Part shown: one piece after another, positions 1 through 64,000 of the stretch | Layout of the letters: each line of letters begins with the position of its first letter | Position numbering within the stretch: position 1 is the first letter of the stretch | Assembly: GCF_024662215.1 (NCBI RefSeq) | Contig: NZ_CP096115.1 | Location: 2,864,935-2,928,934, forward strand | DNA: 64,000 bases | From: Methanoplanus endosymbiosus | Lineage (GTDB): Archaea > Halobacteriota > Methanomicrobia > Methanomicrobiales > Methanomicrobiaceae | Reading direction: 5' to 3' | Notes under the pieces: model-generated | Databases searched by the model: none | The model's input: the letters and a program-made list of their open reading frames with translations, nothing else | Told to the model about the DNA's origin: nothing | Program-made: the position numbers and the translations under genes

Positions 1-30
1 CACCCCGGATGTAAATTTCCAATTACCTCT

Positions 31-256
31 TCAAAGGAGTTCACGGAACTCTTCAGTTGTAAGTCCGGCCTGATAAATAATGGACTGAAGAGTTTTTGGT
101 GCAGGAATTTCACCTGAGTGGACAAAGGACAGTTACAATTACATCGTTTTCCCGGTTATGAAAATAGTGATGCCTCCCTCTGACACCCACAGGCTCAAAA
201 TCAGCTTTTTTGAGTGCCTTAACGACCTTTTCCCCGGAAATTCGTGGAAGTTTCAT
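31..256 (-). pseudogene. hicA: HicA-type toxin, frameshifted remnant
   Basis: Read on the minus strand, the start is MKLPRISGEKVVKALKKADF followed by GRHHYFH, the typical N-terminal half of HicA, a small double-stranded-RNA-binding-fold mRNA interferase that carries a catalytic His. After about 43 codons the frame meets a stop. Shifting by one base restores HSGEIPAPKTLQS and QAGLTTEEFRELL, a normal HicA C-terminus. The span is 226 bp, i.e. 75 codons plus one base, so one net +1 frameshift separates the halves. Its ATG overlaps the stop of the hicB remnant (ATGA), the usual hicB-hicA coupling. An assembly error is possible, but the partner is frameshifted too. Confidence 0.75.
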
Positions 257-487
257 ATTCCGGCTTTTGCAGTATTCATTGTGACAGTTACTTCAACCGG
301 AACTGGCTTACCGAGTTTTTTTGCAACTTCAATATAACCGGCAATGGCCTTCTCTATATTTGCCAGGGCCTGCGTCCCAATCTGACCCCTCACTGATACA
401 TCCGGGCAGAGATGGTACTGTTACAGTATAACCTCCATCTTCATTCTTTTCCATCATTACTGTGTATCGAAGGTGATTGTATGACAT
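253..487 (-). pseudogene. hicB: HicB-type antitoxin, frameshifted remnant
   Basis: The minus-strand ATG opens MSYNHLRYTVMMEKNEDGGY followed by TVTVPSLPGCISEG, the partial RNase-H fold of HicB antitoxins. The frame then becomes nonsense, and one base over it continues as TQALANIEKAIAGYIEVAKK and KLGKPVPVEVTV, which is the rest of the domain. The length is 78 codons plus one base. It precedes hicA with a 4-bp overlap, the order of many archaeal hicBA operons. The short C-terminus has no obvious DNA-binding extension. Both members are broken by single-base changes, so the module is probably inactive. Confidence 0.72.
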
Positions 488-844
488 ATGAAATTCTTCT
501 ATGCAGATAATTATTTTATAGTTATATAGGTTTTCTCAAGGACCTTAAAATAATCTCCGGCTATTGAATCTCTGGGTAATGTCTGAAAATCCGGAGATGT
601 CCGGTTATTCATTATGTCTACTGCTTATCCATTTCATTTAATCCGGAAAATTAGTTTTCTGCTTACGCACCACTAAAAAATCCGGCTGAACCGTCAGCGG
701 AACTGTCGGAATTTTCAGTGATGATTAATAATGGTCAGTCAACACTGTTTTTTCAGACAGCGTCCTTATGTGGATGATTATATTTGGGCAGAAAACAGCA
801 GCTATAATAAGTTATTTATGTTTTCAGTTCATATTATGCAGTTA
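488..844. other. Intergenic region upstream of acylphosphatase
   Basis: No gene is supported here. It holds A/T-rich stretches with repeated CCGG tetramers. A possible archaeal TATA element (ataagttattta) lies near 807-818, about 25 bases before the preferred acylphosphatase start. An open frame does extend upstream from the acylphosphatase to 731, but its first 35 residues do not look like the family. Confidence 0.4.
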
Positions 845-1231
845 ATGAAGAGGGTTCAGGTCATCGCTGACGGGTATGTCCAGAGGGTGGGTTATAGGGA
901 TTTTGTCCAGAAGGAAACTTTCTGCCGGGATATTACAGGATATGTTAAAAACCTCGATGATGGCAAAGTTGAAATTGTCGCTGAAGGAAGTGAAGAGGAA
1001 CTTCAGGCTTTTGTTTCACGAATCAATATAACAAAATATCCAATTAATGTTACTGAATGCAATGTTTCATGGCAGGAAGCAAAAGAAGAATTTAAAAAAT
1101 TTGAGATTAAAAGAGGCGATCGGGAGGAAGAAACTTTTGAGAGACTGGATTACGCCGGGAAAATCAAAGAGATCAGGAAGGAACTTGTCTCTATAAAAGA
1201 TGCACTGGCAAGAGCGGGTATTAAAGTCTGA
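845..1231 (+). CDS. acyP: Acylphosphatase with C-terminal extension
   Basis: Acylphosphatases hydrolyse carboxyl-phosphate bonds of small acyl phosphates in the cytosol. The family signature is visible as GYVQRVGYRDFV (residues 10-21): Arg18 is the phosphate-binding Arg and Asn36 in GYVKN is the catalytic Asn. The usual Gly after VQ is Arg here (R14). The core ends near residue 90 and a charged 35-40-residue tail follows, so at about 128 residues it is longer than the usual ~90. The start at 845 is chosen because MKRVQV matches family N-termini; 836 and 731 are in-frame alternatives. No Shine-Dalgarno is seen, and an AT-rich TATA-like box about 30 bases upstream fits a nearly leaderless transcript. 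It stands alone beside decayed genes. Confidence 0.85.
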   Translation: MKRVQVIADGYVQRVGYRDFVQKETFCRDITGYVKNLDDGKVEIVAEGSEEELQAFVSRINITKYPINVTECNVSWQEAKEEFKKFEIKRGDREEETFERLDYAGKIKEIRKELVSIKDALARAGIKV

Positions 1232-1315
1232 ATTATGATTGCCGGTATCTGAAAAACAGTTATATCCTGAGTTTATTCTCATGCGCATGCAGTTCTGCGT
1301 TTCCTGGGTTGATGT

Positions 1316-1459
1316 GGCCCTTTTTTTCCTATAAATCCGGAAAATTCCTTCTTTAATTCTGAGACAACAGACCCTGAGGCTATCATTCCTGTTCTTATAA
1401 CCTCTGAAACTGCCTTTATTTTCTCTTCATCGATTAAAGGGTTTTGCAACCGGAATCAT
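1316..1459 (-). pseudogene. Fragment of a DegT/DnrJ-type aminotransferase gene (5' end only)
   Basis: The minus strand reads MIPVAKP, then one base out of frame LIDEEKIKAVSEVIRTGMIA and SGSVVSELKKEFSGFIGKK. This matches, at protein and DNA level, the first ~45 residues of the intact aminotransferase starting at 4825. The rest of the gene is absent. Together with the neighbouring acetyltransferase fragment it keeps the same gene order and orientation as the intact pair, so it is the remains of a duplicated cassette. Confidence 0.75.
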
Positions 1460-1589
1460 CTTTTGGCACCCGCCGGACAGCACGCTGCGACCTGCCCGGA
1501 CCTGTTCAGTTGGGCAAAAACTATTGGAAAAGGCAACTGGAGTATTCTCTTCATTAATCTTTGTGGACAGATGTGGAGATGAAACAAAT

Positions 1590-1732
1590 CTGTAATTACT
1601 GCATTAAGGCTGATGAAGATATCATCTTTTGATTACCGTGCCGGCAGGAATGTACACAGGACTCCGGAGTGAGATATTATTTACTATTCCACAGTCTCCT
1701 TCAATGGTTATGGAAATGTCAACTGATACATT
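1590..1732 (-). pseudogene. Fragment of a hexapeptide-repeat acetyltransferase gene
   Basis: The segment aligns at DNA level with roughly 5040-5185 inside the intact acetyltransferase. Shared blocks include GCCTTCAATG-like and GATACATTGTT words and the stretch around GATGAAGA-ATCATC. Identity is roughly three quarters by eye, with indels that destroy the frame. It lies upstream (minus strand) of the aminotransferase fragment, copying the order of the intact genes. Homology stops abruptly near 1732, where the hepT remnant begins on the other strand. Confidence 0.65.
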
Positions 1733-1734
1733 GT

Positions 1735-2012
1735 TTCATACAGCCATTGAGGCACTTGTTGACATAGCTATAATTATTGAAACAAGCATGAGTGAAAGTC
1801 AGAAGGTCAGAGATTATGAATAATTTGCTGCTTTATTTGATGGTGGATTTATTGGTCCTGATGAATATAATGCCATCCGAAGACTAAATGGTTTTAGAAA
1901 TGCGGTTGTTCATGCATATGACTCTCTGATACTTGATGAAATATATGATAATTATGAATCAATCATCAATGATATTGGACAAATAACTCAGCTTTTCTGT
2001 GAAAAATTATGA
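1735..2012 (+). pseudogene. hepT: HepT-like (DUF86/HEPN) toxin remnant
   Basis: The plus strand reads AIEALVDIAIIIETSMSESQ and KVRDYE, then an in-frame TAA at 1821-1823, then continues in the same frame with GFIGPDEYNAIRRLNGF and RNAVVHAYDSLILDEIYDNY to a stop at 2012. RNAVVHAY is the RX4HXY active-site motif of HepT, a HEPN ribonuclease normally paired with an MntA nucleotidyltransferase. The N-terminus is replaced by the acetyltransferase fragment and no MntA gene precedes it. It is therefore a truncated, stop-interrupted relic. A separate HEPN/MNT pair lies at 31.7-32.7 kb. Confidence 0.7.
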
Positions 2013-3644
2013 TTATGATTTCATTTCCGGAGATTTGGATATGTGCTGTCCGGATAAAATTAACCTGTGAACATTCTTATCACCACGCCCAATGCCTTTG
2101 TAGATGAAACCTGCCTCAATCCACATATCCGGATCAATAACATTCCGGCCGTCAACAATTACAGGGCACTTCACTCCTACTCTTTTGGCAACTTCCTCCG
2201 GTTTTAAAGTTAAATATTCCTTGTGTCCGGCAAGAACAGCGATGACATCAGCACCGGCAATGACTCCATCAAAGTCCTGTGAGATGGTGTCACCTTCGTC
2301 AAGTCCGGGATAACTGAGAACATGGGGGTCATGAATGCTGATGTCTGCGCCGGCATCTTTGCAGAGCCTGTAGTATATCTCTGCCGGAGTATCCCTTGCG
2401 TCATCTGAATTGGCAAGGAAGGCCCATCCGAGCAGGGCAATTTTGATTTCGTTTTCCGGCCCCTCTAAAACTTTTCCGGCACGCCTTAGTGCCGATTTTG
2501 TCAGGGTAAACATATGATGGGGCATGAAGTCATTTATCTGCCGGGCAAGAACATACAGTGATTCCTTTCCTTCAGGGAAGTCAAGAGGTTCGGGAGACAT
2601 GCGGGAATCTTTTGTTCCTGCATTGAGTCCTAATTCCGTGTTGACAATTTTAACTCCACGCTCCAGGTGATAGGTGTCCTTCGTTAAACAATGGCCGCCG
2701 ACACCGGCACCGGGCCAGAGCATTGCTCTTGTGATGCCTTCTCCCTTCAGGGAGTTAACACCTCTCCGGACATCATAGAAGTTTATTCCCATGGCCTCGC
2801 AGTAGAGTGCAAGCTGGTTAGCAGCTGCGATCTGGAGATCTCTGAAGGTGTTCTCGGCAGTCTTTGTGACCTCGGCAGCCGTTGCACTCATAGGAATCAG
2901 CTCTCCTTTGGTGAGCACAGGGCCGTAGAGTTCCATCGCGCGCTTTGTGCTCGGTGAATCCATACCGTCCGGAAGTGCTCCGTCTGCGCCATAGCTCTTA
3001 ATCCCGCCGACAATTCTGTCATGCTCGCGGATATTCCTCAGAAGTCTTCCAACCATAACCCTTTCAGGTGCATGTGCAAGACAGAAGTCAACCCCTGCAA
3101 CAAGTCCGGACTCTTCCTCAAGGATCTCCCTTGCCATTCCTTCAGTTGTTCCGGGTGTAATGGTTGACTCCAAAACCACAAGAGTTCCGGGAGTCAGATA
3201 CCTGCCGGCATTTCTAAGGCCCATTATTAATGGAGTAAAATCCGGGATGAGATCCTCTCTGCTCTTAAATGGTGTCTGTATTGCAAGGGTTATGGCATCA
3301 CACTCAGAAAGCCTGGAAAAATCAGAAGTACATTCAAATTTCTTTCTGCCAACAGATTTTCCGGAAGATTTCCCATCTCCATCGGATTCTGCATTGCCTG
3401 TGACCTTTTTAATCAGTTCATCAAGCCCCGGCTCCTCACCCTTAAGCGGGCTTTCCCCCGCATTGAGCATATCGATTTTATATCCGGAAGTCTTTGAATC
3501 ACGCTGAAATCCATAGACATAATCAAACTCCGGTGCATCTGCAAAGAGCACTGCCGCCGGAATTCCGACATAGCCCATACCGATTACCCCGATCTTTTTA
3601 ATCGGCCCTCTGGCCTTCAGAAGACCTTTAATTTTGCTGCTCAT
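2013..3644 (-). CDS. Nucleotide-sugar dehydrogenase (UDP-glucose/UDP-ManNAc dehydrogenase family)
   Basis: This enzyme family oxidises the C6 hydroxyl of a UDP-hexose or UDP-N-acetylhexosamine to the uronic acid with two NAD+, supplying surface-glycan precursors. The N-terminal Rossmann motif GMGYVG is at about residues 22-27. The central helix region AENTFRDLQIAAANQLALYC and the catalytic Cys319 in GVGGHCLTKD are intact. The C-terminal domain has RDTPAEIYYRLCKDAGADIS followed by HDPHV. A hydrophilic Gly/Ser/Lys-rich insert near residues 82-98 and a 543-residue length make it longer than most members (~430). It heads a minus-strand neighbourhood with an aminotransferase and acetyltransferase, which fits synthesis of an acylated amino-sugar uronate. 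The exact substrate cannot be told. Confidence 0.9.
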   Translation of the reverse strand: MSSKIKGLLKARGPIKKIGVIGMGYVGIPAAVLFADAPEFDYVYGFQRDSKTSGYKIDMLNAGESPLKGEEPGLDELIKKVTGNAESDGDGKSSGKSVGRKKFECTSDFSRLSECDAITLAIQTPFKSREDLIPDFTPLIMGLRNAGRYLTPGTLVVLESTITPGTTEGMAREILEEESGLVAGVDFCLAHAPERVMVGRLLRNIREHDRIVGGIKSYGADGALPDGMDSPSTKRAMELYGPVLTKGELIPMSATAAEVTKTAENTFRDLQIAAANQLALYCEAMGINFYDVRRGVNSLKGEGITRAMLWPGAGVGGHCLTKDTYHLERGVKIVNTELGLNAGTKDSRMSPEPLDFPEGKESLYVLARQINDFMPHHMFTLTKSALRRAGKVLEGPENEIKIALLGWAFLANSDDARDTPAEIYYRLCKDAGADISIHDPHVLSYPGLDEGDTISQDFDGVIAGADVIAVLAGHKEYLTLKPEEVAKRVGVKCPVIVDGRNVIDPDMWIEAGFIYKGIGRGDKNVHRLILSGQHISKSPEMKS

Positions 3645-3736
3645 AGATGGACTTTTCCTCTGTTGTATTTATTAAAACCGGCTTTTTGTATAATATTTTG
3701 CTTCAGTTCAGTGTTATACTATAATAATCCGGCATT

Positions 3737-4825
3737 TCATCCGGAAATTTCGTTGATAACCTTACAGATATACCTGCATTCTTCCTCACTCACACCCGGA
3801 TGCACAGGAAGACTCAGAATCCTCTGGCTTAAATCCTCAGCCACAGGACATTTAGGATTTGGCATATTGACATAAACCGGCTGTCTGTGAACCGGAACAG
3901 GATAATGAACTGCTGAACCTATCTCTTTTTCTTCCAGATATTTCATAAATTCATCTCTTTTCATCGGGAATTTTTCTTCAACCAAAACTGCATACTGGTG
4001 ATACACATGCAGGCAGTCAGGGTTATTCCGGGGTTTTGTAATTCCATCATGAACAATCTCTGAATTAAATATTTCAGCATTTCTCTGCCGGAGTCTATTC
4101 ATAACTGAAAGCTTTGAAAACTGCACCCTGCCGATTGCTGCATCAATATTGGACATTCTCATATTATACCCTATTTCAGTATGTAAGTACTTCTCACTCT
4201 GTCCGTGATTGATGATTCTTCTTATCTTATCAGATAACAGAGAATCATTGCAGGTTATCATACCCCCTTCTCCGGTGGTCATATTTTTGGTTGGATAAAA
4301 TGAGAAGCATCCGGCATCACCGAAAGAGCCGACTTTTCTGCCTTTATATTCTGCACCGTGAGCCTGTGCACAGTCCTCAATTAAGAGAAGATTATTATCT
4401 TTGCAGATCTCCATAACAGGCTTCAGATCAAAAGCCTGCCCGAAGAGATGAACTCCGATGACAGCTTTTGTCCGGTAAGATAAATTCTCCATAATCTCAT
4501 CCGGACATATATTAAATGTCTGCTTATCTACATCCACACAGACGGGTTTTGCACCGCAGAGACTGACTGCCGAAGCAGTTGCAAAAAAGGTAAAAGAAGG
4601 TACAATCACCTCATCGCCTTTGGAGATTCCGAGTGCAAGAAGTGCCGCATGAAGTGCCGCAGTTCCGGAATTGATGCCAACTGCCTCTTTTGTACCTATA
4701 AATTCTGAAAATTCCTTCTCAAATTCAGATACTACAGACCCGCAGGCTATCATGCCTGATCTTATTACCCCGGCAAATGCTTCGATCTCCTCCTCCCCGA
4801 TGAAGGGTTTTGCGACCGGAATCAT
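3737..4825 (-). CDS. DegT/DnrJ/EryC1/StrS-family sugar aminotransferase
   Basis: This is a PLP-dependent aminotransferase that aminates a keto-sugar nucleotide, usually with glutamate as donor, to form an amino sugar for glycans. The start [17 protein letters not shown] is a standard DegT-family N-terminus. [20 protein letters not shown] and [14 protein letters not shown] are all present; Lys180 in the last is the Schiff-base lysine. At 362 residues it is full length. Its ATG overlaps the stop of the upstream acetyltransferase by 4 bp, so the two are translationally coupled. Fragments of the same 5' end occur at 1316-1459 and 5483-5550. Confidence 0.92.
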
Positions 4826-5418
4826 CTCCTGGCCCCCTCAGGCATCTCCTTAAACCGTGCCGGTGCACCGACAGCCAGCATTCCTGCCGGCACATCCTTT
4901 GTCACAACCGCTCCGGCGGCGACAAGTGCACCCTCACCGACTACAACTCCGGGCAGAATCGTTGCATTGGCACCGATTGAGGCACCTTTTTTTATCACCG
5001 GACCTTTGATGCCTCCGCGTGGAGGATACGGGTCATTAGTAAGTACTGCATTCGGGCCGATGAAGACATCATCCTCAATTACCACATTTGTAGGTATGTA
5101 CACAAGGCTCTGAAGTGAGACATTATTCCCGATTGTACAGTTGCCTTCAATGATAACCGAACTGCCGACAGATACATTGTTCCCGATTGTTGTCTTCTCC
5201 CGAATCATCACTGAATGTCCGGATGAAAAATTGTCATCGATTACAACATCACTGTAAATAACGGTCCCAGGTCGTAATGTGAAGTTGTCCCCGATGGTAA
5301 CTCCGGTAAAATTCTCTTTGCCGATATTTTCCCTTGAGGGAAAGCCAAGGGTAACATTCTTAAAAATATTCCCTCCGTCTCCAAGTTTGTTTATGCCGTA
5401 TGTGTCAGGTTTATCCAT
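4822..5418 (-). CDS. Left-handed beta-helix (hexapeptide) sugar N-acetyltransferase
   Basis: A 198-residue protein built of [LIV]GxxxxI hexapeptide turns ([51 protein letters not shown]), which form the trimeric beta-helix of WbpD/PglD-like acyltransferases. [16 protein letters not shown] followed by [11 protein letters not shown] is the typical C-terminal end. It probably transfers acetyl from acetyl-CoA to the amino group installed by the aminotransferase downstream, with which it overlaps by 4 bp. It is the first gene of that pair on the minus strand. The acceptor sugar is unknown. Confidence 0.88.
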
Positions 5419-5908
5419 TAAATCTCCATATCCTAAAGGCTATGCAATTATTAATGTCTTACATAAGTATTAGATTTTTCATGCCTGATCTTAAAACCCG
5501 GTAGCTGTCTTAATCCTTCCTCCCAGATAAAAGTTTCTGCGACCGGAATATCTTTTGTCTCCGATATCAGGGGACGGTACAGGAAAAATCCGTGACGTGC
5601 CTCTTCAGAGATGAAATTTCTGTGCGGGCAGGTCGAAATCCCGGATCAATTCCGGCAATAAACAGATCATTAACAGAACCTGTTTTACGTATCTGTGATA
5701 AATAATATATCAATAAATTCCGGCCCTGCTTTAGATCTCTAACATTTCAGGTCATAATCGCAGAATCTCTCTTCAGAGTAAAATAATGGAAAATTTCCCA
5801 TATATTCTTCACGCGCGTAAAAAAGTCATTATCCTGAAGAGCGCAGAACCTGATATTCAGTAATAGGCGGGCCTTTCATACATATTATCAGACTTCCGGA
5901 GAACCCTC
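5419..5908. other. Divergent intergenic region with a decayed fragment
   Basis: The 490-bp spacer separates the minus-strand sugar cassette from the plus-strand SNF2 gene. Apart from the short aminotransferase-like relic at 5483-5550 I see no gene. An AT-rich block (ataaataatatatcaataa) lies near 5698-5716. GGAG at about 5897-5900 is a plausible ribosome binding site for the SNF2 gene. Confidence 0.5.
5483..5550 (-). pseudogene. Third, short relic of the aminotransferase 5' end
   Basis: The minus strand reads DIPVAETFIWEEGLRQLPGF followed by KIR, which resembles [20 protein letters not shown] of the intact aminotransferase. DNA words such as GCCTGATCTTA and CTGCGACCGGAAT are shared with 4749-4825. 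Only about 20 codons remain and the start codon is lost. It sits just upstream of the intact acetyltransferase gene. With the 1316-1459 fragment it indicates repeated duplication of this cassette end. Confidence 0.5.
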
Positions 5909-8900
5909 ATGGATACAACAGAAGATATTATCATAACAGAAATCAGACCAGAAATAATCCTGCACGCATTCTGGGACAGGGAGGAGGATTCCCTCATAAT
6001 CTGGGGCGAGGACTTCACAAAGAGAGAATATAAACCAAAGAGAATGCGAAAGAAAAATGTCCCTCATCCATTCGCTGCGGGCATTGCAACCCTGATAATC
6101 TCCCTTGAAAAGTTATTCCCAAATACCATAGCATCTGTCACAACCGGAAGTTCATCAGTAATGCTTCCCGGAGATAACTCTGGCACACCCTCTTCATCCT
6201 CAGAAGAGATTCCGGAAGACTACAAAACATATGAATTCATAGTTCCCACGTTATCTGTAAAATCAAAAGATCTCTTCTTCCTCCTGAAATCTGTGAATCA
6301 GGATTCAGAAGTCTCTGCCGGTGATTCACTAAAATACTGGAGATTATGCCTCTTGTACATCTTATTCATCTCATCCGTAGGGCTTATAGTACCAAAAGTT
6401 CATTACGACTACCCAAATACCCTGAGTACCGGGTGGATGCCGGTTAAATTCGGCTATGCGATGAAGAATTACTACACCCTGCTTGAAAATTCAGTTCCAA
6501 AGGTTGCCTTTTTAAATGGTGAAGAACCCAAAGAAATCTTTGAATCATTCATCAGTTCTGTGATAAAAGCAGTGGTTGGTCAGTCATTCGGGCCAAAATC
6601 CGGCATCAACAGAAAGGAGAAGAGAGTCAGCCATAAAACCTCTGTGGACAGGCAGTTTATCGAATATCTGAAAGGTGAGAGGGATCAGTTCACATCCGAA
6701 GAATATAAGATCGGCAATTTTGCGCGCGTCATGAAGCCACATCTTGAACTGGCTGAATCAGAAGCGATTGAGTATGAGAATGAACTCATGAAGTCTCTGG
6801 AGGATGTATTCATACCGCTTATCAGGGTGAGCAATAATCCGGATAACATCTATTCAGACTGGCTGCTCACATTTGGTTTTCAGTCTGAAAGTGATTCTTC
6901 ACAGATATATTCCACATATGACTTCTGGAGCGACCCTGCCATATCAGAATACTCAAAGGCCGGATATTTAAAATCTATTAACAAAGGTTCTGAGATATAT
7001 CCGCTCTTAAAGGAGAGTGCGGATGATATGTACAGAGAGCCGGTCATTCTTCCGGCAGACGATGCCTTTGATCTGCTCCTGAATTACTCAGGTGAACTTG
7101 AAGAGAATGGTTTTATCATTGAAACCCCGTCATGGTGGAAGAAGCCTGCCAAAAAGGCCGGGCTGAAGGTTTCAGTTGAGACTGACGATGAGAACGACTT
7201 CTCAGCGTCATCAATAGCAGACTTCAACTGGGAGGTGGCCGTTGGCAGTACAAAACTGGACGCGGCAGAGTTTGAAGATCTCGTCATGCAGAAAATTCCG
7301 GTGATAAAATACCGGGGCAACTGGGTAAGGCTGAACGCAGATGAGATCAAATTACAGATCGAGCGTTTAAAAAAGAGATTTCCGGATGGCAAAATCAGCA
7401 CCGCAGAGATGCTGCGCCTGGATGCAGAGGATGACACTGAGGTGTATGCAAGTGGCCGTGCAGGTGAGATGCTCGCTGCTATACGCGAACCGGGTACAAT
7501 GCCACAGGTCATCCCGCCGGATACATTCACCGGCACACTTCGCCCGTATCAGGAGAGGGGACTTTGCTGGCTCTCTTACATGCTTGGATTTGGATTCGGG
7601 ACATGCCTTGCTGATGATATGGGTCTTGGTAAAACAATACAGCTTATAGCATATCTGGCATCAGATCCGGACGGGACAAAAAGGACATTAATAATTGCGC
7701 CTATGTCAGTTCTTGGCAACTGGAAGAGGGAGATAAACCGTTTCCTGCCCGGAGCTGATGTGTACATACATCATGGTATTAGAAGGTGTAAGGGTGAGGA
7801 TTTTGTTAGTGTCATACAGGAGCACAGAATAATCCTTACCACATATCAGCTGATACCCCGTGATGCTGAAGCCTTTGAAGCTATAGAGTGGGATTTAATC
7901 GTTCTTGATGAAGCCCAGAATATTAAAAATCACAGGACAAAACAGTCCAGAACTGTCCGGAAACTTAACGGCAGAAAGAAGGTTGCCCTTACCGGAACTC
8001 CGGTTGAAAACCGTCTCCAGGAGCTGTGGTCTATAATGGACTTTTTAAACCCCGGATTTTTGGGCAGTTATACGGATTTCAAAGCTATTTATGGTGACTC
8101 TAAGCTCAATGAAAATTCCGGTGAAGTACTGAGACGGCTGATACGTCCTTTCATGCTAAGAAGGCTTAAGTCTGATAAAACTATTATTCAGGACCTCCCT
8201 GACAAGATGGAGATGAAGGTATTCTGCCCGCTATCCGAAGAGCAGGCGGCACTGTACGCCGCATCCGTTGCAGAGATGCTTGGTGAAATTGAAGACTCTT
8301 CCGGCATAGAGAGAAAAGGGCGTGTTCTGCGCGCGCTTACGCGCCTCAAGCAGATCTGCAATCACCCTGCGCTCTTTCTTAAAGAGGGAAAGTTAAAGGA
8401 AGGTCAGTCCGGAAAACTTGACAGGCTTGTCGAGATGCTTGAGGAGGTGACTGAGAATGATGAGAAGGCTCTCATCTTCACGCAGTATGCAACATTTGCA
8501 ACTCTCTTAAAGGACTATCTTATAGCTGAGACGAAGGTGCCGGTATATCTTATTCATGGTGGTGTAAGCCGGGGCCAGAGGGAAATTATGATTAACCGTT
8601 TCCAGGATGTTGTTGGTCCGGCAATATTTATTCTGTCCCTGAAGGCCGGAGGAACAGGTTTAAACCTCACCGCTGCCTCTCATGTCTTCCACATAGACCG
8701 CTGGTGGAATCCGGCGGTTGAATCACAGGCAACAGACCGCGCATACCGTATAGGTCAGGATAAAAATGTTCAGGTGCGTATGATGATCTCGTCCGGAACT
8801 TTAGAAGAGAAGATTGATGCAATGATTGAGAGAAAGAAGGATCTTGCGGATAAGGTCCTGACTTCCGGGGATAAGTGGCTTACTGATCTCTCCAATGATG

Positions 8901-8950
8901 AGATAAGGGATATAATAACTCTCAGAGTTGAGGAGGATGAATTGTTATGA
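5909..8950 (+). CDS. SNF2/SWI2-family DEAD-like helicase (HepA/RapA-like)
   Basis: This is a 1013-residue ATP-dependent DNA translocase. Residues 1 to about 500 form the N-terminal module seen in prokaryotic SNF2 proteins. The helicase core follows: Walker A DDMGLGKT near residue 570, DEAQ in VLDEAQNIKN near 667, LTGTPVENRLQELWSIMDFL after it, and C-terminal motifs V/VI as KAGGTGLNLTAASHV and ESQATDRAYRIGQ near 915-945. All motifs look intact. It probably moves along duplex DNA to remodel protein-DNA or nucleic-acid complexes. The stop overlaps the next gene's ATG (ATGA), so it is coupled to a SWIM zinc-finger protein. Confidence 0.93.
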   Translation: MDTTEDIIITEIRPEIILHAFWDREEDSLIIWGEDFTKREYKPKRMRKKNVPHPFAAGIATLIISLEKLFPNTIASVTTGSSSVMLPGDNSGTPSSSSEEIPEDYKTYEFIVPTLSVKSKDLFFLLKSVNQDSEVSAGDSLKYWRLCLLYILFISSVGLIVPKVHYDYPNTLSTGWMPVKFGYAMKNYYTLLENSVPKVAFLNGEEPKEIFESFISSVIKAVVGQSFGPKSGINRKEKRVSHKTSVDRQFIEYLKGERDQFTSEEYKIGNFARVMKPHLELAESEAIEYENELMKSLEDVFIPLIRVSNNPDNIYSDWLLTFGFQSESDSSQIYSTYDFWSDPAISEYSKAGYLKSINKGSEIYPLLKESADDMYREPVILPADDAFDLLLNYSGELEENGFIIETPSWWKKPAKKAGLKVSVETDDENDFSASSIADFNWEVAVGSTKLDAAEFEDLVMQKIPVIKYRGNWVRLNADEIKLQIERLKKRFPDGKISTAEMLRLDAEDDTEVYASGRAGEMLAAIREPGTMPQVIPPDTFTGTLRPYQERGLCWLSYMLGFGFGTCLADDMGLGKTIQLIAYLASDPDGTKRTLIIAPMSVLGNWKREINRFLPGADVYIHHGIRRCKGEDFVSVIQEHRIILTTYQLIPRDAEAFEAIEWDLIVLDEAQNIKNHRTKQSRTVRKLNGRKKVALTGTPVENRLQELWSIMDFLNPGFLGSYTDFKAIYGDSKLNENSGEVLRRLIRPFMLRRLKSDKTIIQDLPDKMEMKVFCPLSEEQAALYAASVAEMLGEIEDSSGIERKGRVLRALTRLKQICNHPALFLKEGKLKEGQSGKLDRLVEMLEEVTENDEKALIFTQYATFATLLKDYLIAETKVPVYLIHGGVSRGQREIMINRFQDVVGPAIFILSLKAGGTGLNLTAASHVFHIDRWWNPAVESQATDRAYRIGQDKNVQVRMMISSGTLEEKIDAMIERKKDLADKVLTSGDKWLTDLSNDEIRDIITLRVEEDELL

Positions 8951-9861
8951 GCTGGTACTACACCCCCTCAAAGCCGTATGGTGTTAAGGGCGGGCTTATT
9001 GCAAAGAGCAAAAGGGGCGACATTGGTACTTCCTGGTGGTCACAGGGGATTCAGAAAGGTTTTCTGCCTCATTCTTATGACAGTTATATATCGAGGGGTA
9101 AAAATTATGCCCGAAAGGGTCAGGTAATCTCAGTTAAGATTGATGAAGGCAAAATTACCGGGTATGTGCAGGGGAGTGACAGAACACCATACAAAGTTAC
9201 TGTTGACTTTGATTATGCGGATGAAAATTCCGGTCATGAAAAGGCCCTTGTGGAGTATCTAAATGAAAATTATACTTTATTTTTAAGGATGCTATCCGGA
9301 GATCTGACTGAGAATTTTAACCGTGATATTAAGAAGAATACCGGGTTTACTCTTGTACCTGACAGCCGGTTTTCACTCAGTACATGGTGTTCATGTCCGG
9401 TGGGTTCTGATATATGCAAACATACCCTTGCTGTCTTATTCATACTGTCAGAACAGCTGGATGAGGATCCAATGATTCTCTTCACTCTTGCCGGGATGGA
9501 TAAGGAGAGGGTTATCGGTGAGGTGAGAGATCTTCAGTACAGGGGGGAGATTGCTGATGAAGAGTCTGAATTTACTGAAAATCTGCCGTGCAGTGAAGGT
9601 ACATTCTGGCATATGGGTGATAATCTTAAAAAAGCGGGATATTTTGATCCCGGAGATGAACCAGGTGTCTTAACTTCAGTATCTGAGAGTGTCTATAAGG
9701 CACTGATGGAGGATTCATCGCCTTATGACGGCACCGGACAGATCTTTGGGGATGTTGATAAGCTGAGGGGTAAGGCAATGAAGCGCGCTGCTCTTCTCCT
9801 TCGTTCATCTGAATACTATGATGAGCTGCTCAGCGGGCTGCCGCTTTTTGATGAAGACTGA
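8947..9861 (+). CDS. SWIM zinc-finger protein, partner of the SNF2 helicase
   Basis: The 304-residue protein contains CSCPVGSDICKH at about residues 148-159, the CxC-Xn-CxH zinc-binding signature of the SWIM domain, which is thought to bind DNA or protein. No catalytic domain is evident. The N-terminal ~140 residues (GDIGTSWWSQGIQKGF and ARKGQVISVKIDEGKITGYV) are typical of archaeal and bacterial SWIM proteins encoded next to SNF2 helicases. The start overlaps the helicase stop by 4 bp, strong evidence for a functional pair. It may recruit or regulate the translocase; the cellular process is unknown. Confidence 0.9.
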   Translation: MSWYYTPSKPYGVKGGLIAKSKRGDIGTSWWSQGIQKGFLPHSYDSYISRGKNYARKGQVISVKIDEGKITGYVQGSDRTPYKVTVDFDYADENSGHEKALVEYLNENYTLFLRMLSGDLTENFNRDIKKNTGFTLVPDSRFSLSTWCSCPVGSDICKHTLAVLFILSEQLDEDPMILFTLAGMDKERVIGEVRDLQYRGEIADEESEFTENLPCSEGTFWHMGDNLKKAGYFDPGDEPGVLTSVSESVYKALMEDSSPYDGTGQIFGDVDKLRGKAMKRAALLLRSSEYYDELLSGLPLFDED

Positions 9862-9888
9862 AAATCCGGATTTCATCTGATTCATCCT

Positions 9889-10872
9889 CTAATATCTCTC
9901 ATTATATTCTTTGAGCTTTAACAGGCCTTCTTTTATCTCTGTTTTTGCAGAGAATCCAAATCCGCCTTCTCCGTAAGGGGCTGCTGCTTTTTTTACACTG
10001 GCAAGTGACTTGTTTATATCGCCGGGCCGCCTCTCGTTAAAGTCAATATAAACCTCTCTGCGGTTTATTACCATCAGGGCTGAGGCCAGCTGCAGCAGAT
10101 CGGTCTCTCTTCCGGTTGCGACATTATACACGCCGCCTGATGCACCTTTACCCTTTCTGAATCGGCCATCCTGCGATTTAAGCCCCATTGCTGAGAGATT
10201 TGCCTGCACCACATCGCCGACATAGATGAAGTCTCTCGTCTGGTGGCCATCGCCGTATATTGTGATTGGCTCTCCGGCTGAGATTTTATCTGAAAATATT
10301 GAGATTACCCCTGAGTATGGGGATTTTGGGTCCTGCCTTGGTCCATAGACATTGAAGTATCTGAGGGCAACTGCTGAAATGTTGTATAATGCAGAGAAGA
10401 CTTCTGCATAATATTCGCCGGTAAGTTTCTGGACTGCATATGGTGTCATCGGTTTTGGCTTTTCATCTTCACCAAGCGGCATATTCGGGTTGTCTCCGTA
10501 CACTGCTGCTGAGGATGCCATCACCACTTTTCTGACATCATTTTTCCGGGCGGCATTTAAGACATTGAGTGTGCCTGTGAGATTGACCTCGTTTGTCATA
10601 TCCGGTTCTTCAACCGATCTCTGCACCGATGCAATGGCTGCCTGGTGAAATATGCCGTCAGCTCCTTTTACTGTCTCTTCCACCAGATCGGAATTGGTGA
10701 TAGTGCCATTAATGAATGAGATATTTTTCTTATCGTCAAAGATCTCAATATTCTCCACCTTTCCGGATGAAAGGTCATCGATGATGATGATTTCAATGCT
10801 TTTGTCTGAGGAGAGGGCTTCTGCAATGTTTGAGCCGATGAAACCCGCTCCGCCGGTTATGACATACTTCAT
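9889..10872 (-). CDS. NAD-dependent epimerase/dehydratase (GalE-like, extended SDR)
   Basis: This is a 327-residue extended short-chain dehydrogenase. GGAGFIGSNIAEAL at residues 7-20 is the NAD-binding motif. MASSAAVYG gives the catalytic Ser region, YAVQK the Tyr/Lys pair and RYFNVYGPRQDP the substrate loop. It likely epimerises or dehydrates a nucleotide sugar such as UDP-glucose or UDP-GlcNAc. Its role fits the surface-sugar cassette at 2.0-5.4 kb, although the SNF2/SWIM pair separates them. It converges with the SWIM gene and diverges from the cohesin gene at 11013. Confidence 0.9.
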   Translation of the reverse strand: MKYVITGGAGFIGSNIAEALSSDKSIEIIIIDDLSSGKVENIEIFDDKKNISFINGTITNSDLVEETVKGADGIFHQAAIASVQRSVEEPDMTNEVNLTGTLNVLNAARKNDVRKVVMASSAAVYGDNPNMPLGEDEKPKPMTPYAVQKLTGEYYAEVFSALYNISAVALRYFNVYGPRQDPKSPYSGVISIFSDKISAGEPITIYGDGHQTRDFIYVGDVVQANLSAMGLKSQDGRFRKGKGASGGVYNVATGRETDLLQLASALMVINRREVYIDFNERRPGDINKSLASVKKAAAPYGEGGFGFSAKTEIKEGLLKLKEYNERY

Positions 10873-10965
10873 TGGTGAGTTATTGGTTCTTTTGATAAAA
10901 AAAGCGTGTGAAAAGGGGTTTATGTCTGTCAGATTGATTACGGATGATCAGTTCAATTAATAAAC

Positions 10966-10975
10966 GTTTATATTT
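10966..10975 (+). promoter_or_regulatory. TATA box of the first cohesin-like gene
   Basis: GTTTATATTT lies about 47 bases before the ATG at 11013, which would place the transcript start near 10996 and leave a ~17-base leader. A Shine-Dalgarno GGAG at 11003-11006 is well spaced from that ATG and decides the start against upstream in-frame codons. Confidence 0.5.
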
Positions 10976-11012
10976 GTGTGTCTCTATATCTTATAATTTA
11001 ATGGAGAATAAG

Positions 11013-11813
11013 ATGAAATTTAAATTTAAGATGTCTGTCTTCTGCATTCTTGCACTTATGCTTGCAGGGGTGGCCTGTGCCGGAAGTGTGATCTCGGTTC
11101 CGGCTGAAGGTCCGGATGAGGATGGCGCATTATTAGTGACAGTTTCGGGCGTTTCGGGTGTGTCCGGAGTCTCGTTTCTGCTTGAATACAATGCAGATAA
11201 TCTTGCTGTTGAGAGTGCATCTATAGGCGGTGGATTTGCCGGGGCCAGTCTCACCAAAAATATTGATAATTCTGCCGGAAAAACAAAATTTGTGATTATA
11301 ACAACGAGTGCTATAAATGCTGAGGAAGCTTCTGAGCTTGTAAATGTCAAATTCAGTGTCATTGATCCGGCTGACACCGCAGTTATTATCACTGATCCGG
11401 AATGGTCTGACAGTGTCGATTTCCTGCCGCATGACTTTGATTCTGTGATAGATGGTTCACCGGAACCTGCTGCAACGGCAACAGCTGCGCCGACTTCTTC
11501 CTCTTCGTCCTCTTCAGGTGGGTATATCAGTTATACTGCTGCTGCGACAACGGCAGCTACAGATGCTCCTACAGCTGTAAAAACTTCAGCGCCCGAATCT
11601 ACTGTGGCTGTTTCTGAAGAGCCTACAGTTGCTGCGCCCGATGTAACTTCTGATGAGCCGGCAGAAGAGGCTGTTACTCCGGATGTAACCGAAACTGATA
11701 ATGCAGGTACTGAAGCGGAATCCACAGGGCCTGCCTCAACGCCTGGTTTTGGCGTTATTGCAGCTCTTCTGTCAGTTGTTTTTGTTGCTGTGGTAATTTC
11801 CAAAAGGAAATAA
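11013..11813 (+). CDS. Secreted cohesin-like domain protein with PGF-CTERM anchor
   Basis: The 266-residue precursor begins with a signal peptide (MKFKFKMSVFCILALMLAGV, then ACAG). A cohesin-like beta-sandwich covers about residues 24-150 (VSFLLEYNADNLAVESASI is the typical cohesin strand pattern). A long Thr/Ala/Ser/Pro-rich, probably glycosylated linker follows. The C-terminus is PGFG, a hydrophobic stretch and a basic tail, the PGF-CTERM signal recognised by archaeosortase. The protein should therefore be cut and lipid-anchored outside the membrane. With the downstream dockerin protein it can act as a surface docking partner. An in-frame start lies upstream at 10944, but the Shine-Dalgarno supports 11013. 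Cohesin assignment rests on pattern, not on an alignment. Confidence 0.82.
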   Translation: MKFKFKMSVFCILALMLAGVACAGSVISVPAEGPDEDGALLVTVSGVSGVSGVSFLLEYNADNLAVESASIGGGFAGASLTKNIDNSAGKTKFVIITTSAINAEEASELVNVKFSVIDPADTAVIITDPEWSDSVDFLPHDFDSVIDGSPEPAATATAAPTSSSSSSSGGYISYTAAATTAATDAPTAVKTSAPESTVAVSEEPTVAAPDVTSDEPAEEAVTPDVTETDNAGTEAESTGPASTPGFGVIAALLSVVFVAVVISKRK

Positions 11814-11944
11814 TTAAAATACTACCCTTTTTTTGAATTGTTGTTCTCCGGATCTCCGGGCATTTTAATATTATTATCTATGCTGTTTTTTATCTGAAAG
11901 AATTAATTATTTATAACATTAATATGAATTATTCACGTATAACT

Positions 11945-12064
11945 AATTTACAGAAAAGCTGTAAATTCCTGGGTTGGGGAGTTTACTTTTGCTGCGCAGA
12001 TCTGCCCGGCAAACGCTGTAAATCCAAGTGGAGGTCTGGCGGCTTAAGCATAATGCGGTATGCT
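11945..12064 (+). promoter_or_regulatory. Structured 5' leader with mutually exclusive hairpins
   Basis: Within the 370-bp spacer before the large dockerin gene, AATTTACAG (11945-11953) pairs perfectly with CTGTAAATT (11959-11967). The same arm could instead pair with CTGTAAAT at 12016-12023. That second site also closes a nested helix with GGAgTTTAC at 11978-11986 (one bulged G) that encloses TTTGC/GCAAA. A further hairpin AGCATA/TATGCT spans 12047-12064. Competing partners for one strand are typical of RNA switches. No known riboswitch class was recognised. The coding start follows about 120 bases later behind GAGGTGA. Confidence 0.4.
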
Positions 12065-12183
12065 GTGTTATGTCTGAATTAGGTTTCCTTAAACGGTTAA
12101 TTAAGTCCCGGTGGGCATAACCGGAGGATTTGACTGGTTAGAAGAAAATGAGTGTTATGTTTTAAAAATGAGGTGAAAAGTTT

Positions 12184-15100
12184 ATGAAAAAAATTACGGT
12201 ATCGCTATTGCTGCTGGTATGTTTATTCATGCTTGTGGCAGGAGTAAGCGCCTATTCAGAAATAGGTGTTAATAGTGCTGTTATTCCGTCTGGAAGTACA
12301 GAGGTTGTCTCTGTCTATGTTTCCGGGCTGAATGAAGCCGAAGGTCTGAATTTCAACCTGACGTTTGACAAAGCACTGTTTAGAGTTGACAATGTTTCGG
12401 CCAATAGTGCCATTCCGGGTTCAGAAGTGTATGCAAACATTAACAATGAATCCGGGTTTGTAAATGTTGCTGTTACTAATGGTGATGGCATTACGGTTGA
12501 AGATTATATCCATACCTCTGTAGTTGACATTTATTTCACTGCAATAGGTGACAGTGGAGAGACTACTGAAGTTAAGTTTGATAATTCATCAATTGAATAT
12601 AGTAAGGAATTTGATCCTGTAAGCTTTGATCAGGTTACTGATGGTCGGGTTGATATCAGGGACAAAAGAACTATTATTGCGCCTTCAGGAACTCTGGGTT
12701 CTGGTTTAACTGGCTCTTTCCCACTCTCGGTTGCTAATATCACAGGTGCAAATTATATTTATGTATCTTTGGTTTATGATGGCAGGTATGTTTCAATTAC
12801 AGATTTCATCCCGGCTCAGTCTGGTATTATTATTGAAGATGCTCGTGCTGGAAATGGAGTATATTCTTTTGAAGAACTGAATGGAAATGAATTAAATAAT
12901 ATTCCTGAGGAATTTTTAGAGATTGAACAGCATGATTTCTATGAAAACTGGGCTAGATTCAGTGTGAGAATTCCAGGTGGTTTAGGAGATGCTGTTTCGG
13001 AGGACATTGTAAATATAGAGTTTACACCTACTGAAATGGCAGGGGCTGCTAATATTAGTTATCATTATGGAACATATTATGAAGATGCAGGGGGTTACAA
13101 AGAATTTGATGTTTATGTGCCTGGACAGATAACAACAGCAGGTGGTGGTAAATCACTTGGTGGTGATGCAAAAGCACCTTCCGGAAATCTGGAGGTTGGC
13201 TCTGTAAAAGTATTCCCGCTTCAGATTAGAGATTTCGGTAGTAATTCCGGTTGCTACGTAACTACGGAATGGAATTCTTCCGTGTTAAGTGCAGAGTCCG
13301 TTGTCCTGAACGCTACTGCATCGGATGCAGGAGTTACAATTGATTATTATTCTTTAAGTGCAGGAAGATATTATGCAGATGTTGGTAATCTCTCTGGTCT
13401 GGATACCAGTTCCTGGACTTCGCTTTTGGATTATAGGCTAAAATCAACAGCAAGCTCAGGAGAAACTCCGTTTAATATAACATATGGAGATAGCTGGTTT
13501 GAACCAAGAGATAATGTAACAATAAGTGGTTATTTCAGTTCTGTTGAAAATGGTGTTATTACGCTCAAACCGTCTGAAAAACCGGATCTTGTAGGTCATT
13601 TAATTGATCCTCCAAAGTATATTAAGAAGTTTGCAAATGATTCTGTAAGAGTTGTCCAGACTATGGTCATTGAGAACATTGGAAATAGTCCTGTTACAAC
13701 TGATTTTCAGATTAATGCGACACTTAAAGACAGAACAGAGGTACTGGATATTACTATGGATATAGATCCGGGTAAGAACGTTACTATATATGCAGATGCA
13801 ATTACTGATCCAAATTATCTTGGAAAAACAGAAGCTAAAAAGGTAGTCGGAAAAGATTATATCCAGCTGACGATTAAATCTAATGCCACTCTTTCGCTTA
13901 GCGATTATACTATTGGTCTTGGAGTAGATATCAATAATGATATAGGAGAGGTTAATGAGGATAATAATTACAATAAAACTGTTGCCTACATAACCCGTCC
14001 TGATCTTGTCCCTATTGCAGAGATGGAGTTTGTAAAAGGAATCAGTGACAGTAATACAACAATCATTGATGAAGTATCTGTGTTGCCCGGTACCTATAAG
14101 CTGACATATGGAGTGAACAACACTGGTAATGTCTATGCAATTCCGACAAAACTGAATTTCACATTTAACGGTGTTTCAAGTATCATTGATATTCCACGTC
14201 TTGAACCGGGTGAAAACTGGACTACTGTCAAAAACAATATTGATATTGGTCGTGCTAAAACCAGTTATCGTGTGGAGGTCAATTCTGACAGAGAAGAAGC
14301 TGAAACAGATTATGAAAATAATGTGAAATCGGATACATATGGTTCATACTCTCCGGTAACTGTTGTACTGCCTCAGATTACAGATGGTGATACTGAGTCT
14401 TCAAGGGATGTCTCTGTTTCGTTTACCAATCTGACAGATGGTGTTCCAATTACATCATTTGAAGTAATACTGACGTATGATTCACCAGTTTGTATTAATT
14501 CATCACCGGCAATACCAATGTCCGGTGTGACAGTTATATCACAATATGGCAGGTTCATCATCACAGGAAGCGGAGTGAATATTGTTGATGATACTCCGGT
14601 TGCGACAATTCCGATGATTGCAAGGTCAGATGCCGGAGGAATTTCTGTTCTTGGCTCTATGAAATCATCATATGTGATGACAACCGGAAGCAAGTATGTA
14701 GAACTTGAGATATATGAGGGTTTCTTTAAGCAGGTGAATGAGACGGATGCGTCAGTATCACTGTTTAGCTCTCCAAGAGGTCCTCTGGGACAGAATCAGA
14801 CTGTATCTGTTACAGTTAAGAACCAGAGGTCAAACCCGGTTACACTGGATGCAAACCTGACGGCAAACGATGACAAGATCTGGGAGATGTCAGGAATAAG
14901 TCTTGACAGTCATGCAACCCGGACATTCAGGATTGATACCTGGAAGCCGGCAGCACAGGGTACATATGCATTAAATGCTACAATTTCCGGTGATGATAAA
15001 ACAGATGCGAATGAGGCATCCCGTGACGTGTTTATTGATGGTTATAATCTTGAGATTACAGATCAGAACAGGAAAAACTGGGACTGGTATTACAAGTACA

Positions 15101-18057
15101 ATCAATCTGTTCTTATAAATGAAATGTTCAGAGTTGGTACATATTTCACTGCTAATCAGGCAGCAGTAGTTAATGGTACGCTAAGTATATTCTACTCTGA
15201 CGGTACTCCGGTTGACCTGAGTGATAATTCGGTATTTGAGCTGCATAGATACTATCCTCAGAATATCCAGAAATATGGATATAATGGTGGCTGGAACTAT
15301 ATCCAGTGGTATTATATTACACCAAAGGAACTTGGTAATTTCAATTACACTATCTCTCTTGAAGCAAGGGGTAAGGAAACGTTCGTAAACGGAAGTATAG
15401 AAGTGAGAGAGCCGAATCTTGATATCAAAGTTCTGAATACGACTGTTGTAACAGATACAACGACTGATCAGTATCTTGATTTTGAGATATTTAAGAGGGA
15501 GAGATCAGATAATCAGGATGTCACTATCTATCTTGGTGCCGGTGCTGAAGGAAGGACACTGCAGGGACTGGATTCAATAATCGGTTATCCGCATGGATGT
15601 CCTGAGCAGGTCATGAGTCCTGCATTTATTGCCCTTCGTGTGAAACAGTACTATGATTCCAAAGGAGCTTTAACGGATGATATAAACGAAACTGTTCAGA
15701 TTACAATGCGGAGGGCTCTTGACATGATGAATCCTCCGGATGGATATAATGCACAGCAGATCGGTGATATCGGAGATGGTTCCGGTGGATGGGCCTGGGG
15801 TAATGGACGTTGGTCAACACCGTCTATGTTCTATACACTCTATCCGAATTATGTCATTACGGAATTGCTGGAAGACGATGATCCTGATTTCTGGAATGTT
15901 AAGGATAACATGGATCAGATTGATCTTAATCAGAGTGCAAACTGGCTTATAGAGAAACAGAATAGTGAGGGTTACTGGACAGGTTATGGATATATATGTG
16001 ATAAGCTTGAGTGGACTGGTGACATCTCTGAAAATCTGGCAAAAGAGTATAAGTATCTCGATGACGGTATGAAGATCAAAGTCAGGAGTTCACTTGACAA
16101 AGCTCAGATATGGATGCTTAATTACACATATACTTCAGATGAAGATACTAAGCCGCTTTCATGTATAATTATGGGTCTTACGTCAATCCGTGACCTTGGC
16201 ATTGGTAATTCAACTGACATAAACAGTACTGTTGATGAGATTGTGACTATTATAAAAGATCAGAGACAGCGAGATTCTAATGGAGATTCCTATTGGGGCC
16301 GTAGCTGGGGATGGTATTCATATGAACCAACAGCAAATGCCATACTTGCTCTATACGAAGCAGGCGAGGACGTAAACGGTGAATATATAGCCGGAGGAGT
16401 AAGACATCTTGTCGGAAACCGTGCCGGAAGGTCGTACTGTGGTGGCTGGGGAAGTACACGCTCCAGTGCTGCGGTTGTAAACACCCTGACTCAGGTTGTT
16501 CCTGATGCTGCGATTGACTTTACAGTTGATGTTGAACTTTTCAATCCTGACGAAGATTCAGTATGGAAAGGAGAGGATCTTAAGTTTGATAATAGTCAAT
16601 ACAGTATAACTCATCTACTTACTTCATCAGAAATAGATACTCTGTATGCATTTAGTGACGGTGATTCAGATGGTACAGGAAGAATTATAATATCCAATAA
16701 GGTTGATTCAGATCCTGACAATCAGGCGAAACTGAGTGTTTCCATTGACAGTTTCGAGCAGGTTCCTGAGAGTGTTACATATGATACCGGAATTCCGGAG
16801 GAGTTCATAGACCCAATTGCAACAGACTTTGCTCTTAATGTGAGCGCTCAGAATGAGGGTTACACTCTTGTAGAGGGAGATTCAAGGGACGTTAAATTTA
16901 CTATTGAAAATGATAGGGTTGGTTCTGTCAATCAGACAACAATGATAATTGAGATTTCAATTAACAATGATGTCAACTTCACCGGAAGTGCGATGGGTCA
17001 GGATGCAGCGTATTATGTGAATGGTAGCAGCAGAGTAAACATAACCCACATGTTCAACGAAACCACGAAGAAACTGTATATCTATCCAGGTTCTGATGAC
17101 GAGGCAGTACCGAGTGTCCTTGCAGGAAAATCAAAGTCTTACTATGTGCCTCTTAAGTTTGGAACATCAGGTAATGTCTCTGTAGAATCACGTGCTTATC
17201 CGATGTACAACGATACCTGGATGGCTCTTGGTTCCGGAAATACCTATGTGAAAGGATATGGTAACATTACTCTTGCAGCGGTAGATAGTGACAACATTCC
17301 TGTTCCTGCAAATTACTACATAGATGATGTGGCAAGTGGAAGCGGAACTTCGATTGACAAAGAAATGGTTGAGGGGTTATATTCAGTTGGAATTAATAAT
17401 GGCTCAACATGGGTGAACACTACTATTAATGTGAAACCATCTGAATCAGTGACATATACAGCTCACTTTGCAAGTGATACTACAGTTCCGTTTATTGCGC
17501 AGGCAGAAGGAGCAGTAGATGAGATGCAGATGATGCCTCCGGAGGTTGATGATACAACGTCCAATACGAGTGTAAATCACTGGAATGCCGGAAGAGCGGC
17601 AATGAAGAGCTTCAACTCGACTATTGCCAGCAGTGGAGGTACAGCTACAATTTCAGTTGAAATGCCAACTTTGACACGTGCTATTGGAACTGTTAATCTG
17701 AATGACAGCGTCAATGTAATGGTTTACAATGGCACAGACTGGAATGGACCATATAGTGGAAATGAAATCGGAGGAATGTATAGCCTTGATGGTGTGGATA
17801 CATCTAAGATAGATCAGATATTGTTTACCTTCAATGGAAGAAAACTTGGAGATGTAGATAATAGTGGTGGGGTCAGTATTTCTGATGCTCAGAGAATAGC
17901 TCAATATATGGTTGATGTTATCAAAATTTTGCCGGAGGATGATAAATTCTATGGTGATGTTGATAACAGTGGTGGAATAAGTATTTCTGATGCTCAAAAT
18001 ATTGCTCAATACATGGTTGATCTGCGGAATGAGGATTATTTATTAAAGCAGGAATAA
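12184..18057 (+). CDS. Giant secreted cohesin/CARDB/alpha-2-macroglobulin-like thioester protein with C-terminal dockerin
   Basis: The 1957-residue protein starts with a signal peptide (residues 1-24). Cohesin-like sandwiches occupy about 25-155, 160-315, 325-460 and 720-850, and two CARDB-like domains about 470-600 and 605-720 (EVNEDNNYNKT is typical). Macroglobulin-like beta domains reach ~1080-1130. GYPHGCPEQ follows, with Cys1139 and Gln1142 in the thioester positions of alpha-2-macroglobulin/complement proteins. An alpha/alpha-toroid with GGWGSTRSSAAVVNTL reaches ~1440. After further beta domains the C-terminus (~1893-1950) holds two GDVDNSGGxSISDAQ calcium loops, a type I dockerin. There is no membrane anchor, so attachment through cohesin is expected. 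The start has GAGGTGA seven bases upstream, and a structured leader precedes it. It may covalently trap proteases or surfaces; this is inference. Confidence 0.88.
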   Translation: MKKITVSLLLLVCLFMLVAGVSAYSEIGVNSAVIPSGSTEVVSVYVSGLNEAEGLNFNLTFDKALFRVDNVSANSAIPGSEVYANINNESGFVNVAVTNGDGITVEDYIHTSVVDIYFTAIGDSGETTEVKFDNSSIEYSKEFDPVSFDQVTDGRVDIRDKRTIIAPSGTLGSGLTGSFPLSVANITGANYIYVSLVYDGRYVSITDFIPAQSGIIIEDARAGNGVYSFEELNGNELNNIPEEFLEIEQHDFYENWARFSVRIPGGLGDAVSEDIVNIEFTPTEMAGAANISYHYGTYYEDAGGYKEFDVYVPGQITTAGGGKSLGGDAKAPSGNLEVGSVKVFPLQIRDFGSNSGCYVTTEWNSSVLSAESVVLNATASDAGVTIDYYSLSAGRYYADVGNLSGLDTSSWTSLLDYRLKSTASSGETPFNITYGDSWFEPRDNVTISGYFSSVENGVITLKPSEKPDLVGHLIDPPKYIKKFANDSVRVVQTMVIENIGNSPVTTDFQINATLKDRTEVLDITMDIDPGKNVTIYADAITDPNYLGKTEAKKVVGKDYIQLTIKSNATLSLSDYTIGLGVDINNDIGEVNEDNNYNKTVAYITRPDLVPIAEMEFVKGISDSNTTIIDEVSVLPGTYKLTYGVNNTGNVYAIPTKLNFTFNGVSSIIDIPRLEPGENWTTVKNNIDIGRAKTSYRVEVNSDREEAETDYENNVKSDTYGSYSPVTVVLPQITDGDTESSRDVSVSFTNLTDGVPITSFEVILTYDSPVCINSSPAIPMSGVTVISQYGRFIITGSGVNIVDDTPVATIPMIARSDAGGISVLGSMKSSYVMTTGSKYVELEIYEGFFKQVNETDASVSLFSSPRGPLGQNQTVSVTVKNQRSNPVTLDANLTANDDKIWEMSGISLDSHATRTFRIDTWKPAAQGTYALNATISGDDKTDANEASRDVFIDGYNLEITDQNRKNWDWYYKYNQSVLINEMFRVGTYFTANQAAVVNGTLSIFYSDGTPVDLSDNSVFELHRYYPQNIQKYGYNGGWNYIQWYYITPKELGNFNYTISLEARGKETFVNGSIEVREPNLDIKVLNTTVVTDTTTDQYLDFEIFKRERSDNQDVTIYLGAGAEGRTLQGLDSIIGYPHGCPEQVMSPAFIALRVKQYYDSKGALTDDINETVQITMRRALDMMNPPDGYNAQQIGDIGDGSGGWAWGNGRWSTPSMFYTLYPNYVITELLEDDDPDFWNVKDNMDQIDLNQSANWLIEKQNSEGYWTGYGYICDKLEWTGDISENLAKEYKYLDDGMKIKVRSSLDKAQIWMLNYTYTSDEDTKPLSCIIMGLTSIRDLGIGNSTDINSTVDEIVTIIKDQRQRDSNGDSYWGRSWGWYSYEPTANAILALYEAGEDVNGEYIAGGVRHLVGNRAGRSYCGGWGSTRSSAAVVNTLTQVVPDAAIDFTVDVELFNPDEDSVWKGEDLKFDNSQYSITHLLTSSEIDTLYAFSDGDSDGTGRIIISNKVDSDPDNQAKLSVSIDSFEQVPESVTYDTGIPEEFIDPIATDFALNVSAQNEGYTLVEGDSRDVKFTIENDRVGSVNQTTMIIEISINNDVNFTGSAMGQDAAYYVNGSSRVNITHMFNETTKKLYIYPGSDDEAVPSVLAGKSKSYYVPLKFGTSGNVSVESRAYPMYNDTWMALGSGNTYVKGYGNITLAAVDSDNIPVPANYYIDDVASGSGTSIDKEMVEGLYSVGINNGSTWVNTTINVKPSESVTYTAHFASDTTVPFIAQAEGAVDEMQMMPPEVDDTTSNTSVNHWNAGRAAMKSFNSTIASSGGTATISVEMPTLTRAIGTVNLNDSVNVMVYNGTDWNGPYSGNEIGGMYSLDGVDTSKIDQILFTFNGRKLGDVDNSGGVSISDAQRIAQYMVDVIKILPEDDKFYGDVDNSGGISISDAQNIAQYMVDLRNEDYLLKQE

Positions 18058-18060
18058 GAT

Positions 18061-18864
18061 ATGGATAAAAAATATATATATTTATTATTTCTTATTGCCT
18101 TTTTTGTAGGTCCGGTAGCCGGGAGTTCTGTTGAAATTAGCAGTGATAATGGTAATTATTATCTGAGTTTTCAGTCTGAGGGAAATAATAATGTTGCAGC
18201 TTATACTATTCAGCTGAACTTTACGGAGGATACTAAAATTGTCAGTCTTGAACCACTATCACCATATGCTGGTGCTATAAATATCCAGAATGATGATGGA
18301 TATGCAATAATTGCAGCGTATTCCATTGGTACTCCAGCATCTAATAATCTGGCATCTTTGGAATATGTGGGTTCAGATAATATTGAAATAATTATTCGAG
18401 AATTATTTGACAATAATGGGAAGAGTATTGAGGTTACAAACCCTTCGGTTGAAATTAAGTATACTGTAACACCAACGCCAGTTCCTTATCCTTCTTCATC
18501 AGGATATGTTGCTCCGGGGAGTAAGGAAATAGTAGCATCAAATCCTTCAACAAATCAGGAGTATTATGATGATTATAATCAGGAAAGTCAATTTGCTGAT
18601 GAAAAGGCATTAACATCTGTTCCAACGGAAACTCCGATGGATGAAGAAATAAGGGATGATAATCAGAATGAAAATGTTGATGTCAGCAACTCTGAATTAA
18701 TTGATTTGGAAGTTATCACTGGGGATGGTGTTCCGGATAATGGTTCTGAGATTTCAGTAAATCAGGAACAAAGTGAAGGAAAAGCGAAAAATGAAAGTCC
18801 AATTGATATTATCTTAATGTTGGTTGGCTTAATAATATCACTTATCATTATAAAGGAAAACTGA
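18061..18864 (+). CDS. Membrane-anchored cohesin-like protein
   Basis: This 267-residue protein begins three bases after the stop of the dockerin gene, so it is surely co-transcribed. A signal peptide (IYLLFLIAFFVGPVAGS) is followed by a cohesin-like domain at about residues 22-130 (NNVAAYTIQLNFTEDTKIVS, then SLEPLSPYAG). An acidic Asn/Asp/Glu-rich linker comes next, then a C-terminal hydrophobic helix (IDIILMLVGLIISLIIIKEN). There is no PGF motif, so anchoring is by a transmembrane helix rather than archaeosortase. Position and domain suggest that it holds the dockerin of the preceding protein on the cell. The domain call is from pattern only. Confidence 0.75.
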   Translation: MDKKYIYLLFLIAFFVGPVAGSSVEISSDNGNYYLSFQSEGNNNVAAYTIQLNFTEDTKIVSLEPLSPYAGAINIQNDDGYAIIAAYSIGTPASNNLASLEYVGSDNIEIIIRELFDNNGKSIEVTNPSVEIKYTVTPTPVPYPSSSGYVAPGSKEIVASNPSTNQEYYDDYNQESQFADEKALTSVPTETPMDEEIRDDNQNENVDVSNSELIDLEVITGDGVPDNGSEISVNQEQSEGKAKNESPIDIILMLVGLIISLIIIKEN

Positions 18865-18933
18865 GATAATTATTAGTGATAGTATTTAATAATAGGTAAA
18901 GATACATATTGGTATAAAATTATGGTGATTTAA

Positions 18934-21900
18934 ATGATGTATAATCGACGATTGAAATTTGTTATAACTCTACTATTCGTCTTTTCTGCCATATTGGGAA
19001 GTAATGCAATGGCAGGTAAGGAATTGCAGGTTTCTTCGGCTACAGGAGATGCTGGTGCTGAGATTTATCTCTCTTTCAATAATTCAGAGTTATTGAGCTC
19101 ATATGTGGTTAAGATTATCTGGGATAAATCGGTTATGAATGTGACCAATTTGGATTTTGAGAGTACTGGATGGGGAAATGATTACAATCAGCAAAATCCT
19201 TTATTAAATGCACCTGCGGAGAATGGTTATTATATTGTTTCCAACTATGGACTCAAGTCAGATTATTATCTAAGTGGGAATAATTCTGTCATGAAGTTTA
19301 CATGTAACGCAAAAGTTCATGATGGATCGTCAACAGCTATTTCAGTTGACCCTTCCTATGGTGATAGGTTTGTTATTGAGGAAAATGGTGTACCCACCAA
19401 TGTTAAAGGCCAATATACTCTTGTAGATGGAACCTTTACGACCAATGATGTCATTCCTCCGGAAGTAAACATTACTTCTCCATTAAATAGTGCTGTGGTT
19501 GGTCAGGATATAACTGTCACTGCAAACATTACTGATGTTGGTGGTGTTGATGAGTCCACGATTGTAGTTACCGTGGGAGGTAATGCAACAGCACCACCGA
19601 TTACTACGCCCATTGACAATGGGTTTATGGTGACTGCAACAATATCCAATGTCCCTCTTGGCCAAGATGTTCCGGTCTTTGTAAGTGCAGAGGATAACTC
19701 CGGAAACGAAGGTAACAGCACACATTATGTCAATGTAGCGCAGGCCGGTATTACTATCTCGCCGGAAACTCCTGCGGATGGTTCTTACTCAAATGCTACA
19801 AATCCGGTTCTTGCAGCAGGATTTGTAAAGGTTACAAAGACAACTGTTAGGATGTTCATCGATGGTGTAAATGTCACTGCTTCATGTGATTTCGATCCAA
19901 CAAGTACTGCAACAGATGGTGGAATCACACTTAATTATACTAAATACGGTGTACTTGCTGACGGTTTACATGAGATCGTTGTAAACGGAACAAGTTCACT
20001 TGATCCATTTCCTGAAAAATCAGCAACAGTCACTTTTACAAAGGATACTACTCCTCCAATTGTGACAGTTACTAAAATACAGGACTCAGACGGGGATGGA
20101 TTCCCGGAGGCAAATGAGGATCTGACATTTTATTATACTGCAGAGGATGCGAATCTTGATAAAGTCTGGATAGATACGGTTTACAACACTTCTAAGAGTT
20201 CGGTTGGAATTATTCCAATTGAGATGACATATGGTAACAAAAACGATATGGCATACGCAAATGACCTTGCCGGAAATGTAAATACAAGTGCTTCTTTCCA
20301 TATTTACAACGATTATCTTGCGTATTTCAATGATTCAAGTCTTGGAAAGTTTGCAGGAATTGATCTCTCAACTCTCTCGATGTATGATGTGTTTACCAAT
20401 GCAAATGTTTTCGCATTGAGCGGACCAAATGATCAGATTACCGCTCCGACTCTTGGTGAATTTGATAAGACAGTTACAGGCGGAAGTAATGTAACACTTG
20501 ATGATCGTAAGGATGATCCAATCATTGCCGGTTCACTTCCGGAGAAAGTTGATATTTATCAGGGGCCTACAGGAACATTTAACTTCAATGTTCAGATGCC
20601 TTATATTCAGAAAGCTGTTATATTGGTTGCAAAGACCAACAGTTCTCTTGTTAAAAGCATTCTAAATGATCCTTCCGGTGCGAAATCAATGACTAGTTCT
20701 CAGTTGATGCAGGCACTTGATAAGAATGTAATTGGATTATATGGAGGAAGTAAAAATGCAGTTTCTGGTGAATGGGAGTATGGCTATGAGGTCTTTGCAG
20801 TTGATGATAATGGTACGTTAGTGAAGTCACATACTGCTTATGGTACTATCAATGTGATAAGTGGAGATATGGCCGAAACAATCGTGGCAAATTCCTTTGA
20901 TCTCTCATCCGGATTTAATACAGCCACAGCTACATCAATTAAAGATAAACCCCTTACAGTGAACTATCTTGGAGAAGGAGAGTTCATGATGCTTGCTATA
21001 TGTATGGACAATAACCGGTTCTCTGTTCTTTCAGGAACTCCGTTTGTCATTGAACAGCAGGCAGGAGTTTTAACTTCATCCAGTGGTCCGCATTATCTTG
21101 GAGAAGACATAACTGTCAGTTCCACAATTACAGGTGATGCAATGACAGCAGCGCTTGTTAAAATTGATCCGACTACCTACACAGGTAATATGACAGTCAA
21201 TTTAACGACACTGAGTACTTCATCACTTGAATCGGCATATCTTGTTGCTGATAACAACCAGACATTCATTAAGCCAAGTGAAAGAGCCAATTTCTGGGTC
21301 TCAAAAGGCTACTTTAACTATGCAGGCAAAAACAGTGCAACAAATATACTGAATGTCCCGACATCAGGACTGCTGGCCGGAAATTACCGTCTATACATGA
21401 TGGTTGAGAATGACGGCAATGTAACATCATTTAACGAAACAACAGTGACACTATCAGTGGCACCTCCGGTTGCAAACTTCACAGCAACACCTCTGAATGG
21501 ATATGTTAATCAGGAAATAGTATTTACAGATGCGTCAACTCATGCCAGTGAATGGAACTGGAACTTTGGTGACGGTAATACTTCTACACTTCCGAATCCG
21601 ACACACAAATACGTAAAGATTGGAACTTACTCTGTAACTCTGACTGTCAAAAACGGAGCTTTAAGTGATACATTAACACGTACTAACTATATCACCGTAC
21701 TTGATTTACCTCCGGTAAAGCCGGATAAGGAAGAGAATGTAACTTTAAGGGACCCAGGTACATCAGTTAAAGAAGTTAGCGGGAAACAGCAGCTTACATT
21801 TAATCAGACTGCTTCAAACGGTACAAAAGTCGGTAACACTATTATTCTGAATAACGCTGGCATAAATGTGACAATCACGATAGATTTGCTTACCTGGGAC

Positions 21901-23157
21901 CCCTCCAGCGGAAACTGGATTGGTAACGTAACGGGTGTCAGCTTTGAAGGTGCTCCGGTTACAACTATAATTGGCGGAACTGTTGGTAATGCAACATTTA
22001 CATTCAACGGTACAATGCCCGGTTATAATCCAAATGCAGTGTTTGACATTTCAGTTTACAACAGAACCAGTGATGCTGCAAAAACTAAATTCAGTGTAGT
22101 AGCAACGAATGCGGGATACAACATAAATTCAATCGCGTATTCAGTATATATTGTAAAGAAAAACCTGACAGCAACTGATAAGATATCAGATTCCTATCTG
22201 ACCTTTACCGCAAGTCCGGCATGGGTCAATGCGAATGGCGGAACAAGTGCTATAACCATCATGAGGGAGGCTGACAACGGAACCTGCCAGTTCCTTGCGA
22301 CGACCTACCTCGGTCTGACTCCATCCGGTGATATGAAATTCAGAGCATATTCACCTGACGGCTTCTCAGCATTTGCAATGGTTGCAGTATCTGCAATTCC
22401 ATCACCAACACCGGCTCCGGTGCCTCCAAGCCCATCCGGCGGCGGCACATCCGGCGGTGGCTACTCCGGCGGATTTGGCCCGACAGTCCCGTCCTATGAA
22501 TCTGTTGGTTCAGCAGAACTGATCACAGATTCACTTGGTCAGGTCGAAGGTAATTTCGAAGTTATTTCAGCTGACGGCGGAGCACAGCTTCTCCTCTCAA
22601 ACGGTGTTCAGGCACTTGATTCAAACGGAAGAGCGCTCTCTGAAGTTTCAATAACACAGTCTTCAGCCGGAGCAACTCCGGGAACCAGCGGTGCACTCTA
22701 CAAGTTCGGCGACTTCGTCTATGATTGTCTGCCGGCAGGAGCAACATTTGCACCTTCAATCGACATCAAGTTTGAACTTACAGAAGCACAGTTCAATGCC
22801 CTCAATCCGGGCCAGGTCTTCTCTGTAAGATATTATGATGAAGGTTCTAAGAGTTGGGTTGAAGTTCCGACATACATAAATCCAAACACCCGTGAGGTTA
22901 TAGGAGAAGTAGAGCACTTCACCTACTATGCACTCATGGCAGTCGGAGGAACGTCTGCACCGGTAGTTCCGGGAGCAGAGGTTGTACCGACAGAACAGCC
23001 TACAGGAGCCGTCACACCAGCCGGTGAGGAAACACCAGCTGCTGGTGAAGGAATGCCCGGATGGATATGGGTATTACTTATTGTAGTAATCATAGCTGTC
23101 GCAGGTGCTGTCTTCTACCTCTACAGGGAAGGTAAGATCGGCGGTTCTAACAGCTGA
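18934..23157 (+). CDS. Large surface protein: cohesin-like, Ig-like, PKD and C-terminal anchor
   Basis: The 1407-residue protein has a signal peptide (residues ~1-28) and an N-terminal cohesin-like domain (~30-165). Ig-like modules (PPEVNITSPLNSAVVGQDIT) and other beta domains follow. A PKD domain sits near 843-925 (WNWNFGDGNTSTLPNPTHKY). A PGF-pre-PGF-like module ends in PDGFSAFAMVAVSA near 1155, and a Gly/Ser hinge follows. A last sandwich domain ends FTYYALMAVGG, and a transmembrane helix GWIWVLLIVVIIAVAGAVFY with a short basic tail completes the protein. GGTGAT at 18924-18929 serves ATG 18934 or, with better spacing, 18937. It probably belongs to the same surface assembly as the dockerin protein. 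No enzyme signature was seen. Confidence 0.82.
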   Translation: MMYNRRLKFVITLLFVFSAILGSNAMAGKELQVSSATGDAGAEIYLSFNNSELLSSYVVKIIWDKSVMNVTNLDFESTGWGNDYNQQNPLLNAPAENGYYIVSNYGLKSDYYLSGNNSVMKFTCNAKVHDGSSTAISVDPSYGDRFVIEENGVPTNVKGQYTLVDGTFTTNDVIPPEVNITSPLNSAVVGQDITVTANITDVGGVDESTIVVTVGGNATAPPITTPIDNGFMVTATISNVPLGQDVPVFVSAEDNSGNEGNSTHYVNVAQAGITISPETPADGSYSNATNPVLAAGFVKVTKTTVRMFIDGVNVTASCDFDPTSTATDGGITLNYTKYGVLADGLHEIVVNGTSSLDPFPEKSATVTFTKDTTPPIVTVTKIQDSDGDGFPEANEDLTFYYTAEDANLDKVWIDTVYNTSKSSVGIIPIEMTYGNKNDMAYANDLAGNVNTSASFHIYNDYLAYFNDSSLGKFAGIDLSTLSMYDVFTNANVFALSGPNDQITAPTLGEFDKTVTGGSNVTLDDRKDDPIIAGSLPEKVDIYQGPTGTFNFNVQMPYIQKAVILVAKTNSSLVKSILNDPSGAKSMTSSQLMQALDKNVIGLYGGSKNAVSGEWEYGYEVFAVDDNGTLVKSHTAYGTINVISGDMAETIVANSFDLSSGFNTATATSIKDKPLTVNYLGEGEFMMLAICMDNNRFSVLSGTPFVIEQQAGVLTSSSGPHYLGEDITVSSTITGDAMTAALVKIDPTTYTGNMTVNLTTLSTSSLESAYLVADNNQTFIKPSERANFWVSKGYFNYAGKNSATNILNVPTSGLLAGNYRLYMMVENDGNVTSFNETTVTLSVAPPVANFTATPLNGYVNQEIVFTDASTHASEWNWNFGDGNTSTLPNPTHKYVKIGTYSVTLTVKNGALSDTLTRTNYITVLDLPPVKPDKEENVTLRDPGTSVKEVSGKQQLTFNQTASNGTKVGNTIILNNAGINVTITIDLLTWDPSSGNWIGNVTGVSFEGAPVTTIIGGTVGNATFTFNGTMPGYNPNAVFDISVYNRTSDAAKTKFSVVATNAGYNINSIAYSVYIVKKNLTATDKISDSYLTFTASPAWVNANGGTSAITIMREADNGTCQFLATTYLGLTPSGDMKFRAYSPDGFSAFAMVAVSAIPSPTPAPVPPSPSGGGTSGGGYSGGFGPTVPSYESVGSAELITDSLGQVEGNFEVISADGGAQLLLSNGVQALDSNGRALSEVSITQSSAGATPGTSGALYKFGDFVYDCLPAGATFAPSIDIKFELTEAQFNALNPGQVFSVRYYDEGSKSWVEVPTYINPNTREVIGEVEHFTYYALMAVGGTSAPVVPGAEVVPTEQPTGAVTPAGEETPAAGEGMPGWIWVLLIVVIIAVAGAVFYLYREGKIGGSNS

Positions 23158-23180
23158 TTTAAAACAAAATTAAACTCAAC

Positions 23181-23205
23181 TTTTTTTCTTTTTTAGTTTT
23201 ATTTT
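23181..23205 (+). terminator. Poly-T transcription terminator
   Basis: TTTTTTTCTTTTTTAG followed by TTTTATTTTATT lies 23 bases after the stop of the large PKD protein. Long T tracts on the coding strand are the usual archaeal intrinsic terminator. It separates that gene from the next surface protein, which has its own TATA-like sequence near 23280-23300. Confidence 0.55.
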
Positions 23206-23323
23206 ATTGATCTGTATTCCGGAAATTTAATCCGTAGTTCAGACAGCTCCAACTGATACAGCGATATGTTTAGATAAAAGTTTAAAGATATTATAATTAA
23301 TTACCTAATTGAGAGAAATGACT

Positions 23324-24589
23324 ATGAATAAATTTAAAAAATCCATATTCTGCGGAATAATTCTGCTCCTTGTTATGATTACAGGAATTGCGTCCGCTGT
23401 GTCAGTTTCAGTCAGCCCTGATTATATTGATGAAGGGGATACGGTCACAATAAGTTTTCAGGACCTAAATGATAACAGCACTTTTGCTCTTAGAATGCAG
23501 TCTGTAATTGGTATAGGAAATGAGACCTCATTTCAGTTTGAAGCTACCAATGTAAATGTTCCTTTCTCAATGTCAGACCCGGAAGTATATGTCCAGGCAG
23601 AACCGGTGAACAGTGCCGGACTGAAGGCTACCTCCGGAGGTTCAATTAAAAGTATTGAGTATATTGCAGGTGACGATAAAATTGTGGACTTCTCACAGGG
23701 TCTTGACAATTTAGGTGCAGGAAGCATCGAAGCACTGAGAGTTTTCGGTGAAACAGATGAAGATAATCAGAACATTGACATCTCCCTGCAGCTTGAAGGA
23801 ATAAAAACAGGTCCAACCAGCGGCTCTATAAGTTTTGGTCTTTCCGGAATTGAGAGCGGAAGTGCCTGGATATACATATTCGTTGACGGTTCGGAGGTTA
23901 CAGGAAAAGAGATAATTATTGGAGAGCCTCCTGTGACAGCAACACCGACAGCAGTTCCTTCCTCAGGTGGATCTTCTGATTCATCACGTGATTCATCAGA
24001 TGATGAACCGACATCAGAAGCAACCTCATCTGCAACAGCAGAACCAACTGAAACAACAGTTAATACAGACGAGGCATCATCCATGGATGGCATTGCAACG
24101 GTATTCTTCAGGGAGGATGCAATCTCCGGCGCTGTGCCTGAGCAGGTGTTTATCACAAAAGTAACTCCAAAAGAGATTCCGTCTGACTGGCAGGCAGTCT
24201 CTGAAGGATACATAATTTCACCTTCATCTGCAAAGTTCAGCCCGGATGCTACACTGACAATCAGGATGAATGAGAGCATATCCTCACAGGCATCAGTTCT
24301 TCGTCCGTTTTTAGTAAAATATACCGGAAATGACTGGACAATAATGCCTTCAGTGATCAGCGGAAATGCAGTCAAAACTGATATTGACACAACGGGACAG
24401 TATGCTCTTGTCATAATCGGTGATGGCGGCCAGACATCTTCCGGTGGCACTACGGGGCAGTCAGGAAGTTCAGATTATTCCGGTCAGCAGGAATCGCCCA
24501 CTCAGGCATCAGGCATGTCAGCTGCACTGATACCTGCATTTATAGGTATTCTTGCCGGAATTCTTCTCCTGACCGGAAGAAGGGATTAA
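23324..24589 (+). CDS. Secreted, membrane-anchored Ig-like surface protein
   Basis: The 421-residue protein starts with a signal peptide (MNKFKKSIFCGIILLLVMIT, then GIASA). An Ig-like domain spans ~25-205 (SVSPDYIDEGDTVTISFQDL), then a Ser/Thr/Glu-rich linker. A second beta domain spans ~265-375 (PKEIPSDWQAVSEGYIISPS and QYALVIIGDGG). A Gly/Ser stretch and a C-terminal transmembrane helix ending TGRRD finish it. The architecture echoes the C-terminal half of the preceding protein. I chose ATG 23324 at the basic n-region; ATG 23318 and TTG 23309 are alternatives. No cohesin, dockerin or catalytic motif was recognised. Confidence 0.78.
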   Translation: MNKFKKSIFCGIILLLVMITGIASAVSVSVSPDYIDEGDTVTISFQDLNDNSTFALRMQSVIGIGNETSFQFEATNVNVPFSMSDPEVYVQAEPVNSAGLKATSGGSIKSIEYIAGDDKIVDFSQGLDNLGAGSIEALRVFGETDEDNQNIDISLQLEGIKTGPTSGSISFGLSGIESGSAWIYIFVDGSEVTGKEIIIGEPPVTATPTAVPSSGGSSDSSRDSSDDEPTSEATSSATAEPTETTVNTDEASSMDGIATVFFREDAISGAVPEQVFITKVTPKEIPSDWQAVSEGYIISPSSAKFSPDATLTIRMNESISSQASVLRPFLVKYTGNDWTIMPSVISGNAVKTDIDTTGQYALVIIGDGGQTSSGGTTGQSGSSDYSGQQESPTQASGMSAALIPAFIGILAGILLLTGRRD

Positions 24590-25008
24590 TTCAATAGATA
24601 ATTTTCACTATTTTTTAGACGTTATATCACTAAACAGCAGCTACCGATTCCGGTGATTTCACTGGATCACTTTTAATGATTTTTTACACATATCTGCTGT
24701 CAGTGTAAATGGTCAGTGCGTATTATTTATTGCAGCGATCTCCTCCGGATATTTATCCGCTCCTGTCACCGCCGGTTTAAAAATGCCCAAAAAGCAAACC
24801 GGGGTTGACGCATTGTTTTACCCTGTTGGATTGAGGTGTTCAGGATCAAACGGAATTAATGTTCAATTCAGCCGGAATATACAATAAAAGCTCATCATAC
24901 TCAATGGTCAAAGAGTGACAATGAATGTAAAGTTATTGCATGCCTGTCAGATTTCCGGGGAAAAAGAATATTTGCTAAAATAATATTATGATGTGGAAGT
25001 GTTTATCC
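24590..25008. other. Convergent intergenic region, no gene seen
   Basis: This spacer lies between two converging genes. It contains T-rich stretches just after 24589 that could end transcription. I found no open frame with family features, no tRNA and no strong repeat. Confidence 0.4.
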
Positions 25009-26983
25009 TCAACTTCCAAGCATCTCAAAGTCCCATGTCGGTTTGCCCCATGTACCGCCAAGGTTGACCTCAATATAGGCTCTCTCTTCATAGAACTCTT
25101 CCGGCACTTCAAAGAGGAGAACAGATTCAAAATGCTCCCTTCTGCCAAGTGATTTCGTACTGTAGGGAATGCCCATATTTACAATATAATCAGAAGGCGT
25201 TGAATCTGTATATATCTGGTTGTTCCAGTTCAGCTTAAATACAGATTTGGAAGGTGTCCTGACATTGTCAGTGCCTCCACCACGATATCCCATATGGGTT
25301 ATGTCCACAGTAACTACGAAGAATTTCTTCCCATAATCTGCCTTAACAAGCGGACCGTCTTCCGTTATGGATTTTGTATAGTATGAAAATACCGTCTTGA
25401 AATCTTCAATTTTTATTGATATATCATTTGTACCGGAACTGTCCCTGTACACGTAGCTTTCAGTCAGTTTATATGATTTTGGAAGCATCTCCGGAACCGG
25501 AATTGAGAAGAGACGCTCCTCATCGACAATATCTTCTATTTCAAGTTCCTCATTGACAGCATTCATAGCTGCAACAGCATCCTGAAATGCCATCACCCCT
25601 TCAATAATCCTCGTTGAATCATAATAATATGAGCCATACCAGAAGTTCATAGCCGCTGTTTTGTATATTTCATATGCATCTGTTGCATTTTCTATTGTTG
25701 AATAAAGAGATTCATCATCCATTATCCCTTCATTTAATTTAGTCTTATGTTCAGAAATGCTATCAGTCATGGCCTCTGAATATTTGCCTACATTCTGCCA
25801 GTCCTTATCATTTGCATAATCCATAATCTTAAATGCCATATCACTGAGGCTCTTGGAAGTTTCGGCAATATAACTTTTTACTTCCTCTTTGGTATAGATA
25901 TTATTCAGAACCTCTACTTTATCTGAGTAATCCCTTTTATTAGTAAATTCAAATTTAGTTGCAGGGTCTTCATAATTTTTTATCCCTGTATCTGCGCTGA
26001 TGTTAAAGTCAGTCCATTCTTCAGCTTCTACGTAATATCCGGGTTTGGGGTATTCGGAGAACTCCATTGCATCTTCTGCTACCATCTTAAAGACAACATC
26101 TCCTTCTCTTCCACTGGTGTCAGTAAATGAAATGAAGAGGAATGCGACATCATTACTGTAATCACTTTCAAATATATCGGTGAATATTTGAGTTGCGTCT
26201 ACCTCGTATGTCCAGATGGTGTTTTGAAGGGTGTTTAAGTCTCCGCTGTTGTAATTGACATCTATAATTATTCCCTTTTCGTGCCCGAGATATTCTGTAT
26301 TGATTATCTCGGTATCGGGGATTAGGTCAATCACTTTTATGCTGAAATTTTCTGCATATTTGCCGGGGCCAAGATAACTGTCCCTTTCATAGGTCAGAGA
26401 TGATGCTACTGTAGCTGCAAAGGTATTATTGTACACTATGGCATCTGTTTCAACCGAATTTTTTATGCTCTCTTCCGGTCTTTCATAAATCAGATTGAAT
26501 CTGTCTGCTACTCCTTTAGCAGATGAAATCCTGGTTATTGTGGAGTTGTCTGCTGCCTCTGCTATTGGACTGTTGTCCTGCGGAAGTACGTCTGTTGCCT
26601 CTGGCTCATCAGAATTGTCTCCAAATATCGTTCCTGATGCGGATATGGCAAGCATAATCAGCAGAAGCGCACCAAAAAGTATTATTCTGTAGTCAATACC
26701 GTGTATCTTTATAGCCGGAACTGATACTATTGCTTTTGGGACTTCTGTTACCTTCTCTACAGCCGGGGCTGCTGTTACTTCAGGTACTTCTGCTACTTTT
26801 TCTACAGCCTGAGCTACTGCTGTTACTTCAGGTACTTCTGTTACCTTCTCTACAGCCGGGGCTGCTGCTGTTACTTCAGCGGCCTCTTTTTCCGTATTTA
26901 TAACTGTTGTATATCCCTTGATGCCTGAAAAAAAGCCTGCATCTCCTGATTTTCGGAATTCTTTCTTCAGACAGATCCCTCAT
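25009..26983 (-). pseudogene. Single-pass membrane protein with extracellular DUF4352-like domain, frameshifted near the N-terminus
   Basis: The main frame encodes a transmembrane helix (IDYRIILFGALLLIMLAISA, just before residue 10 of the longest ATG frame) and about 540 extracellular residues. They end in an Ig-like region resembling DUF4352 proteins (YGKKFFVVTVDITHMG). Upstream of the helix the same frame continues ~95 codons through Val/Glu/Pro repeats with no ATG, GTG or TTG. A good ATG at 26983 lies in another frame (MRDLSEERIPKIRRCRLF). The two frames join if the A7 tract at 26928-26934 (T7 in the gene) is read as six bases. So the gene is either slippage-frameshifted, phase-variable, or mis-sequenced; the intact product would have about 657 residues. 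Function unknown. Confidence 0.65.
26741..26881 (-). repeat. Three tandem 45/48-bp repeats encoding a Val/Glu/Pro linker
   Basis: Units at 26741-26785 (45 bp), 26786-26833 (48 bp) and 26834-26881 (48 bp) share CCTTCTCTACAGCC-type words. Each encodes about 16 residues of the kind EVTAAAPAVEKVTEVP, on the cytoplasmic side of the membrane helix. Repeat-number change would alter linker length without changing frame. Confidence 0.8.
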
Positions 26984-27105
26984 TTATGCTATTTATGGAT
27001 TTTCCAGAAATTCTCTTAAATTAGATTCTGGACTATCAGATCATCTTTAATGTGTATGTTATGTTACTTAATAACTGGCATTGTTCTAATAATTGTGCGG
27101 GTCTT

Positions 27106-28452
27106 TTATCTTCTGTCAACAATTCTCTTTGGCCGGGCCTTAAGCCGGTATAACTCAAGACCGCCTTTTTCAGTAAACCTGAATGCGATCTTTAAGAGAC
27201 CTTCTTCATACTGTAGTTTTAAATCCGGAACTTCCTTCAGGAATTTTTCAGTGAAATTATCTTTAATCAGCCTACGGTCACATCTGCCCACATCCTCACA
27301 TTCCATAGATACACGCAGTATTGTCTCATCCGGATCTTCACCGCTGTAGATGAAGGCTTCATACTCCCCTGTCAGATCCTGCATATTTTCCGGATAAAAA
27401 ACAGCAGCTTCAATATTAATCCTGTTGACCGGAACACTGTATATGTAATAATTTTCTGCATCCCTCTTTGGGTTATTTATCCTCATATGGGTTCTTCCGC
27501 ATGAACAGAGATCTCTTGATGTAACAGCTGTAATGTCATCAGTATTGTAATTTATGAGCACTGTTCCGGCTTTTTCACCCTGCGGCACAAGAGTTGTGAT
27601 GACAATCTTTCCCTCTTTTCCGTCCGGGACAAAACTGTTCAGAGTCTGGTCATAGAGATCAAGGTGAATGAGATCTTCAGCAACATGCAGCCCGCTTCTT
27701 TCAGTGCACTCCCCGCACATTGTCCCTTCAGTGCTTCCATATGAATTGCAGGTGTCAAAGCCCCACAGACTGTCAAGGTATGCCCTTGATTCCGGTGCAA
27801 AACTCTCCCCTCCGACAATCAGTTTTCTTATGCCGGAATTTTTCGGGTCAAGCCCTGCTGCCTCCATTCTCTTTGCAAGCCGGATCAGCTTAAAGACACT
27901 GCCGACAATGGCTGTAGGTTTATAGCTCTCAATGACCCTTATCGGGAATGTGCATTTTCCTTCCGGAATTATAGTCAGGCCGATCTTTTTTGCGGCCACC
28001 GTCATCGCACTGGCACCGATATTCATGCCGTAGGATGCGCATATTGCAACTCTGTCTCCCCTTTCAAGGCCATATGATACAAAAATCCGGGCATATTTCT
28101 CAGAATATCTCTTCCAGTCATCCCATGTTAAAAAAAAGGACTTAGGGATTCCGCTTGTCCCGCTGGTCTCATTAATGGTATATACATCCCGGCAGCTTAC
28201 ACTTTTAAAATTAAAGTGGGGAGTTACGGGCGGCTGATTTTGTCTGATTATATCTCCGGTGATGATTGGAAGTTCTCTTAAATCTTCATGCTCCTTTATT
28301 GAAAGTGGATCAATATTATGTTCAGAAAACCATTTTTTGTAGAATAATGAATTTTCAGCAGCATATCTCACAGTATTTCTTACCCTCTCATCAATGAGAA
28401 TGTCCAGGTCTGCCCTCGGCATTGTCTCAATATCTTCATTAAAAAAAGCCAT
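27106..28452 (-). CDS. Adenylate-forming enzyme, phenylacetate-CoA ligase / coenzyme F390 synthetase-like
   Basis: This 448-residue member of the AMP-binding superfamily has the P-loop-like TSGTSGIPKSFFLTWDDW, a core with SYGSTEGTMCGEC (A5-like motif) and the C-terminal RDLCSCGRTHMRI characteristic of the PaaK group. The N-terminus DIETMPRADLDILIDERVRN is also PaaK-like. In methanogens, paralogues of this group include coenzyme F390 synthetases, which adenylate cofactor F420, so that is one candidate role; aryl-CoA ligase activity is the other. Sequence alone does not decide. It is a single gene divergent from the glutaredoxin operon. Confidence 0.8.
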   Translation of the reverse strand: MAFFNEDIETMPRADLDILIDERVRNTVRYAAENSLFYKKWFSEHNIDPLSIKEHEDLRELPIITGDIIRQNQPPVTPHFNFKSVSCRDVYTINETSGTSGIPKSFFLTWDDWKRYSEKYARIFVSYGLERGDRVAICASYGMNIGASAMTVAAKKIGLTIIPEGKCTFPIRVIESYKPTAIVGSVFKLIRLAKRMEAAGLDPKNSGIRKLIVGGESFAPESRAYLDSLWGFDTCNSYGSTEGTMCGECTERSGLHVAEDLIHLDLYDQTLNSFVPDGKEGKIVITTLVPQGEKAGTVLINYNTDDITAVTSRDLCSCGRTHMRINNPKRDAENYYIYSVPVNRINIEAAVFYPENMQDLTGEYEAFIYSGEDPDETILRVSMECEDVGRCDRRLIKDNFTEKFLKEVPDLKLQYEEGLLKIAFRFTEKGGLELYRLKARPKRIVDRR

Positions 28453-28643
28453 AATCCATCATTGAGGGATTGATTTTAATCCATAAATAATTATGGCTGT
28501 GTTTTTGAATTCCACAGATGAGAAATGGTGTACAGATTATTGTGGCAGTTATTTTCCGGAAAAATACCTCAATGGTAATAATCGAAGGTGATCAGTTTAT
28601 TTATTTTTAAGATATAATTCTGGCATTGATGAGGTGAAGAAAA

Positions 28644-28925
28644 ATGGAATGGATTCATGTTGACGGGAAGGATGCAGGAGATGTAAAACTATATGCCTTA
28701 AGCACCTGTATTCACTGCAAAAAGACAAAGGAATTTTTGAAAAGTTCAGGCATTGCATTTGATTATATCTTTGTTGATCTTCTTGAGGAGAAGAAGATCT
28801 ATGAGATTTATGAGGAAGTTAAGAGGTTCAATCCGGCTGGTTCTTTTCCGACAATAATAATTAACGGTGAGAAGGTCATAGTCGGATCAAGGCTGGATGA
28901 AATATCAGAGGCGCTTTGTTTATGA
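28644..28925 (+). CDS. Glutaredoxin-like protein
   Basis: This is a 93-residue thioredoxin-fold protein with a CIHC redox pair (Cys22, Cys25), cis-Pro region SFPTIII and the C-terminal GSRLDEISEAL helix typical of glutaredoxins. GAGGTGA precedes the ATG at good spacing. Its stop overlaps the ATG of the ferredoxin:disulfide reductase gene (ATGA). It is therefore the likely disulfide partner that this reductase reduces. It lacks other domains. Confidence 0.9.
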   Translation: MEWIHVDGKDAGDVKLYALSTCIHCKKTKEFLKSSGIAFDYIFVDLLEEKKIYEIYEEVKRFNPAGSFPTIIINGEKVIVGSRLDEISEALCL

Positions 28926-29455
28926 ATGGTAATTCTGATGAAAATTCCGGCAGCAGTCCTGATCTTATCCGGAAATTTAATGAAGTGAGATCAAAGGCAG
29001 AAAAGGTCGGATACAGCCTTAATCCTGACAGAGAGTTTACTATGGAACTGATAAACAGTCTGCTGATTAATAAGGAACGATATGGATATGAAGCATGCCC
29101 CTGCCGCCTTGTAACAGGACCTAAAGAAGATAATCTGGATATTATCTGTCCATGCGATTATCGCGATGGGGATGTCGGCGAGTATGGATGCTGCTATTGT
29201 GGTCTTTATGTCTCAGAGGATGTAGCTGCCGGAAAAATGGGTGTCAGTATAATTCCTGACAGAAGATTACAGGAAATAGAGGCAGAAGGTGAGATTAAAC
29301 CCGGAGATATCCGGGCATTCCCGGCAGAGCTGAAGTTAAAATGTCCGGTATTCAGATGCAGAGTCTGCGGCTATCTCGCTGCAAGGAATTCTCCGCCGGA
29401 AAAATGCCCTATATGCGGAGCAACGGAAGAGAGGTTTGAGAAATTCATAGGCTGA
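28922..29455 (+). CDS. Ferredoxin:disulfide reductase catalytic subunit (FTRc) with rubredoxin-like tail
   Basis: The 177-residue protein carries FTR-type cysteines: CPC at 59-61, CPC at 76-78 and CCYC at 90-93. In this family they bind a [4Fe-4S] cluster next to the catalytic disulfide. Residues 146-165 form a rubredoxin-like iron site (CRVCG and CPICG). The fusion passes single electrons from ferredoxin to a two-electron disulfide. Similar FTRc-rubredoxin fusions are known in methanogens. Translational coupling to the glutaredoxin upstream suggests that this small protein is its substrate. ATG 28922 is preferred to the TTG at 28916 because of the 4-bp overlap. Confidence 0.92.
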   Translation: MNGNSDENSGSSPDLIRKFNEVRSKAEKVGYSLNPDREFTMELINSLLINKERYGYEACPCRLVTGPKEDNLDIICPCDYRDGDVGEYGCCYCGLYVSEDVAAGKMGVSIIPDRRLQEIEAEGEIKPGDIRAFPAELKLKCPVFRCRVCGYLAARNSPPEKCPICGATEERFEKFIG

Positions 29456-29529
29456 GTGCAGGGCAGTTCATCCCGAAGTTATCCGGTATTTCCCTGCACT
29501 TTTCCGGATAACTGCCGGGGGCAGGGCTA

Positions 29530-29539
29530 TTTATAAATA
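29530..29539 (+). promoter_or_regulatory. TATA box of the 2H phosphoesterase gene
   Basis: TTTATAAATA lies 41 bases before the ATG at 29581, predicting a transcript start near 29560 and a short leader. It is one of the clearest archaeal TATA boxes in the window. Confidence 0.55.
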
Positions 29540-29580
29540 ATGCCGGATGTCATTCTGTACTGATTCTTGGTGTAAATATT

Positions 29581-30201
29581 ATGACAGAAAACATTGCAAT
29601 TGATATAGTTCTCCTGCCTCCGGATGAGATTTCAGAGAGAATTATTCATTATAATCAGAGACTGACTGAAAATTCCGGCGACAGGTCCATTCAGTTAAAT
29701 CCGGATGACTGCCTGCCGCATATCTCACTGCTTATGGGTGGCATCAGTTATGATGATATTGAGCCGTTAAAAGAGGCAATTTCAGTATTTTCAGGCCGGT
29801 TTCTTCCATACAGTGCATCATTTTCAGGCTTTGCAGTTATAGAGACCGACTCCGGCACAGCAGTCTCAGGTGCAGATATTACAAGGGACAGTAATATCCT
29901 TAATCTTCAGAATGAAATTGCAGCTTCTGCCGGAAAATATCTTAAAGGTGTCAGCCGTGATATGGTTTATAATAACAGATCTGAGGAGATTACTGAATTT
30001 ACTACCGGTTACTCCGGTTCATACCTGAATAATTCTACCAAAGATAACTTCTCGCCGCATATCACCATAGGCCACGGTGATATCAGCAGGCTGAAAGATC
30101 TCCCTGAAATGCCGGAAGAGTTCATATGCAGAAGGATTGCCATATGCCACCTTGGCAACCACTGCACATGCAGGAAAATTCTTGCTGAAATTATTTCCTG
30201 A
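29581..30201 (+). CDS. 2H phosphoesterase (LigT/2'-5' RNA ligase-like)
   Basis: The 206-residue protein has the two HxT/S motifs of the 2H superfamily: PHISLLMG near His47 and PHITIGHG near residue 160. The His pair forms the catalytic centre for 2'-5' or cyclic phosphodiester chemistry on RNA or nucleotides. The N-terminus IAIDIVLLPPDEISERII fits the family fold. An insert around residues 110-150 is unlike classical LigT. It is a single gene with its own promoter; substrate unknown. Confidence 0.8.
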   Translation: MTENIAIDIVLLPPDEISERIIHYNQRLTENSGDRSIQLNPDDCLPHISLLMGGISYDDIEPLKEAISVFSGRFLPYSASFSGFAVIETDSGTAVSGADITRDSNILNLQNEIAASAGKYLKGVSRDMVYNNRSEEITEFTTGYSGSYLNNSTKDNFSPHITIGHGDISRLKDLPEMPEEFICRRIAICHLGNHCTCRKILAEIIS

Positions 30202-30247
30202 ATCCAGTCGTGAGGCAGGCGGAATTTCCCTGCCGGAATTCCGGATC

Positions 30248-30257
30248 ATATTTAAAC
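30248..30257 (+). promoter_or_regulatory. TATA box of the purine permease gene
   Basis: ATATTTAAAC lies about 40 bases upstream of the ATG at 30295, the right distance for a short leader. Confidence 0.4.
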
Positions 30258-30294
30258 AATTTCTTTTACTTTAACTCCGTAAATAATATCCCGA

Positions 30295-31617
30295 ATGTTT
30301 TCCGGTTTACAAAATCACATCATAAAGTTTTTCAGACTTAATGAATCAGGAACAACCATCAGAAGAGAGTTCTTTGCAGGTATTGCCACTTTTATGACGA
30401 TGGCGTACATTATCGTTGTAAATCCTGCAATACTCATGGCCGCCGGAATTCCGTTCGGCCCTTCAATGGTTGCGACCATAATTACGGCAGTTGCAGGCAC
30501 CCTGATAATGGGTGTTTATGCAAACCGCCCGTTCGCCATTGCACCATACATGGGTGAGAATGCCTTTGTGGCATACACTGTCTGTGGTATTCTTGGCTAT
30601 CCCTGGCAGACAGCAATCGGTGCTGTATTTGTAAGCGGAATAATGCTTACGGCACTGACTCTGGTGGGCGGCAGAAAACTCATGTGTGAGGCTGTGCCTG
30701 AGAGTCTCAAGTACAGTTTTGCAGCCGGAATCGGGCTTTTTATCACCTTTGTCGGGCTTGTTAATTCCGGAATTGTGGAACCCGGCACTGAGAGCGCCCC
30801 TGTTCATGTCGGCAATCTGGGCGATCCGGTTGTCATGCTGGCAATATTTGGTTTCATCTTAATTGCCGTACTTTACGTTCGCAATGTCAGCGGTGCCATT
30901 CTTATCGGGATTCTTGTCACTTCATTCATTGGTTTTTCTGCCGGTATCTTTACTCCGCCGGAGGCTGTATTCAGCATGCCCCCGGATATATCTCCGATTT
31001 TTCTTCAGCTTGATATTATTGGTGTTTTTACCTGGGGATTTTTTGCCGTTGTTCTGACCATGTTTACCATGGACTTTCTTGACACCATGGGCGGTATCAT
31101 CGGAGTCTCCGAGCAGGCTGGTTTTCTTGACGATGAAGGAAATCTCCCTGAGATTGAAAAACCCTTTCTTGCGGACGGCATCGCAAGTGTCATAGCCGGA
31201 ATATCAGGTACAACAACAAGCGGTGTCTTTATGGAATCTGCTGCCGGGATTGCTGCCGGAGGAAGAACCGGCCTTGTGGCAGTTGTTGTCGCAGGCCTTT
31301 TTGGAATCGGACTCTTCCTCTCACCTCTCTTCTCTGCCATACCTGCCGCAGCAACCGGCCCTGCAATGGTTATGGTCGGCCTGATGATGTTATCGCCCAT
31401 AAAAAAGATCAATTTCAGCGATTATACCGAGATGATACCTGCCCTCTCTGTGATTGTCCTCTTAAGCTTCACATATAATATTGGGGTTGGCCTTTGCAGC
31501 GGATTTGTATTGTATCCATTATTTAAGGTTGCATCCGGAAGATATGCAGAGATCCCAAAACTGACCTGGATATTTTTTGTATTCTGTCTGTTATTTTTTA
31601 TATTCTACCCATACTAA
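30295..31617 (+). CDS. AzgA/NCS2-family purine (adenine/guanine/hypoxanthine) permease
   Basis: The 440-residue membrane protein has about 12 hydrophobic segments. The N-terminal REFFAGIATFMTMAYIIVVN and PAILMAAGIPFG are the hallmark of the AzgA group of NCS2 transporters. MDFLDTMGGIIGVSEQAGFL near the middle holds the conserved substrate-site residues. It should import purine bases with protons (or sodium) for salvage. Length is normal. It converges on the HEPN/MNT pair and stands alone. Confidence 0.93.
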   Translation: MFSGLQNHIIKFFRLNESGTTIRREFFAGIATFMTMAYIIVVNPAILMAAGIPFGPSMVATIITAVAGTLIMGVYANRPFAIAPYMGENAFVAYTVCGILGYPWQTAIGAVFVSGIMLTALTLVGGRKLMCEAVPESLKYSFAAGIGLFITFVGLVNSGIVEPGTESAPVHVGNLGDPVVMLAIFGFILIAVLYVRNVSGAILIGILVTSFIGFSAGIFTPPEAVFSMPPDISPIFLQLDIIGVFTWGFFAVVLTMFTMDFLDTMGGIIGVSEQAGFLDDEGNLPEIEKPFLADGIASVIAGISGTTTSGVFMESAAGIAAGGRTGLVAVVVAGLFGIGLFLSPLFSAIPAAATGPAMVMVGLMMLSPIKKINFSDYTEMIPALSVIVLLSFTYNIGVGLCSGFVLYPLFKVASGRYAEIPKLTWIFFVFCLLFFIFYPY

Positions 31618-31674
31618 AAATAAGAGGTGCTATGTGCGGCATATTATATCTGATATGTTCCGGAAACCGGAAAG

Positions 31675-32136
31675 TCATGCAATTGTCTTTCTGATCCTCT
31701 CAATATCACTGTTTTTTATCATCCGGCTGATTCTTTCGCATTTCAGGACAAATTCAGGTGCGGCACGTATAATCCATGCGATATCTTTGCCACGTGCTCT
31801 CTCCGGGACATAATACTGGGCATCAATTCTAAGTTCCTTGGCTCTCTCCATCGCTTCAGTATCATGCTCTGAAAAATAATCTGAGAAGAAAGCCCTCATA
31901 CACTCAATGGTGCAGGTATGAATCTCACTCTCAATTCCGGCTTTGACAAGTATTGCATAAAGGGCATAGTACATGGCATAATATCCGGTGGAGAACTTCC
32001 AGTCCGCAGATGTGACCGATTCCATTGCAGAGAGGGCATCCTCAGCCTTAAGGAAATATGCTTCTGAGAGATTGCTGTTTGGACTGATTATTTTAAGGCC
32101 GTTTTTATTCTTTTTGCACCAGAGTATTGTATCCAT
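31675..32136 (-). CDS. HEPN-domain protein of a HEPN/nucleotidyltransferase pair
   Basis: This 153-residue, all-helical protein resembles HEPN-domain proteins (EAYFLKAEDALSAMESVTSA and STGYYAMYYALYAILVKAGI). It begins one base after the stop of the MNT gene. HEPN proteins paired with minimal nucleotidyltransferases are toxin-antitoxin modules, in which the HEPN partner is often an RNase. No RX4-6H ribonuclease motif is visible here, so it may be a catalytically different member or a structural partner. Compare the hepT relic at 1735, which does keep RX4HXY. Confidence 0.82.
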   Translation of the reverse strand: MDTILWCKKNKNGLKIISPNSNLSEAYFLKAEDALSAMESVTSADWKFSTGYYAMYYALYAILVKAGIESEIHTCTIECMRAFFSDYFSEHDTEAMERAKELRIDAQYYVPERARGKDIAWIIRAAPEFVLKCERISRMIKNSDIERIRKTIA

Positions 32137-32137
32137 C

Positions 32138-32719
32138 TTAAAAAGCCTCCCTTATAAAGAAATCCTGGCATTTTATCAGGATATGTGATTTATATACCTC
32201 TTTAATTAAAGGGTCATCCCTTTTAATTTCAGTGAAGAGATCGACCGGATATGCCTTCACCTCAATTCTTATGCCAAAGATTCGTGAAATTTTCATTATC
32301 TCCCGTCTGTCATAATCTCCTGCGACAAAGATGTCAATGTCAGAACTTTCGTCAGGACTTCTCTTTGCATAACTCCCGAAGAGTGCTGACGGGCCGAAGA
32401 GGTATGGATTAATTCTGCATATTATCCCGTCTGCCTCCGGAAATTCTTCTGAGAATATAACCCTTTTATAACTCTCGGCAAGGGCACAGTAGTGCTGCGC
32501 CTGATTATTTCTTTTGAGGGTGAAAATCCTTATCTTTCCCCTCATAACCGACTCCAGAATCCCTCTCTTCTCCAGAAGTGTCAGAATATTATATGCAGTG
32601 CCGTGTGTGATGGGCAGAAGTCCGCATACCTCCCGTATGTACAGCTGTCTGTCATAACCTTCAGTAAAGAGTGCCATCACCTTCAGAATATTTCCGGTTA
32701 TGTTTAATGAATCAGACAT
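32138..32719 (-). CDS. Winged-helix/minimal nucleotidyltransferase fusion
   Basis: Of 193 residues, 1 to about 75 form a winged helix (YIREVCGLLPITHGTAYNIL). Residues ~105-190 carry the nucleotidyltransferase motif LFGSYAKRSPDESSDIDIFV with GS and DxD-type SDIDIF, the metal site. MNT enzymes can AMPylate or oligoadenylate their HEPN partner to neutralise it. The built-in DNA-binding domain could make the same protein an autorepressor. It is the first gene of the two-gene operon, spaced by one base from the HEPN gene. Confidence 0.87.
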   Translation of the reverse strand: MSDSLNITGNILKVMALFTEGYDRQLYIREVCGLLPITHGTAYNILTLLEKRGILESVMRGKIRIFTLKRNNQAQHYCALAESYKRVIFSEEFPEADGIICRINPYLFGPSALFGSYAKRSPDESSDIDIFVAGDYDRREIMKISRIFGIRIEVKAYPVDLFTEIKRDDPLIKEVYKSHILIKCQDFFIREAF

Positions 32720-33004
32720 ATGTATAATTAAATAGACGATATTCGCATAAATATCCGGCGGTCCGGGCGCATATCTCCGGTGTGAACTGCTGCCTGTCTA
32801 TTCCGGAGTTTTTCCGGACGGGAAGAGATAATACTTAAGAATAGAATTTAATCTTTTGAAATACAATAATTATCTGGATTTTTACCGGACAGAAAATAGA
32901 TCCTTTATGCCCCTTAACTGTCATAATTCCGGCATTATCTGCCGGAGATTATTATTCTGTTAAATGTCCGGAAGCGGGGCATAAAAGAGTCAGGAGACAT
33001 TATA

Positions 33005-34195
33005 ATGGGTAAAGGAAAAGTTGTTCTTGCATTCTCAGGCGGTCTTGACACATCAATATGCGTACCTCTTTTAAAAGAGCAATATGGGTACGACGAGGTT
33101 GTCACAGTAGCTGTCGATGTCGGCCAGCCGGCTGAGGATATAATCAGTGCCACAAAAAAAGGCGAACTGATCGCTGATAAGCACTATACAATAGACATTA
33201 AGGAAAAATTTGTGGAGACACAGCTCTTTCCGACAATTAAAGCAAACGGTTCATACGAAGGCTACCCAATGGGCACTGCCCTCGCAAGGCCGCTCATTGC
33301 CGAAGAGATTGTTAAAATCGCAAAGTCAGAAGGTGCACTCACGGTTGCCCACGGCTGCACAGGCAAGGGCAATGACCAGTTAAGGTTTGATTTCATCTTC
33401 AGAATGTCCGGCCTTGAGGTCATTGCACCTATGCGTGAGATGAATCTCACTCGTGAATGGGAGATGGAGTACGCCGATAAGCACAATATACCTGTTCCGG
33501 TAGTGAAGGAGAAGCCATATTCAATTGATGAGAACTGCTGGAGCAGAAGCATTGAAGGCGGAAAACTTGAAGATCCATCCTTCCATCCTCCAAATGACAT
33601 CTATGGCTGGACAGTCTCCGCAGAGGAAGCACCTGACACTCCGGAAGAGATCTCAATTGAGTTTGAGAAGGGAATTCCGGTATCAATTAACGGCAGAAGG
33701 ATGAAAGGCATTGAGCTTATTGAGGAACTCAACCGGATTGCCGGCAGAAACGGTGTTGGCAGGAATGATATGGTTGAGGACCGGATTCTTGGGCTTAAAG
33801 CACGCGAGGTCTATGAACACCCTGCGGCAACTGTCCTTTTAAAGGCGCACAGTGATCTTGAGCGCCTCGTTCTCAGCCGCCAGGAATTGTCATTTAAAGC
33901 AGCAGTGGACGAAAAATGGTCAGAACTTGGATATATGGGTTTGATTCATGAACCACTCTTTGAAGCGCTGACAGCATTTGTTGACAAAACACAGGAGAGG
34001 GTCAATGGAAAAGTTGACCTCATCTTATACAAGAGTTCAGTCACAGTTGCAGGCAGAAGTTCACCTGATGCGTTATATTCTGATGATCTTGTCTCATTTG
34101 ACAGCACAACACTGGATCAGAAGGATTCAGAAGGATTCTCTGCATTCTATGGGTTCCAGGCAAGACTGAGCAAAAATCTCAGAAAAAACAATTAA
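33005..34195 (+). CDS. argG: Argininosuccinate synthase
   Basis: ArgG condenses citrulline and aspartate with ATP to argininosuccinate, the penultimate step of arginine synthesis. The PP-loop [15 protein letters not shown] is at residues ~9-23. [34 protein letters not shown] and EGGKLEDP follow as expected. At 396 residues it is full length. It stands alone, with a 285-bp spacer upstream shared with the divergent MNT gene. Confidence 0.97.
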
Positions 34196-34465
34196 TCTTT
34201 TTTAAGCATAACATCGGCAGTTCGGCCGTTTTATTCAAACCCGGAGATTTCCGGAGAGAAATCATGAGAAAATTTCGGGGATTACAGCCGGAATAAGTGG
34301 TATTTTCCGGACGATGAAATTTTTCTCTCTGTTCAGATAATGCTGCTTCTCCGATCTCTCAGATTAATTCATATTATCAGCCATCCGGAAATTATCCGGT
34401 GTTAAGAGAGTGAAAAAAAAGGTTAATGTTCTGAATTTCCGGATATATTTTCCGGCCCTCTGGTT

Positions 34466-34882
34466 TCAGAGCAGTTTCTGCCCGGCAACTTTTCCGGGGG
34501 TGCACTCAAAGACTTCTGTAATCTTAATGACAATCAGTGATTTTGCCGGCATCTGTGGTTTTGCATCCTTGATTCTCTTTCTTGCGGCTTCATAATCCGG
34601 GCCTTCTGTTTTAATCTCAGCATCGCCCTTAACCTGAAGGCATCTCTTGTTTTCAGGGTTCCAGAAGTACAATGCCACTTTTGGATTTGCCTTAAGGTTA
34701 TTGAGAGTCTTTACCATGAAATTGTCCCCAATCCAGAAGGTCTCATCATCCTCAAGCCAGACAGATGCCATAGGCGCAACATTGGGCACACCTTCTGCTG
34801 ATGTGGTTGCCATGGGAACGGCAAAGAGCTTCTCCATATTCTTCCTGTACACCTCTTTCATATCTTCGCTAAGTTTTACCAA
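34466..34882 (-). CDS. Pyridoxamine-5'-phosphate-oxidase-fold (FMN-binding) protein
   Basis: This 138-residue split-barrel protein reads VPMATTSAEGVPNVAPMASV, then DDETFWIGDNFMVKTLNNLK and NPKVALYFW, the PPOX pattern for FMN or F420 binding. Such proteins are small flavin reductases or oxidases; the substrate is unknown. The start is TTG at 34882. AAGGAGG eight bases upstream decides it, since the first in-frame ATG is seven codons further in. It converges with argG. Confidence 0.85.
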   Translation of the reverse strand: MVKLSEDMKEVYRKNMEKLFAVPMATTSAEGVPNVAPMASVWLEDDETFWIGDNFMVKTLNNLKANPKVALYFWNPENKRCLQVKGDAEIKTEGPDYEAARKRIKDAKPQMPAKSLIVIKITEVFECTPGKVAGQKLL

Positions 34883-35201
34883 ATTCAGTTCCTCCTTAAT
34901 ACTTCCAGATATTATTTTTTATATGATTAATAAATGTGGCGCTGAGAGCGTGGCTGATGACTGACAGCAGCTTTTAGAATCAGTGCTCTGTTTCATCCAT
35001 CATCTGCGGGCCAACCGGCTCATGAGTGACTTCTGTCTCTTTCTTTCAGTTATGCCTCTGTAAACCGGACATTTATTTTTCCGGAAATAAATCCTGCCTG
35101 TTTCCTGAACAATTATCATATCCTGCAAAAATTCTGCGTATTTTTTCCGGGGGAGTCATAGAAAAAAGTTTAATTCATCTAAAAGGCAATCGATTATTAT
35201 T
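34883..35201. other. Divergent intergenic region with TATA and a palindrome
   Basis: It contains a perfect hairpin ATTTATTT-TTCCGG-AAATAAAT near 35069-35090 and a GAAAAAAGTTTAATTC promoter-like sequence at about 35160-35175, ahead of the marker-14 gene. The stretch 34991-35030 resembles 42360-42400 (see findings). No gene is seen. Confidence 0.4.
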
Positions 35202-36695
35202 ATGTGTGCTTTTTCATTTTTTAAAAAGAAGAAATCCCCCCATATAGTGGAAAGCCCAAAACCTCCTACCATGGGACAGGGTGCTGGAATGAACTTTCCG
35301 GAATACAAAAGCAAGCCATATTACATCGTTGCCTCTGTTGAAATGGGCAATACCACAACAAAATGCATACTGATCGGAACAAACCTTGAGACCGGACGTT
35401 CATATATCATCAATAAAACGGTCAGCATGTCCCGTGATGTAAGGCCGCCAAAACCCGGAGAGGAGATCTTTGGTGAGACACTTGTCGGAACACCCATTAC
35501 AAGGGAGTCAGTCACTGACCTTGTTAAAGATACATTGATCCGCTGCCATAAGGAGGCCGGCCTCTCAATCAAAGAGGATCTTGATTTTGTTGTCAGAAGC
35601 ACAGGTGTGGTTGCGGCAATGGACTCACCCGATCAGGTCGGTGATTTTGTCATTGCTCTGGCCAACGGCTGCCTTGAAGCAGGAGTGCCTCCAAAGAAGA
35701 TGACTCCGCCAATGGGCATTGATAATCTCCCGCCAAGGCTCAGGAAGTTCAGTTTTGCTGACAAGCTGACATTCTGCGGTACAGTTGCAGGAGTGTCCCC
35801 GCCTATTGGTTCTTCCGGTGTTGAAATGGTTGCAAATGAGATGGAAGGGGAACTTGCAATGGCCGGCATTAAGGAGGGTGCAAAGTGGACTGAGGTTGAT
35901 TTCAGAAATCCCTGTATATCAATAGACTTTGGGACAACACTTGACGGCAGGATAACCAGTGATGTTGCTGCCAATGCCGAATATCCTTTTGCCATGACTA
36001 TCGGGAATTTCTGCGGGCTTGCAGGTGCGATTCCGGATGCGATTGTCAGAGGCACAGGTAAGGTGAATGACCATACCGGAACAGCACTCGATCTCTTTGG
36101 CGATAAGAGCATAAAGTGTGCGCTCTCCAAAAAGAAGAATACCATTGTGTCAGATTATGAAGAGATGATCCATGACATAATTGACATCAGAATTGTCCCT
36201 CCGGAGAGGGAGAGATTTGGCAAAGTTCCGGTGAGAGCCGATATTGCAATGGAGTCTAAAATTGCAATGATTGGGTGCGATGCCGGAGAAAACTTCAGTA
36301 TGGCTGACAGACTAAAGGAGATCGGCAGTGAGATCTACACAAAACATAACTCCTGCATTCTGACTGAGGTTGTTGATCATGTCTGCGCTAATATGGCGCT
36401 CAGGCTCATTGATGTTGCGGCAGAGAATAAACTTGTCCCTGAAAACTCTTCAATCGGCTTTACCGGAAGGGCGGCTATATCCGGTAAGAAACCACAAATT
36501 ATTATGGACGGGATCGAAGAGAGGGGAATTTACAGTGACCCTTATGATCACGTCTTATTTGTTGATGACGGCCTTGCAAGAGGCGCAGCACTTATGGGCA
36601 GATGTATGTCCTCAATCGGGAAACCTAATAATCCGATGGGTGGTGTCAGAGGCGGGCCGTGCATCATGAAGAGGCGTATGAAGATAGGAAAGTAG
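35202..36695 (+). CDS. Methanogenesis marker protein 14
   Basis: This 497-residue protein belongs to a family restricted to methanogens (marker 14, TIGR03285). The conserved beginning KKKKSPHIVESPKPPTMGQG and YYIVASVEMGNTTTKCILIG are as I remember them for the family. The core looks like an ASKHA-type ATPase: GNTTTKC resembles a phosphate-1 loop and SIDFGTTLDGR a second phosphate-binding loop. That suggests activation of an enzyme, in the style of reductive activators, but no activity is known to me. The C-terminus GGVRGGPCIMKRRMKIGK is also typical. A small gene follows after nine bases. Confidence 0.9.
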   Translation: MCAFSFFKKKKSPHIVESPKPPTMGQGAGMNFPEYKSKPYYIVASVEMGNTTTKCILIGTNLETGRSYIINKTVSMSRDVRPPKPGEEIFGETLVGTPITRESVTDLVKDTLIRCHKEAGLSIKEDLDFVVRSTGVVAAMDSPDQVGDFVIALANGCLEAGVPPKKMTPPMGIDNLPPRLRKFSFADKLTFCGTVAGVSPPIGSSGVEMVANEMEGELAMAGIKEGAKWTEVDFRNPCISIDFGTTLDGRITSDVAANAEYPFAMTIGNFCGLAGAIPDAIVRGTGKVNDHTGTALDLFGDKSIKCALSKKKNTIVSDYEEMIHDIIDIRIVPPERERFGKVPVRADIAMESKIAMIGCDAGENFSMADRLKEIGSEIYTKHNSCILTEVVDHVCANMALRLIDVAAENKLVPENSSIGFTGRAAISGKKPQIIMDGIEERGIYSDPYDHVLFVDDGLARGAALMGRCMSSIGKPNNPMGGVRGGPCIMKRRMKIGK

Positions 36696-36704
36696 GTATA
36701 TAAT

Positions 36705-36944
36705 ATGGTAGAAGAAAAAACAGAGTATTTTGATGTTTTAATCCCACCGGGAGTACCAAGATCAGTTATTTACGATATCACCGACAGATTTGAGGTTGAG
36801 ATTGTAAACAGGAAACGTATGATGAAATTTGCAAATATGGACGGAGATATAAGGGAGCTTTTAGCATTCCGGTGCACAAGGGATACAGCAGAGCAGGTCC
36901 AGGCTTATATGCTCTCTGAACTTGAAAAGTTTATAGCTGAATAA
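36705..36944 (+). CDS. Small conserved methanogen protein of unknown function
   Basis: This is a 79-residue acidic alpha/beta protein (FDVLIPPGVPRSVIYDITDR, and RELLAFRCTRDTAEQVQAYM). No motif is recognised. It begins nine bases after the marker-14 stop, so it is very likely in the same transcript and may work with it. The composition and codon pattern match neighbours. Confidence 0.75.
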   Translation: MVEEKTEYFDVLIPPGVPRSVIYDITDRFEVEIVNRKRMMKFANMDGDIRELLAFRCTRDTAEQVQAYMLSELEKFIAE

Positions 36945-37040
36945 CATTGCCCGGGTCTCAATGGCCTGTAATAATTTTTAATTAATTTTAAATGTTTTTT
37001 TTACCGGTTTTCCGGATAACCAAAGCCAAACCAAAAGAGA

Positions 37041-37049
37041 CTTAAATAA
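37041..37049 (+). promoter_or_regulatory. TATA box, leaderless transcript
   Basis: CTTAAATAA is centred 25 bases before the ATG at 37070, so transcription should begin at or next to the start codon. No Shine-Dalgarno is present. Confidence 0.5.
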
Positions 37050-37069
37050 TTCACAGGTATTTTCTAATA

Positions 37070-37348
37070 ATGGTCTGGCTTAAAACACTCGAAAATTCAT
37101 ACGTCAATTCTGAAAATATCCTGTCCATAACTTTTGACAGCAGATGCAACTCTTTTGTTGCAGTTGTCGGATATAAGGATATAAGACTTCAGCATAAGAT
37201 ATTTCAGGACCGGATGCTTGATGATATACTTGCCGGAGCTCAGCCCAGAAATGAGTGTGAGATCATCGAAGAGATGATAGAACATATTGAATCCGCTAAA
37301 AAAGATGATGTGAATATTCTGGATTTCAGTTCAATACTTGGTTATTAA
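37070..37348 (+). CDS. Small hypothetical protein
   Basis: This is a 92-residue soluble acidic protein (MVWLKTLENSYVNSENILSI; AVVGYKDIRLQHKIF). I recognise no family. A TATA box exactly 25 bases upstream and coding-like composition support it as real and leaderless. It converges on purD. Confidence 0.65.
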   Translation: MVWLKTLENSYVNSENILSITFDSRCNSFVAVVGYKDIRLQHKIFQDRMLDDILAGAQPRNECEIIEEMIEHIESAKKDDVNILDFSSILGY

Positions 37349-37450
37349 TTCTGAAATTACTTTTAAACCGGTTCTGAGCTGATCCTGAAGGGGATGCACA
37401 TCTATAATTTTATGCCGGAAAAATATAGAATGATTATTTCCGGATGGATT

Positions 37451-38746
37451 CTATTGTCTGATCTCTTTCATATGGGCAATTCTTTTATCGAGGACTTCCT
37501 GTGTGCCGATATCCGTTCTGTATCTGATATTTCCCTCTACCGATGCTGCCGCCTCTTCTGCAATCTTCTCTGCCTCTGTTAAGGTATCTGCCATACCGAC
37601 AAATGCAAGTGTCCTTGAGGTCTGCGTATAGAGATTATTATCCTCTTCAGTAACATTGGCATAATATGAAAATGCCTCTCCGGCATCCTTTATTGTGATT
37701 AAATCTCCGGGATTTGGTGAATCCGGATAGCCTTCCGGCACAAGATATTTGCATACTGTTGCTTTATTTTCAAACATTACATCTGACTGTGAGAGTCTGC
37801 CTTCCGCAATTTTTCTGACAATATCACATAAGTCCGATGAAAGCAGGGTTAACAGATTCATTGCCTCAGGATCGCCAAACCGTGCATTAAATTCAATGAC
37901 TTTCGGCCCTTCTGATGTATTCATAAACTGGCCGTACAGCATACCACGGTAGATCACATCTTCACTTCTGAGGGATGCCACAACATCCTCCATTATGGCA
38001 AGTGCTTTATCATAATCCTCTTCTGTGACAAAGGGCATCATATGATCCGGCATTGTATATGATCCCATACCTCCCGTATTCGGGCCGACATCACCAGCAA
38101 ATGCCCTCTTATGATCCTGCACCAGAGGCATAGGCACTATGTGGGTACCGTCCACAAAGGCCATAAGTGTGAACTCCTCTCCGATTAGGCGCTCTTCAAG
38201 GACAACATCTCCGCCGATCTCTGTTATATATTCTATCGCGCCTTCTGCATCGAAATGCTCACCCATTATTTTTACGCCCTTTCCGCCGGTAAGTCCAATA
38301 GGTTTTACAGCAAGATCGCCGTCATAACTCCGGATAAAAAGAGCAGCCTCTTCTGCGTCATGAAATACCCTGTACAGAGGACACCCGGCAACGCCGTGCT
38401 TCTCCATCATATTCCGGCAGAAAGCCTTGTCTGTCTCAAGCCTTGCTGCCATCCTTGACGGGCCGATACAGGCTATCCCTTTCTCCTCAAGCAGGTCTGA
38501 AATTCCAGCTTCAAGGGGTGCTTCCGGGCCGATTACTGCATACTCAATACTATTATTATATGCAAATTCAGCTGCGGCATTGATATCTGTCTCACTGTTT
38601 ATCAGATATTTTTTGCAGAGCTTTGCAATGCCTGGGTTTTTCTTCCCCATAACAGCATATAATTCGCAGTTACCATTTCGCGAGAGTGCCTCTGCAATTG
38701 CATGCTCTCTTCCGCCTCCGCCAACAACAAGAATCTTCATAGCCAT
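37451..38746 (-). CDS. purD: Phosphoribosylamine-glycine ligase (GAR synthetase)
   Basis: PurD joins 5-phosphoribosylamine and glycine with ATP in purine synthesis. The N-terminal [15 protein letters not shown] is the family signature. The ATP-grasp region ([40 protein letters not shown]) and [13 protein letters not shown] near residue 285 are intact. The length is 431 residues. The first ATG (38746) has GGATGG at usable distance; ATG 38740 two codons later is possible. Next upstream on the same strand are pyrE and carS. Confidence 0.96.
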
Positions 38747-38778
38747 ATTATTTCCATCCTGCTAAACAAAAATATGTC

Positions 38779-39291
38779 TTATTTACTTAAAAGTTCGGAG
38801 ACAGAGGCAAGTGGTTTTAATGTTACACCTTCCACTGCAAGTCTCTTCTCAGCTCCCTGTTCACGGTCCACCACACATACCACGGTATCAATATTGGCAC
38901 CTGCATCTTTGAGTGAATTTATGCCGTAAATTACACTCCCGCCTGATGTTGTTACGTCCTCGACTAAAAGGACATTCTTACCTCTGACATCTCCGATGAT
39001 ATTTCCGGAAAGCCCGTATTCTTTCTCTTCTTTTCTGATTATGCAAAACGGCCTGCCTGATGAGAGTGATGCCGCAACTGCGATTGGCACAGCGCCTACT
39101 GCGACACCTGCAACGACATCGAATTCAAATTTTTCTGAGATTGCCTCTCCTATCTGAGAGAGCAGTGCCGGTTTTGTGCACGCTGTTTTTATATCAATGT
39201 AATATGAACTCTTTGCGCCTGAGGCCAGGGTGAATTCTCCGAATTCAATCGCGCCGTGTTCAATCAGAATTTCTGCAATTTTGTTTACCAT
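38779..39291 (-). CDS. pyrE: Orotate phosphoribosyltransferase
   Basis: PyrE converts orotate and PRPP to OMP. The 170-residue protein has ASGAKSSYYIDIKTACTKPA at the N-terminus and the PRPP motif VLLVEDVTTSGGSV at ~105-118. Both are standard for archaeal PyrE. The start overlaps the 3' end of carS by seven bases, so it is coupled to a lipid gene rather than to other pyrimidine genes; pyrC lies 10 kb away. Confidence 0.95.
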   Translation of the reverse strand: MVNKIAEILIEHGAIEFGEFTLASGAKSSYYIDIKTACTKPALLSQIGEAISEKFEFDVVAGVAVGAVPIAVAASLSSGRPFCIIRKEEKEYGLSGNIIGDVRGKNVLLVEDVTTSGGSVIYGINSLKDAGANIDTVVCVVDREQGAEKRLAVEGVTLKPLASVSELLSK

Positions 39292-39839
39292 GGAACATCC
39301 TTTACTCCTATCATATATCCTGCAATATTTGTAATTCTATGCAGCAGAGGTGTGGCTATTAATATCCAGATGAAGACAACCGGAGTAATATTTGCTAATA
39401 TCCACTGAAGATCAAAGATTAACAGAAGCACCATGGCTCCTGCAACAAGGTCATACTGATCTGCAATAAGCCACTCTTCCCCGCTTTTTTTGTTCAGCCT
39501 TCTCTTAAAAAAACTTTTAACAAGGTCACCAAGCAGTGCGCCCGCTGAGAGGAGCACTACAGAGAGAACAGTATGTATCTGAAAATCAAAGACTCCCTGA
39601 AGGTATATCTGAATCAGCCCGATGACTATCCCGCAGAATACACCACCAATAAGGCCACGCCACGTTTTTCCGTCTCCAAAAAGCCTTCTTCCGTCAGAAA
39701 AGTTCTTCCCCGAATCTATGGGTCTTCCGCCCCCGAATACTGCCGCGGCTGAATTCGGGATATATGCAGGAAGCATAATCCACATAGCAATGAAAAGTGC
39801 TGTTAAAATATCCTGATAAATGAAATCAATTAATGACAA
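39285..39839 (-). CDS. carS: CDP-archaeol synthase
   Basis: CarS activates 2,3-di-O-geranylgeranylglyceryl phosphate with CTP, giving CDP-archaeol for polar-lipid head-group attachment. The 184-residue membrane protein has about five helices. It shows the motif set FGGGRPIDSGKNFSDGRRLF followed by GDGKTWRG, and GDLVKSFFKRRLN followed by GEEWLIADQYD, which match the DUF46/CarS family. It is first in a carS-pyrE(-purD) minus-strand group and is divergent from the tetraether-lipid gene tes. Confidence 0.93.
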   Translation of the reverse strand: MSLIDFIYQDILTALFIAMWIMLPAYIPNSAAAVFGGGRPIDSGKNFSDGRRLFGDGKTWRGLIGGVFCGIVIGLIQIYLQGVFDFQIHTVLSVVLLSAGALLGDLVKSFFKRRLNKKSGEEWLIADQYDLVAGAMVLLLIFDLQWILANITPVVFIWILIATPLLHRITNIAGYMIGVKDVPW

Positions 39840-39999
39840 TATGCTAATATAAAGCTTTATTAAAATAAATAATATAACGATTTAATAAGAATAGCCAATT
39901 TTGAAATTAAATTCAATATGAATTTAGTTAAGGTATCATTGCCATAAATATAAGGTATAGAAAAATTAATGAAAAAAAGGATATAAGTGGGAATAATCC

Positions 40000-40009
40000 T
40001 TATAAATAT
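40000..40009 (+). promoter_or_regulatory. TATA box of the tes-mptN operon
   Basis: TTATAAATAT centred about 27 bases before ATG 40031 predicts a leaderless or nearly leaderless mRNA. The 190-bp AT-rich spacer must also hold the opposite promoter for carS. Confidence 0.5.
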
Positions 40010-40030
40010 GATAATACTTGTGAGATCAAC

Positions 40031-41521
40031 ATGGTGCTGAAAGTTACAAAAGGACTCTGTCCGGAATGCGGTGCAATTCTTCCGGCTGAAATTATTGAAG
40101 ATGACGGTAAGGTATGGATCGTCCGTACATGTCCTGAACATGGCAGATTTAAAAATTTATACTGGTCAGATGCGGAGATGTATAAAAGATATGACCAGTT
40201 TGAGTATATTGGCAGAGGTGTTGACAACCCACAGAGAATAGCGGCTCCTGAGGAGTGCAATACGGCCTGCGGGCTTTGTAATAATCATAAATCATCCACA
40301 CTGCTCGCAAACATTGACCTGACAAACAGGTGCAACTTAAACTGTGAATTCTGCTTTGCCAATGCAAGGGCGTGTGGGTATGTTTATGAACCCACATTTG
40401 AACAGATTGTTGATATGCTTACAATGCTCAGGGCGCAGAAACCTCTTCCTGCACCGGCTGTGCAGTTTGCAGGCGGAGAGCCGACAATGCGTGATGATCT
40501 TGTTGAGATTGTTAAAAAAGCACGCGACTTAGGTTTTAAGCAGATACAGCTTGCAACAAATGGTGTAATTCTTTCACGCAACAAAGAGCTGTTAAAAGAG
40601 TTAAAGCTTGCCGGATTGTCCACAATATATCTTCATTTTGATGGTGTTACAAAGGATACCAACCCTATGATCAATATCAGCAGAAAGGTTGTTGACAACT
40701 GTTCTGAGATTGGTCAGGGTATTGTTCTTGTGCCGACTGTCATCAATGGCATGAATGACCATCAGGTAGGAGATATAATAAAATTTGCGGCTGAGCATAT
40801 TGATGTTATAAGAGGCGTAAATTTCCAGCCTGTGGCATTTACAGGCGCTGCTTCAGAAGATGATGTTGTAAAGGAGAGGGTTACTATTCCCGATCTTCTT
40901 GACAGAATAGAGGTTCAGACTGAAGGAAAGCTCAAAAAGGATTATTTCTATCCGGTTCCATGCGTGGTTCCTATTTCAGAGCTTATTGAATCATACTCCG
41001 GAAAGCCGCAGTTCACCTTCACAGCTCATCAGCACTGCGGTGCAGCCACATATGCCTTTGTAACCGAAGACGGACTTTCTCCGGTGAACAGGATGATAAA
41101 TGTCGATGAATTCTTCAGAGTCATGACTGAGATGGCAGAAAAACTTGGTGATAAAAGGACAATAAATAAATACAAAACTCTTGCAGAGGGAATTAAAGGC
41201 CTTCATCACTCTGTAAAATCAAGTGAATCCGGAAAGACCGGTGAGTTCTGGAAGATGCTGTATCAGGCACTTATTAAGCATGATTTTGATGCACTAAAGG
41301 ACTTCCACTGGAACGCCCTCTTTATCGGGACCATGCACTTCATGGACAATTATAATTACGACCTTGCCCGTGTACAGAGGTGCTGTATCCATTATGCAAC
41401 CCCTGATGGCCGCCTGATACCGTTCTGCACCTATAATTCAGGCCCTGTATTTCGGGAGCAGGTATGGAAGAAGTTTTCAAAGCCTATTGAAAACCCTGAT
41501 CAAATTGAGTCATTAGACTGA
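40031..41521 (+). CDS. tes: Radical SAM tetraether lipid synthase (Tes/MJ0619-like)
   Basis: The 496-residue protein has an N-terminal CPECG...CPEHG zinc or rubredoxin-like knuckle (Cys10 onward). Next come CNTACGLCNNHKSSTLLANI and TNRCNLNCEFCFANA, where CxxxCxxC binds the SAM [4Fe-4S] cluster, and AGGEPTMRDD. Further conserved cysteines (VPCVVP, HQHCGA, RCCIH, FCTYN) suggest auxiliary clusters. This layout is that of the MJ0619 group. The group was first proposed to methylate methanopterin and is now understood as tetraether synthase, coupling archaeol chains through their terminal methyls into GDGT. Its neighbours, mptN downstream and carS upstream, speak to both histories. Confidence 0.87.
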   Translation: MVLKVTKGLCPECGAILPAEIIEDDGKVWIVRTCPEHGRFKNLYWSDAEMYKRYDQFEYIGRGVDNPQRIAAPEECNTACGLCNNHKSSTLLANIDLTNRCNLNCEFCFANARACGYVYEPTFEQIVDMLTMLRAQKPLPAPAVQFAGGEPTMRDDLVEIVKKARDLGFKQIQLATNGVILSRNKELLKELKLAGLSTIYLHFDGVTKDTNPMINISRKVVDNCSEIGQGIVLVPTVINGMNDHQVGDIIKFAAEHIDVIRGVNFQPVAFTGAASEDDVVKERVTIPDLLDRIEVQTEGKLKKDYFYPVPCVVPISELIESYSGKPQFTFTAHQHCGAATYAFVTEDGLSPVNRMINVDEFFRVMTEMAEKLGDKRTINKYKTLAEGIKGLHHSVKSSESGKTGEFWKMLYQALIKHDFDALKDFHWNALFIGTMHFMDNYNYDLARVQRCCIHYATPDGRLIPFCTYNSGPVFREQVWKKFSKPIENPDQIESLD

Positions 41522-41538
41522 ATTAACACTTTTTTCAC

Positions 41539-42336
41539 ATGATACGCATTGTTAAAAAACCCACTGATACGCCGGATGACAATTCTACCGGCATGGTAGC
41601 AGATGCCCTTAAAAAGCGGGGTGTGGATTTTTCATACCTTGATCTTGACAGCATTGACTTATTTTCCGGTGAGATAGAGAATGATCTCATCTGGGTATGC
41701 GGGATTAAGCAGACCGGAATTCATTTTGATGCGATTTCTGCACTGAGTCTTAGAAACAGGGTTGTCAATTCTCCGGAGGCAATTGCCATATGCGCCAATA
41801 AGGCACAGACTACTGCAAGGCTTCTGCGTGATAATGTGCCAACTCCTGAGACGATATTTACCGATTCGGTGGAGAAGGTGGAGGAATTCCTGAGGGAGCA
41901 GAAGAAGGTTGTATATAAGCCGGTTTATGGCTATGACGGCAATGGAATTTATCCGATGGATGACATTTCCATGCTGGGAGAATCACCGTATTATATCCAG
42001 GAGTTTATCGAAAATATCTGTGATTACCGGGTTTTTGTAATTAATGGCAGGGCTGTTGGTGCTATTAAAAGGGAGTCTGACACCTTTGCGCATAATATTC
42101 ATCAGGGCGGGTCAGGCGTACCTGTCGTTGATATCCCAGAGGATATGGCTGATATTGCTTCACAGGCTGCCCTGTCGGTTGGCATTGACTACTGCGGTGT
42201 TGATCTTTTAGATTATGGTAATTCTTATACTGTTCTTGAGGTGAACGGCACGCCAAACTGGCACTGCATGGGCGCGCCTATCTGGGATTATCTCGCAGAA
42301 TATCTGACTGAACAGGAGAACGAATTAAAATCTTAA
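41539..42336 (+). CDS. mptN: ATP-grasp ligase, tetrahydromethanopterin:glutamate ligase-like (MptN)
   Basis: This is a 265-residue RimK-type ATP-grasp enzyme with KKVVYKPVYGYDGNGIYPMD, YYIQEFIENICDYRVFVING and the metal-binding LLDYGNSYTVLEVNGTPNW. The family adds amino acids to an acid end; MptN (MJ0620) adds alpha-linked glutamate to the methanopterin side chain. The tes-mptN order repeats the MJ0619-MJ0620 pair, which favours MptN over ribosomal RimK. Methanomicrobiales contain glutamate-bearing pterins (tatiopterins), which suits this. It begins 17 bases after tes and is co-transcribed. Confidence 0.8.
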   Translation: MIRIVKKPTDTPDDNSTGMVADALKKRGVDFSYLDLDSIDLFSGEIENDLIWVCGIKQTGIHFDAISALSLRNRVVNSPEAIAICANKAQTTARLLRDNVPTPETIFTDSVEKVEEFLREQKKVVYKPVYGYDGNGIYPMDDISMLGESPYYIQEFIENICDYRVFVINGRAVGAIKRESDTFAHNIHQGGSGVPVVDIPEDMADIASQAALSVGIDYCGVDLLDYGNSYTVLEVNGTPNWHCMGAPIWDYLAEYLTEQENELKS

Positions 42337-42558
42337 TTTTCATGATGAAGCATTTTGTGTTTCATCTGCCATCTGTGAGCAGCTGCTCATGGGTGACTCT
42401 TTTTGCTCACCAGTGATAAATCTGAGAATTTGTCTGCACAGTCAGATTTTTCAGACAGTGTCAGTTTATCTGTTATCCTTTCTCTGGCAGTTGCTGAAAA
42501 AAAAATATTATTTGGTTGTATTCCGGAATTTTATGGTTTTTTTGGAGTTTTTTAATTA

Positions 42559-43011
42559 TTACTGTACTAATGTGTCTGAAAGAATCTTTGCGATATCAAT
42601 CCAGATTACCAGATCTTTTGTTCCGTTCTCTTCCTTACCTATTTTAATAATGCCCTTTACATAAGCCTCTCTTGACATTGTTTCGTCCATCTGGTCAACA
42701 TCATCTTCGGATATCTGAAGGACGCTCTGTACGTCATCAACTATCAGTCCTACATTTGAGCCGTTTGCCGCATCAGCAACAAGAACAATAATTTTCTGGT
42801 TTTCTGCTTTATCTCCAACAGGCAGGCCCATAAGCTGATTAAGATTGAGAATATTGGTAATCTCCCCCCTGAGATTGATGATGCCGGCAATATGCGCCGG
42901 TGCTCTCGGAACCGGAGTTATTGGCATCATCTCTACTATCTCCCTTGCAATGTGGATATCAAGGGCGTAGTGAACGCCTGATATCTCAAACTGTACAACA
43001 TCAATCATCAT
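42559..43011 (-). CDS. cheW: Chemotaxis adaptor CheW
   Basis: CheW bridges chemoreceptors and the CheA kinase. The 150-residue protein shows VVQFEISGVHYALDIHIARE, then RAPAHIAGIINLRGEITNIL and IVDDVQSVLQI, the complete SH3-like double barrel. It lies 21 bases downstream of the chemoreceptor gene and is co-transcribed with it. No CheA is in the window. Confidence 0.95.
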   Translation of the reverse strand: MMIDVVQFEISGVHYALDIHIAREIVEMMPITPVPRAPAHIAGIINLRGEITNILNLNQLMGLPVGDKAENQKIIVLVADAANGSNVGLIVDDVQSVLQISEDDVDQMDETMSREAYVKGIIKIGKEENGTKDLVIWIDIAKILSDTLVQ

Positions 43012-43032
43012 ATTATCTCTTCTCCTTTCCTC

Positions 43033-46000
43033 TCAGCATTTGAACTTTGAGTTTGCAGCTTCAAGTTTGTTTGCAAGTTCACTGACTTCATGGATTGCAC
43101 TGCCAATCTCCTCTACTGATGCGCTGGCCTCTTCTGCAAGTGCAGCGAGTTCTTCTGCCTCTTTCTGAACTTCTTTTGTCTGTTCTGTTCCCATATCTGC
43201 TGAACGGACAACATTATTGGAGATGTTTGCCTGGTCCTCAATGGCCCTTGTAATCTCACCGATATCAGTTGATACCTGTCCGGCGTTACTGATGATAGTA
43301 TTCAGTGCCCCTATTGTCTTTGTAACACTTTCCACACCATCAACGATCTCATTGTTTGCTGAGGTTATCGCCTTTGCTGTCTTCTCACTGCTCGTCTGAA
43401 CCATAGACACAACGCTTCCGATTGAATCTGCTGCTGCCCTTGCCTCTCCTGCCAGGTTTTTGACTTCACCTGCCACGACTGCGAATCCTCTTCCATGTTC
43501 CCCGGCACGTGCGGCCTCTATTGCTGCATTGAGTGCAAGGAGATTGATCTGTCCGGTTATATCATTGATCAGTTTTACGACATTACTTACTTCCTTAATC
43601 TTCTCAGTCAGTTCGTTTATGTCAGTAACACTCTCATTTGCAATCTTCTCTACATTGCCCATCTTCCGGTTCGCATCATTGCCAAGGTTCTGAGCTTCCC
43701 TGCCGATATCAACAACATGGTTTGCTGCATTGAATACTTCCTGTGATGTGCTGGCAATCTCCTCGTTTGATGCTGAAAGGTCGGCAATCTGACGGTTTAT
43801 ATCTTCTATGTTCTCCAGAAGTTTTCTGGTAAGATCTGCGGCTTTCTGGCTTGTATGTGCAACCTCTTCAGCTGCCTTGCCAACTTCATCCGTTCCCCTG
43901 CTGATCTCTCCTGAATTGATTACAATCTGTTTTGTGACATCATTTGCAACCCCAAGGCTTTCGGAGATGTTCTCACCTACATTGTTAAGTTCGTGTTTAA
44001 ATCTCTCAAAATCACCTCTGACAGTTATATCGTCTGAAAACCTTGCTGTGAAGTCTCCTTTGGCATAATGTCCTGACAGTGCCATTGCTTCATGTATGGG
44101 TGTTGCGATACCCTGCATGAGACTATTGAGATTTTCAACAAGTCCTGAGTAGATACCCTCGTATTTTGTGCTGTCAGATCTTTCATTAAGGTTTCCGTCC
44201 TGGCCGGCTACTGCAAGTGTATCAATATCATTTATCAGATCAGTAAGGGTGTCATAGACCACTTTGATTGAAGAAGAAATTTCAACAAACTGTTCCCTGA
44301 TCTCTTTTGTGTATCTGTCTGCTTCACCCACATTAAGTTTTATATCTTCAGGTTTTCCTGCTGCTATTGCCTCAAGGTCTGCTGCAATATTTGCCACTTC
44401 CTGATCCATGTAAATGCTCTGTGACACCTCGGCAGTTCTGTCCTGGTAGATGTAGTAGTTTACATCGATTTCTCCTTCATCATCAAGAATTGGTGTCTGA
44501 AAGAGCCTTAAGTATGATTTGGTGTTGTCCGGCCATCTGATCTCAAGATCGGATACTGCCCTTTTTTTTGTCTCATAAGAGGCATAGAAGTCATCACCGG
44601 TTACTTCAATGTCAAAGTCATAGAGTTTCTTTGCCATCAGTTCGTTATAGCTTCCGTGCCATGCTCTCTCATATTCTTTATTGAGATCAAGCCTGTGCTT
44701 GTCAGGTGCAAGCATTGTTATTGCCTGTGGGTTGTCTTTAAGGAATGTCTCTGCCCGTTTCTGGAGCTTCTGGATCTCTTTTAGCTCTTTGGTCTGCTCT
44801 GTCAGGTCCTGGTAGATGTAGTAGTTGACATCAATATCTCCTTTATCATCAAGGATGGGTGTCTGAAAGAGCCTCAGGTAACTGATGTCACCATCAGACC
44901 ATTTAATCTCCAGATCAGAGACCGCTTTTCTTTTGGTATTGTATGATGCGTAGAAGTCATCCCCGCCCGTGACAGTTATATCAAAGTCGTATAGCTTCTT
45001 TGCCATCAGTTCTTCATAACTTCCGCGCCATGCTTTTTCATATTCCTTATTGAGATCAAGCCTGTGCTTGTCAGATGCAAGCACGGTAATTGCCTGTGGG
45101 TTATCCTTTAAAAATGCCTCAGCACGCTTCTGAAGTTTTTTGGAGTTGTCAATCTCTTCTCTGAGTAATGTGATGTCGTTGTAAACCGTCAGGACAGAGT
45201 CAACAATGCCGTTTTCATCAAGAAGCGGAATGTTGTACCTTTCGACAACTTTTGTTCCGGCAGGGAATTCTATTATGGCCTCCCCATGGCTTGCTTTTTT
45301 TGTCTCTATTGTCTGTGCAATTGATTTTCCTTCCTGTTTTATATATCTGAAATCTCCAATTGTCAGGTTTTCTGCTTCCTGTTCTGAAAATCCTGTCAGT
45401 TCTATGAATGCACGGTTTGATTTTCGGACTGACATATCTTTATTCCAGAGAAGAATCGGCATCGGGTTTTCCTGGACAATTGCATTGGACTGCTCCTCCA
45501 GTTTCCTGATGTCATTCATCTTTTCCGTCTGTTCAGTTAAGTCCTGGTATATGTAGTAGTTGACATCAATCTCCCCGTCATCATCAAGAATTGGTGTCTG
45601 GAAGAGCCTGAGGTAGCTGATTTCACCGTCCGGCCATTTGATCTCAAGGTCTGAGACTGCATTTCTTTTTGTTTCATATGAAGCATAGAAGTCATCTCCG
45701 CCTGTGATTGTTATGTTAAAGTCATAGAGCTTCTTCGCCATCAGTTCATCGTAACTGCCGCGCCATATTTTCTGATATTCCTTGTTGAGATCAAGCCTGT
45801 GTTTATCGGCTGCAAGCACTGTTATTCCCTGCGGGTTGTATTTTAGGAATGCATCAGCACGTTTCTGGAGTTTTTCTGCCTCTTTTGATTCTTTTTCCCT
45901 GAGAGATTCAATATTTTTAATTTCTTCCATCAGGCTGTTTAAAAGTTCTGCATATTCTTTATCCCGGCCCTCAAAATCACCAGAATTGATTAATACACTC

Positions 46001-46050
46001 TCTTTATCATTTAGAAATTTTTCAACACTTTCTCTTATCTTCTCTATCAT
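43033..46050 (-). CDS. Soluble methyl-accepting chemotaxis protein with four PAS domains, three near-identical
   Basis: About 1005 residues with no transmembrane segment, so the receptor is cytoplasmic. A short coiled coil (1-60) leads to PAS1, then a divergent PAS2 ([20 protein letters not shown]), PAS3 and PAS4. PAS1, 3 and 4 are recent copies ([19 protein letters not shown]; [13 protein letters not shown]). A HAMP-like/coiled-coil stretch and the signalling tip [20 protein letters not shown] with [12 protein letters not shown] follow. PAS domains may hold heme, flavin or a ligand; none can be named. ATG 46050 (MIEKIRE) is preferred, and an in-frame ATG at 46077 would add nine hydrophobic residues. 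It is coupled to cheW. Confidence 0.92.
44441..45873 (-). repeat. Three intragenic ~330-bp PAS repeats
   Basis: Near-identical DNA blocks occur at about 44441-44770, 44811-45138 and 45546-45873. Each starts with TGGTA(G/T)ATGTAGTAGTT and ends near GCCTGTGNTTNTC. The first two are 370 bp apart. The third is separated from them by the divergent PAS2 segment. Recombination between units could change PAS number in frame. Confidence 0.85.
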
Positions 46051-46077
46051 AACATATACCACATATAGAAATTTCAA

Positions 46078-46475
46078 AAAACAATACTGATAATCAATAG
46101 TCTGATGTCAGTGTTTTTCAGTTTATTCTCATATCAAAAATCTTCAGGATTTTATATCTGATGAATAACTGTAAGTAATTTCAGCATATATAATTTATTT
46201 ATCTAACATTTTGTGTGGAATTATTATTCTGTATATTAATTTTTGCAGAATTGATCGTTATTTTGTCAGACAATTTATATTTGTGTGTTCTATGGATGTG
46301 TGGGATTAATATGGCCGGATTTGTTTATGATTTGTGCTGCCCGTTTTGATCATATCATGTAATGCCCTTAAATACAGTCATTCACTTATGTTTTGTTAAG
46401 TTATCCTTTCAGGAATAAATAACAGCACTTCAGAATTTTTACAAATTTTAAAGTCAGCTTAAGAAGAACAGGCCT
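46078..46475. other. AT-rich intergenic region upstream of the chemoreceptor
   Basis: It is very AT-rich with several T and A runs. It should contain the promoter for the minus-strand chemoreceptor operon. No open frame or RNA gene is recognised. It leads into the tandem repeat array at 46476. Confidence 0.4.
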
Positions 46476-46675
46476 GATTGCTGAAAGTTACGTAATACAT
46501 AGTTGCTGGAAGTTACGTAATATATAGTTGCTGGAAGTTACGTAATACATAGTTGCTGGAAGTTACGTAATATATAGTTGCTGAAAGTTACGTAATACAT
46601 AGTTGCTGGAAGTTACGTAATACATAGTTGCTGGAAGTTACGTAATACATAGTTGCTGAAAGTTACATAATATGC
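46476..46675. repeat. Eight tandem 25-bp repeats with TTACGTAA palindrome
   Basis: The unit AGTTGCTGGAAGTTACGTAA + TACAT is repeated head to tail eight times in exactly 200 bp. Copies vary at two places only: CTGGAAG or CTGAAAG, and TACAT or TATAT. The last copy is decayed (ACATAA, TATGC). Each unit holds the 8-bp palindrome TTACGTAA, so the array presents a dyad every 25 bp (about 2.4 helical turns). There are no spacers, so it is not CRISPR. The even spacing suggests a protein-binding array or an iteron-like site; the nearest genes are UPF0058 and dnaG. Confidence 0.93.
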
Positions 46676-46676
46676 A

Positions 46677-46722
46677 GTAATTGCCTATAATCAGAGAAAT
46701 GCTCTGATTACAGGTAATTCCG
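46677..46722. other. Long imperfect hairpin next to the repeat array
   Basis: TAATCAGAG (46688-46696) pairs perfectly with CTCTGATTA (46702-46710) around AAATG. The stem continues outward through CCT/AGG and roughly AATT/AATT with few mismatches, to arms of about 20 bp. It starts immediately after the last 25-bp repeat. No T tract follows on the plus strand, so a simple terminator is unlikely there. Confidence 0.6.
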
Positions 46723-46787
46723 GGCCACTGCAAATTCCGGAATAATTTCTCTGAAAAAAAGTTTAAACCGGGTTGTCTGAAAATATT

Positions 46788-47108
46788 TCAGTATTTTCTG
46801 TGGCCCCTTTCGGAATCTTCATCTATCTCTTTCTCTGTTTTTAATGCCAGTTCATGCATCCTTGCTGAAATTCTTTTTGCCGCTGAAGGTTCAATCTCTT
46901 TCATAGCATCGGCAATCTCCTCACCAAGAATAAATATTGCATGTTTATGCTCCATTTTGCTTTTATGTGTCTGGGTTGGAAGTACTTTTAATCCCTCGTA
47001 TTCGGAAAATGAAGCGTTTGCATTAGCTTTCTGCAGGTTTTCCTTAATGGTAAACATGAACTGGTGTAGCGCTATTAGTTCGTCTTTGTGCACTGATTTC
47101 ACATCCAA
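46788..47108 (-). CDS. UPF0058 family protein
   Basis: The 106-residue protein opens with VHKDELIALHQFMFTIKENL, and KMEHKHAIFILGEEIADAM follows, the signature of the archaeal UPF0058 family. Proteins of this family are small, helical and His-rich; their function is not known to me. The C-terminus is strongly charged (EKEIDEDSERGHRKY). It is a single minus-strand gene between the repeat array and dnaG. Confidence 0.82.
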   Translation of the reverse strand: MDVKSVHKDELIALHQFMFTIKENLQKANANASFSEYEGLKVLPTQTHKSKMEHKHAIFILGEEIADAMKEIEPSAAKRISARMHELALKTEKEIDEDSERGHRKY

Positions 47109-47293
47109 AAATATCCCTTATATGTCATTATATTGCCTTTTGGCGAAAATAATGGCTTAATTTAAGGGAAGGCAATTCTTCCCCTGAAGGATTGATATTA
47201 CAATTTGTGTTTCAAACCATTTAACTTGAAGGGGTGGTCTGGCTCTGCCTATGATCAGATGTTAACTTCCGCAGTATTATGCACTGTTTTCTT

Positions 47294-47331
47294 ATAAAAA
47301 ACAGACACAGGCCTGTGAGTTTACCTGTGTC
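47294..47331 (-). terminator. Hairpin plus T-run after dnaG
   Basis: On the minus strand, GACACAGG pairs with CCTGTGTC around a 12-base loop (47304-47331) and is followed by TGTTTTTT. It begins six bases after the dnaG stop, a factor-independent-looking terminator. Confidence 0.6.
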
Positions 47332-47336
47332 AGTAA

Positions 47337-48545
47337 TCAGAGCTGATTTATCTTCATTAATTTTACAGATACAGGTTTTTTGACTATATCCCTGAAATCA
47401 GGCGCAGCTATCAGGGATATTTTACGCATAGCAATCAGGTCAAGAAGATTCTGGTCAACTGTCCGTCCGGTAACAATGCCGGAGATATTATCGTCCGTCT
47501 TTTTTAAGGCAGCTTCAATCTCATCAGATGGAAATTCACTTATTGTCTCATTTGTGACTGAAAGGAATTTTACAATGTTCTGTTCCCGGACTTCCTTCAT
47601 CATACCACGGAGTATCTTCTCAGATTGCGGCAGATCGGGTTCGTTATTTACTTTTTTTTCCTCCTCTCTCTCTTTCTTCATCTTTTCGGAATGCAGGGAA
47701 AGCATGTTTGTATCCAGCCGTCCTTCTGTTGTCAGCGCAAGTTCAGCCGGAATTTTATTCCTTAGGGGTTTTATGATCTCTTTTCTGGTCATCTCCTCTA
47801 CATTTTTTCCTCTTGGACTTACCGCAATAAAGTCAATATCTGCAACCTGGAGAAGTTCGCTTATAATTAAATCTCCACCCCTATCCCCATCCATAAATGC
47901 GGTGGCAGTCTTTTTTTCACAGAGTTCAATGATTGATGCCGGAACATTTGTGCCTTCCACGGCAATTGCATTTTTAATCCCGTATCTTAACAGGTTAATA
48001 ACGTCTGCACGCCCCTCCACAACAATGATTGCATCCGAATCCACGACATTCGGGCCTGACGGGAGTTTTTCAGGGCCATATTCGATGACCTTCTCAATTC
48101 TTGAATGTTCCCTTATTTCGTCCAGTATTTCATTTGTGTCAAAATCACACTCTTCAAAGCTTCCGGTTAACAGCTCCTTGGCCCTTGATATAATCAGTTT
48201 TCTCTTGGATATACGGATGTCCTCAATATTTCTGATGGCAAATCTTGAAGCACACGGGCCGACCCTTTCGATGGTCTCAAGCGATGCTGCAAGTAATGCA
48301 GTTTCGACTTTGTCTATTGATGAATAGATCGTAATCTCGCCCTTTGTCTGGCCTTTGCGGCTTTCAGTCCTGACATCAATCCTTCCGAGCCGCCCGGATC
48401 TCTGAAGATCCCGGAGGTCAAGATCATCACCCAGAATACCTTCTGTCTGGCCAAAGATTGCTCCAATCACATCCGATTTTTCAACAATTCCCTCCGCTTC
48501 AAAATTTGCATGAATCTGGTATTTTGTTGTTTCTGATAAGTACAA
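47337..48545 (-). CDS. dnaG: Archaeal DnaG primase (TOPRIM)
   Basis: This is the 402-residue archaeal DnaG. An N-terminal helical domain ([20 protein letters not shown]) leads to the Toprim motif [20 protein letters not shown] near residues 173-192, with [12 protein letters not shown] giving the DxD metal site. A C-terminal helical region follows. The archaeal protein is a subunit of the RNA exosome and has primase activity in vitro. A Lys/Glu-rich linker near 310-325 is typical. The gene is followed by its own terminator. Confidence 0.95.
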
Positions 48546-48663
48546 TAATAATTCCTCCTGTAATGCTGTGATCTCTTATGAAATGATATAATTCCTGATA
48601 GGTCAGGCATATGACAGTGATTAGTGGTAATTAAAATTATATAAACCGTTGTGGTGGTTTACT

Positions 48664-48730
48664 TTTGCCAGGTATTTTGAATACCTGTATTTTCTGACCG
48701 GATAATTGCCCTGGTAAAATATCTGGCAAA
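48664..48730. other. Nested inverted repeats between DUF167 and dnaG
   Basis: TTTGCCAG (48664-48671) pairs perfectly with CTGGCAAA (48723-48730). Overlapping inside, CAGGTATT (48669-48676) pairs with AATACCTG (48680-48687). The two helices share bases and so are alternatives. On the minus strand this lies about 120 bases before dnaG. It may be a leader structure of dnaG or an end signal for the DUF167 gene. Confidence 0.45.
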
Positions 48731-48803
48731 TTAGAATTACTGTATAAAATAGCGTTTAATGTTCCGGCATTTTTTCGGTGCGGAAGTAATATTTATTGAG
48801 TAT

Positions 48804-49121
48804 TTATTTATTCATTGAGGATTTTAACAGTTCCAGTGCTCTGTCAGGTTCTATTCCCTCAATCAGAACCCGTTTTAATGATGAGGTCTGGCCTGAAATG
48901 ATGGAGACATCTCTTTTGGGTAGTGAAAAAAAGTCTGAAACTGCCCTTTCGATCTCTTTATTTGCTTTTCCGTCAACAGGCGGGGCAGAAATTCTGCACA
49001 ATATTGCCTTTCTCCACTCATTATAGCCGGAAGGAAATACGGTTTTTTTGCTTCCGGGACTTACATCAAGAGTGATGGTAATCCCGTTTTTGGATATGAA
49101 AACTGCATCCTCTAAATTCAT
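48804..49121 (-). CDS. DUF167/YggU-family protein (UPF0235)
   Basis: The 105-residue protein shows the family pattern: ITLDVSPGSKK near the start, the central ISAPPVDGKANKEIERAVSD, and LPKRDVSIISGQTSSLKRV. The fold is a small alpha/beta domain. Function is unknown across the family, and some members lie near tRNA or ribosome genes. A nonautonomous IS element is inserted about 100 bases upstream. Confidence 0.88.
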   Translation of the reverse strand: MNLEDAVFISKNGITITLDVSPGSKKTVFPSGYNEWRKAILCRISAPPVDGKANKEIERAVSDFFSLPKRDVSIISGQTSSLKRVLIEGIEPDRALELLKSSMNK

Positions 49122-49222
49122 CTTAATCGTGACTTAAAAGTAAATGTCGCCCGGTATTAACAGACATGGATCATAAGTGGCTCTGCGTCCGTAACTTCAC
49201 CTGTCAAACCCAACCGGGCGTT

Positions 49223-49432
49223 GTGAACTACCTCTGGGCTAAAGACCCAGATGCTTCCTGCTTCATTGCCCCTGCCAATGCAGACGACTCCACAGGCCCA
49301 CCCCCGCGTTCCACGGGTGTATAGTATATCAAGTACTTGGTTATCGTAATGATATACACAAATGTTATCACAATTATTATTTATATGTATCGCTTACATC
49401 CCCTTGGCTAAAGACCAAGGGGATTTACGCTA
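49223..49432 (-). mobile_element. Internally deleted IS200/IS605 (IS1341-type) element, ~210 bp
   Basis: In minus orientation the left end (49390-49432) is nearly identical to the left end of the tnpB element at 61425: hairpin CCCCTTGG-loop-CCAAGGGG with loop TCTTTAG. The right end (49233-49251) is hairpin TCTGGG/CCCAGA with the same loop. Between them the frame reads TPVERGGGPVESSALAGAMK then QEASGSLAQR and a stop (49228-49230). That is the typical C-terminus of TnpB, where MKQEAS is characteristic. The rest of tnpB is deleted, leaving a MITE-like derivative that still contains both subterminal hairpins and the region where TnpB guide RNAs normally arise. Confidence 0.8.
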
Positions 49433-49530
49433 AAATTTTAAAAACCTGTCGCGTATCCGGGTTGTCCCGCACATCATATCAGGATTCTTCCTGTGATCAG
49501 GCGGGGACCTAAAAGAAACGCATTTATCGG

Positions 49531-50826
49531 CTATACTAATCTGTTCTCCCTGCCTATATAACCATCCCCGCAGATCCATTCTGAAGATCTCCCGATAAAA
49601 CTGTTATCCCTGTAAACCTGCACTCCGTTAATGACGACAGTATCAGGAAAGAGACCTGTCATGCCTTCATAGGGAGTCCATCCGGCTTTTGAAAATAATC
49701 TTTCGGCAGTGATTGTCTCTGTTTGATTGCTGTAAACCGCAAAATCGGCCTTTTGCCCTTTCAGAAATCCCGGTGGCTCAATTCCAAGAATTTCGGCGGG
49801 CTTTGTAACCGTTTTTCTGATGACCGATTCCAGCGTAATGTCAGCTTTTTCAGTGCACCTCGCAAGCAGAAGAGGCATCATTGTACCTGTGCCGGGAATT
49901 CCGGAGGGGACATCAGAAAATCCGGCTGACTTCTCTTCTCCTGTATGCGGTGCGTGGTCTGATGCAATGACATCGATCTCATCCCATCTGTTCCATATGG
50001 CATCAACAATTTTTCTGTCCCTCAGTGGCGGGTTTACCTTGCCGTATCCGGGTTTTTCTGTATCTTCAAACATTTCCCGTGTCAGGAAGAGGTGATGCGG
50101 CATAACTTCAAGTGTATATCCGGCCGGCACTGCATCTATTGAAAAAGGTGATGACAGGTGGCAGAAGTGAAGTTTCATCTTTGGATCTGCAAGTTTACAG
50201 ATATATTCCACGGCATTGGCCTCAAGGTCGCCCGGCCTTAAATTATCGTGGTCAGTGAGTGAGATGTCATCACCTTTGAGCACAATTTCGGTGTGGACCG
50301 TTGCAGTGGCATTCATATGTGAGATCTGATCCAGTGAATCTTTCAGTTGTGATTCTTCCAGTGCATCGCCATAGCTTGACGGTGCTGCAAAGATCTCACC
50401 AAAGGCCAGTGCCCCTGCTTCATACAGGCCTTTTAGGTCTGAATCCGGATAAACACCTCCGTTTATCCCAAAGTTGCAGTATGACTGCTTCTCTGCTTCT
50501 CTGAGGCGTTTTTCATATATGGCGGCATCTGTAATGGGCGGGATTGTATTTGGCTGATCAACCACTGTTGTAACCCCGCCTGATACGGCACTCTTTGTGC
50601 CTGATTCCCAGGTCTCCTTATAGGACTGTTTCTCTCCGCCGCGAATATGGACGTGCATATCTATAGCTCCGGGCAGGCACAGGCGGTTTTTGCAGTCAAT
50701 GATATATTCCGCATGGCCAAAAGATTCCCCGCAGTGAAGAACTCTGCCCTCTGAAACTGATATATCTTTAATCAGTCCGTCAGGAAGCCTTGCATTTTTT
50801 AGAAGCAGTTCAATATCTAATCCCAT
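49531..50826 (-). CDS. pyrC: Dihydroorotase (type I amidohydrolase)
   Basis: PyrC cyclises carbamoyl-aspartate to dihydroorotate. The 431-residue protein has the zinc motif GAIDMHVHIRGG (His58, His60), two later metal His (TVHTE, LHFCHLS) and the catalytic Asp in VIASDHAPHT. At the position of the usual carbamylated bridging Lys the sequence reads AFGEIF, so Glu144 would be the bridging ligand. This looks like an archaeal subfamily trait rather than a defect. ATG 50826 is chosen for GGGGAT seven bases upstream; a TTG 48 bases earlier also keeps the frame. Confidence 0.88.
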   Translation of the reverse strand: MGLDIELLLKNARLPDGLIKDISVSEGRVLHCGESFGHAEYIIDCKNRLCLPGAIDMHVHIRGGEKQSYKETWESGTKSAVSGGVTTVVDQPNTIPPITDAAIYEKRLREAEKQSYCNFGINGGVYPDSDLKGLYEAGALAFGEIFAAPSSYGDALEESQLKDSLDQISHMNATATVHTEIVLKGDDISLTDHDNLRPGDLEANAVEYICKLADPKMKLHFCHLSSPFSIDAVPAGYTLEVMPHHLFLTREMFEDTEKPGYGKVNPPLRDRKIVDAIWNRWDEIDVIASDHAPHTGEEKSAGFSDVPSGIPGTGTMMPLLLARCTEKADITLESVIRKTVTKPAEILGIEPPGFLKGQKADFAVYSNQTETITAERLFSKAGWTPYEGMTGLFPDTVVINGVQVYRDNSFIGRSSEWICGDGYIGRENRLV

Positions 50827-50965
50827 CTGTTTATCCCCTTCATTATCCGCAGTTTTTTTAATCTCTCCGGACAATTGTGAATTTCCGGATGACTATAATA
50901 TTGTGATCTTTCTGATGTTGTATCCTGAAGTTTATAAAAAAAGCTGATTTTGATTTTGGTAACCT

Positions 50966-51964
50966 TCAGCAGACCCTTGGAACCGGATCTCCTACCGGAG
51001 GTTCAATAAATCTCTCACCACCAATTCCGGTTTCCATAATCACTGATTTTCCTTCCACTACCCTGCCGACAATTGTTGCATCCTTTCCGTATTTCTCTTT
51101 TCTGATTGCTGCAAGGATGGCTTCCGCGTCCTCCGGTGCGACACCCATCACAACTTTGCCTTCATTTGCAACGTCAAGCGGGTTTATACCGAGAAGTTCT
51201 GAGGCACTTCTCACACTTTTTCTTATTGGAAGTTTCTCTTCGGAAATTCTCACCTGGACTCCGGACTTTTCTGCCATTTCATTGATTGCGTTTGAAAAAC
51301 CGCCTCTTGTCGGGTCCTTCATTGCGTGTACCTCTCCGGCCTGCATGGCGGCGTTTACGAGGTTCCACACCGGAGCAACATCAGATCTTATCTGCTCACC
51401 AAAGTCAAACCCTTCCCTGTTTGTCATGATGGCAAGCCCGTGATCGCCAAGAGTGCCGCTTACGATTATAATATCTCCGGGTTTTAGTGAACTGTCGCGG
51501 ACCGGTTTTTCTGCTATTCCTATCCCGGCCGTATTTATGGCAATGCCGTCAATTTCACCTTTTGCAAGGACTTTTGTATCCCCGGTAACGATTGCAGCGC
51601 CTGCCTCTTCAAGGGCATTGTCCATGGACTGAACTATTTTTTCAAGGATTTCAATGTCAAAACCCTCTTCAATGATCATTGAGCATGTGAGTGCAAGTGG
51701 TTTTCCGCCCATCATTGCCAGATCGTTTGCAGTTCCGCATACTGCAATCCGTCCTATGTCACCTCCGGGGAAGAAGAGCGGTCTTACAACATGCGAGTCA
51801 GTTGTCAGGACAATATTTTTTCCGGCAATGGGAATTACTGCGCCGTCATCAAGTGATTCCAGCCCTATCCCTCCGGCATTGTTATTCTTATATTTTGTCA
51901 GTGTCTCTCCGAGAAGTTCTCCAAAAACAGCCCCTCCCGCACCATGCATCATATTGATCTTCAT
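50966..51964 (-). CDS. hypE: Hydrogenase maturation protein HypE
   Basis: HypE dehydrates the thiocarbamate on its C-terminal cysteine to the thiocyanate used for the Fe-CN ligands of [NiFe]-hydrogenases. The 332-residue protein begins MHGAGGAVFGELLGETL, has LTTDSHVVRPLFFPGGDIGR in the ATP site and ends PVPRVC with the essential terminal Cys332. It overlaps hypA by 4 bp and is last in hypC-hypA-hypE. Confidence 0.96.
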   Translation of the reverse strand: MKINMMHGAGGAVFGELLGETLTKYKNNNAGGIGLESLDDGAVIPIAGKNIVLTTDSHVVRPLFFPGGDIGRIAVCGTANDLAMMGGKPLALTCSMIIEEGFDIEILEKIVQSMDNALEEAGAAIVTGDTKVLAKGEIDGIAINTAGIGIAEKPVRDSSLKPGDIIIVSGTLGDHGLAIMTNREGFDFGEQIRSDVAPVWNLVNAAMQAGEVHAMKDPTRGGFSNAINEMAEKSGVQVRISEEKLPIRKSVRSASELLGINPLDVANEGKVVMGVAPEDAEAILAAIRKEKYGKDATIVGRVVEGKSVIMETGIGGERFIEPPVGDPVPRVC

Positions 51965-52302
51965 TCTTCGTCAACCTCTATTTCGATATTTGTGACTCTG
52001 ATTTCCCTGCCGTCCACGATTTCAGGCATGCTCCCGCAGTTTGGGCATACATATTTTTCACTGCCCTCATATCCGCATTTGCAGACCGATTTTACGGGTG
52101 CGTCAGTATATTCGAGGATACAGTCCTTAAAGAGCGGATCTTCATCCCGCATGGTGTTGAATAAAAATACCACCTGCTCAGGATTGACCATCGTCATCTC
52201 TCCGACAGACATGTGGACTTTATTTATCTTGGTGGCGGAGTTGTCAAGGGCTGTCCTTTTTGCGGTTGCAAAAATATCGTATGCTATTGAATATTCGTGC
52301 AT
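51961..52302 (-). CDS. hypA: Hydrogenase nickel chaperone HypA
   Basis: HypA helps insert nickel into [NiFe]-hydrogenase. The 113-residue protein starts MHEYS, where His2 is the nickel ligand, and has a zinc site from CKCGYEGSEKYVCPNCG (two CxxC-like pairs) near residues 73-90. The C-terminus is acidic. It overlaps hypC by one base and hypE by four, so the three are translated together. Confidence 0.96.
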   Translation of the reverse strand: MHEYSIAYDIFATAKRTALDNSATKINKVHMSVGEMTMVNPEQVVFLFNTMRDEDPLFKDCILEYTDAPVKSVCKCGYEGSEKYVCPNCGSMPEIVDGREIRVTNIEIEVDEE

Positions 52303-52526
52303 TATTCCTCCATAGCCGCATAGACCTCCTTAAAGATCTGAAGGGTCTGAAGGGCATCCTCACGGCTCAGCTTCTGGATAGCAAAACCTACGTGGACCAG
52401 TACAAATTCGCCTACTTTTACATCAATGAGATCTATTCTGACTTCCTGCTGAAGTTCGCCGTAATCTACAACAGCTATATTTCCATCCTTTATCTCCAGC
52501 ACTTCTGCCGGAACTGCAATACACAT
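52302..52526 (-). CDS. hypC: Hydrogenase maturation chaperone HypC
   Basis: HypC carries the Fe(CN)2CO unit with HypD and delivers it to the large subunit. The 74-residue protein opens MCIAVPAEVLEI with the essential Cys2. VGEFVLVHVGFAIQKLSRED is the family core. It heads the hypCAE operon, with an ATTTTAAAGAG TATA-like box and GAGGCGA ribosome site upstream on the minus strand. hypD, hypB and hypF are not in the window. Confidence 0.95.
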   Translation of the reverse strand: MCIAVPAEVLEIKDGNIAVVDYGELQQEVRIDLIDVKVGEFVLVHVGFAIQKLSREDALQTLQIFKEVYAAMEE

Positions 52527-52699
52527 GTAACAATCGCCTCATGAAAGAGTTAGAACTTAATCTCTTTAAAATTAACGAAAAAAGCATAGATCTGTGATAC
52601 AGGTCATTGTATTCGTATTTTTACAGTTAATTTAAATTACGGACCGGAAGTGAAAAAGATTGACTCCTGTCAGTAATGGAATTATATTTCAAAAAGGAG

Positions 52700-52783
52700 C
52701 GCCGAGAAGGAGATTTGAACTCCTGAGGTGGAATCACCAGTGGCTTTCAAGGCCACCGCCTTACCGGACTAGACTATCTCGGC
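52700..52783 (-). tRNA. tRNA-Ser (anticodon UGA)
   Basis: The minus strand gives acceptor GCCGAGA pairing with TCTCGGC, discriminator G, anticodon stem GTGGC/GCCAC with loop CTTGAAA (anticodon TGA), a long variable arm (TGGTGATTCCACCT) and a T arm GGAGTTCAAATCTCC. The long variable arm and discriminator G fit serine. The length is 84 nt, CCA is not encoded and no intron is seen. Confidence 0.95.
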
Positions 52784-52828
52784 CCGCTCTACTAATGTTG
52801 AAGCTTATACTTAAAAAATGATGTGGTT

Positions 52829-53935
52829 TTATCTTCTTCTCAGGGATACTGCAATAATGGAGAGAACAACTGCAATGAGTGTGCCTATTATTGTTTCAGG
52901 GCCTGACTGTGTGGCTTCAGTCTCTGAAGGTTCTTTAAAATACCCTGATGCGTCTGCGCTTACAGTCAGTGATGAAGCGCCCTCCGCATTTATCATAACA
53001 TAGCCGCTCTCAGATTCACTGGCAGGAGAGACCCTTATGTACACAGTCTGGCTGCTCACCGGAATTGTGAACTCCTCGGCATCTGTGCTCTGGTGGCTGT
53101 TGATGGTAACAGAAGCAGTTTTGCCGTCAGTATAGCTGAGTGTCCAGTCCTTCCCTTCCGAAGTATATACATGAAGCTCTCCGGTTGCAGTCTCTGCCTT
53201 AAAGTATGCGGGCGATGAAACGGATGCGAAAGCCTCTGCTGCCAGAGGCTTTATGGTCACAGACGGCTTTTCAGTGCTGCCCGGAACTGTCGGCGCTGCT
53301 GTTGGTGAAGATGGTATCAGGTAATATTCGGTGTGACTGATTACTCCTTTTGGATCGTAGAAATATACCTGATAAGTGCCTTCTTTGTACACCGGAATGT
53401 CAAGCGAAAAACTTCCGGCACTGTCTGTGCTCACCCATTCTCTGGGAAAGACGGTGCCGTAATCATTCTTTGCCATTATCTCAATTCCACTGTCACCCCT
53501 TGTTGTGCTTCTTCCTTCAATCTCAAGGATGCCGTTGAACTTCTGTTCTGTAGGGGATGTCAGGAATATCTCATCCGAACGGTCAACAATGGTGAATATT
53601 TTGGTTATATCTGAACTGCCGCCGAGGTCTTCTTTGTAACCCTTTGGCACTTCAAGTTTGTACTGTCCCGTTTTAAGTCCGGTTGTATCAAAAGAGACTG
53701 ACCAGTCTCCGCCCTCCTGAATTACAAACGACTGTCTGTCAACTTCAATTATTGAATTGCTATTGGAGTACAGGACAAGTTCCATCGTTATTCCGGCCGG
53801 AAGGGTGCTTGTCCCTTCAGCAATTATCATGTCCCCCTCATACACGGTTGCCGGCATATCATAGTTCATGACATATGCTGATCCTGTGCATATGGCAGCT
53901 GCTGCTATCAGCAGTATCCAGCAGATCTTTTTCAT
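52829..53935 (-). CDS. Secreted surface protein with C-terminal membrane anchor
   Basis: This 368-residue protein has a signal peptide (MKKICWILLIAAAAICTGSA). Two or three Ig-like beta domains follow (PATVYEGDMIIAEGTSTLPA; FLTSPTEQKFNGILEIEG), with a Pro/Thr hinge near 215-230 and a further beta domain. A C-terminal hydrophobic helix ends in RRR. The end resembles a sorting signal, but PET replaces PGF, so archaeosortase processing is uncertain. It looks like a cell-envelope component of the S-layer type. No enzyme motif is present. It lies alone between tRNA-Ser and RaSEA. Confidence 0.8.
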   Translation of the reverse strand: MKKICWILLIAAAAICTGSAYVMNYDMPATVYEGDMIIAEGTSTLPAGITMELVLYSNSNSIIEVDRQSFVIQEGGDWSVSFDTTGLKTGQYKLEVPKGYKEDLGGSSDITKIFTIVDRSDEIFLTSPTEQKFNGILEIEGRSTTRGDSGIEIMAKNDYGTVFPREWVSTDSAGSFSLDIPVYKEGTYQVYFYDPKGVISHTEYYLIPSSPTAAPTVPGSTEKPSVTIKPLAAEAFASVSSPAYFKAETATGELHVYTSEGKDWTLSYTDGKTASVTINSHQSTDAEEFTIPVSSQTVYIRVSPASESESGYVMINAEGASSLTVSADASGYFKEPSETEATQSGPETIIGTLIAVVLSIIAVSLRRR

Positions 53936-53964
53936 ATCTACACGATCATAACTACTAACACTAA

Positions 53965-54951
53965 ATGATATCCATTACAACTGAGAAACCTCTGGCGTGC
54001 TGGCCTGGCACGGATAACTACAGCGGGGCGGAAGTAAAATGCCTCACAGTGATTTTTAAGACATCGGGATGCAGGTGGAATAAATGCCTGATGTGCGGGT
54101 ACCGTTTTGAGAGATACCATGATATCTGCGATGAAGAGCTTGGAAAGAGGCTTATCGCGCAGGTGAACTGGGTAAAGGAGAATTTTAACCTCTCCGGTTT
54201 TGATATGATCAAGATCTTCACATCCGGAAGTTTCTTTGATCCTGAAGAGGTTCCGCCTGAGGTGCTGGAATATGCGGGCGGTGTATTTAGGGGAAAGATT
54301 GTCATTGCCGAGACGAGGGCTGAGTATGTGGAGAGGGACTCTGTAAGGGGTTTTCTGGATGCAGTCAATGATGGCACACATGAAATGCCGCTTTACATTG
54401 CAATGGGCCTTGAGACCACTGACGATTTCATCAGGGAGAAATGTATTGACAAGGGTCTGACCTTTGATGAATACAAAGGTGCGGCAGGCGAGGTCAGGGC
54501 TGCCGGCGCAGGTGTTAAGACCTATCTTATGATGAAGCCGCTCTTCCTCACGGAGAAAGAGGCAATTGATGATATGAAAAAATCCCTTCGCGAATGTTCG
54601 GAATATTCCGATATGATCTCAATGAATCTCTGTACAATACAGGGCCGGACTGAAGTTGAGCATTACTGGAAGAGAAGGGAGTACCGTACGCCATATCTGT
54701 GGAGTGTCCTTGATGTCCTGATCGATGCTGACAGGCACATCTTATGCGATCCTGTCGGCGGAGGAAAAGTGCGCGGGCCGCATAACTGTGGTGAATGTGA
54801 TCATGACATCGTTGATGGCATAAGGACGTATTCACTCAACTACGACCGTGAACTGTTAAGGGCGCTCTTTGAGAGGGGCTGCCGCTGCAAAGAGGAATGG
54901 GAGTTTGTGCTGGATGAGGAGAAGCCTTACTGCATGCCTCTGACGAGATGA
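53965..54951 (+). CDS. Archaeosine biosynthesis radical SAM protein RaSEA
   Basis: RaSEA acts with ArcS to turn preQ0-modified G15 of archaeal tRNA into archaeosine. The 328-residue protein has the radical SAM motif GCRWNKCLMCGYRFERY (CxxxxCxxC near Cys37-45). FTSGSFFDPEEVPPEVL and AETRAEYV are characteristic of this TIGR01210-type family. GPHNCGECDHDIVDGI near residue 275 is another conserved Cys cluster. Full length. It diverges from the surface-protein gene with only 29 bases between starts. Confidence 0.88.
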   Translation: MISITTEKPLACWPGTDNYSGAEVKCLTVIFKTSGCRWNKCLMCGYRFERYHDICDEELGKRLIAQVNWVKENFNLSGFDMIKIFTSGSFFDPEEVPPEVLEYAGGVFRGKIVIAETRAEYVERDSVRGFLDAVNDGTHEMPLYIAMGLETTDDFIREKCIDKGLTFDEYKGAAGEVRAAGAGVKTYLMMKPLFLTEKEAIDDMKKSLRECSEYSDMISMNLCTIQGRTEVEHYWKRREYRTPYLWSVLDVLIDADRHILCDPVGGGKVRGPHNCGECDHDIVDGIRTYSLNYDRELLRALFERGCRCKEEWEFVLDEEKPYCMPLTR

Positions 54952-54987
54952 ATCAGAAGATAGAGACTTAGGTGATAGTAAAACATC

Positions 54988-55115
54988 AGGCTCTGCTTCA
55001 GCAGAGATGCTGATCTGCTATGGTGGGATGTCAAGTCCTGACTTAACTGATAATGTTCAGATCAGCCGGTAGATGGCGGTAAAATAAGATCTGAATTATT
55101 TTTATTTTTTTGTGG
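54988..55115 (+). ncRNA. Candidate structured noncoding RNA with T-rich end
   Basis: The spacer after RaSEA has consecutive helices: CTCTGC-TTCA-GCAGAG (54991-55006), then GCTGATCTG (55009-55017) paired with CAGATCAGC (55058-55066). The latter encloses a smaller hairpin AAGTC-CT-GACTT (about 55033-55044). A T-rich tract (TTATTTTTATTTTTTT) follows near 55097-55112, like a terminator. No open frame covers it. It could be an independent small RNA or the 3' end of the RaSEA transcript. No known RNA family is recognised. Confidence 0.42.
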
Positions 55116-55215
55116 CCGCACCGTATTGGTTCGGGGTGGTCTGTTACAACCGTAAAAAACAGGCGGAAAAAATTATTTTGGCCGGGGTTTTAATCCGGAA
55201 TTTCTTTTAAATTAT

Positions 55216-56445
55216 TTATTCCTGGCTCTTTTTGCTGAGTGATTTTGCAAGGAGTGGCAGAAATGCACCTGCATCGCTTACAACACCGATAGCCTGACTT
55301 GTTCCCCTGTCCATCAGTTTTGTCACTGATGCCGGGTTAATATCAACGCAGATGGTCTTTACAAATGACGGCAGGCAGTTTCCTATCGCAACCGAATGCA
55401 GCAGTGTTCCAATCATAATTACCATGTCAAGGCCGTGCAGATGCTCTCTCATTATCTCCTGTGCTTCTATAACATCGGTGATAACATCCGGGAGCGGGCC
55501 GTCATCACGTATTGACCCTGCAAGTATGAATGGGATTTCATTTTTTATGCATTCATACATTATGCCCTTCTTTATTATTCCCTGATCTACGGCATTCCTG
55601 ATCGATCCTGCTCTTATTACCTCACTGATTGCATAGATGTGGTTTTTATGCCCGCCGGGAGTCAGTTTTCCGGAGTCAAGATCCATGCCGAGAGATGTGC
55701 CGAAGAGATTGTACTCTATATCGTGGGTTGCCAGTGCATTACCTCCAAAGAGGACATCGACATAGCCTTCCCTGATAATCTCAGCAAGCGCCGGGGCTGC
55801 CCGTGTATGAATTATTGCAGGGCCGCCAACAATTCCGATCTTCCCGCCGTTTTTCCTGATCTCAAGCATCTCATCCGCAATTTTGGCAATAATCGTCTCA
55901 CTGGGCCTCTCGGATGAGACAGTATTCTGCATAAATTCAAAGGAGTTTACCTTTCTTGATCTCTCCGGCGGAACAATTCTGACACCTTTCTCCCCGATTA
56001 CGACAAGATCTCCTTTTTTGAGCCTTGACAGCGGTGTGCATACGGCCCTGTCTTCATCAGGTTTTATAATTATCAGGCAGTCCATCTCAATATATTCAAC
56101 ATCAATCCATCTGTCGTTATATTTAAGAAATGTCGGATGGTTTGTTGTTGAATAAAAGCCCTTTGGGACCACTTTGTCTGCCTCTGCTGCTTTCAGTGTG
56201 ACATCCTCCACTTCCGGCATTTTGGCTCCGAGGCGGTGAAGTTCGCTTAATATTTCCTCTAAGAGTTCTTCGGATTCTGCTGTTACTATAAGACGTGCAT
56301 AACTTGTATCCTGCTTTTTTTTGCCCACATCAAATGTAATTAGTTCAAAATTGCCTCCCATATCAATTATTTTATCATATACGCGGGTTATTATGCCTGA
56401 ATCAATAATGTGCCCTTCAAGTTCGATCTCTCTGGAAGAATCCAT
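55216..56445 (-). CDS. TIGR00300/LOR-SDH-domain protein, archaeal ornithine cyclodeaminase-like
   Basis: This 409-residue protein has the N-terminal LOR/SDH conserved domain (ELEGHIIDSGIITRVYDKII and ADKVVPKGFYSTTNHPTFLK) and a C-terminal NAD-binding region (KIGIVGGPAIIHTRAAPALA, VDVLFGGNALATHDIEYNLF). Members include the alternative ornithine cyclodeaminase of methanogens (MMP1218), which makes proline from ornithine with NAD+. A role in proline synthesis is therefore likely but not proven here. Single gene, full length. Confidence 0.85.
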   Translation of the reverse strand: MDSSREIELEGHIIDSGIITRVYDKIIDMGGNFELITFDVGKKKQDTSYARLIVTAESEELLEEILSELHRLGAKMPEVEDVTLKAAEADKVVPKGFYSTTNHPTFLKYNDRWIDVEYIEMDCLIIIKPDEDRAVCTPLSRLKKGDLVVIGEKGVRIVPPERSRKVNSFEFMQNTVSSERPSETIIAKIADEMLEIRKNGGKIGIVGGPAIIHTRAAPALAEIIREGYVDVLFGGNALATHDIEYNLFGTSLGMDLDSGKLTPGGHKNHIYAISEVIRAGSIRNAVDQGIIKKGIMYECIKNEIPFILAGSIRDDGPLPDVITDVIEAQEIMREHLHGLDMVIMIGTLLHSVAIGNCLPSFVKTICVDINPASVTKLMDRGTSQAIGVVSDAGAFLPLLAKSLSKKSQE

Positions 56446-56541
56446 GGGAATAAAGTCGTTTTATAATGTTAATATTTTTTTGCTGATAGCATACCTGTGT
56501 AAGAAGTCCGGTGAAATTTCATATCAAAATCCGGGAAATTA

Positions 56542-57153
56542 TCAATCACTATCTGTTTTTCTGCCTGAGATCATAAATTTTTCAAATAGTGACAGTTCTT
56601 CCGGTGTGTTGATATTATAACCAAGCGAGATGTCATCCGAGATTACTTTCAGTTCATCCTGCTCTTCTTTCATTCTGCTTCCTTTTACAATATTCAGTCC
56701 GGTGGGGCAGGCATTAACTCCCTCAATCTTCTCCCGGTAATTGCAGCTGAAGCTGATCTCCCTGACAAGATCTTCCGGAATCCATACAGAACATGAATCT
56801 TTTCCGGACTCTGAGTACTTTCTGCATATCTCATCTATTGTCCGGCTGGTAATTCCGGGTATGTCTGAAGCGCATGTAAGAAATGCTGATCTCTCATCTG
56901 TCTCTATTGTAAATTCTATCAGATCTTCCACATATCCAAGTCCGCCGGCGCAGTAATATTCAACCCCGTTTACTCTGCACCAGTTCTTTGTCATAGGCAC
57001 ATTGTCTGAGAGTGCAATTATGGCTTCATGGCCTGCCTCCTCAAAAGCTGTTACAATGTAATCTATCATCGGCCTGTCCAGAATTCTGACAAGCGGCTTC
57101 TCGCCCATTCCAAGCCTTGTACCTTTTCCTCCGGCCATTATCAGGGCAAGCAT
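56542..57153 (-). CDS. cobY: Adenosylcobinamide-phosphate guanylyltransferase
   Basis: CobY is the archaeal replacement for CobU and transfers GMP to adenosylcobinamide phosphate late in cobamide synthesis. The 203-residue nucleotidyltransferase starts MLALIMAGGKGTRLGMGEKP, with LTCASDIPGITSRTIDEIC as the second metal-site region. It overlaps the upstream cobD by 13 bp, which strongly supports the cobamide assignment over other GlmU/MobA-like enzymes. Confidence 0.9.
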   Translation of the reverse strand: MLALIMAGGKGTRLGMGEKPLVRILDRPMIDYIVTAFEEAGHEAIIALSDNVPMTKNWCRVNGVEYYCAGGLGYVEDLIEFTIETDERSAFLTCASDIPGITSRTIDEICRKYSESGKDSCSVWIPEDLVREISFSCNYREKIEGVNACPTGLNIVKGSRMKEEQDELKVISDDISLGYNINTPEELSLFEKFMISGRKTDSD

Positions 57154-58142
57154 TCTCTTAGTGCCTCCAGCAGTCTCTCGTTATCTTCTCTTTTCCTGAC
57201 TGCAATTCTGATGGAATGTGGAAGGCCGAATGAGGTGCAGTTCCGTACATAAAATCCTTTTTCAAGAAGCTTTTGGGTAAGTTCTGAGGATAAAATTCCG
57301 GTGCTGAAAAGAATGTAATTTGCAGACGGAGGATGATATTCAAGGCCCAGTTTTTCCAGCCCATTGCAGAGATAATCCCTTTCTGTGCGGATTTTTATTC
57401 TGGACTCCTCCAGTCTGTCGTAATTTCTGATTGCCGATACCGCAAAACTTTCTGCAAGGAAATTCACAGTCCACGGCAGGCGTGCAGCCTCAATCTTTTT
57501 TGTCACTGAAGGACTGCCTATGCCATAGCCGATGCGGAGTCCGGGTATTGCGAAGGATTTTGTGAGCGATCTGCTGACAATTACATTTTCATATCCGCAG
57601 TCTGCCACACTTTCATCTCTGTCTGCAAGATCCATAAATGCCTCATCAATATACAGCATAATTCCTTTCTCCGAGCAGTCATCTGCAATGGCAAGTATTT
57701 CTGATGCAGATAATATTTTCCCTGATGGATTATTGGGGTTGCATATCACTCTTAATCTGTGAGGGGTGGCTGGATCATGGCTGCATGATGCACCTGCAAG
57801 TTCCGCAGAAAAACGGTATTCTCCAAAGGTATGCCTCTCTGTGAGGACGTTTTCACCCGGATTTAATACTGCCTTAAAGAGTGATCTTATGATCTCTACA
57901 GAACCGTTTCCAACCGAAATATTTTCGGTTTTAACCCCATGATGCGTGGAAATCTCTTCTTTTAGTTCAGTGTATGTATCATCCGGATAGTCTTTTATTC
58001 TTTTAAAATCAGGTTTCCATCCTGTTTCCGGCGGCCAGGGATTTATACTCGCGCTGTAATCGGCTGTATATTTGCCGTTATTATTCTGTCCCAGCTGAAG
58101 AAGGCCTCCGTGAACTACCTTGTTTGGGAAATGTTTTTTCAA
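57141..58142 (-). CDS. cobD: Threonine-phosphate decarboxylase (PLP-dependent)
   Basis: CobD makes (R)-1-amino-2-propanol phosphate, the linker of cobamides. The 333-residue class I aminotransferase-fold protein begins VVHGGLLQLG, contains DYSASINPWPPETGWKPDF (the usual SxNxNPxG region), NPNNPSGKIL, YIDEAFMDL and the PLP lysine in SRSLTKSFAIPGLRIGYG. Histidinol-phosphate aminotransferase is the look-alike; the N-terminal HGG and the overlap with cobY favour CobD. No cobalamin riboswitch was seen in the 184-bp upstream spacer. Confidence 0.87.
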   Translation of the reverse strand: MKKHFPNKVVHGGLLQLGQNNNGKYTADYSASINPWPPETGWKPDFKRIKDYPDDTYTELKEEISTHHGVKTENISVGNGSVEIIRSLFKAVLNPGENVLTERHTFGEYRFSAELAGASCSHDPATPHRLRVICNPNNPSGKILSASEILAIADDCSEKGIMLYIDEAFMDLADRDESVADCGYENVIVSRSLTKSFAIPGLRIGYGIGSPSVTKKIEAARLPWTVNFLAESFAVSAIRNYDRLEESRIKIRTERDYLCNGLEKLGLEYHPPSANYILFSTGILSSELTQKLLEKGFYVRNCTSFGLPHSIRIAVRKREDNERLLEALRECLP

Positions 58143-58350
58143 AAGAATATCTCCTGTGGGGCTAATATATGATAAAATAACTAAATATCCTTTTGAAATT
58201 CCTGTGAGTTCAACTCAGAATGTTTAAATATAATACGGTTGCAATGATTTCATTGTCTGAAATATAAATTTAAATCTGACATAAGTAAGCCTTTTGTCAG
58301 ACTTATGGCTGACTCATGTCTGCTAAATGTCAGATGCTGTGGTTTCAATG

Positions 58351-58527
58351 ATGGAGCGAGTTACAATCAGGCTGCCTTCACAACAGGTTGCAATGCTTCA
58401 TAAACTTGTGGAGGCGGGTGAATTCCCTACGGTTTCTGAGGCAGTCAGGTATTCTGTTCGTGAACTGATAGAGAAACATGCAAACCGGGTAATCATGGAC
58501 AGCGAACAGATCTCATTTGAAATCTAA
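58351..58527 (+). CDS. cdrS: Ribbon-helix-helix regulator CdrS-like
   Basis: This 58-residue RHH/CopG protein (MERVTIRLPSQQVAMLHKLV, then SEAVRYSVRELIEKH) sits about 100 bases upstream of ftsZ. In haloarchaea the short RHH protein CdrS is encoded with ftsZ2 and regulates cell division. The same order here points to an orthologue acting on ftsZ and related promoters. An in-frame ATG at 58327 would add eight residues; MERVTIRLP is the conserved beginning. AT-rich TATA-like sequences lie at 58223-58235 and 58259-58275. Confidence 0.82.
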   Translation: MERVTIRLPSQQVAMLHKLVEAGEFPTVSEAVRYSVRELIEKHANRVIMDSEQISFEI

Positions 58528-58629
58528 GGAAATAAAGTAATAGTAATCATGGGCCTGTGTTTTTCCGGAAATATCAGGATTTCTGTCTGTGCGTTAAATT
58601 AAAATTGAGGTATTTAGGAGGTTTATTGT

Positions 58630-59826
58630 ATGCAGAGCATAATTAACGAGGCATTAAGGCATGCCGAAACTGATCAGAATAACAGAAGAGGTGCAGTAAT
58701 TGGAGATGACGATTTTATTGGTCAGCCAAGAATTGTAATTGTTGGTTGTGGAGGTGCAGGCAACAATACAATCAACAGGCTCTACCACATGAAAGTGCGT
58801 GGTGCCGAAACAATTGCAGTCAATACTGATAAACAGCACCTTGAGATGATCCAGGCTGATAAGAGAGTTTTAGTAGGCAAATCACTTACGAAAGGTCTTG
58901 GAGCCGGTGGTTTTCCGGATGTAGGAAAGCGTGCGGCAGAGATGGCAAGGACCACTCTTGAAGGGCTTTTGCAGGATGCTGATCTTGTATTTGTTACAGC
59001 CGGAATGGGAGGCGGTACAGGTACAGGTGTTGCGCCGGTGGTTGCTCAGATCGCAAAGGACCAGGGTGCAATTGTTGTTGGTATGGTCAGTTACCCGTTC
59101 CAGGTCGAAAAAGCCAGGCTCATCAGGGCTGAGGAAGGTCTTGAGGCACTATCAAATGCGGCTGATTCTGTCATTGTTCTTGATAACAACCGCCTTATGA
59201 CATTTGTCCCGAATCTTCCGCTTGGGCAGGCATTTTCAGTTATGGATCAGCTCATTGCTGAAACTGTTAAGGGAATATCAGAGACTATCACCGAACCGTC
59301 TCTGATCAATATAGATTATGCTGATGTAAGGGCGATTATGAGCAAGGGCGGCGTTGCAGTGATGCTTGTCGGAGAGAGCAAACAGCAGAACAAATCTGAG
59401 AGCGTTGTTCATGAATGTCTCAACCATCCGCTTCTTGACATAGATTATCGCGGTGCAACCGGTGGTCTGATTCATATCACAGGTGGCAGTGATCTTACAC
59501 TTTCAGATGCAGAGGATATTGCCAGCACACTTACGTATGAGCTGGATCCGCATGCCGATGTCATCTGGGGTGCACGCATCAACAATGATTATGAAGGCAA
59601 GGTCAGGGTTATGGCCATTATGACCGGAGTCAAGAGTGCACAGATTCTGGGCAGAAGCGGAGTTCTGTCATCAGGTTCTTCCGGGTCATCAAGACCGGGT
59701 GCCTCACAGATTGCAGAAGGTCCTTTTGAGAGGAACAACAGGCGTGCCGGAAGGCCTGCTTCAGGCTCCGGAGCAAGGGCAGCCCATGAGCAGACAAGTG
59801 GCGGACTCATTGATTTCATCCGCTAA
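58630..59826 (+). CDS. ftsZ: Cell division GTPase FtsZ
   Basis: FtsZ polymerises with GTP into the division ring. The 398-residue protein has [14 protein letters not shown] (residues 38-51), the tubulin signature [14 protein letters not shown] (GGGTGTG at 127-133) and the T7-loop region [12 protein letters not shown] flexible Ser/Gly/Arg-rich linker (~340-385) ends in the conserved C-terminal peptide GGLIDFIR, used by membrane tethers. The ribosome site GGAGG at 58617-58621 is the strongest in the area. Linkage to cdrS suggests the FtsZ2 type. Confidence 0.96.
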
Positions 59827-60228
59827 ATTCTGCTGAAAGGAGAATAATCAGCAAATTTCCGGTCGGTATTTAAATACCCAACCCATAAAGCTGTCCGGAA
59901 ATTCAGCAAATATTTTTTTCATCCGGAGGTTCGTTCCGGAACTGGTTAAATCTATATTTTTTTGTCCTGTATGATTTTGCACTTTCGGGTTTTTTTGTAA
60001 CTGTAATTTCCGGCTGTGTCGTGAACTTCTTCTGTAGATTTTATGTGAATTTTCTGCAGAATTTTTTGGGCTGAACTCTGGATTTGTAAACTGTTCTGAA
60101 ATTTATGTCCATATTCTGTCCATAGGAGATTTTATCTGCTCTTGATTCTCCGGTGGTCTCAGTTGTGATCATTTGCGATAGACTTATATTCTGTGACCGC
60201 TCAATAACTAGAAATCACTGTGATGTCC
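59827..60228. other. Intergenic region after ftsZ
   Basis: A long T-rich, AT-rich spacer. T runs near 59910-60010 may end ftsZ transcription. No open frame with family features was found. The structured leader of the next gene begins at about 60229. Confidence 0.4.
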
Positions 60229-60413
60229 GTAATGGGTTAACAGTTTGGCAGGGGTAAGATAAGTCCCCTGGTGGAATAGGGATTAGAACAGGACGAACAG
60301 CTTGATGAACACGGATCCGAAATCGGCCCGGAAAAAGTCTTTTGTTTCGTTAATTTTCATTACCCAGTCGATCCATCCTGTCAGCTGTGTGCATACTCCA
60401 ATGGAGTCCACAG
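60229..60413 (+). ncRNA. Long structured 5' leader of the coiled-coil gene
   Basis: GTAATG (60229-60234) and TTAAC (60237-60241) pair with GTTAA (60349-60353) and CATTAC (60358-60363), separated by a GG/TTTT internal loop. They close a ~135-nt domain. Inside, CAGGGG (60249-60254) pairs with CCCCTG (60265-60270). After the domain, a bulged hairpin CTGTG..ACTCC-AAT-GGAGT.CACAG (60385-60413) ends 26 bases before the ATG at 60440. Several perfect helices in noncoding DNA suggest a regulatory RNA or an embedded ncRNA. It does not match RNase P, SRP RNA or riboswitch classes that I can recall. Confidence 0.5.
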
Positions 60414-60439
60414 AATGATGAACTTAGTAAGAGTTGAGC

Positions 60440-61303
60440 ATGTTGAACGAGCTTATTGATAAAAGAAAAGTAGTACTCCAGCAGTCTGAAGAGCATAAAG
60501 ATAAGAGAAATGAACTGAATGCACTTGCAAGCACATTTGCACGTGAGCGCAATCAGTTAAATGCCCAGACCAGAGAGTGTGTAGATGAAGCGCAGAAGAA
60601 CAAAGAACTTCGTGATGAAGCAAACAATTCTGTACACACTCTGAAAGCAGAGAGAAATGTTCTTAATGACCAGGCAAATGTTCTTTTTGAGGATATTGAT
60701 GCATTCAAGAAGGAACATGGCGGAATCACCAACAACCGCGGCGTAAAAGAACTTCACAAGCAGATTGAACGCCTTGAAATGGAGCAGCAGACAAAAGTCT
60801 TCAGCCCCGAAAAAGAGCGTGAGTTAATTGAGAAGATTAAGCAGCTCAGAGTTGGAATAAAAGATCAGGAAGATGAGATCGAGCAGAACAAGGAGATCCA
60901 TACAAAACTCCAGGAAGCCCGCGATCTCAGAAAAGAGGCATCTGATCTTCACGCCAGAGTGACAGAGAGTGCTGAACTTGCACAGAAACACCATGATCTT
61001 ATGGTTGAGTGCTACAGAAAGGCAGACAAGTCCAGAGAGGCTGCGGATGAGTCACACAAGAAATTTGTGGAGGCACAGGAGGCTGCTGATGAAGAGCACA
61101 ATAAGTTCATAGCATGCCAGAAGGAGATTCGTGACTACGATAAGGTAATCGGCGGACTCCGCAAGAAGACAAGAAAGACAAAAGTCACAAAAGAACAGAA
61201 GGCTGTCAGAAAGGAAGCAGAACAGGTCTTCCAGCAGTTCAGAGCCGGTGAAAAACTCACCACTGATGATATCCTGCTTCTTCAGCGTTCAAAATTATTA
61301 TAA
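60440..61303 (+). CDS. Conserved archaeal coiled-coil protein
   Basis: This 287-residue, highly charged, almost entirely helical protein has long heptad stretches (KRNELNALASTFARERNQLN; DLRKEASDLHARVTESAELA). A short basic segment RKKTRKTKVTKEQKAVRKEA precedes a C-terminal helix ending LTTDDILLLQRSKLL. Similar coiled-coil proteins are widespread in Euryarchaeota without known function; RNA or nucleoid association is one guess from the basic patch. ATG 60440 is preferred to the TTG at 60434. A long structured leader precedes it. Confidence 0.82.
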   Translation: MLNELIDKRKVVLQQSEEHKDKRNELNALASTFARERNQLNAQTRECVDEAQKNKELRDEANNSVHTLKAERNVLNDQANVLFEDIDAFKKEHGGITNNRGVKELHKQIERLEMEQQTKVFSPEKERELIEKIKQLRVGIKDQEDEIEQNKEIHTKLQEARDLRKEASDLHARVTESAELAQKHHDLMVECYRKADKSREAADESHKKFVEAQEAADEEHNKFIACQKEIRDYDKVIGGLRKKTRKTKVTKEQKAVRKEAEQVFQQFRAGEKLTTDDILLLQRSKLL

Positions 61304-61424
61304 TCCAAATAATTTTTTCCGGGAGTCATATGCTGTATGATTTTTCCGGCTGATTATTGAAATTTCACTTATTTTGTCAAATCTGTAAATTCAGATTTAT
61401 TCTCAGGAATTGATTTATAAGATT

Positions 61425-62362
61425 AGCGTAAAACCCCTTGGTCTTTAGCCAAGGGGATGTAAGCGACAATATAATGGAACTAACTTAAAGTATTTAATAT
61501 GTTAGGTTTAACTATTATATGCATGTTAATTGCTTACAAATTTAGAATGTATCCAAAAAAATATCAAATTGAAAAATTTGAACAACATTTTGGTGCTTGT
61601 AGATTTGTATATAATTTTGCACTTGAAATAAAGATAAAATCTTATGAAACTGATGGAAAATCAGTATCGAGATTTGTTTTAAACAAGATGCTTCCGGAAC
61701 TAAAACAAGAAAATGAATGGTTAAAGGAAGTTAATTCACAATCTCTTCAGGGAGCTACATTACATCTTGATAATGCTTTTACTAAATTTTTTAGAGAGAA
61801 AAAAGGATTTCCTAAATTCAAATCACGAAAAAATCCAGTTCAGTCATTTTCTGTTCCTCAAGGGTATTTTGTTAATTTTGATCGGAATTTTGTTAAGTTA
61901 CCTAAAATCGGGGTTGTTAAAACAATATTTCATAGACAGTTTAATGGAGATCTAAAGACTGCAACTGTTTCCCGGAATAACGCAGGAAAATATTTCATAA
62001 GTATTCTTGTTGATGACGGTATAGAGTATCCAGCACCTGAAACCTTTAATGCCAGTAATACAATTGGTATTGATGTAGGTATAAAGGACTTTGTCGTTAC
62101 ATCAGAAGGCAGGAAATACGACAATCCAAAGTTCTTGAAAAATTCAGAAACACGGTTAAAAGTTCTTCAGAGAAGGCTTAGCCGGAAAAAGAAAGGTTCT
62201 TCAAATTTCAAGAAAGCAAAATTACAATTAGCCAAAAAACATGAAAAAGTAAGTAATCAACGCAATGATTTTCAGCATAAAATCTCTTTTCGATTTGTAA
62301 GCGAGAACCAAGCAATAGCAGTTGAAACATTGAAAGTTGAAAATTTACTTAAAACCTGGATT
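61425..62362 (+). mobile_element. IS1341-type (IS200/IS605) element, truncated by another IS
   Basis: The left end at 61425-61470 carries hairpin CCCCTTGG-TCTTTAG-CCAAGGGG (61434-61456), the same end as in the deleted copy at 49390-49432. It contains tnpB but no tnpA. The right part of the element, including the right-end hairpin, is absent here because a second element begins near 62368; it may resume beyond the window. Confidence 0.85.
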
Positions 62363-62377
62363 CCCGCCCACTCATAA
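61523..62377 (+). pseudogene. tnpB: TnpB (RNA-guided nuclease family), C-terminally truncated
   Basis: Residues 1-277 match TnpB. An N-terminal helical domain (KFRMYPKKYQIEKFEQHFGA) leads to the RuvC-I motif IGIDVGIKDF with Asp184 and RuvC-II AVETLKVENLL with Glu269. The zinc finger, the RuvC-III Asp and the C-terminus are missing; the last seven residues come from the invading IS. Without the third catalytic acid it should not cut DNA. ATG 61523 (MLIAYKFRMYP) is preferred to the upstream ATG at 61499. TnpB proteins use guide RNAs made from the element's right end, which is lost here. Confidence 0.88.
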
Positions 62378-64000
62378 CGATGTGGGTGGTGTCACCCCCA
62401 GGTCCCGGTACAGCTGCTCCTGTTTATCGAGTATCTCACCCACTCTGAGAGATTTTCCTGGTTGTTCAAAACACTCGATGACATCCAGTTTGTCCAACAT
62501 ACCAGGCAATGTGTAATTCCTGAAAAGGTTATGATCCTGCATCTGCTTTTTGAGATAAGATAAGTAGATCAGTGCCACAAACTGCACAAACAGTTTCCCA
62601 TCAAGGCTCTGTTCTGAAGAAACGAGTGTACGGCGCATATTCAGGCGTTCTTTGAGATTTCCAAAGGCCTTTTCAACCACATCTTTGTTGCGGTAGAGTT
62701 CAAGAGCAGTTACTGCATCCATCTTTTCATTAGTAATCAGAGCAAAAAACCCAAAATATCGCTTGGCTTTGATGACATTTTCATCAATAATCTGTGCCTT
62801 TGTTCCTCTCTTGGGTGTTGTTTTGGTAATGAAGTACTGCTTGTAAAGTTTAGCGTGTCCTGGAACACGCTCTCCTGACTCCAGTTCCTTTTTTAGTGCG
62901 ATTAGCTTTCGGTCGAAGTTTTTCTCATCTTCGGCTGCCTGGTCAATATTGTAGAAATAGTGGATGTAAAGACGGCGTGATTCCTGAAGAGTATCTCCTT
63001 TGTAAGGACGCTCTTTTGTATAATTCCAGGTGGTCCGGACAGTCTGGTAATACAGTTCGTAATTCTCACTGTAACGTTCAAAGCTCCTAAAAGTGTCATA
63101 GACTGCATCAAGTTCTCCATAGACAAATTTCAGAGACATTCTGACACCTGCAAGGAACTTCACGTGATTCTTAAACAGGTTGTTGATATTGACCTCACTG
63201 TAAAAGCCCCGGTCAAGAACCAGTTTAACTCTTGAGTGATCAAGAATATCCAGCTCTTCAAGCAGGCGTGTAATGGTCTTTGAATCCGGGATATTACCTG
63301 CGAGTTTTCTGTAATAGAAAGGGAGATTGGACTCCTGTCCAAAGACCAGAGCAAGATTCAGCTGTGCCAGTTTGTCGTGCTCCTTGTTGCGACCATACTG
63401 TACCTGCCTGAGGGTTTCTGAATAGCTGGACAGAGATGTTGTATCATAAGCCCAGAATTCATTATCCATCCTTCTCTTTCCCTGAAGTCTGAAGAACTGT
63501 AGTTTATTTGCCTCGGTAATGCTGGAAAACAGTTCACTACTGCGTTGTGAGGTGATGTCTTTGCCATAAGGATGCTTATGCAGGAGTCCCCACTTCTCAA
63601 AACGGTATAGCGGAGTGCTGTCTTCAAGGATTAAATAGTACACAACGGATAAGATTTGCTCATATGTGTCGGGGAAACACTGTTTCAGATCCTGAATGAG
63701 ACCTAATTTCTCACCAATAGCATCCAGTAGATATGTGGCTCCGTAGAATGAACGATGTGCTTCCTCAACCCTCTTTGTATTACGTTTCACAGGCGGATTA
63801 CCTTCTTTTTTCTTCCTGTTGCGTCCATCGGTGGGGACTATTTTACCTGTCTCTTTGTCTACACGCCCAATAAGGGTACGTTTGGCACGTGACTGTTTCT
63901 TTTCCTTGTCCCAGTATGATACAGAGCGGTAAGCATAGGTTATCCCGGATCTTTTGTCTGTTTGGTGAACTATTGCGACCATGTAAACACCTAATCGTTA
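62368..64000 (-). mobile_element. IS4/IS1634-like insertion sequence (nearly complete, runs to the window edge)
   Basis: The element is inserted into tnpB. TAACGAT followed by GTGGGTG at 62374-62387 and the reverse complement of ATCGTTA preceded by CACCTA at 63988-64000 look like the terminal inverted repeats. The element is thus at least ~1.63 kb and ends at or just past the window. One transposase gene fills it, and its stop lies inside the left repeat. Target duplications cannot be checked because the right flank is outside. Confidence 0.75.
62372..63982 (-). CDS. DDE transposase, IS4/IS1634-like
   Basis: The 536-residue transposase is apparently intact. The first catalytic Asp is in YDTTSLSSYSE, the second in LVLDRGFYSEVNI, and the Glu in ALELYRNKDVVEKAFGNLKE, the Y-R-E-K signature of IS4-type enzymes. 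The N-terminus (SYWDKEKKQSRAKRTLIGRV) is the basic DNA-binding part typical of the IS1634 group. Large spacing between the second Asp and the Glu indicates the beta-strand insertion of that group. No frameshift or stop is seen, so the element may be active. Confidence 0.9.
   Translation of the reverse strand: MVAIVHQTDKRSGITYAYRSVSYWDKEKKQSRAKRTLIGRVDKETGKIVPTDGRNRKKKEGNPPVKRNTKRVEEAHRSFYGATYLLDAIGEKLGLIQDLKQCFPDTYEQILSVVYYLILEDSTPLYRFEKWGLLHKHPYGKDITSQRSSELFSSITEANKLQFFRLQGKRRMDNEFWAYDTTSLSSYSETLRQVQYGRNKEHDKLAQLNLALVFGQESNLPFYYRKLAGNIPDSKTITRLLEELDILDHSRVKLVLDRGFYSEVNINNLFKNHVKFLAGVRMSLKFVYGELDAVYDTFRSFERYSENYELYYQTVRTTWNYTKERPYKGDTLQESRRLYIHYFYNIDQAAEDEKNFDRKLIALKKELESGERVPGHAKLYKQYFITKTTPKRGTKAQIIDENVIKAKRYFGFFALITNEKMDAVTALELYRNKDVVEKAFGNLKERLNMRRTLVSSEQSLDGKLFVQFVALIYLSYLKKQMQDHNLFRNYTLPGMLDKLDVIECFEQPGKSLRVGEILDKQEQLYRDLGVTPPTSL

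What the first reader, a model, noticed from the sequence alone, without database searches (positions are those of the whole stretch)
11013..18864. Alpha-2-macroglobulin-like thioester protein carrying a dockerin, flanked by anchored cohesin-like proteins
Seen: the 1957-residue protein at 12184 has GYPHGCPEQ (Cys1139/Gln1142), followed by a toroid-like helical region with GGWGSTRSSAAVV, and two GDVDNSGG-type calcium loops at the C-terminus. The genes on both sides encode cohesin-like domains with a membrane or archaeosortase anchor. Known: CxEQ thioesters in macroglobulins bind attacking proteases or surfaces covalently; dockerins bind cohesins. Inference: the archaeon displays a covalent trap or adhesin on a cohesin-dockerin scaffold, outside any cellulosome context. 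I know of no description of this combination.
Basis: partly seen in the sequence, partly recalled or inferred. Interest (0 to 1): 0.88.

Follow-up and report, generated by a model that had tools for sequence, protein, structure and literature searches.

The report
Archaeal complement-like thioester surface cassette
A methane-producing archaeon carries a surface protein with the same reactive thioester core as our complement and alpha-2-macroglobulin proteins, fitted with a docking plug and encoded beside membrane-anchored sockets and, in most relatives, a docking protease, which suggests a simple covalent tagging or capture system on the archaeal cell surface.

Summary
The 1957-aa protein (12184-18057) has an A2M/complement-type core: MG7-CUB-TED-CUB-MG8 by AlphaFold2/Foldseek, TED above Pfam's cut-off, CxEQ at C1139-Q1142. 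It also has a C-terminal dockerin and its own N-terminal cohesin. All three neighbouring genes carry cohesin-like domains; the one at 18061 folds as a cohesin.

Across the whole order, 25 of 232 genomes have one copy each, all with CxEQ, in two types. In type B (16 genomes read) the residue aligned with complement's catalytic His is always His. In type A it is Asn, or Asp in the window, as in A2M and C4A. In 19 of 24 loci the gene directly upstream is a subtilisin-like protease, usually with a dockerin. The window's locus lacks it, but the genome has two protease-dockerin ORFs elsewhere. A congener has a type B cassette at the same site, between 76-94% identical flanking proteins.

Best reading: a surface-anchored covalent tagging/capture module, probably protease-controlled. 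Anatomy is well supported; trigger, targets, thioester and cohesin-dockerin binding are untested. Archaeal CxEQ/TED proteins were described in 2021 (PMC8416519). I found no description of the dockerin-cohesin-protease cassette.

The parts
11013..11813 (+). Signal peptide, cohesin-like domain, C-terminal PGF-CTERM-like/transmembrane anchor (ORF open from 10944)
   Evidence: hhalign 98.3% to the cohesin profile; PGF_CTERM 19.7 bits, below its cut-off of 24.5
12184..18057 (+). 1957-aa secreted thioester protein: cohesin(s), CARDB x2, MG7-CUB-TED-CUB-MG8, dockerin
12253..12651 (+). N-terminal cohesin of the thioester protein (residues 24-156)
   Evidence: Pfam PF00963 33.2 bits > 24.1; profile A9 finds PDB cohesins incl. 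A. fulgidus 2xdh 6.4e-8
13177..13554 (+). Possible cohesin-like domain (residues 332-457), weaker: only 41 columns aligned
   Evidence: hhalign 96.9% over 41 columns
13579..14343 (+). Two CARDB (Ig-like) domains (residues 466-720)
   Evidence: Pfam CARDB 32.6 bits, 2 stretches
14347..14733 (+). Cohesin-like domain before the core (residues 722-850), present in all 8 type A members
   Evidence: hhalign 96.1%
15046..15543 (+). MG7 and first CUB part (about residues 955-1120; bounds from structural alignment to TEP1/C5)
   Evidence: AF2 model m891b07401d7b
15544..16512 (+). Thioester (TED) alpha/alpha-toroid (about residues 1121-1443)
   Evidence: Pfam TED_complement; profile A3 to C4/TEP1/A2M over the TED; Z 22.1, 279 aligned, rmsd 3.8 to C4Adg
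15598..15609 (+). CPEQ thioester motif, C1139-Q1142
   Evidence: invariant in 25/25 genomes
16000..16002 (+). Asp1273, position of the catalytic His of C3 (His in type B, Asn in the other type A members of the order)
   Evidence: gapless G+10 match checked against PDB C3 and A2M sequences
16513..17253 (+). Second CUB part and MG8 (about residues 1444-1690)
17833..18054 (+). Dockerin (residues 1884-1957), two Ca-loop/helix repeats; outlier among the genome's dockerins
18061..18864 (+). Signal peptide, cohesin domain, long linker, C-terminal TM: candidate private anchor (3-bp gap to the TED gene)
   Evidence: AF2 pLDDT 89.9, cohesin fold Z 10.6; type follows the TED type without exception
18934..23157 (+). 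1407-aa protein: N-terminal cohesin-like domain (19015-19449), PKD, C-terminal domain and TM
   Evidence: hhalign 97.5%; PKD 55.6 bits
12261..22426 (.). Segment replaced between this genome and its congener G025; DNA flanks align at 82-87% identity

Best explanation
A surface-displayed covalent tagging or capture module that works like a pared-down complement C3/C4 or TEP protein. The MG7-CUB-TED-CUB-MG8 core holds a Cys-Gln thioester that, once exposed, acylates a nearby target. The dockerin plugs the protein into membrane-anchored cohesins encoded beside it, so that target and cell become linked. A subtilisin-like protease, encoded directly upstream in most relatives and usually dockerin-bearing (in the window species at other loci), probably cuts or licenses the thioester protein or its targets. 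The two types likely differ in chemistry: type B with His would favour hydroxyls (glycans), type A with Asn or Asp (the window) would favour amines. Whole cassettes are exchanged at one chromosomal site, as expected of a system under pressure to vary. Shown here by computation: fold, motif conservation, gene order, cassette exchange, joint change of TED and cohesin types, residue at the His position. Inferred: thioester formation, dockerin-cohesin pairing, protease trigger, target chemistry and biological role.
For: TED above Pfam's cut-off in the window and matched in all 8 type A and 11 type B members scanned. Foldseek E 7.4e-27 to CD109; VIA Z 23.8 to TEP1 over 574 residues. CxEQ in 25/25. 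Cohesin fold of 18061. Cohesin type follows TED type, 8 A and 13 B, support 99/97. S8 protease directly upstream in 19 of 24 loci read, D/H/S kept wherever the region was present; Pfam scans of sampled ones show dockerin and often cohesin. Same linkage in more distant archaea, including one open frame with both S8 and TED. His-position pattern. Allelic replacement.
Against: No S8 gene at the window's own locus, nor at G025's (only its accessory half), nor directly upstream in L034, L037 and L038 (in L038 it is two genes away). The thioester loop is low-confidence in the model. No binding, cleavage or expression data. Joint change of types could reflect cassette co-inheritance alone. The TED dockerin and the S8 dockerins of this genome are of different classes (34% vs 70% mean identity), so they may not share one scaffold.
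Confidence: 0.5

Rival explanations
1. A constitutive covalent adhesin: the thioester binds surfaces or partner cells (syntrophs, host) without proteolytic triggering, and the S8 protease only matures surface proteins.
For: No MG1-6 ring or bait region; anchored cohesins; adhesion-type PKD/Ig neighbours. Thioester adhesins exist in Gram-positive bacteria (PMC4450167).
Against: MG8 and both CUB parts, which shield the thioester in complement, are conserved; the protease is linked across families and fused in one archaeon.
Confidence: 0.22
2. An A2M-style protease inhibitor that traps foreign proteases or the neighbouring S8 protease.
For: The family's ancestral role in bacteria is thought to be protease inhibition; protease gene next door.
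Against: In type B the Cys is at residue 434-448, leaving about 270 residues before MG7: no MG1-6 cage, no bait region. No length-variable bait-like insert in the type A core.
Confidence: 0.13
3. A cell-envelope cross-linker: the thioester joins the protein to the cell's own glycoproteins or S-layer to build a sheath.
For: All parts are secreted or anchored; one copy per genome; conserved anchor domain at the end of the cassette.
Against: Patchy distribution (25/232 genomes) and allelic exchange are unusual for a core envelope part.
Confidence: 0.1
4. The toroid is a squalene-cyclase-like or other non-thioester domain and CxEQ is incidental.
For: Squalene-hopene cyclases are among the best sequence matches of the repeat part.
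Against: CxEQ invariant in 25/25, CUB/MG8 flanks, whole-TED matches to C4, TEP1 and A2M.
Confidence: 0.03

Closest known systems
Archaeal alpha-2-macroglobulin/TEP homologues (PMC8416519)
   Same: TED with CxEQ, Ig domains, signal peptide; the text notes neighbouring surface proteins and endoproteases in some genomes; Methanomicrobia named among hosts
   Different: Main text does not mention dockerin, cohesin or subtilisin/subtilase; the ordered cassette, two types at one locus and the His/Asn/Asp pattern are not in its text (supplements not readable here)
Complement C3/C4 and insect TEP1
   Same: MG7-CUB-TED-CUB-MG8 fold, CxEQ, His or Asp/Asn at the catalytic position, protease partner
   Different: No MG1-6 ring, no anaphylatoxin or bait region; cohesin, CARDB and dockerin added; protease link is genomic only
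Bacterial A2M (E. coli YfhM/ECAM)
   Same: TED with YPYGC-EQ motif
   Different: Lipoprotein with a full MG array and bait region; no dockerin
Non-cellulosomal cohesin/dockerin proteins of archaea (A. fulgidus; ANME, PMC9012536)
   Same: Cohesin and dockerin modules on secreted archaeal proteins; cohesin fold relative 2xdh
   Different: No thioester core reported
VARTIG modules of Thermococcales (PMC8416519)
   Same: Variable Ig-rich surface loci, suggested immune or recognition role
   Different: There the C-terminus varies; here the C-terminal anchor domain is constant and the rest is exchanged; a TED is present

Membership tests
TED-domain proteins of the A2M/complement superfamily | Cys-x-Glu-Gln thioester motif | tested here: met
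   C1139-Q1142; 25/25 homologues in the order
TED-domain proteins of the A2M/complement superfamily | alpha/alpha-toroid TED fold | tested here: met
   Pfam above cut-off; Z 22.1 to C4Adg
TED-domain proteins of the A2M/complement superfamily | TED inserted in a CUB domain and followed by MG8 | tested here: met
   Whole-model match to TEP1, C3 and C5 across 108..841; model pLDDT 72, so moderate
TED-domain proteins of the A2M/complement superfamily | Formed thioester, Cys-Gln geometry | tested here: inconclusive
   Loop pLDDT < 50; needs chemistry
alpha-2-macroglobulin protease inhibitors (snap-trap) | MG1-6 ring with bait region before MG7 | tested here: not met
   About 270 residues before MG7 in type B, of which one cohesin; N-terminal half of the window protein is cohesin/CARDB
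Dockerin type I | Duplicated Ca-binding loop-helix | tested here: met
   29.8 bits against 22.9 in the genome scan, 22.8 in the whole-protein scan
Dockerin type I | Binds a cohesin | not testable with these tools
   No multimer prediction or binding assay available
Cohesin (18061 protein) | Cohesin beta-sandwich fold | tested here: met
   46 of the 50 best PDB matches are cohesins, Z to 10.6; below Pfam's sequence cut-off
PGF-CTERM archaeosortase substrates (11013 protein) | PGF-CTERM signal | tested here: inconclusive
   19.7 bits, cut-off 24.5
Cellulosome | Dockerin-bearing glycoside hydrolases on a scaffoldin | not tested
   No systematic search for glycoside hydrolases was made
Complement-like protease-activated cascade | Dedicated protease that cleaves the thioester protein | not testable with these tools
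   Only gene linkage: S8 directly upstream in 19/24 loci

The most novel reading that the evidence does not exclude
An archaeal analogue of complement: a dockerin-docked subtilisin activates a dockerin-docked C3/C4-like protein on a cohesin scaffold, which then tags foreign cells, viruses or glycans covalently. It exists in two interchangeable isotypes that differ at the catalytic His position, like human C4A and C4B, and whole cassettes are swapped at one locus.
Probability: 0.28. Interest if true: 0.96.

Novelty: new variant of a known kind. Interest (0 to 1): 0.86.

Why it matters
It would place the complement/TEP core, with a protease partner and a built-in way to hold it on the cell, in archaea, and would make the origin of thioester immunity testable in culturable methanogens. 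It also gives archaeal dockerins and cohesins, whose purpose outside cellulosomes is an old open question, a concrete cargo and candidate partners. The two types predict different target chemistry, which can be measured.

Tried and rejected
Squalene-cyclase reading: rejected, since CxEQ is invariant and the CUB/MG8 flanks match complement. Pfam for cohesins in the flanking proteins: no hit above cut-off, so profile-profile comparison and fold were used. Single-sequence phmmer of the N-terminal cohesin and profiles of the full-length small proteins against the PDB: nothing useful. Profile A17 to print a His-region alignment: gave only the CxEQ region and chance hits; replaced by checking C3 and A2M segments, recalled from memory, against PDB sequences. 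Promoter scan: at chance level, and sigma-70 consensus does not apply to archaea. The paper on non-cellulosomal cohesins (PMC3035643) is not held, and supplements of PMC8416519 could not be read, so an earlier listing of some of these proteins there is possible. MG1-6 was excluded by length and domain assignment, not by a structure of the N-terminal half.

Full report
OBSERVATION. The ORF at 12184-18057 (+) encodes 1957 aa with a signal peptide, GYPHGCPEQ (C1139, Q1142), GGWGSTR near residue 1422 and two GDVDNSGG loops at the end. Pfam finds CARDB (32.6 bits), TED_complement (24.0, cut-off 22) and Dockerin_1 (22.8, cut-off 22.9). In the genome scan the dockerin scores 29.8 and the protein's own N-terminus (window 12262-12651) scores 33.2 as a cohesin, above the cut-off of 24.1. 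The CxEQ pattern occurs once in the genome within two mismatches. The genus is not named by the tools; Methanoplanus is my guess from genome size.

FOLD OF THE CORE. An AlphaFold2 model of residues 848-1690 (9 sequences, mean pLDDT 72) shows about a dozen helices in a toroid between beta domains. Foldseek ranks CD109, A2ML1, TEP1, A2M and C5 first (E 7.4e-27 to about 1e-22). The second aligner gives Z 23.8 to TEP1 with 574 residues aligned (rmsd 8.0) and Z 22.1 to the C4A TED alone (279 residues, rmsd 3.8). The order MG7-CUB-TED-CUB-MG8 is therefore present; domain limits are approximate. A profile of the TED also finds CD109, TEP1, A2ML1, C4 and A2M by sequence. The thioester loop itself is below pLDDT 50, so Cys-Gln placement is not assessed. 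Type B relatives carry the Cys at residue 434-448, leaving about 270 residues before MG7, including one cohesin: there is no room for the MG1-6 ring and bait region of true A2M.

FLANKING COHESINS. The three neighbours do not pass Pfam's cohesin model. Profile-profile comparison with the Pfam-supported cohesin set A9, which finds PDB cohesins including that of Archaeoglobus fulgidus, gives 98.3% (11013), 96.6% (18061) and 97.5% (18934); CARDB used as a control gives 0.1% and 0.8%. The 18061 domain modelled alone (pLDDT 89.9) matches cohesins in 46 of the 50 best PDB entries. The TED gene and 18061 are 3 bp apart.

THE WIDER CASSETTE. A search of all 232 genomes held for the order finds 25 with this TED at E <= 1e-20, one per genome, in 7 of 40 genera, every one with CxEQ. 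They fall into two types: A (GYPHGCPEQ, 1699-1990 aa, 8 genomes) and B (GYPYGCVEQ, about 1270-1300 aa, 17 genomes, of which 16 were read with flanks). All 8 type A members match Pfam's dockerin; 3 of 11 type B members do, though the others keep a recognisable duplicated loop-helix tail. Gene order is conserved: upstream gene, TED protein, small anchored cohesin protein, large anchored Ig/PKD protein. In 19 of 24 loci read, the gene directly upstream is an S8 (subtilisin) protease. The D and H motifs are kept in all but the one truncated by a contig end, and the Ser motif in all. Pfam scans of sampled proteases add I9, CARDB, cohesin and dockerin domains. A twentieth locus (L038) has one two genes away. 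Beyond the order, one archaeon has S8-dockerin then TED then two anchored proteins (L174), one has S8 and TED in a single open frame of 2668 aa (L175), and one has S8-dockerin nearby (L176).

THE WINDOW'S OWN LOCUS. It lacks the S8 gene. The congener G025 has at the same site a 920-aa protein whose C-terminal half is 56% identical to the accessory half of the S8 proteins, and whose first 765 residues are 34% identical to residues 1-770 of the window's TED protein. So accessory parts of the protease gene and the TED gene exchange or fuse. The window's genome holds two S8-dockerin ORFs elsewhere, 772 and 2499 aa.

CASSETTE EXCHANGE. Between window and G025, flanking proteins are 76-94% identical but the TED proteins 22% and the small proteins 22%. 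DNA similarity stops about 78 bp into the TED gene (12261) and resumes at 22426, inside the last gene, whose final 228 residues are 82% identical. In two other genera with both types, the DNA of the same C-terminal end aligns at 72-86% in the pairs with a match there, while the rest does not align. In the tree of the small cohesin domains, A and B separate cleanly (99/97), and the window sits with another family of the order rather than with its congener. This points to replacement of the cassette by horizontal transfer.

CHEMISTRY. Counting ten residues from the Gly of the W-L...G-F/W motif reaches the catalytic His in human C3 and the Asn in A2M; I checked both segments against PDB sequences, and CD109 and A2ML1 have His there. 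At the same gapless position all type B proteins read have His (two needed reading by eye), the other seven type A members of the order have Asn, and the window has Asp1273. From established knowledge of C3, C4A, C4B and A2M, His favours hydroxyl targets and Asp/Asn favours amines. This transfer to archaea is inference.

PARTNERS. The TED's dockerin shares 34% mean identity with 14 other dockerins of this genome, which share 70% among themselves. It probably has its own partner; the cassette's cohesins are the obvious candidates.

COMPARISON WITH THE LITERATURE. PMC8416519 reports TED/CxEQ proteins in 24 archaeal genomes, near Ig proteins and endoproteases, and suggests an immune role; its main text has no dockerin, cohesin or subtilisin. 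PMC9012536 discusses archaeal dockerins and cohesins without thioester proteins. A search for dockerin, archaea and alpha-2-macroglobulin together found no paper; only open-licence papers were searched.

VERDICT. The anatomy is solid and the combination is new as far as I could search. The system reading, a docked and probably protease-controlled covalent capture module, is the best fit, at about even odds. I file the protein as a TED-domain member of the A2M/complement superfamily, not as an alpha-2-macroglobulin.

Noticed in passing
L185-L192 (own genome, C1 about 40-56 kb, 80-91 kb, 102-111 kb, 719-728 kb, 2.44 Mb and others): At least 14 dockerins with a near-identical C-terminal motif (ADFNGNG..D.GDAAKIAWYF), on long surface proteins, some with PKD or S8 domains and often in tandem clusters: a second, genome-wide dockerin class.
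   Followed up: partly
L051/L193, own genome C1 near 1.096 Mb (-): A 9331-aa open frame with cohesin matches and a C-terminal TM: a candidate scaffold for the genome-wide dockerins.
   Followed up: no
L175:9401-17407 (-): One open frame with S8 protease, an MG4-like match, PKD and TED/CxEQ, next to a small protein with a PGF-CTERM-like end.
   Followed up: partly
L037:12885-13865, similar genes in L041-L043, L046, L049, L176: A gene with a DUF1616-type protein (Pfam-confirmed in L037, by sequence likeness in the others) lies beside many of these cassettes.
   Followed up: no
L034:563-4558: In this type A cassette the upstream gene is a DUF7948/SBBP/PKD dockerin protein instead of an S8 protease.
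   Followed up: no
L052:3-4980: A contig binned as Nanohaloarchaea has a type A-like TED with a dockerin-like tail, followed by two proteins that look like cohesins; could be a binning error or transfer.
   Followed up: partly
L050:5901-7925 (own genome C1:272338): A 674-aa protein with a weak TED/toroid match and no listed CxEQ; similar 660-770-aa proteins are widespread in the order.
   Followed up: no
window 62372-63982 (-): DDE transposase (PF01609), a mobile element about 40 kb from the cassette.
   Followed up: no
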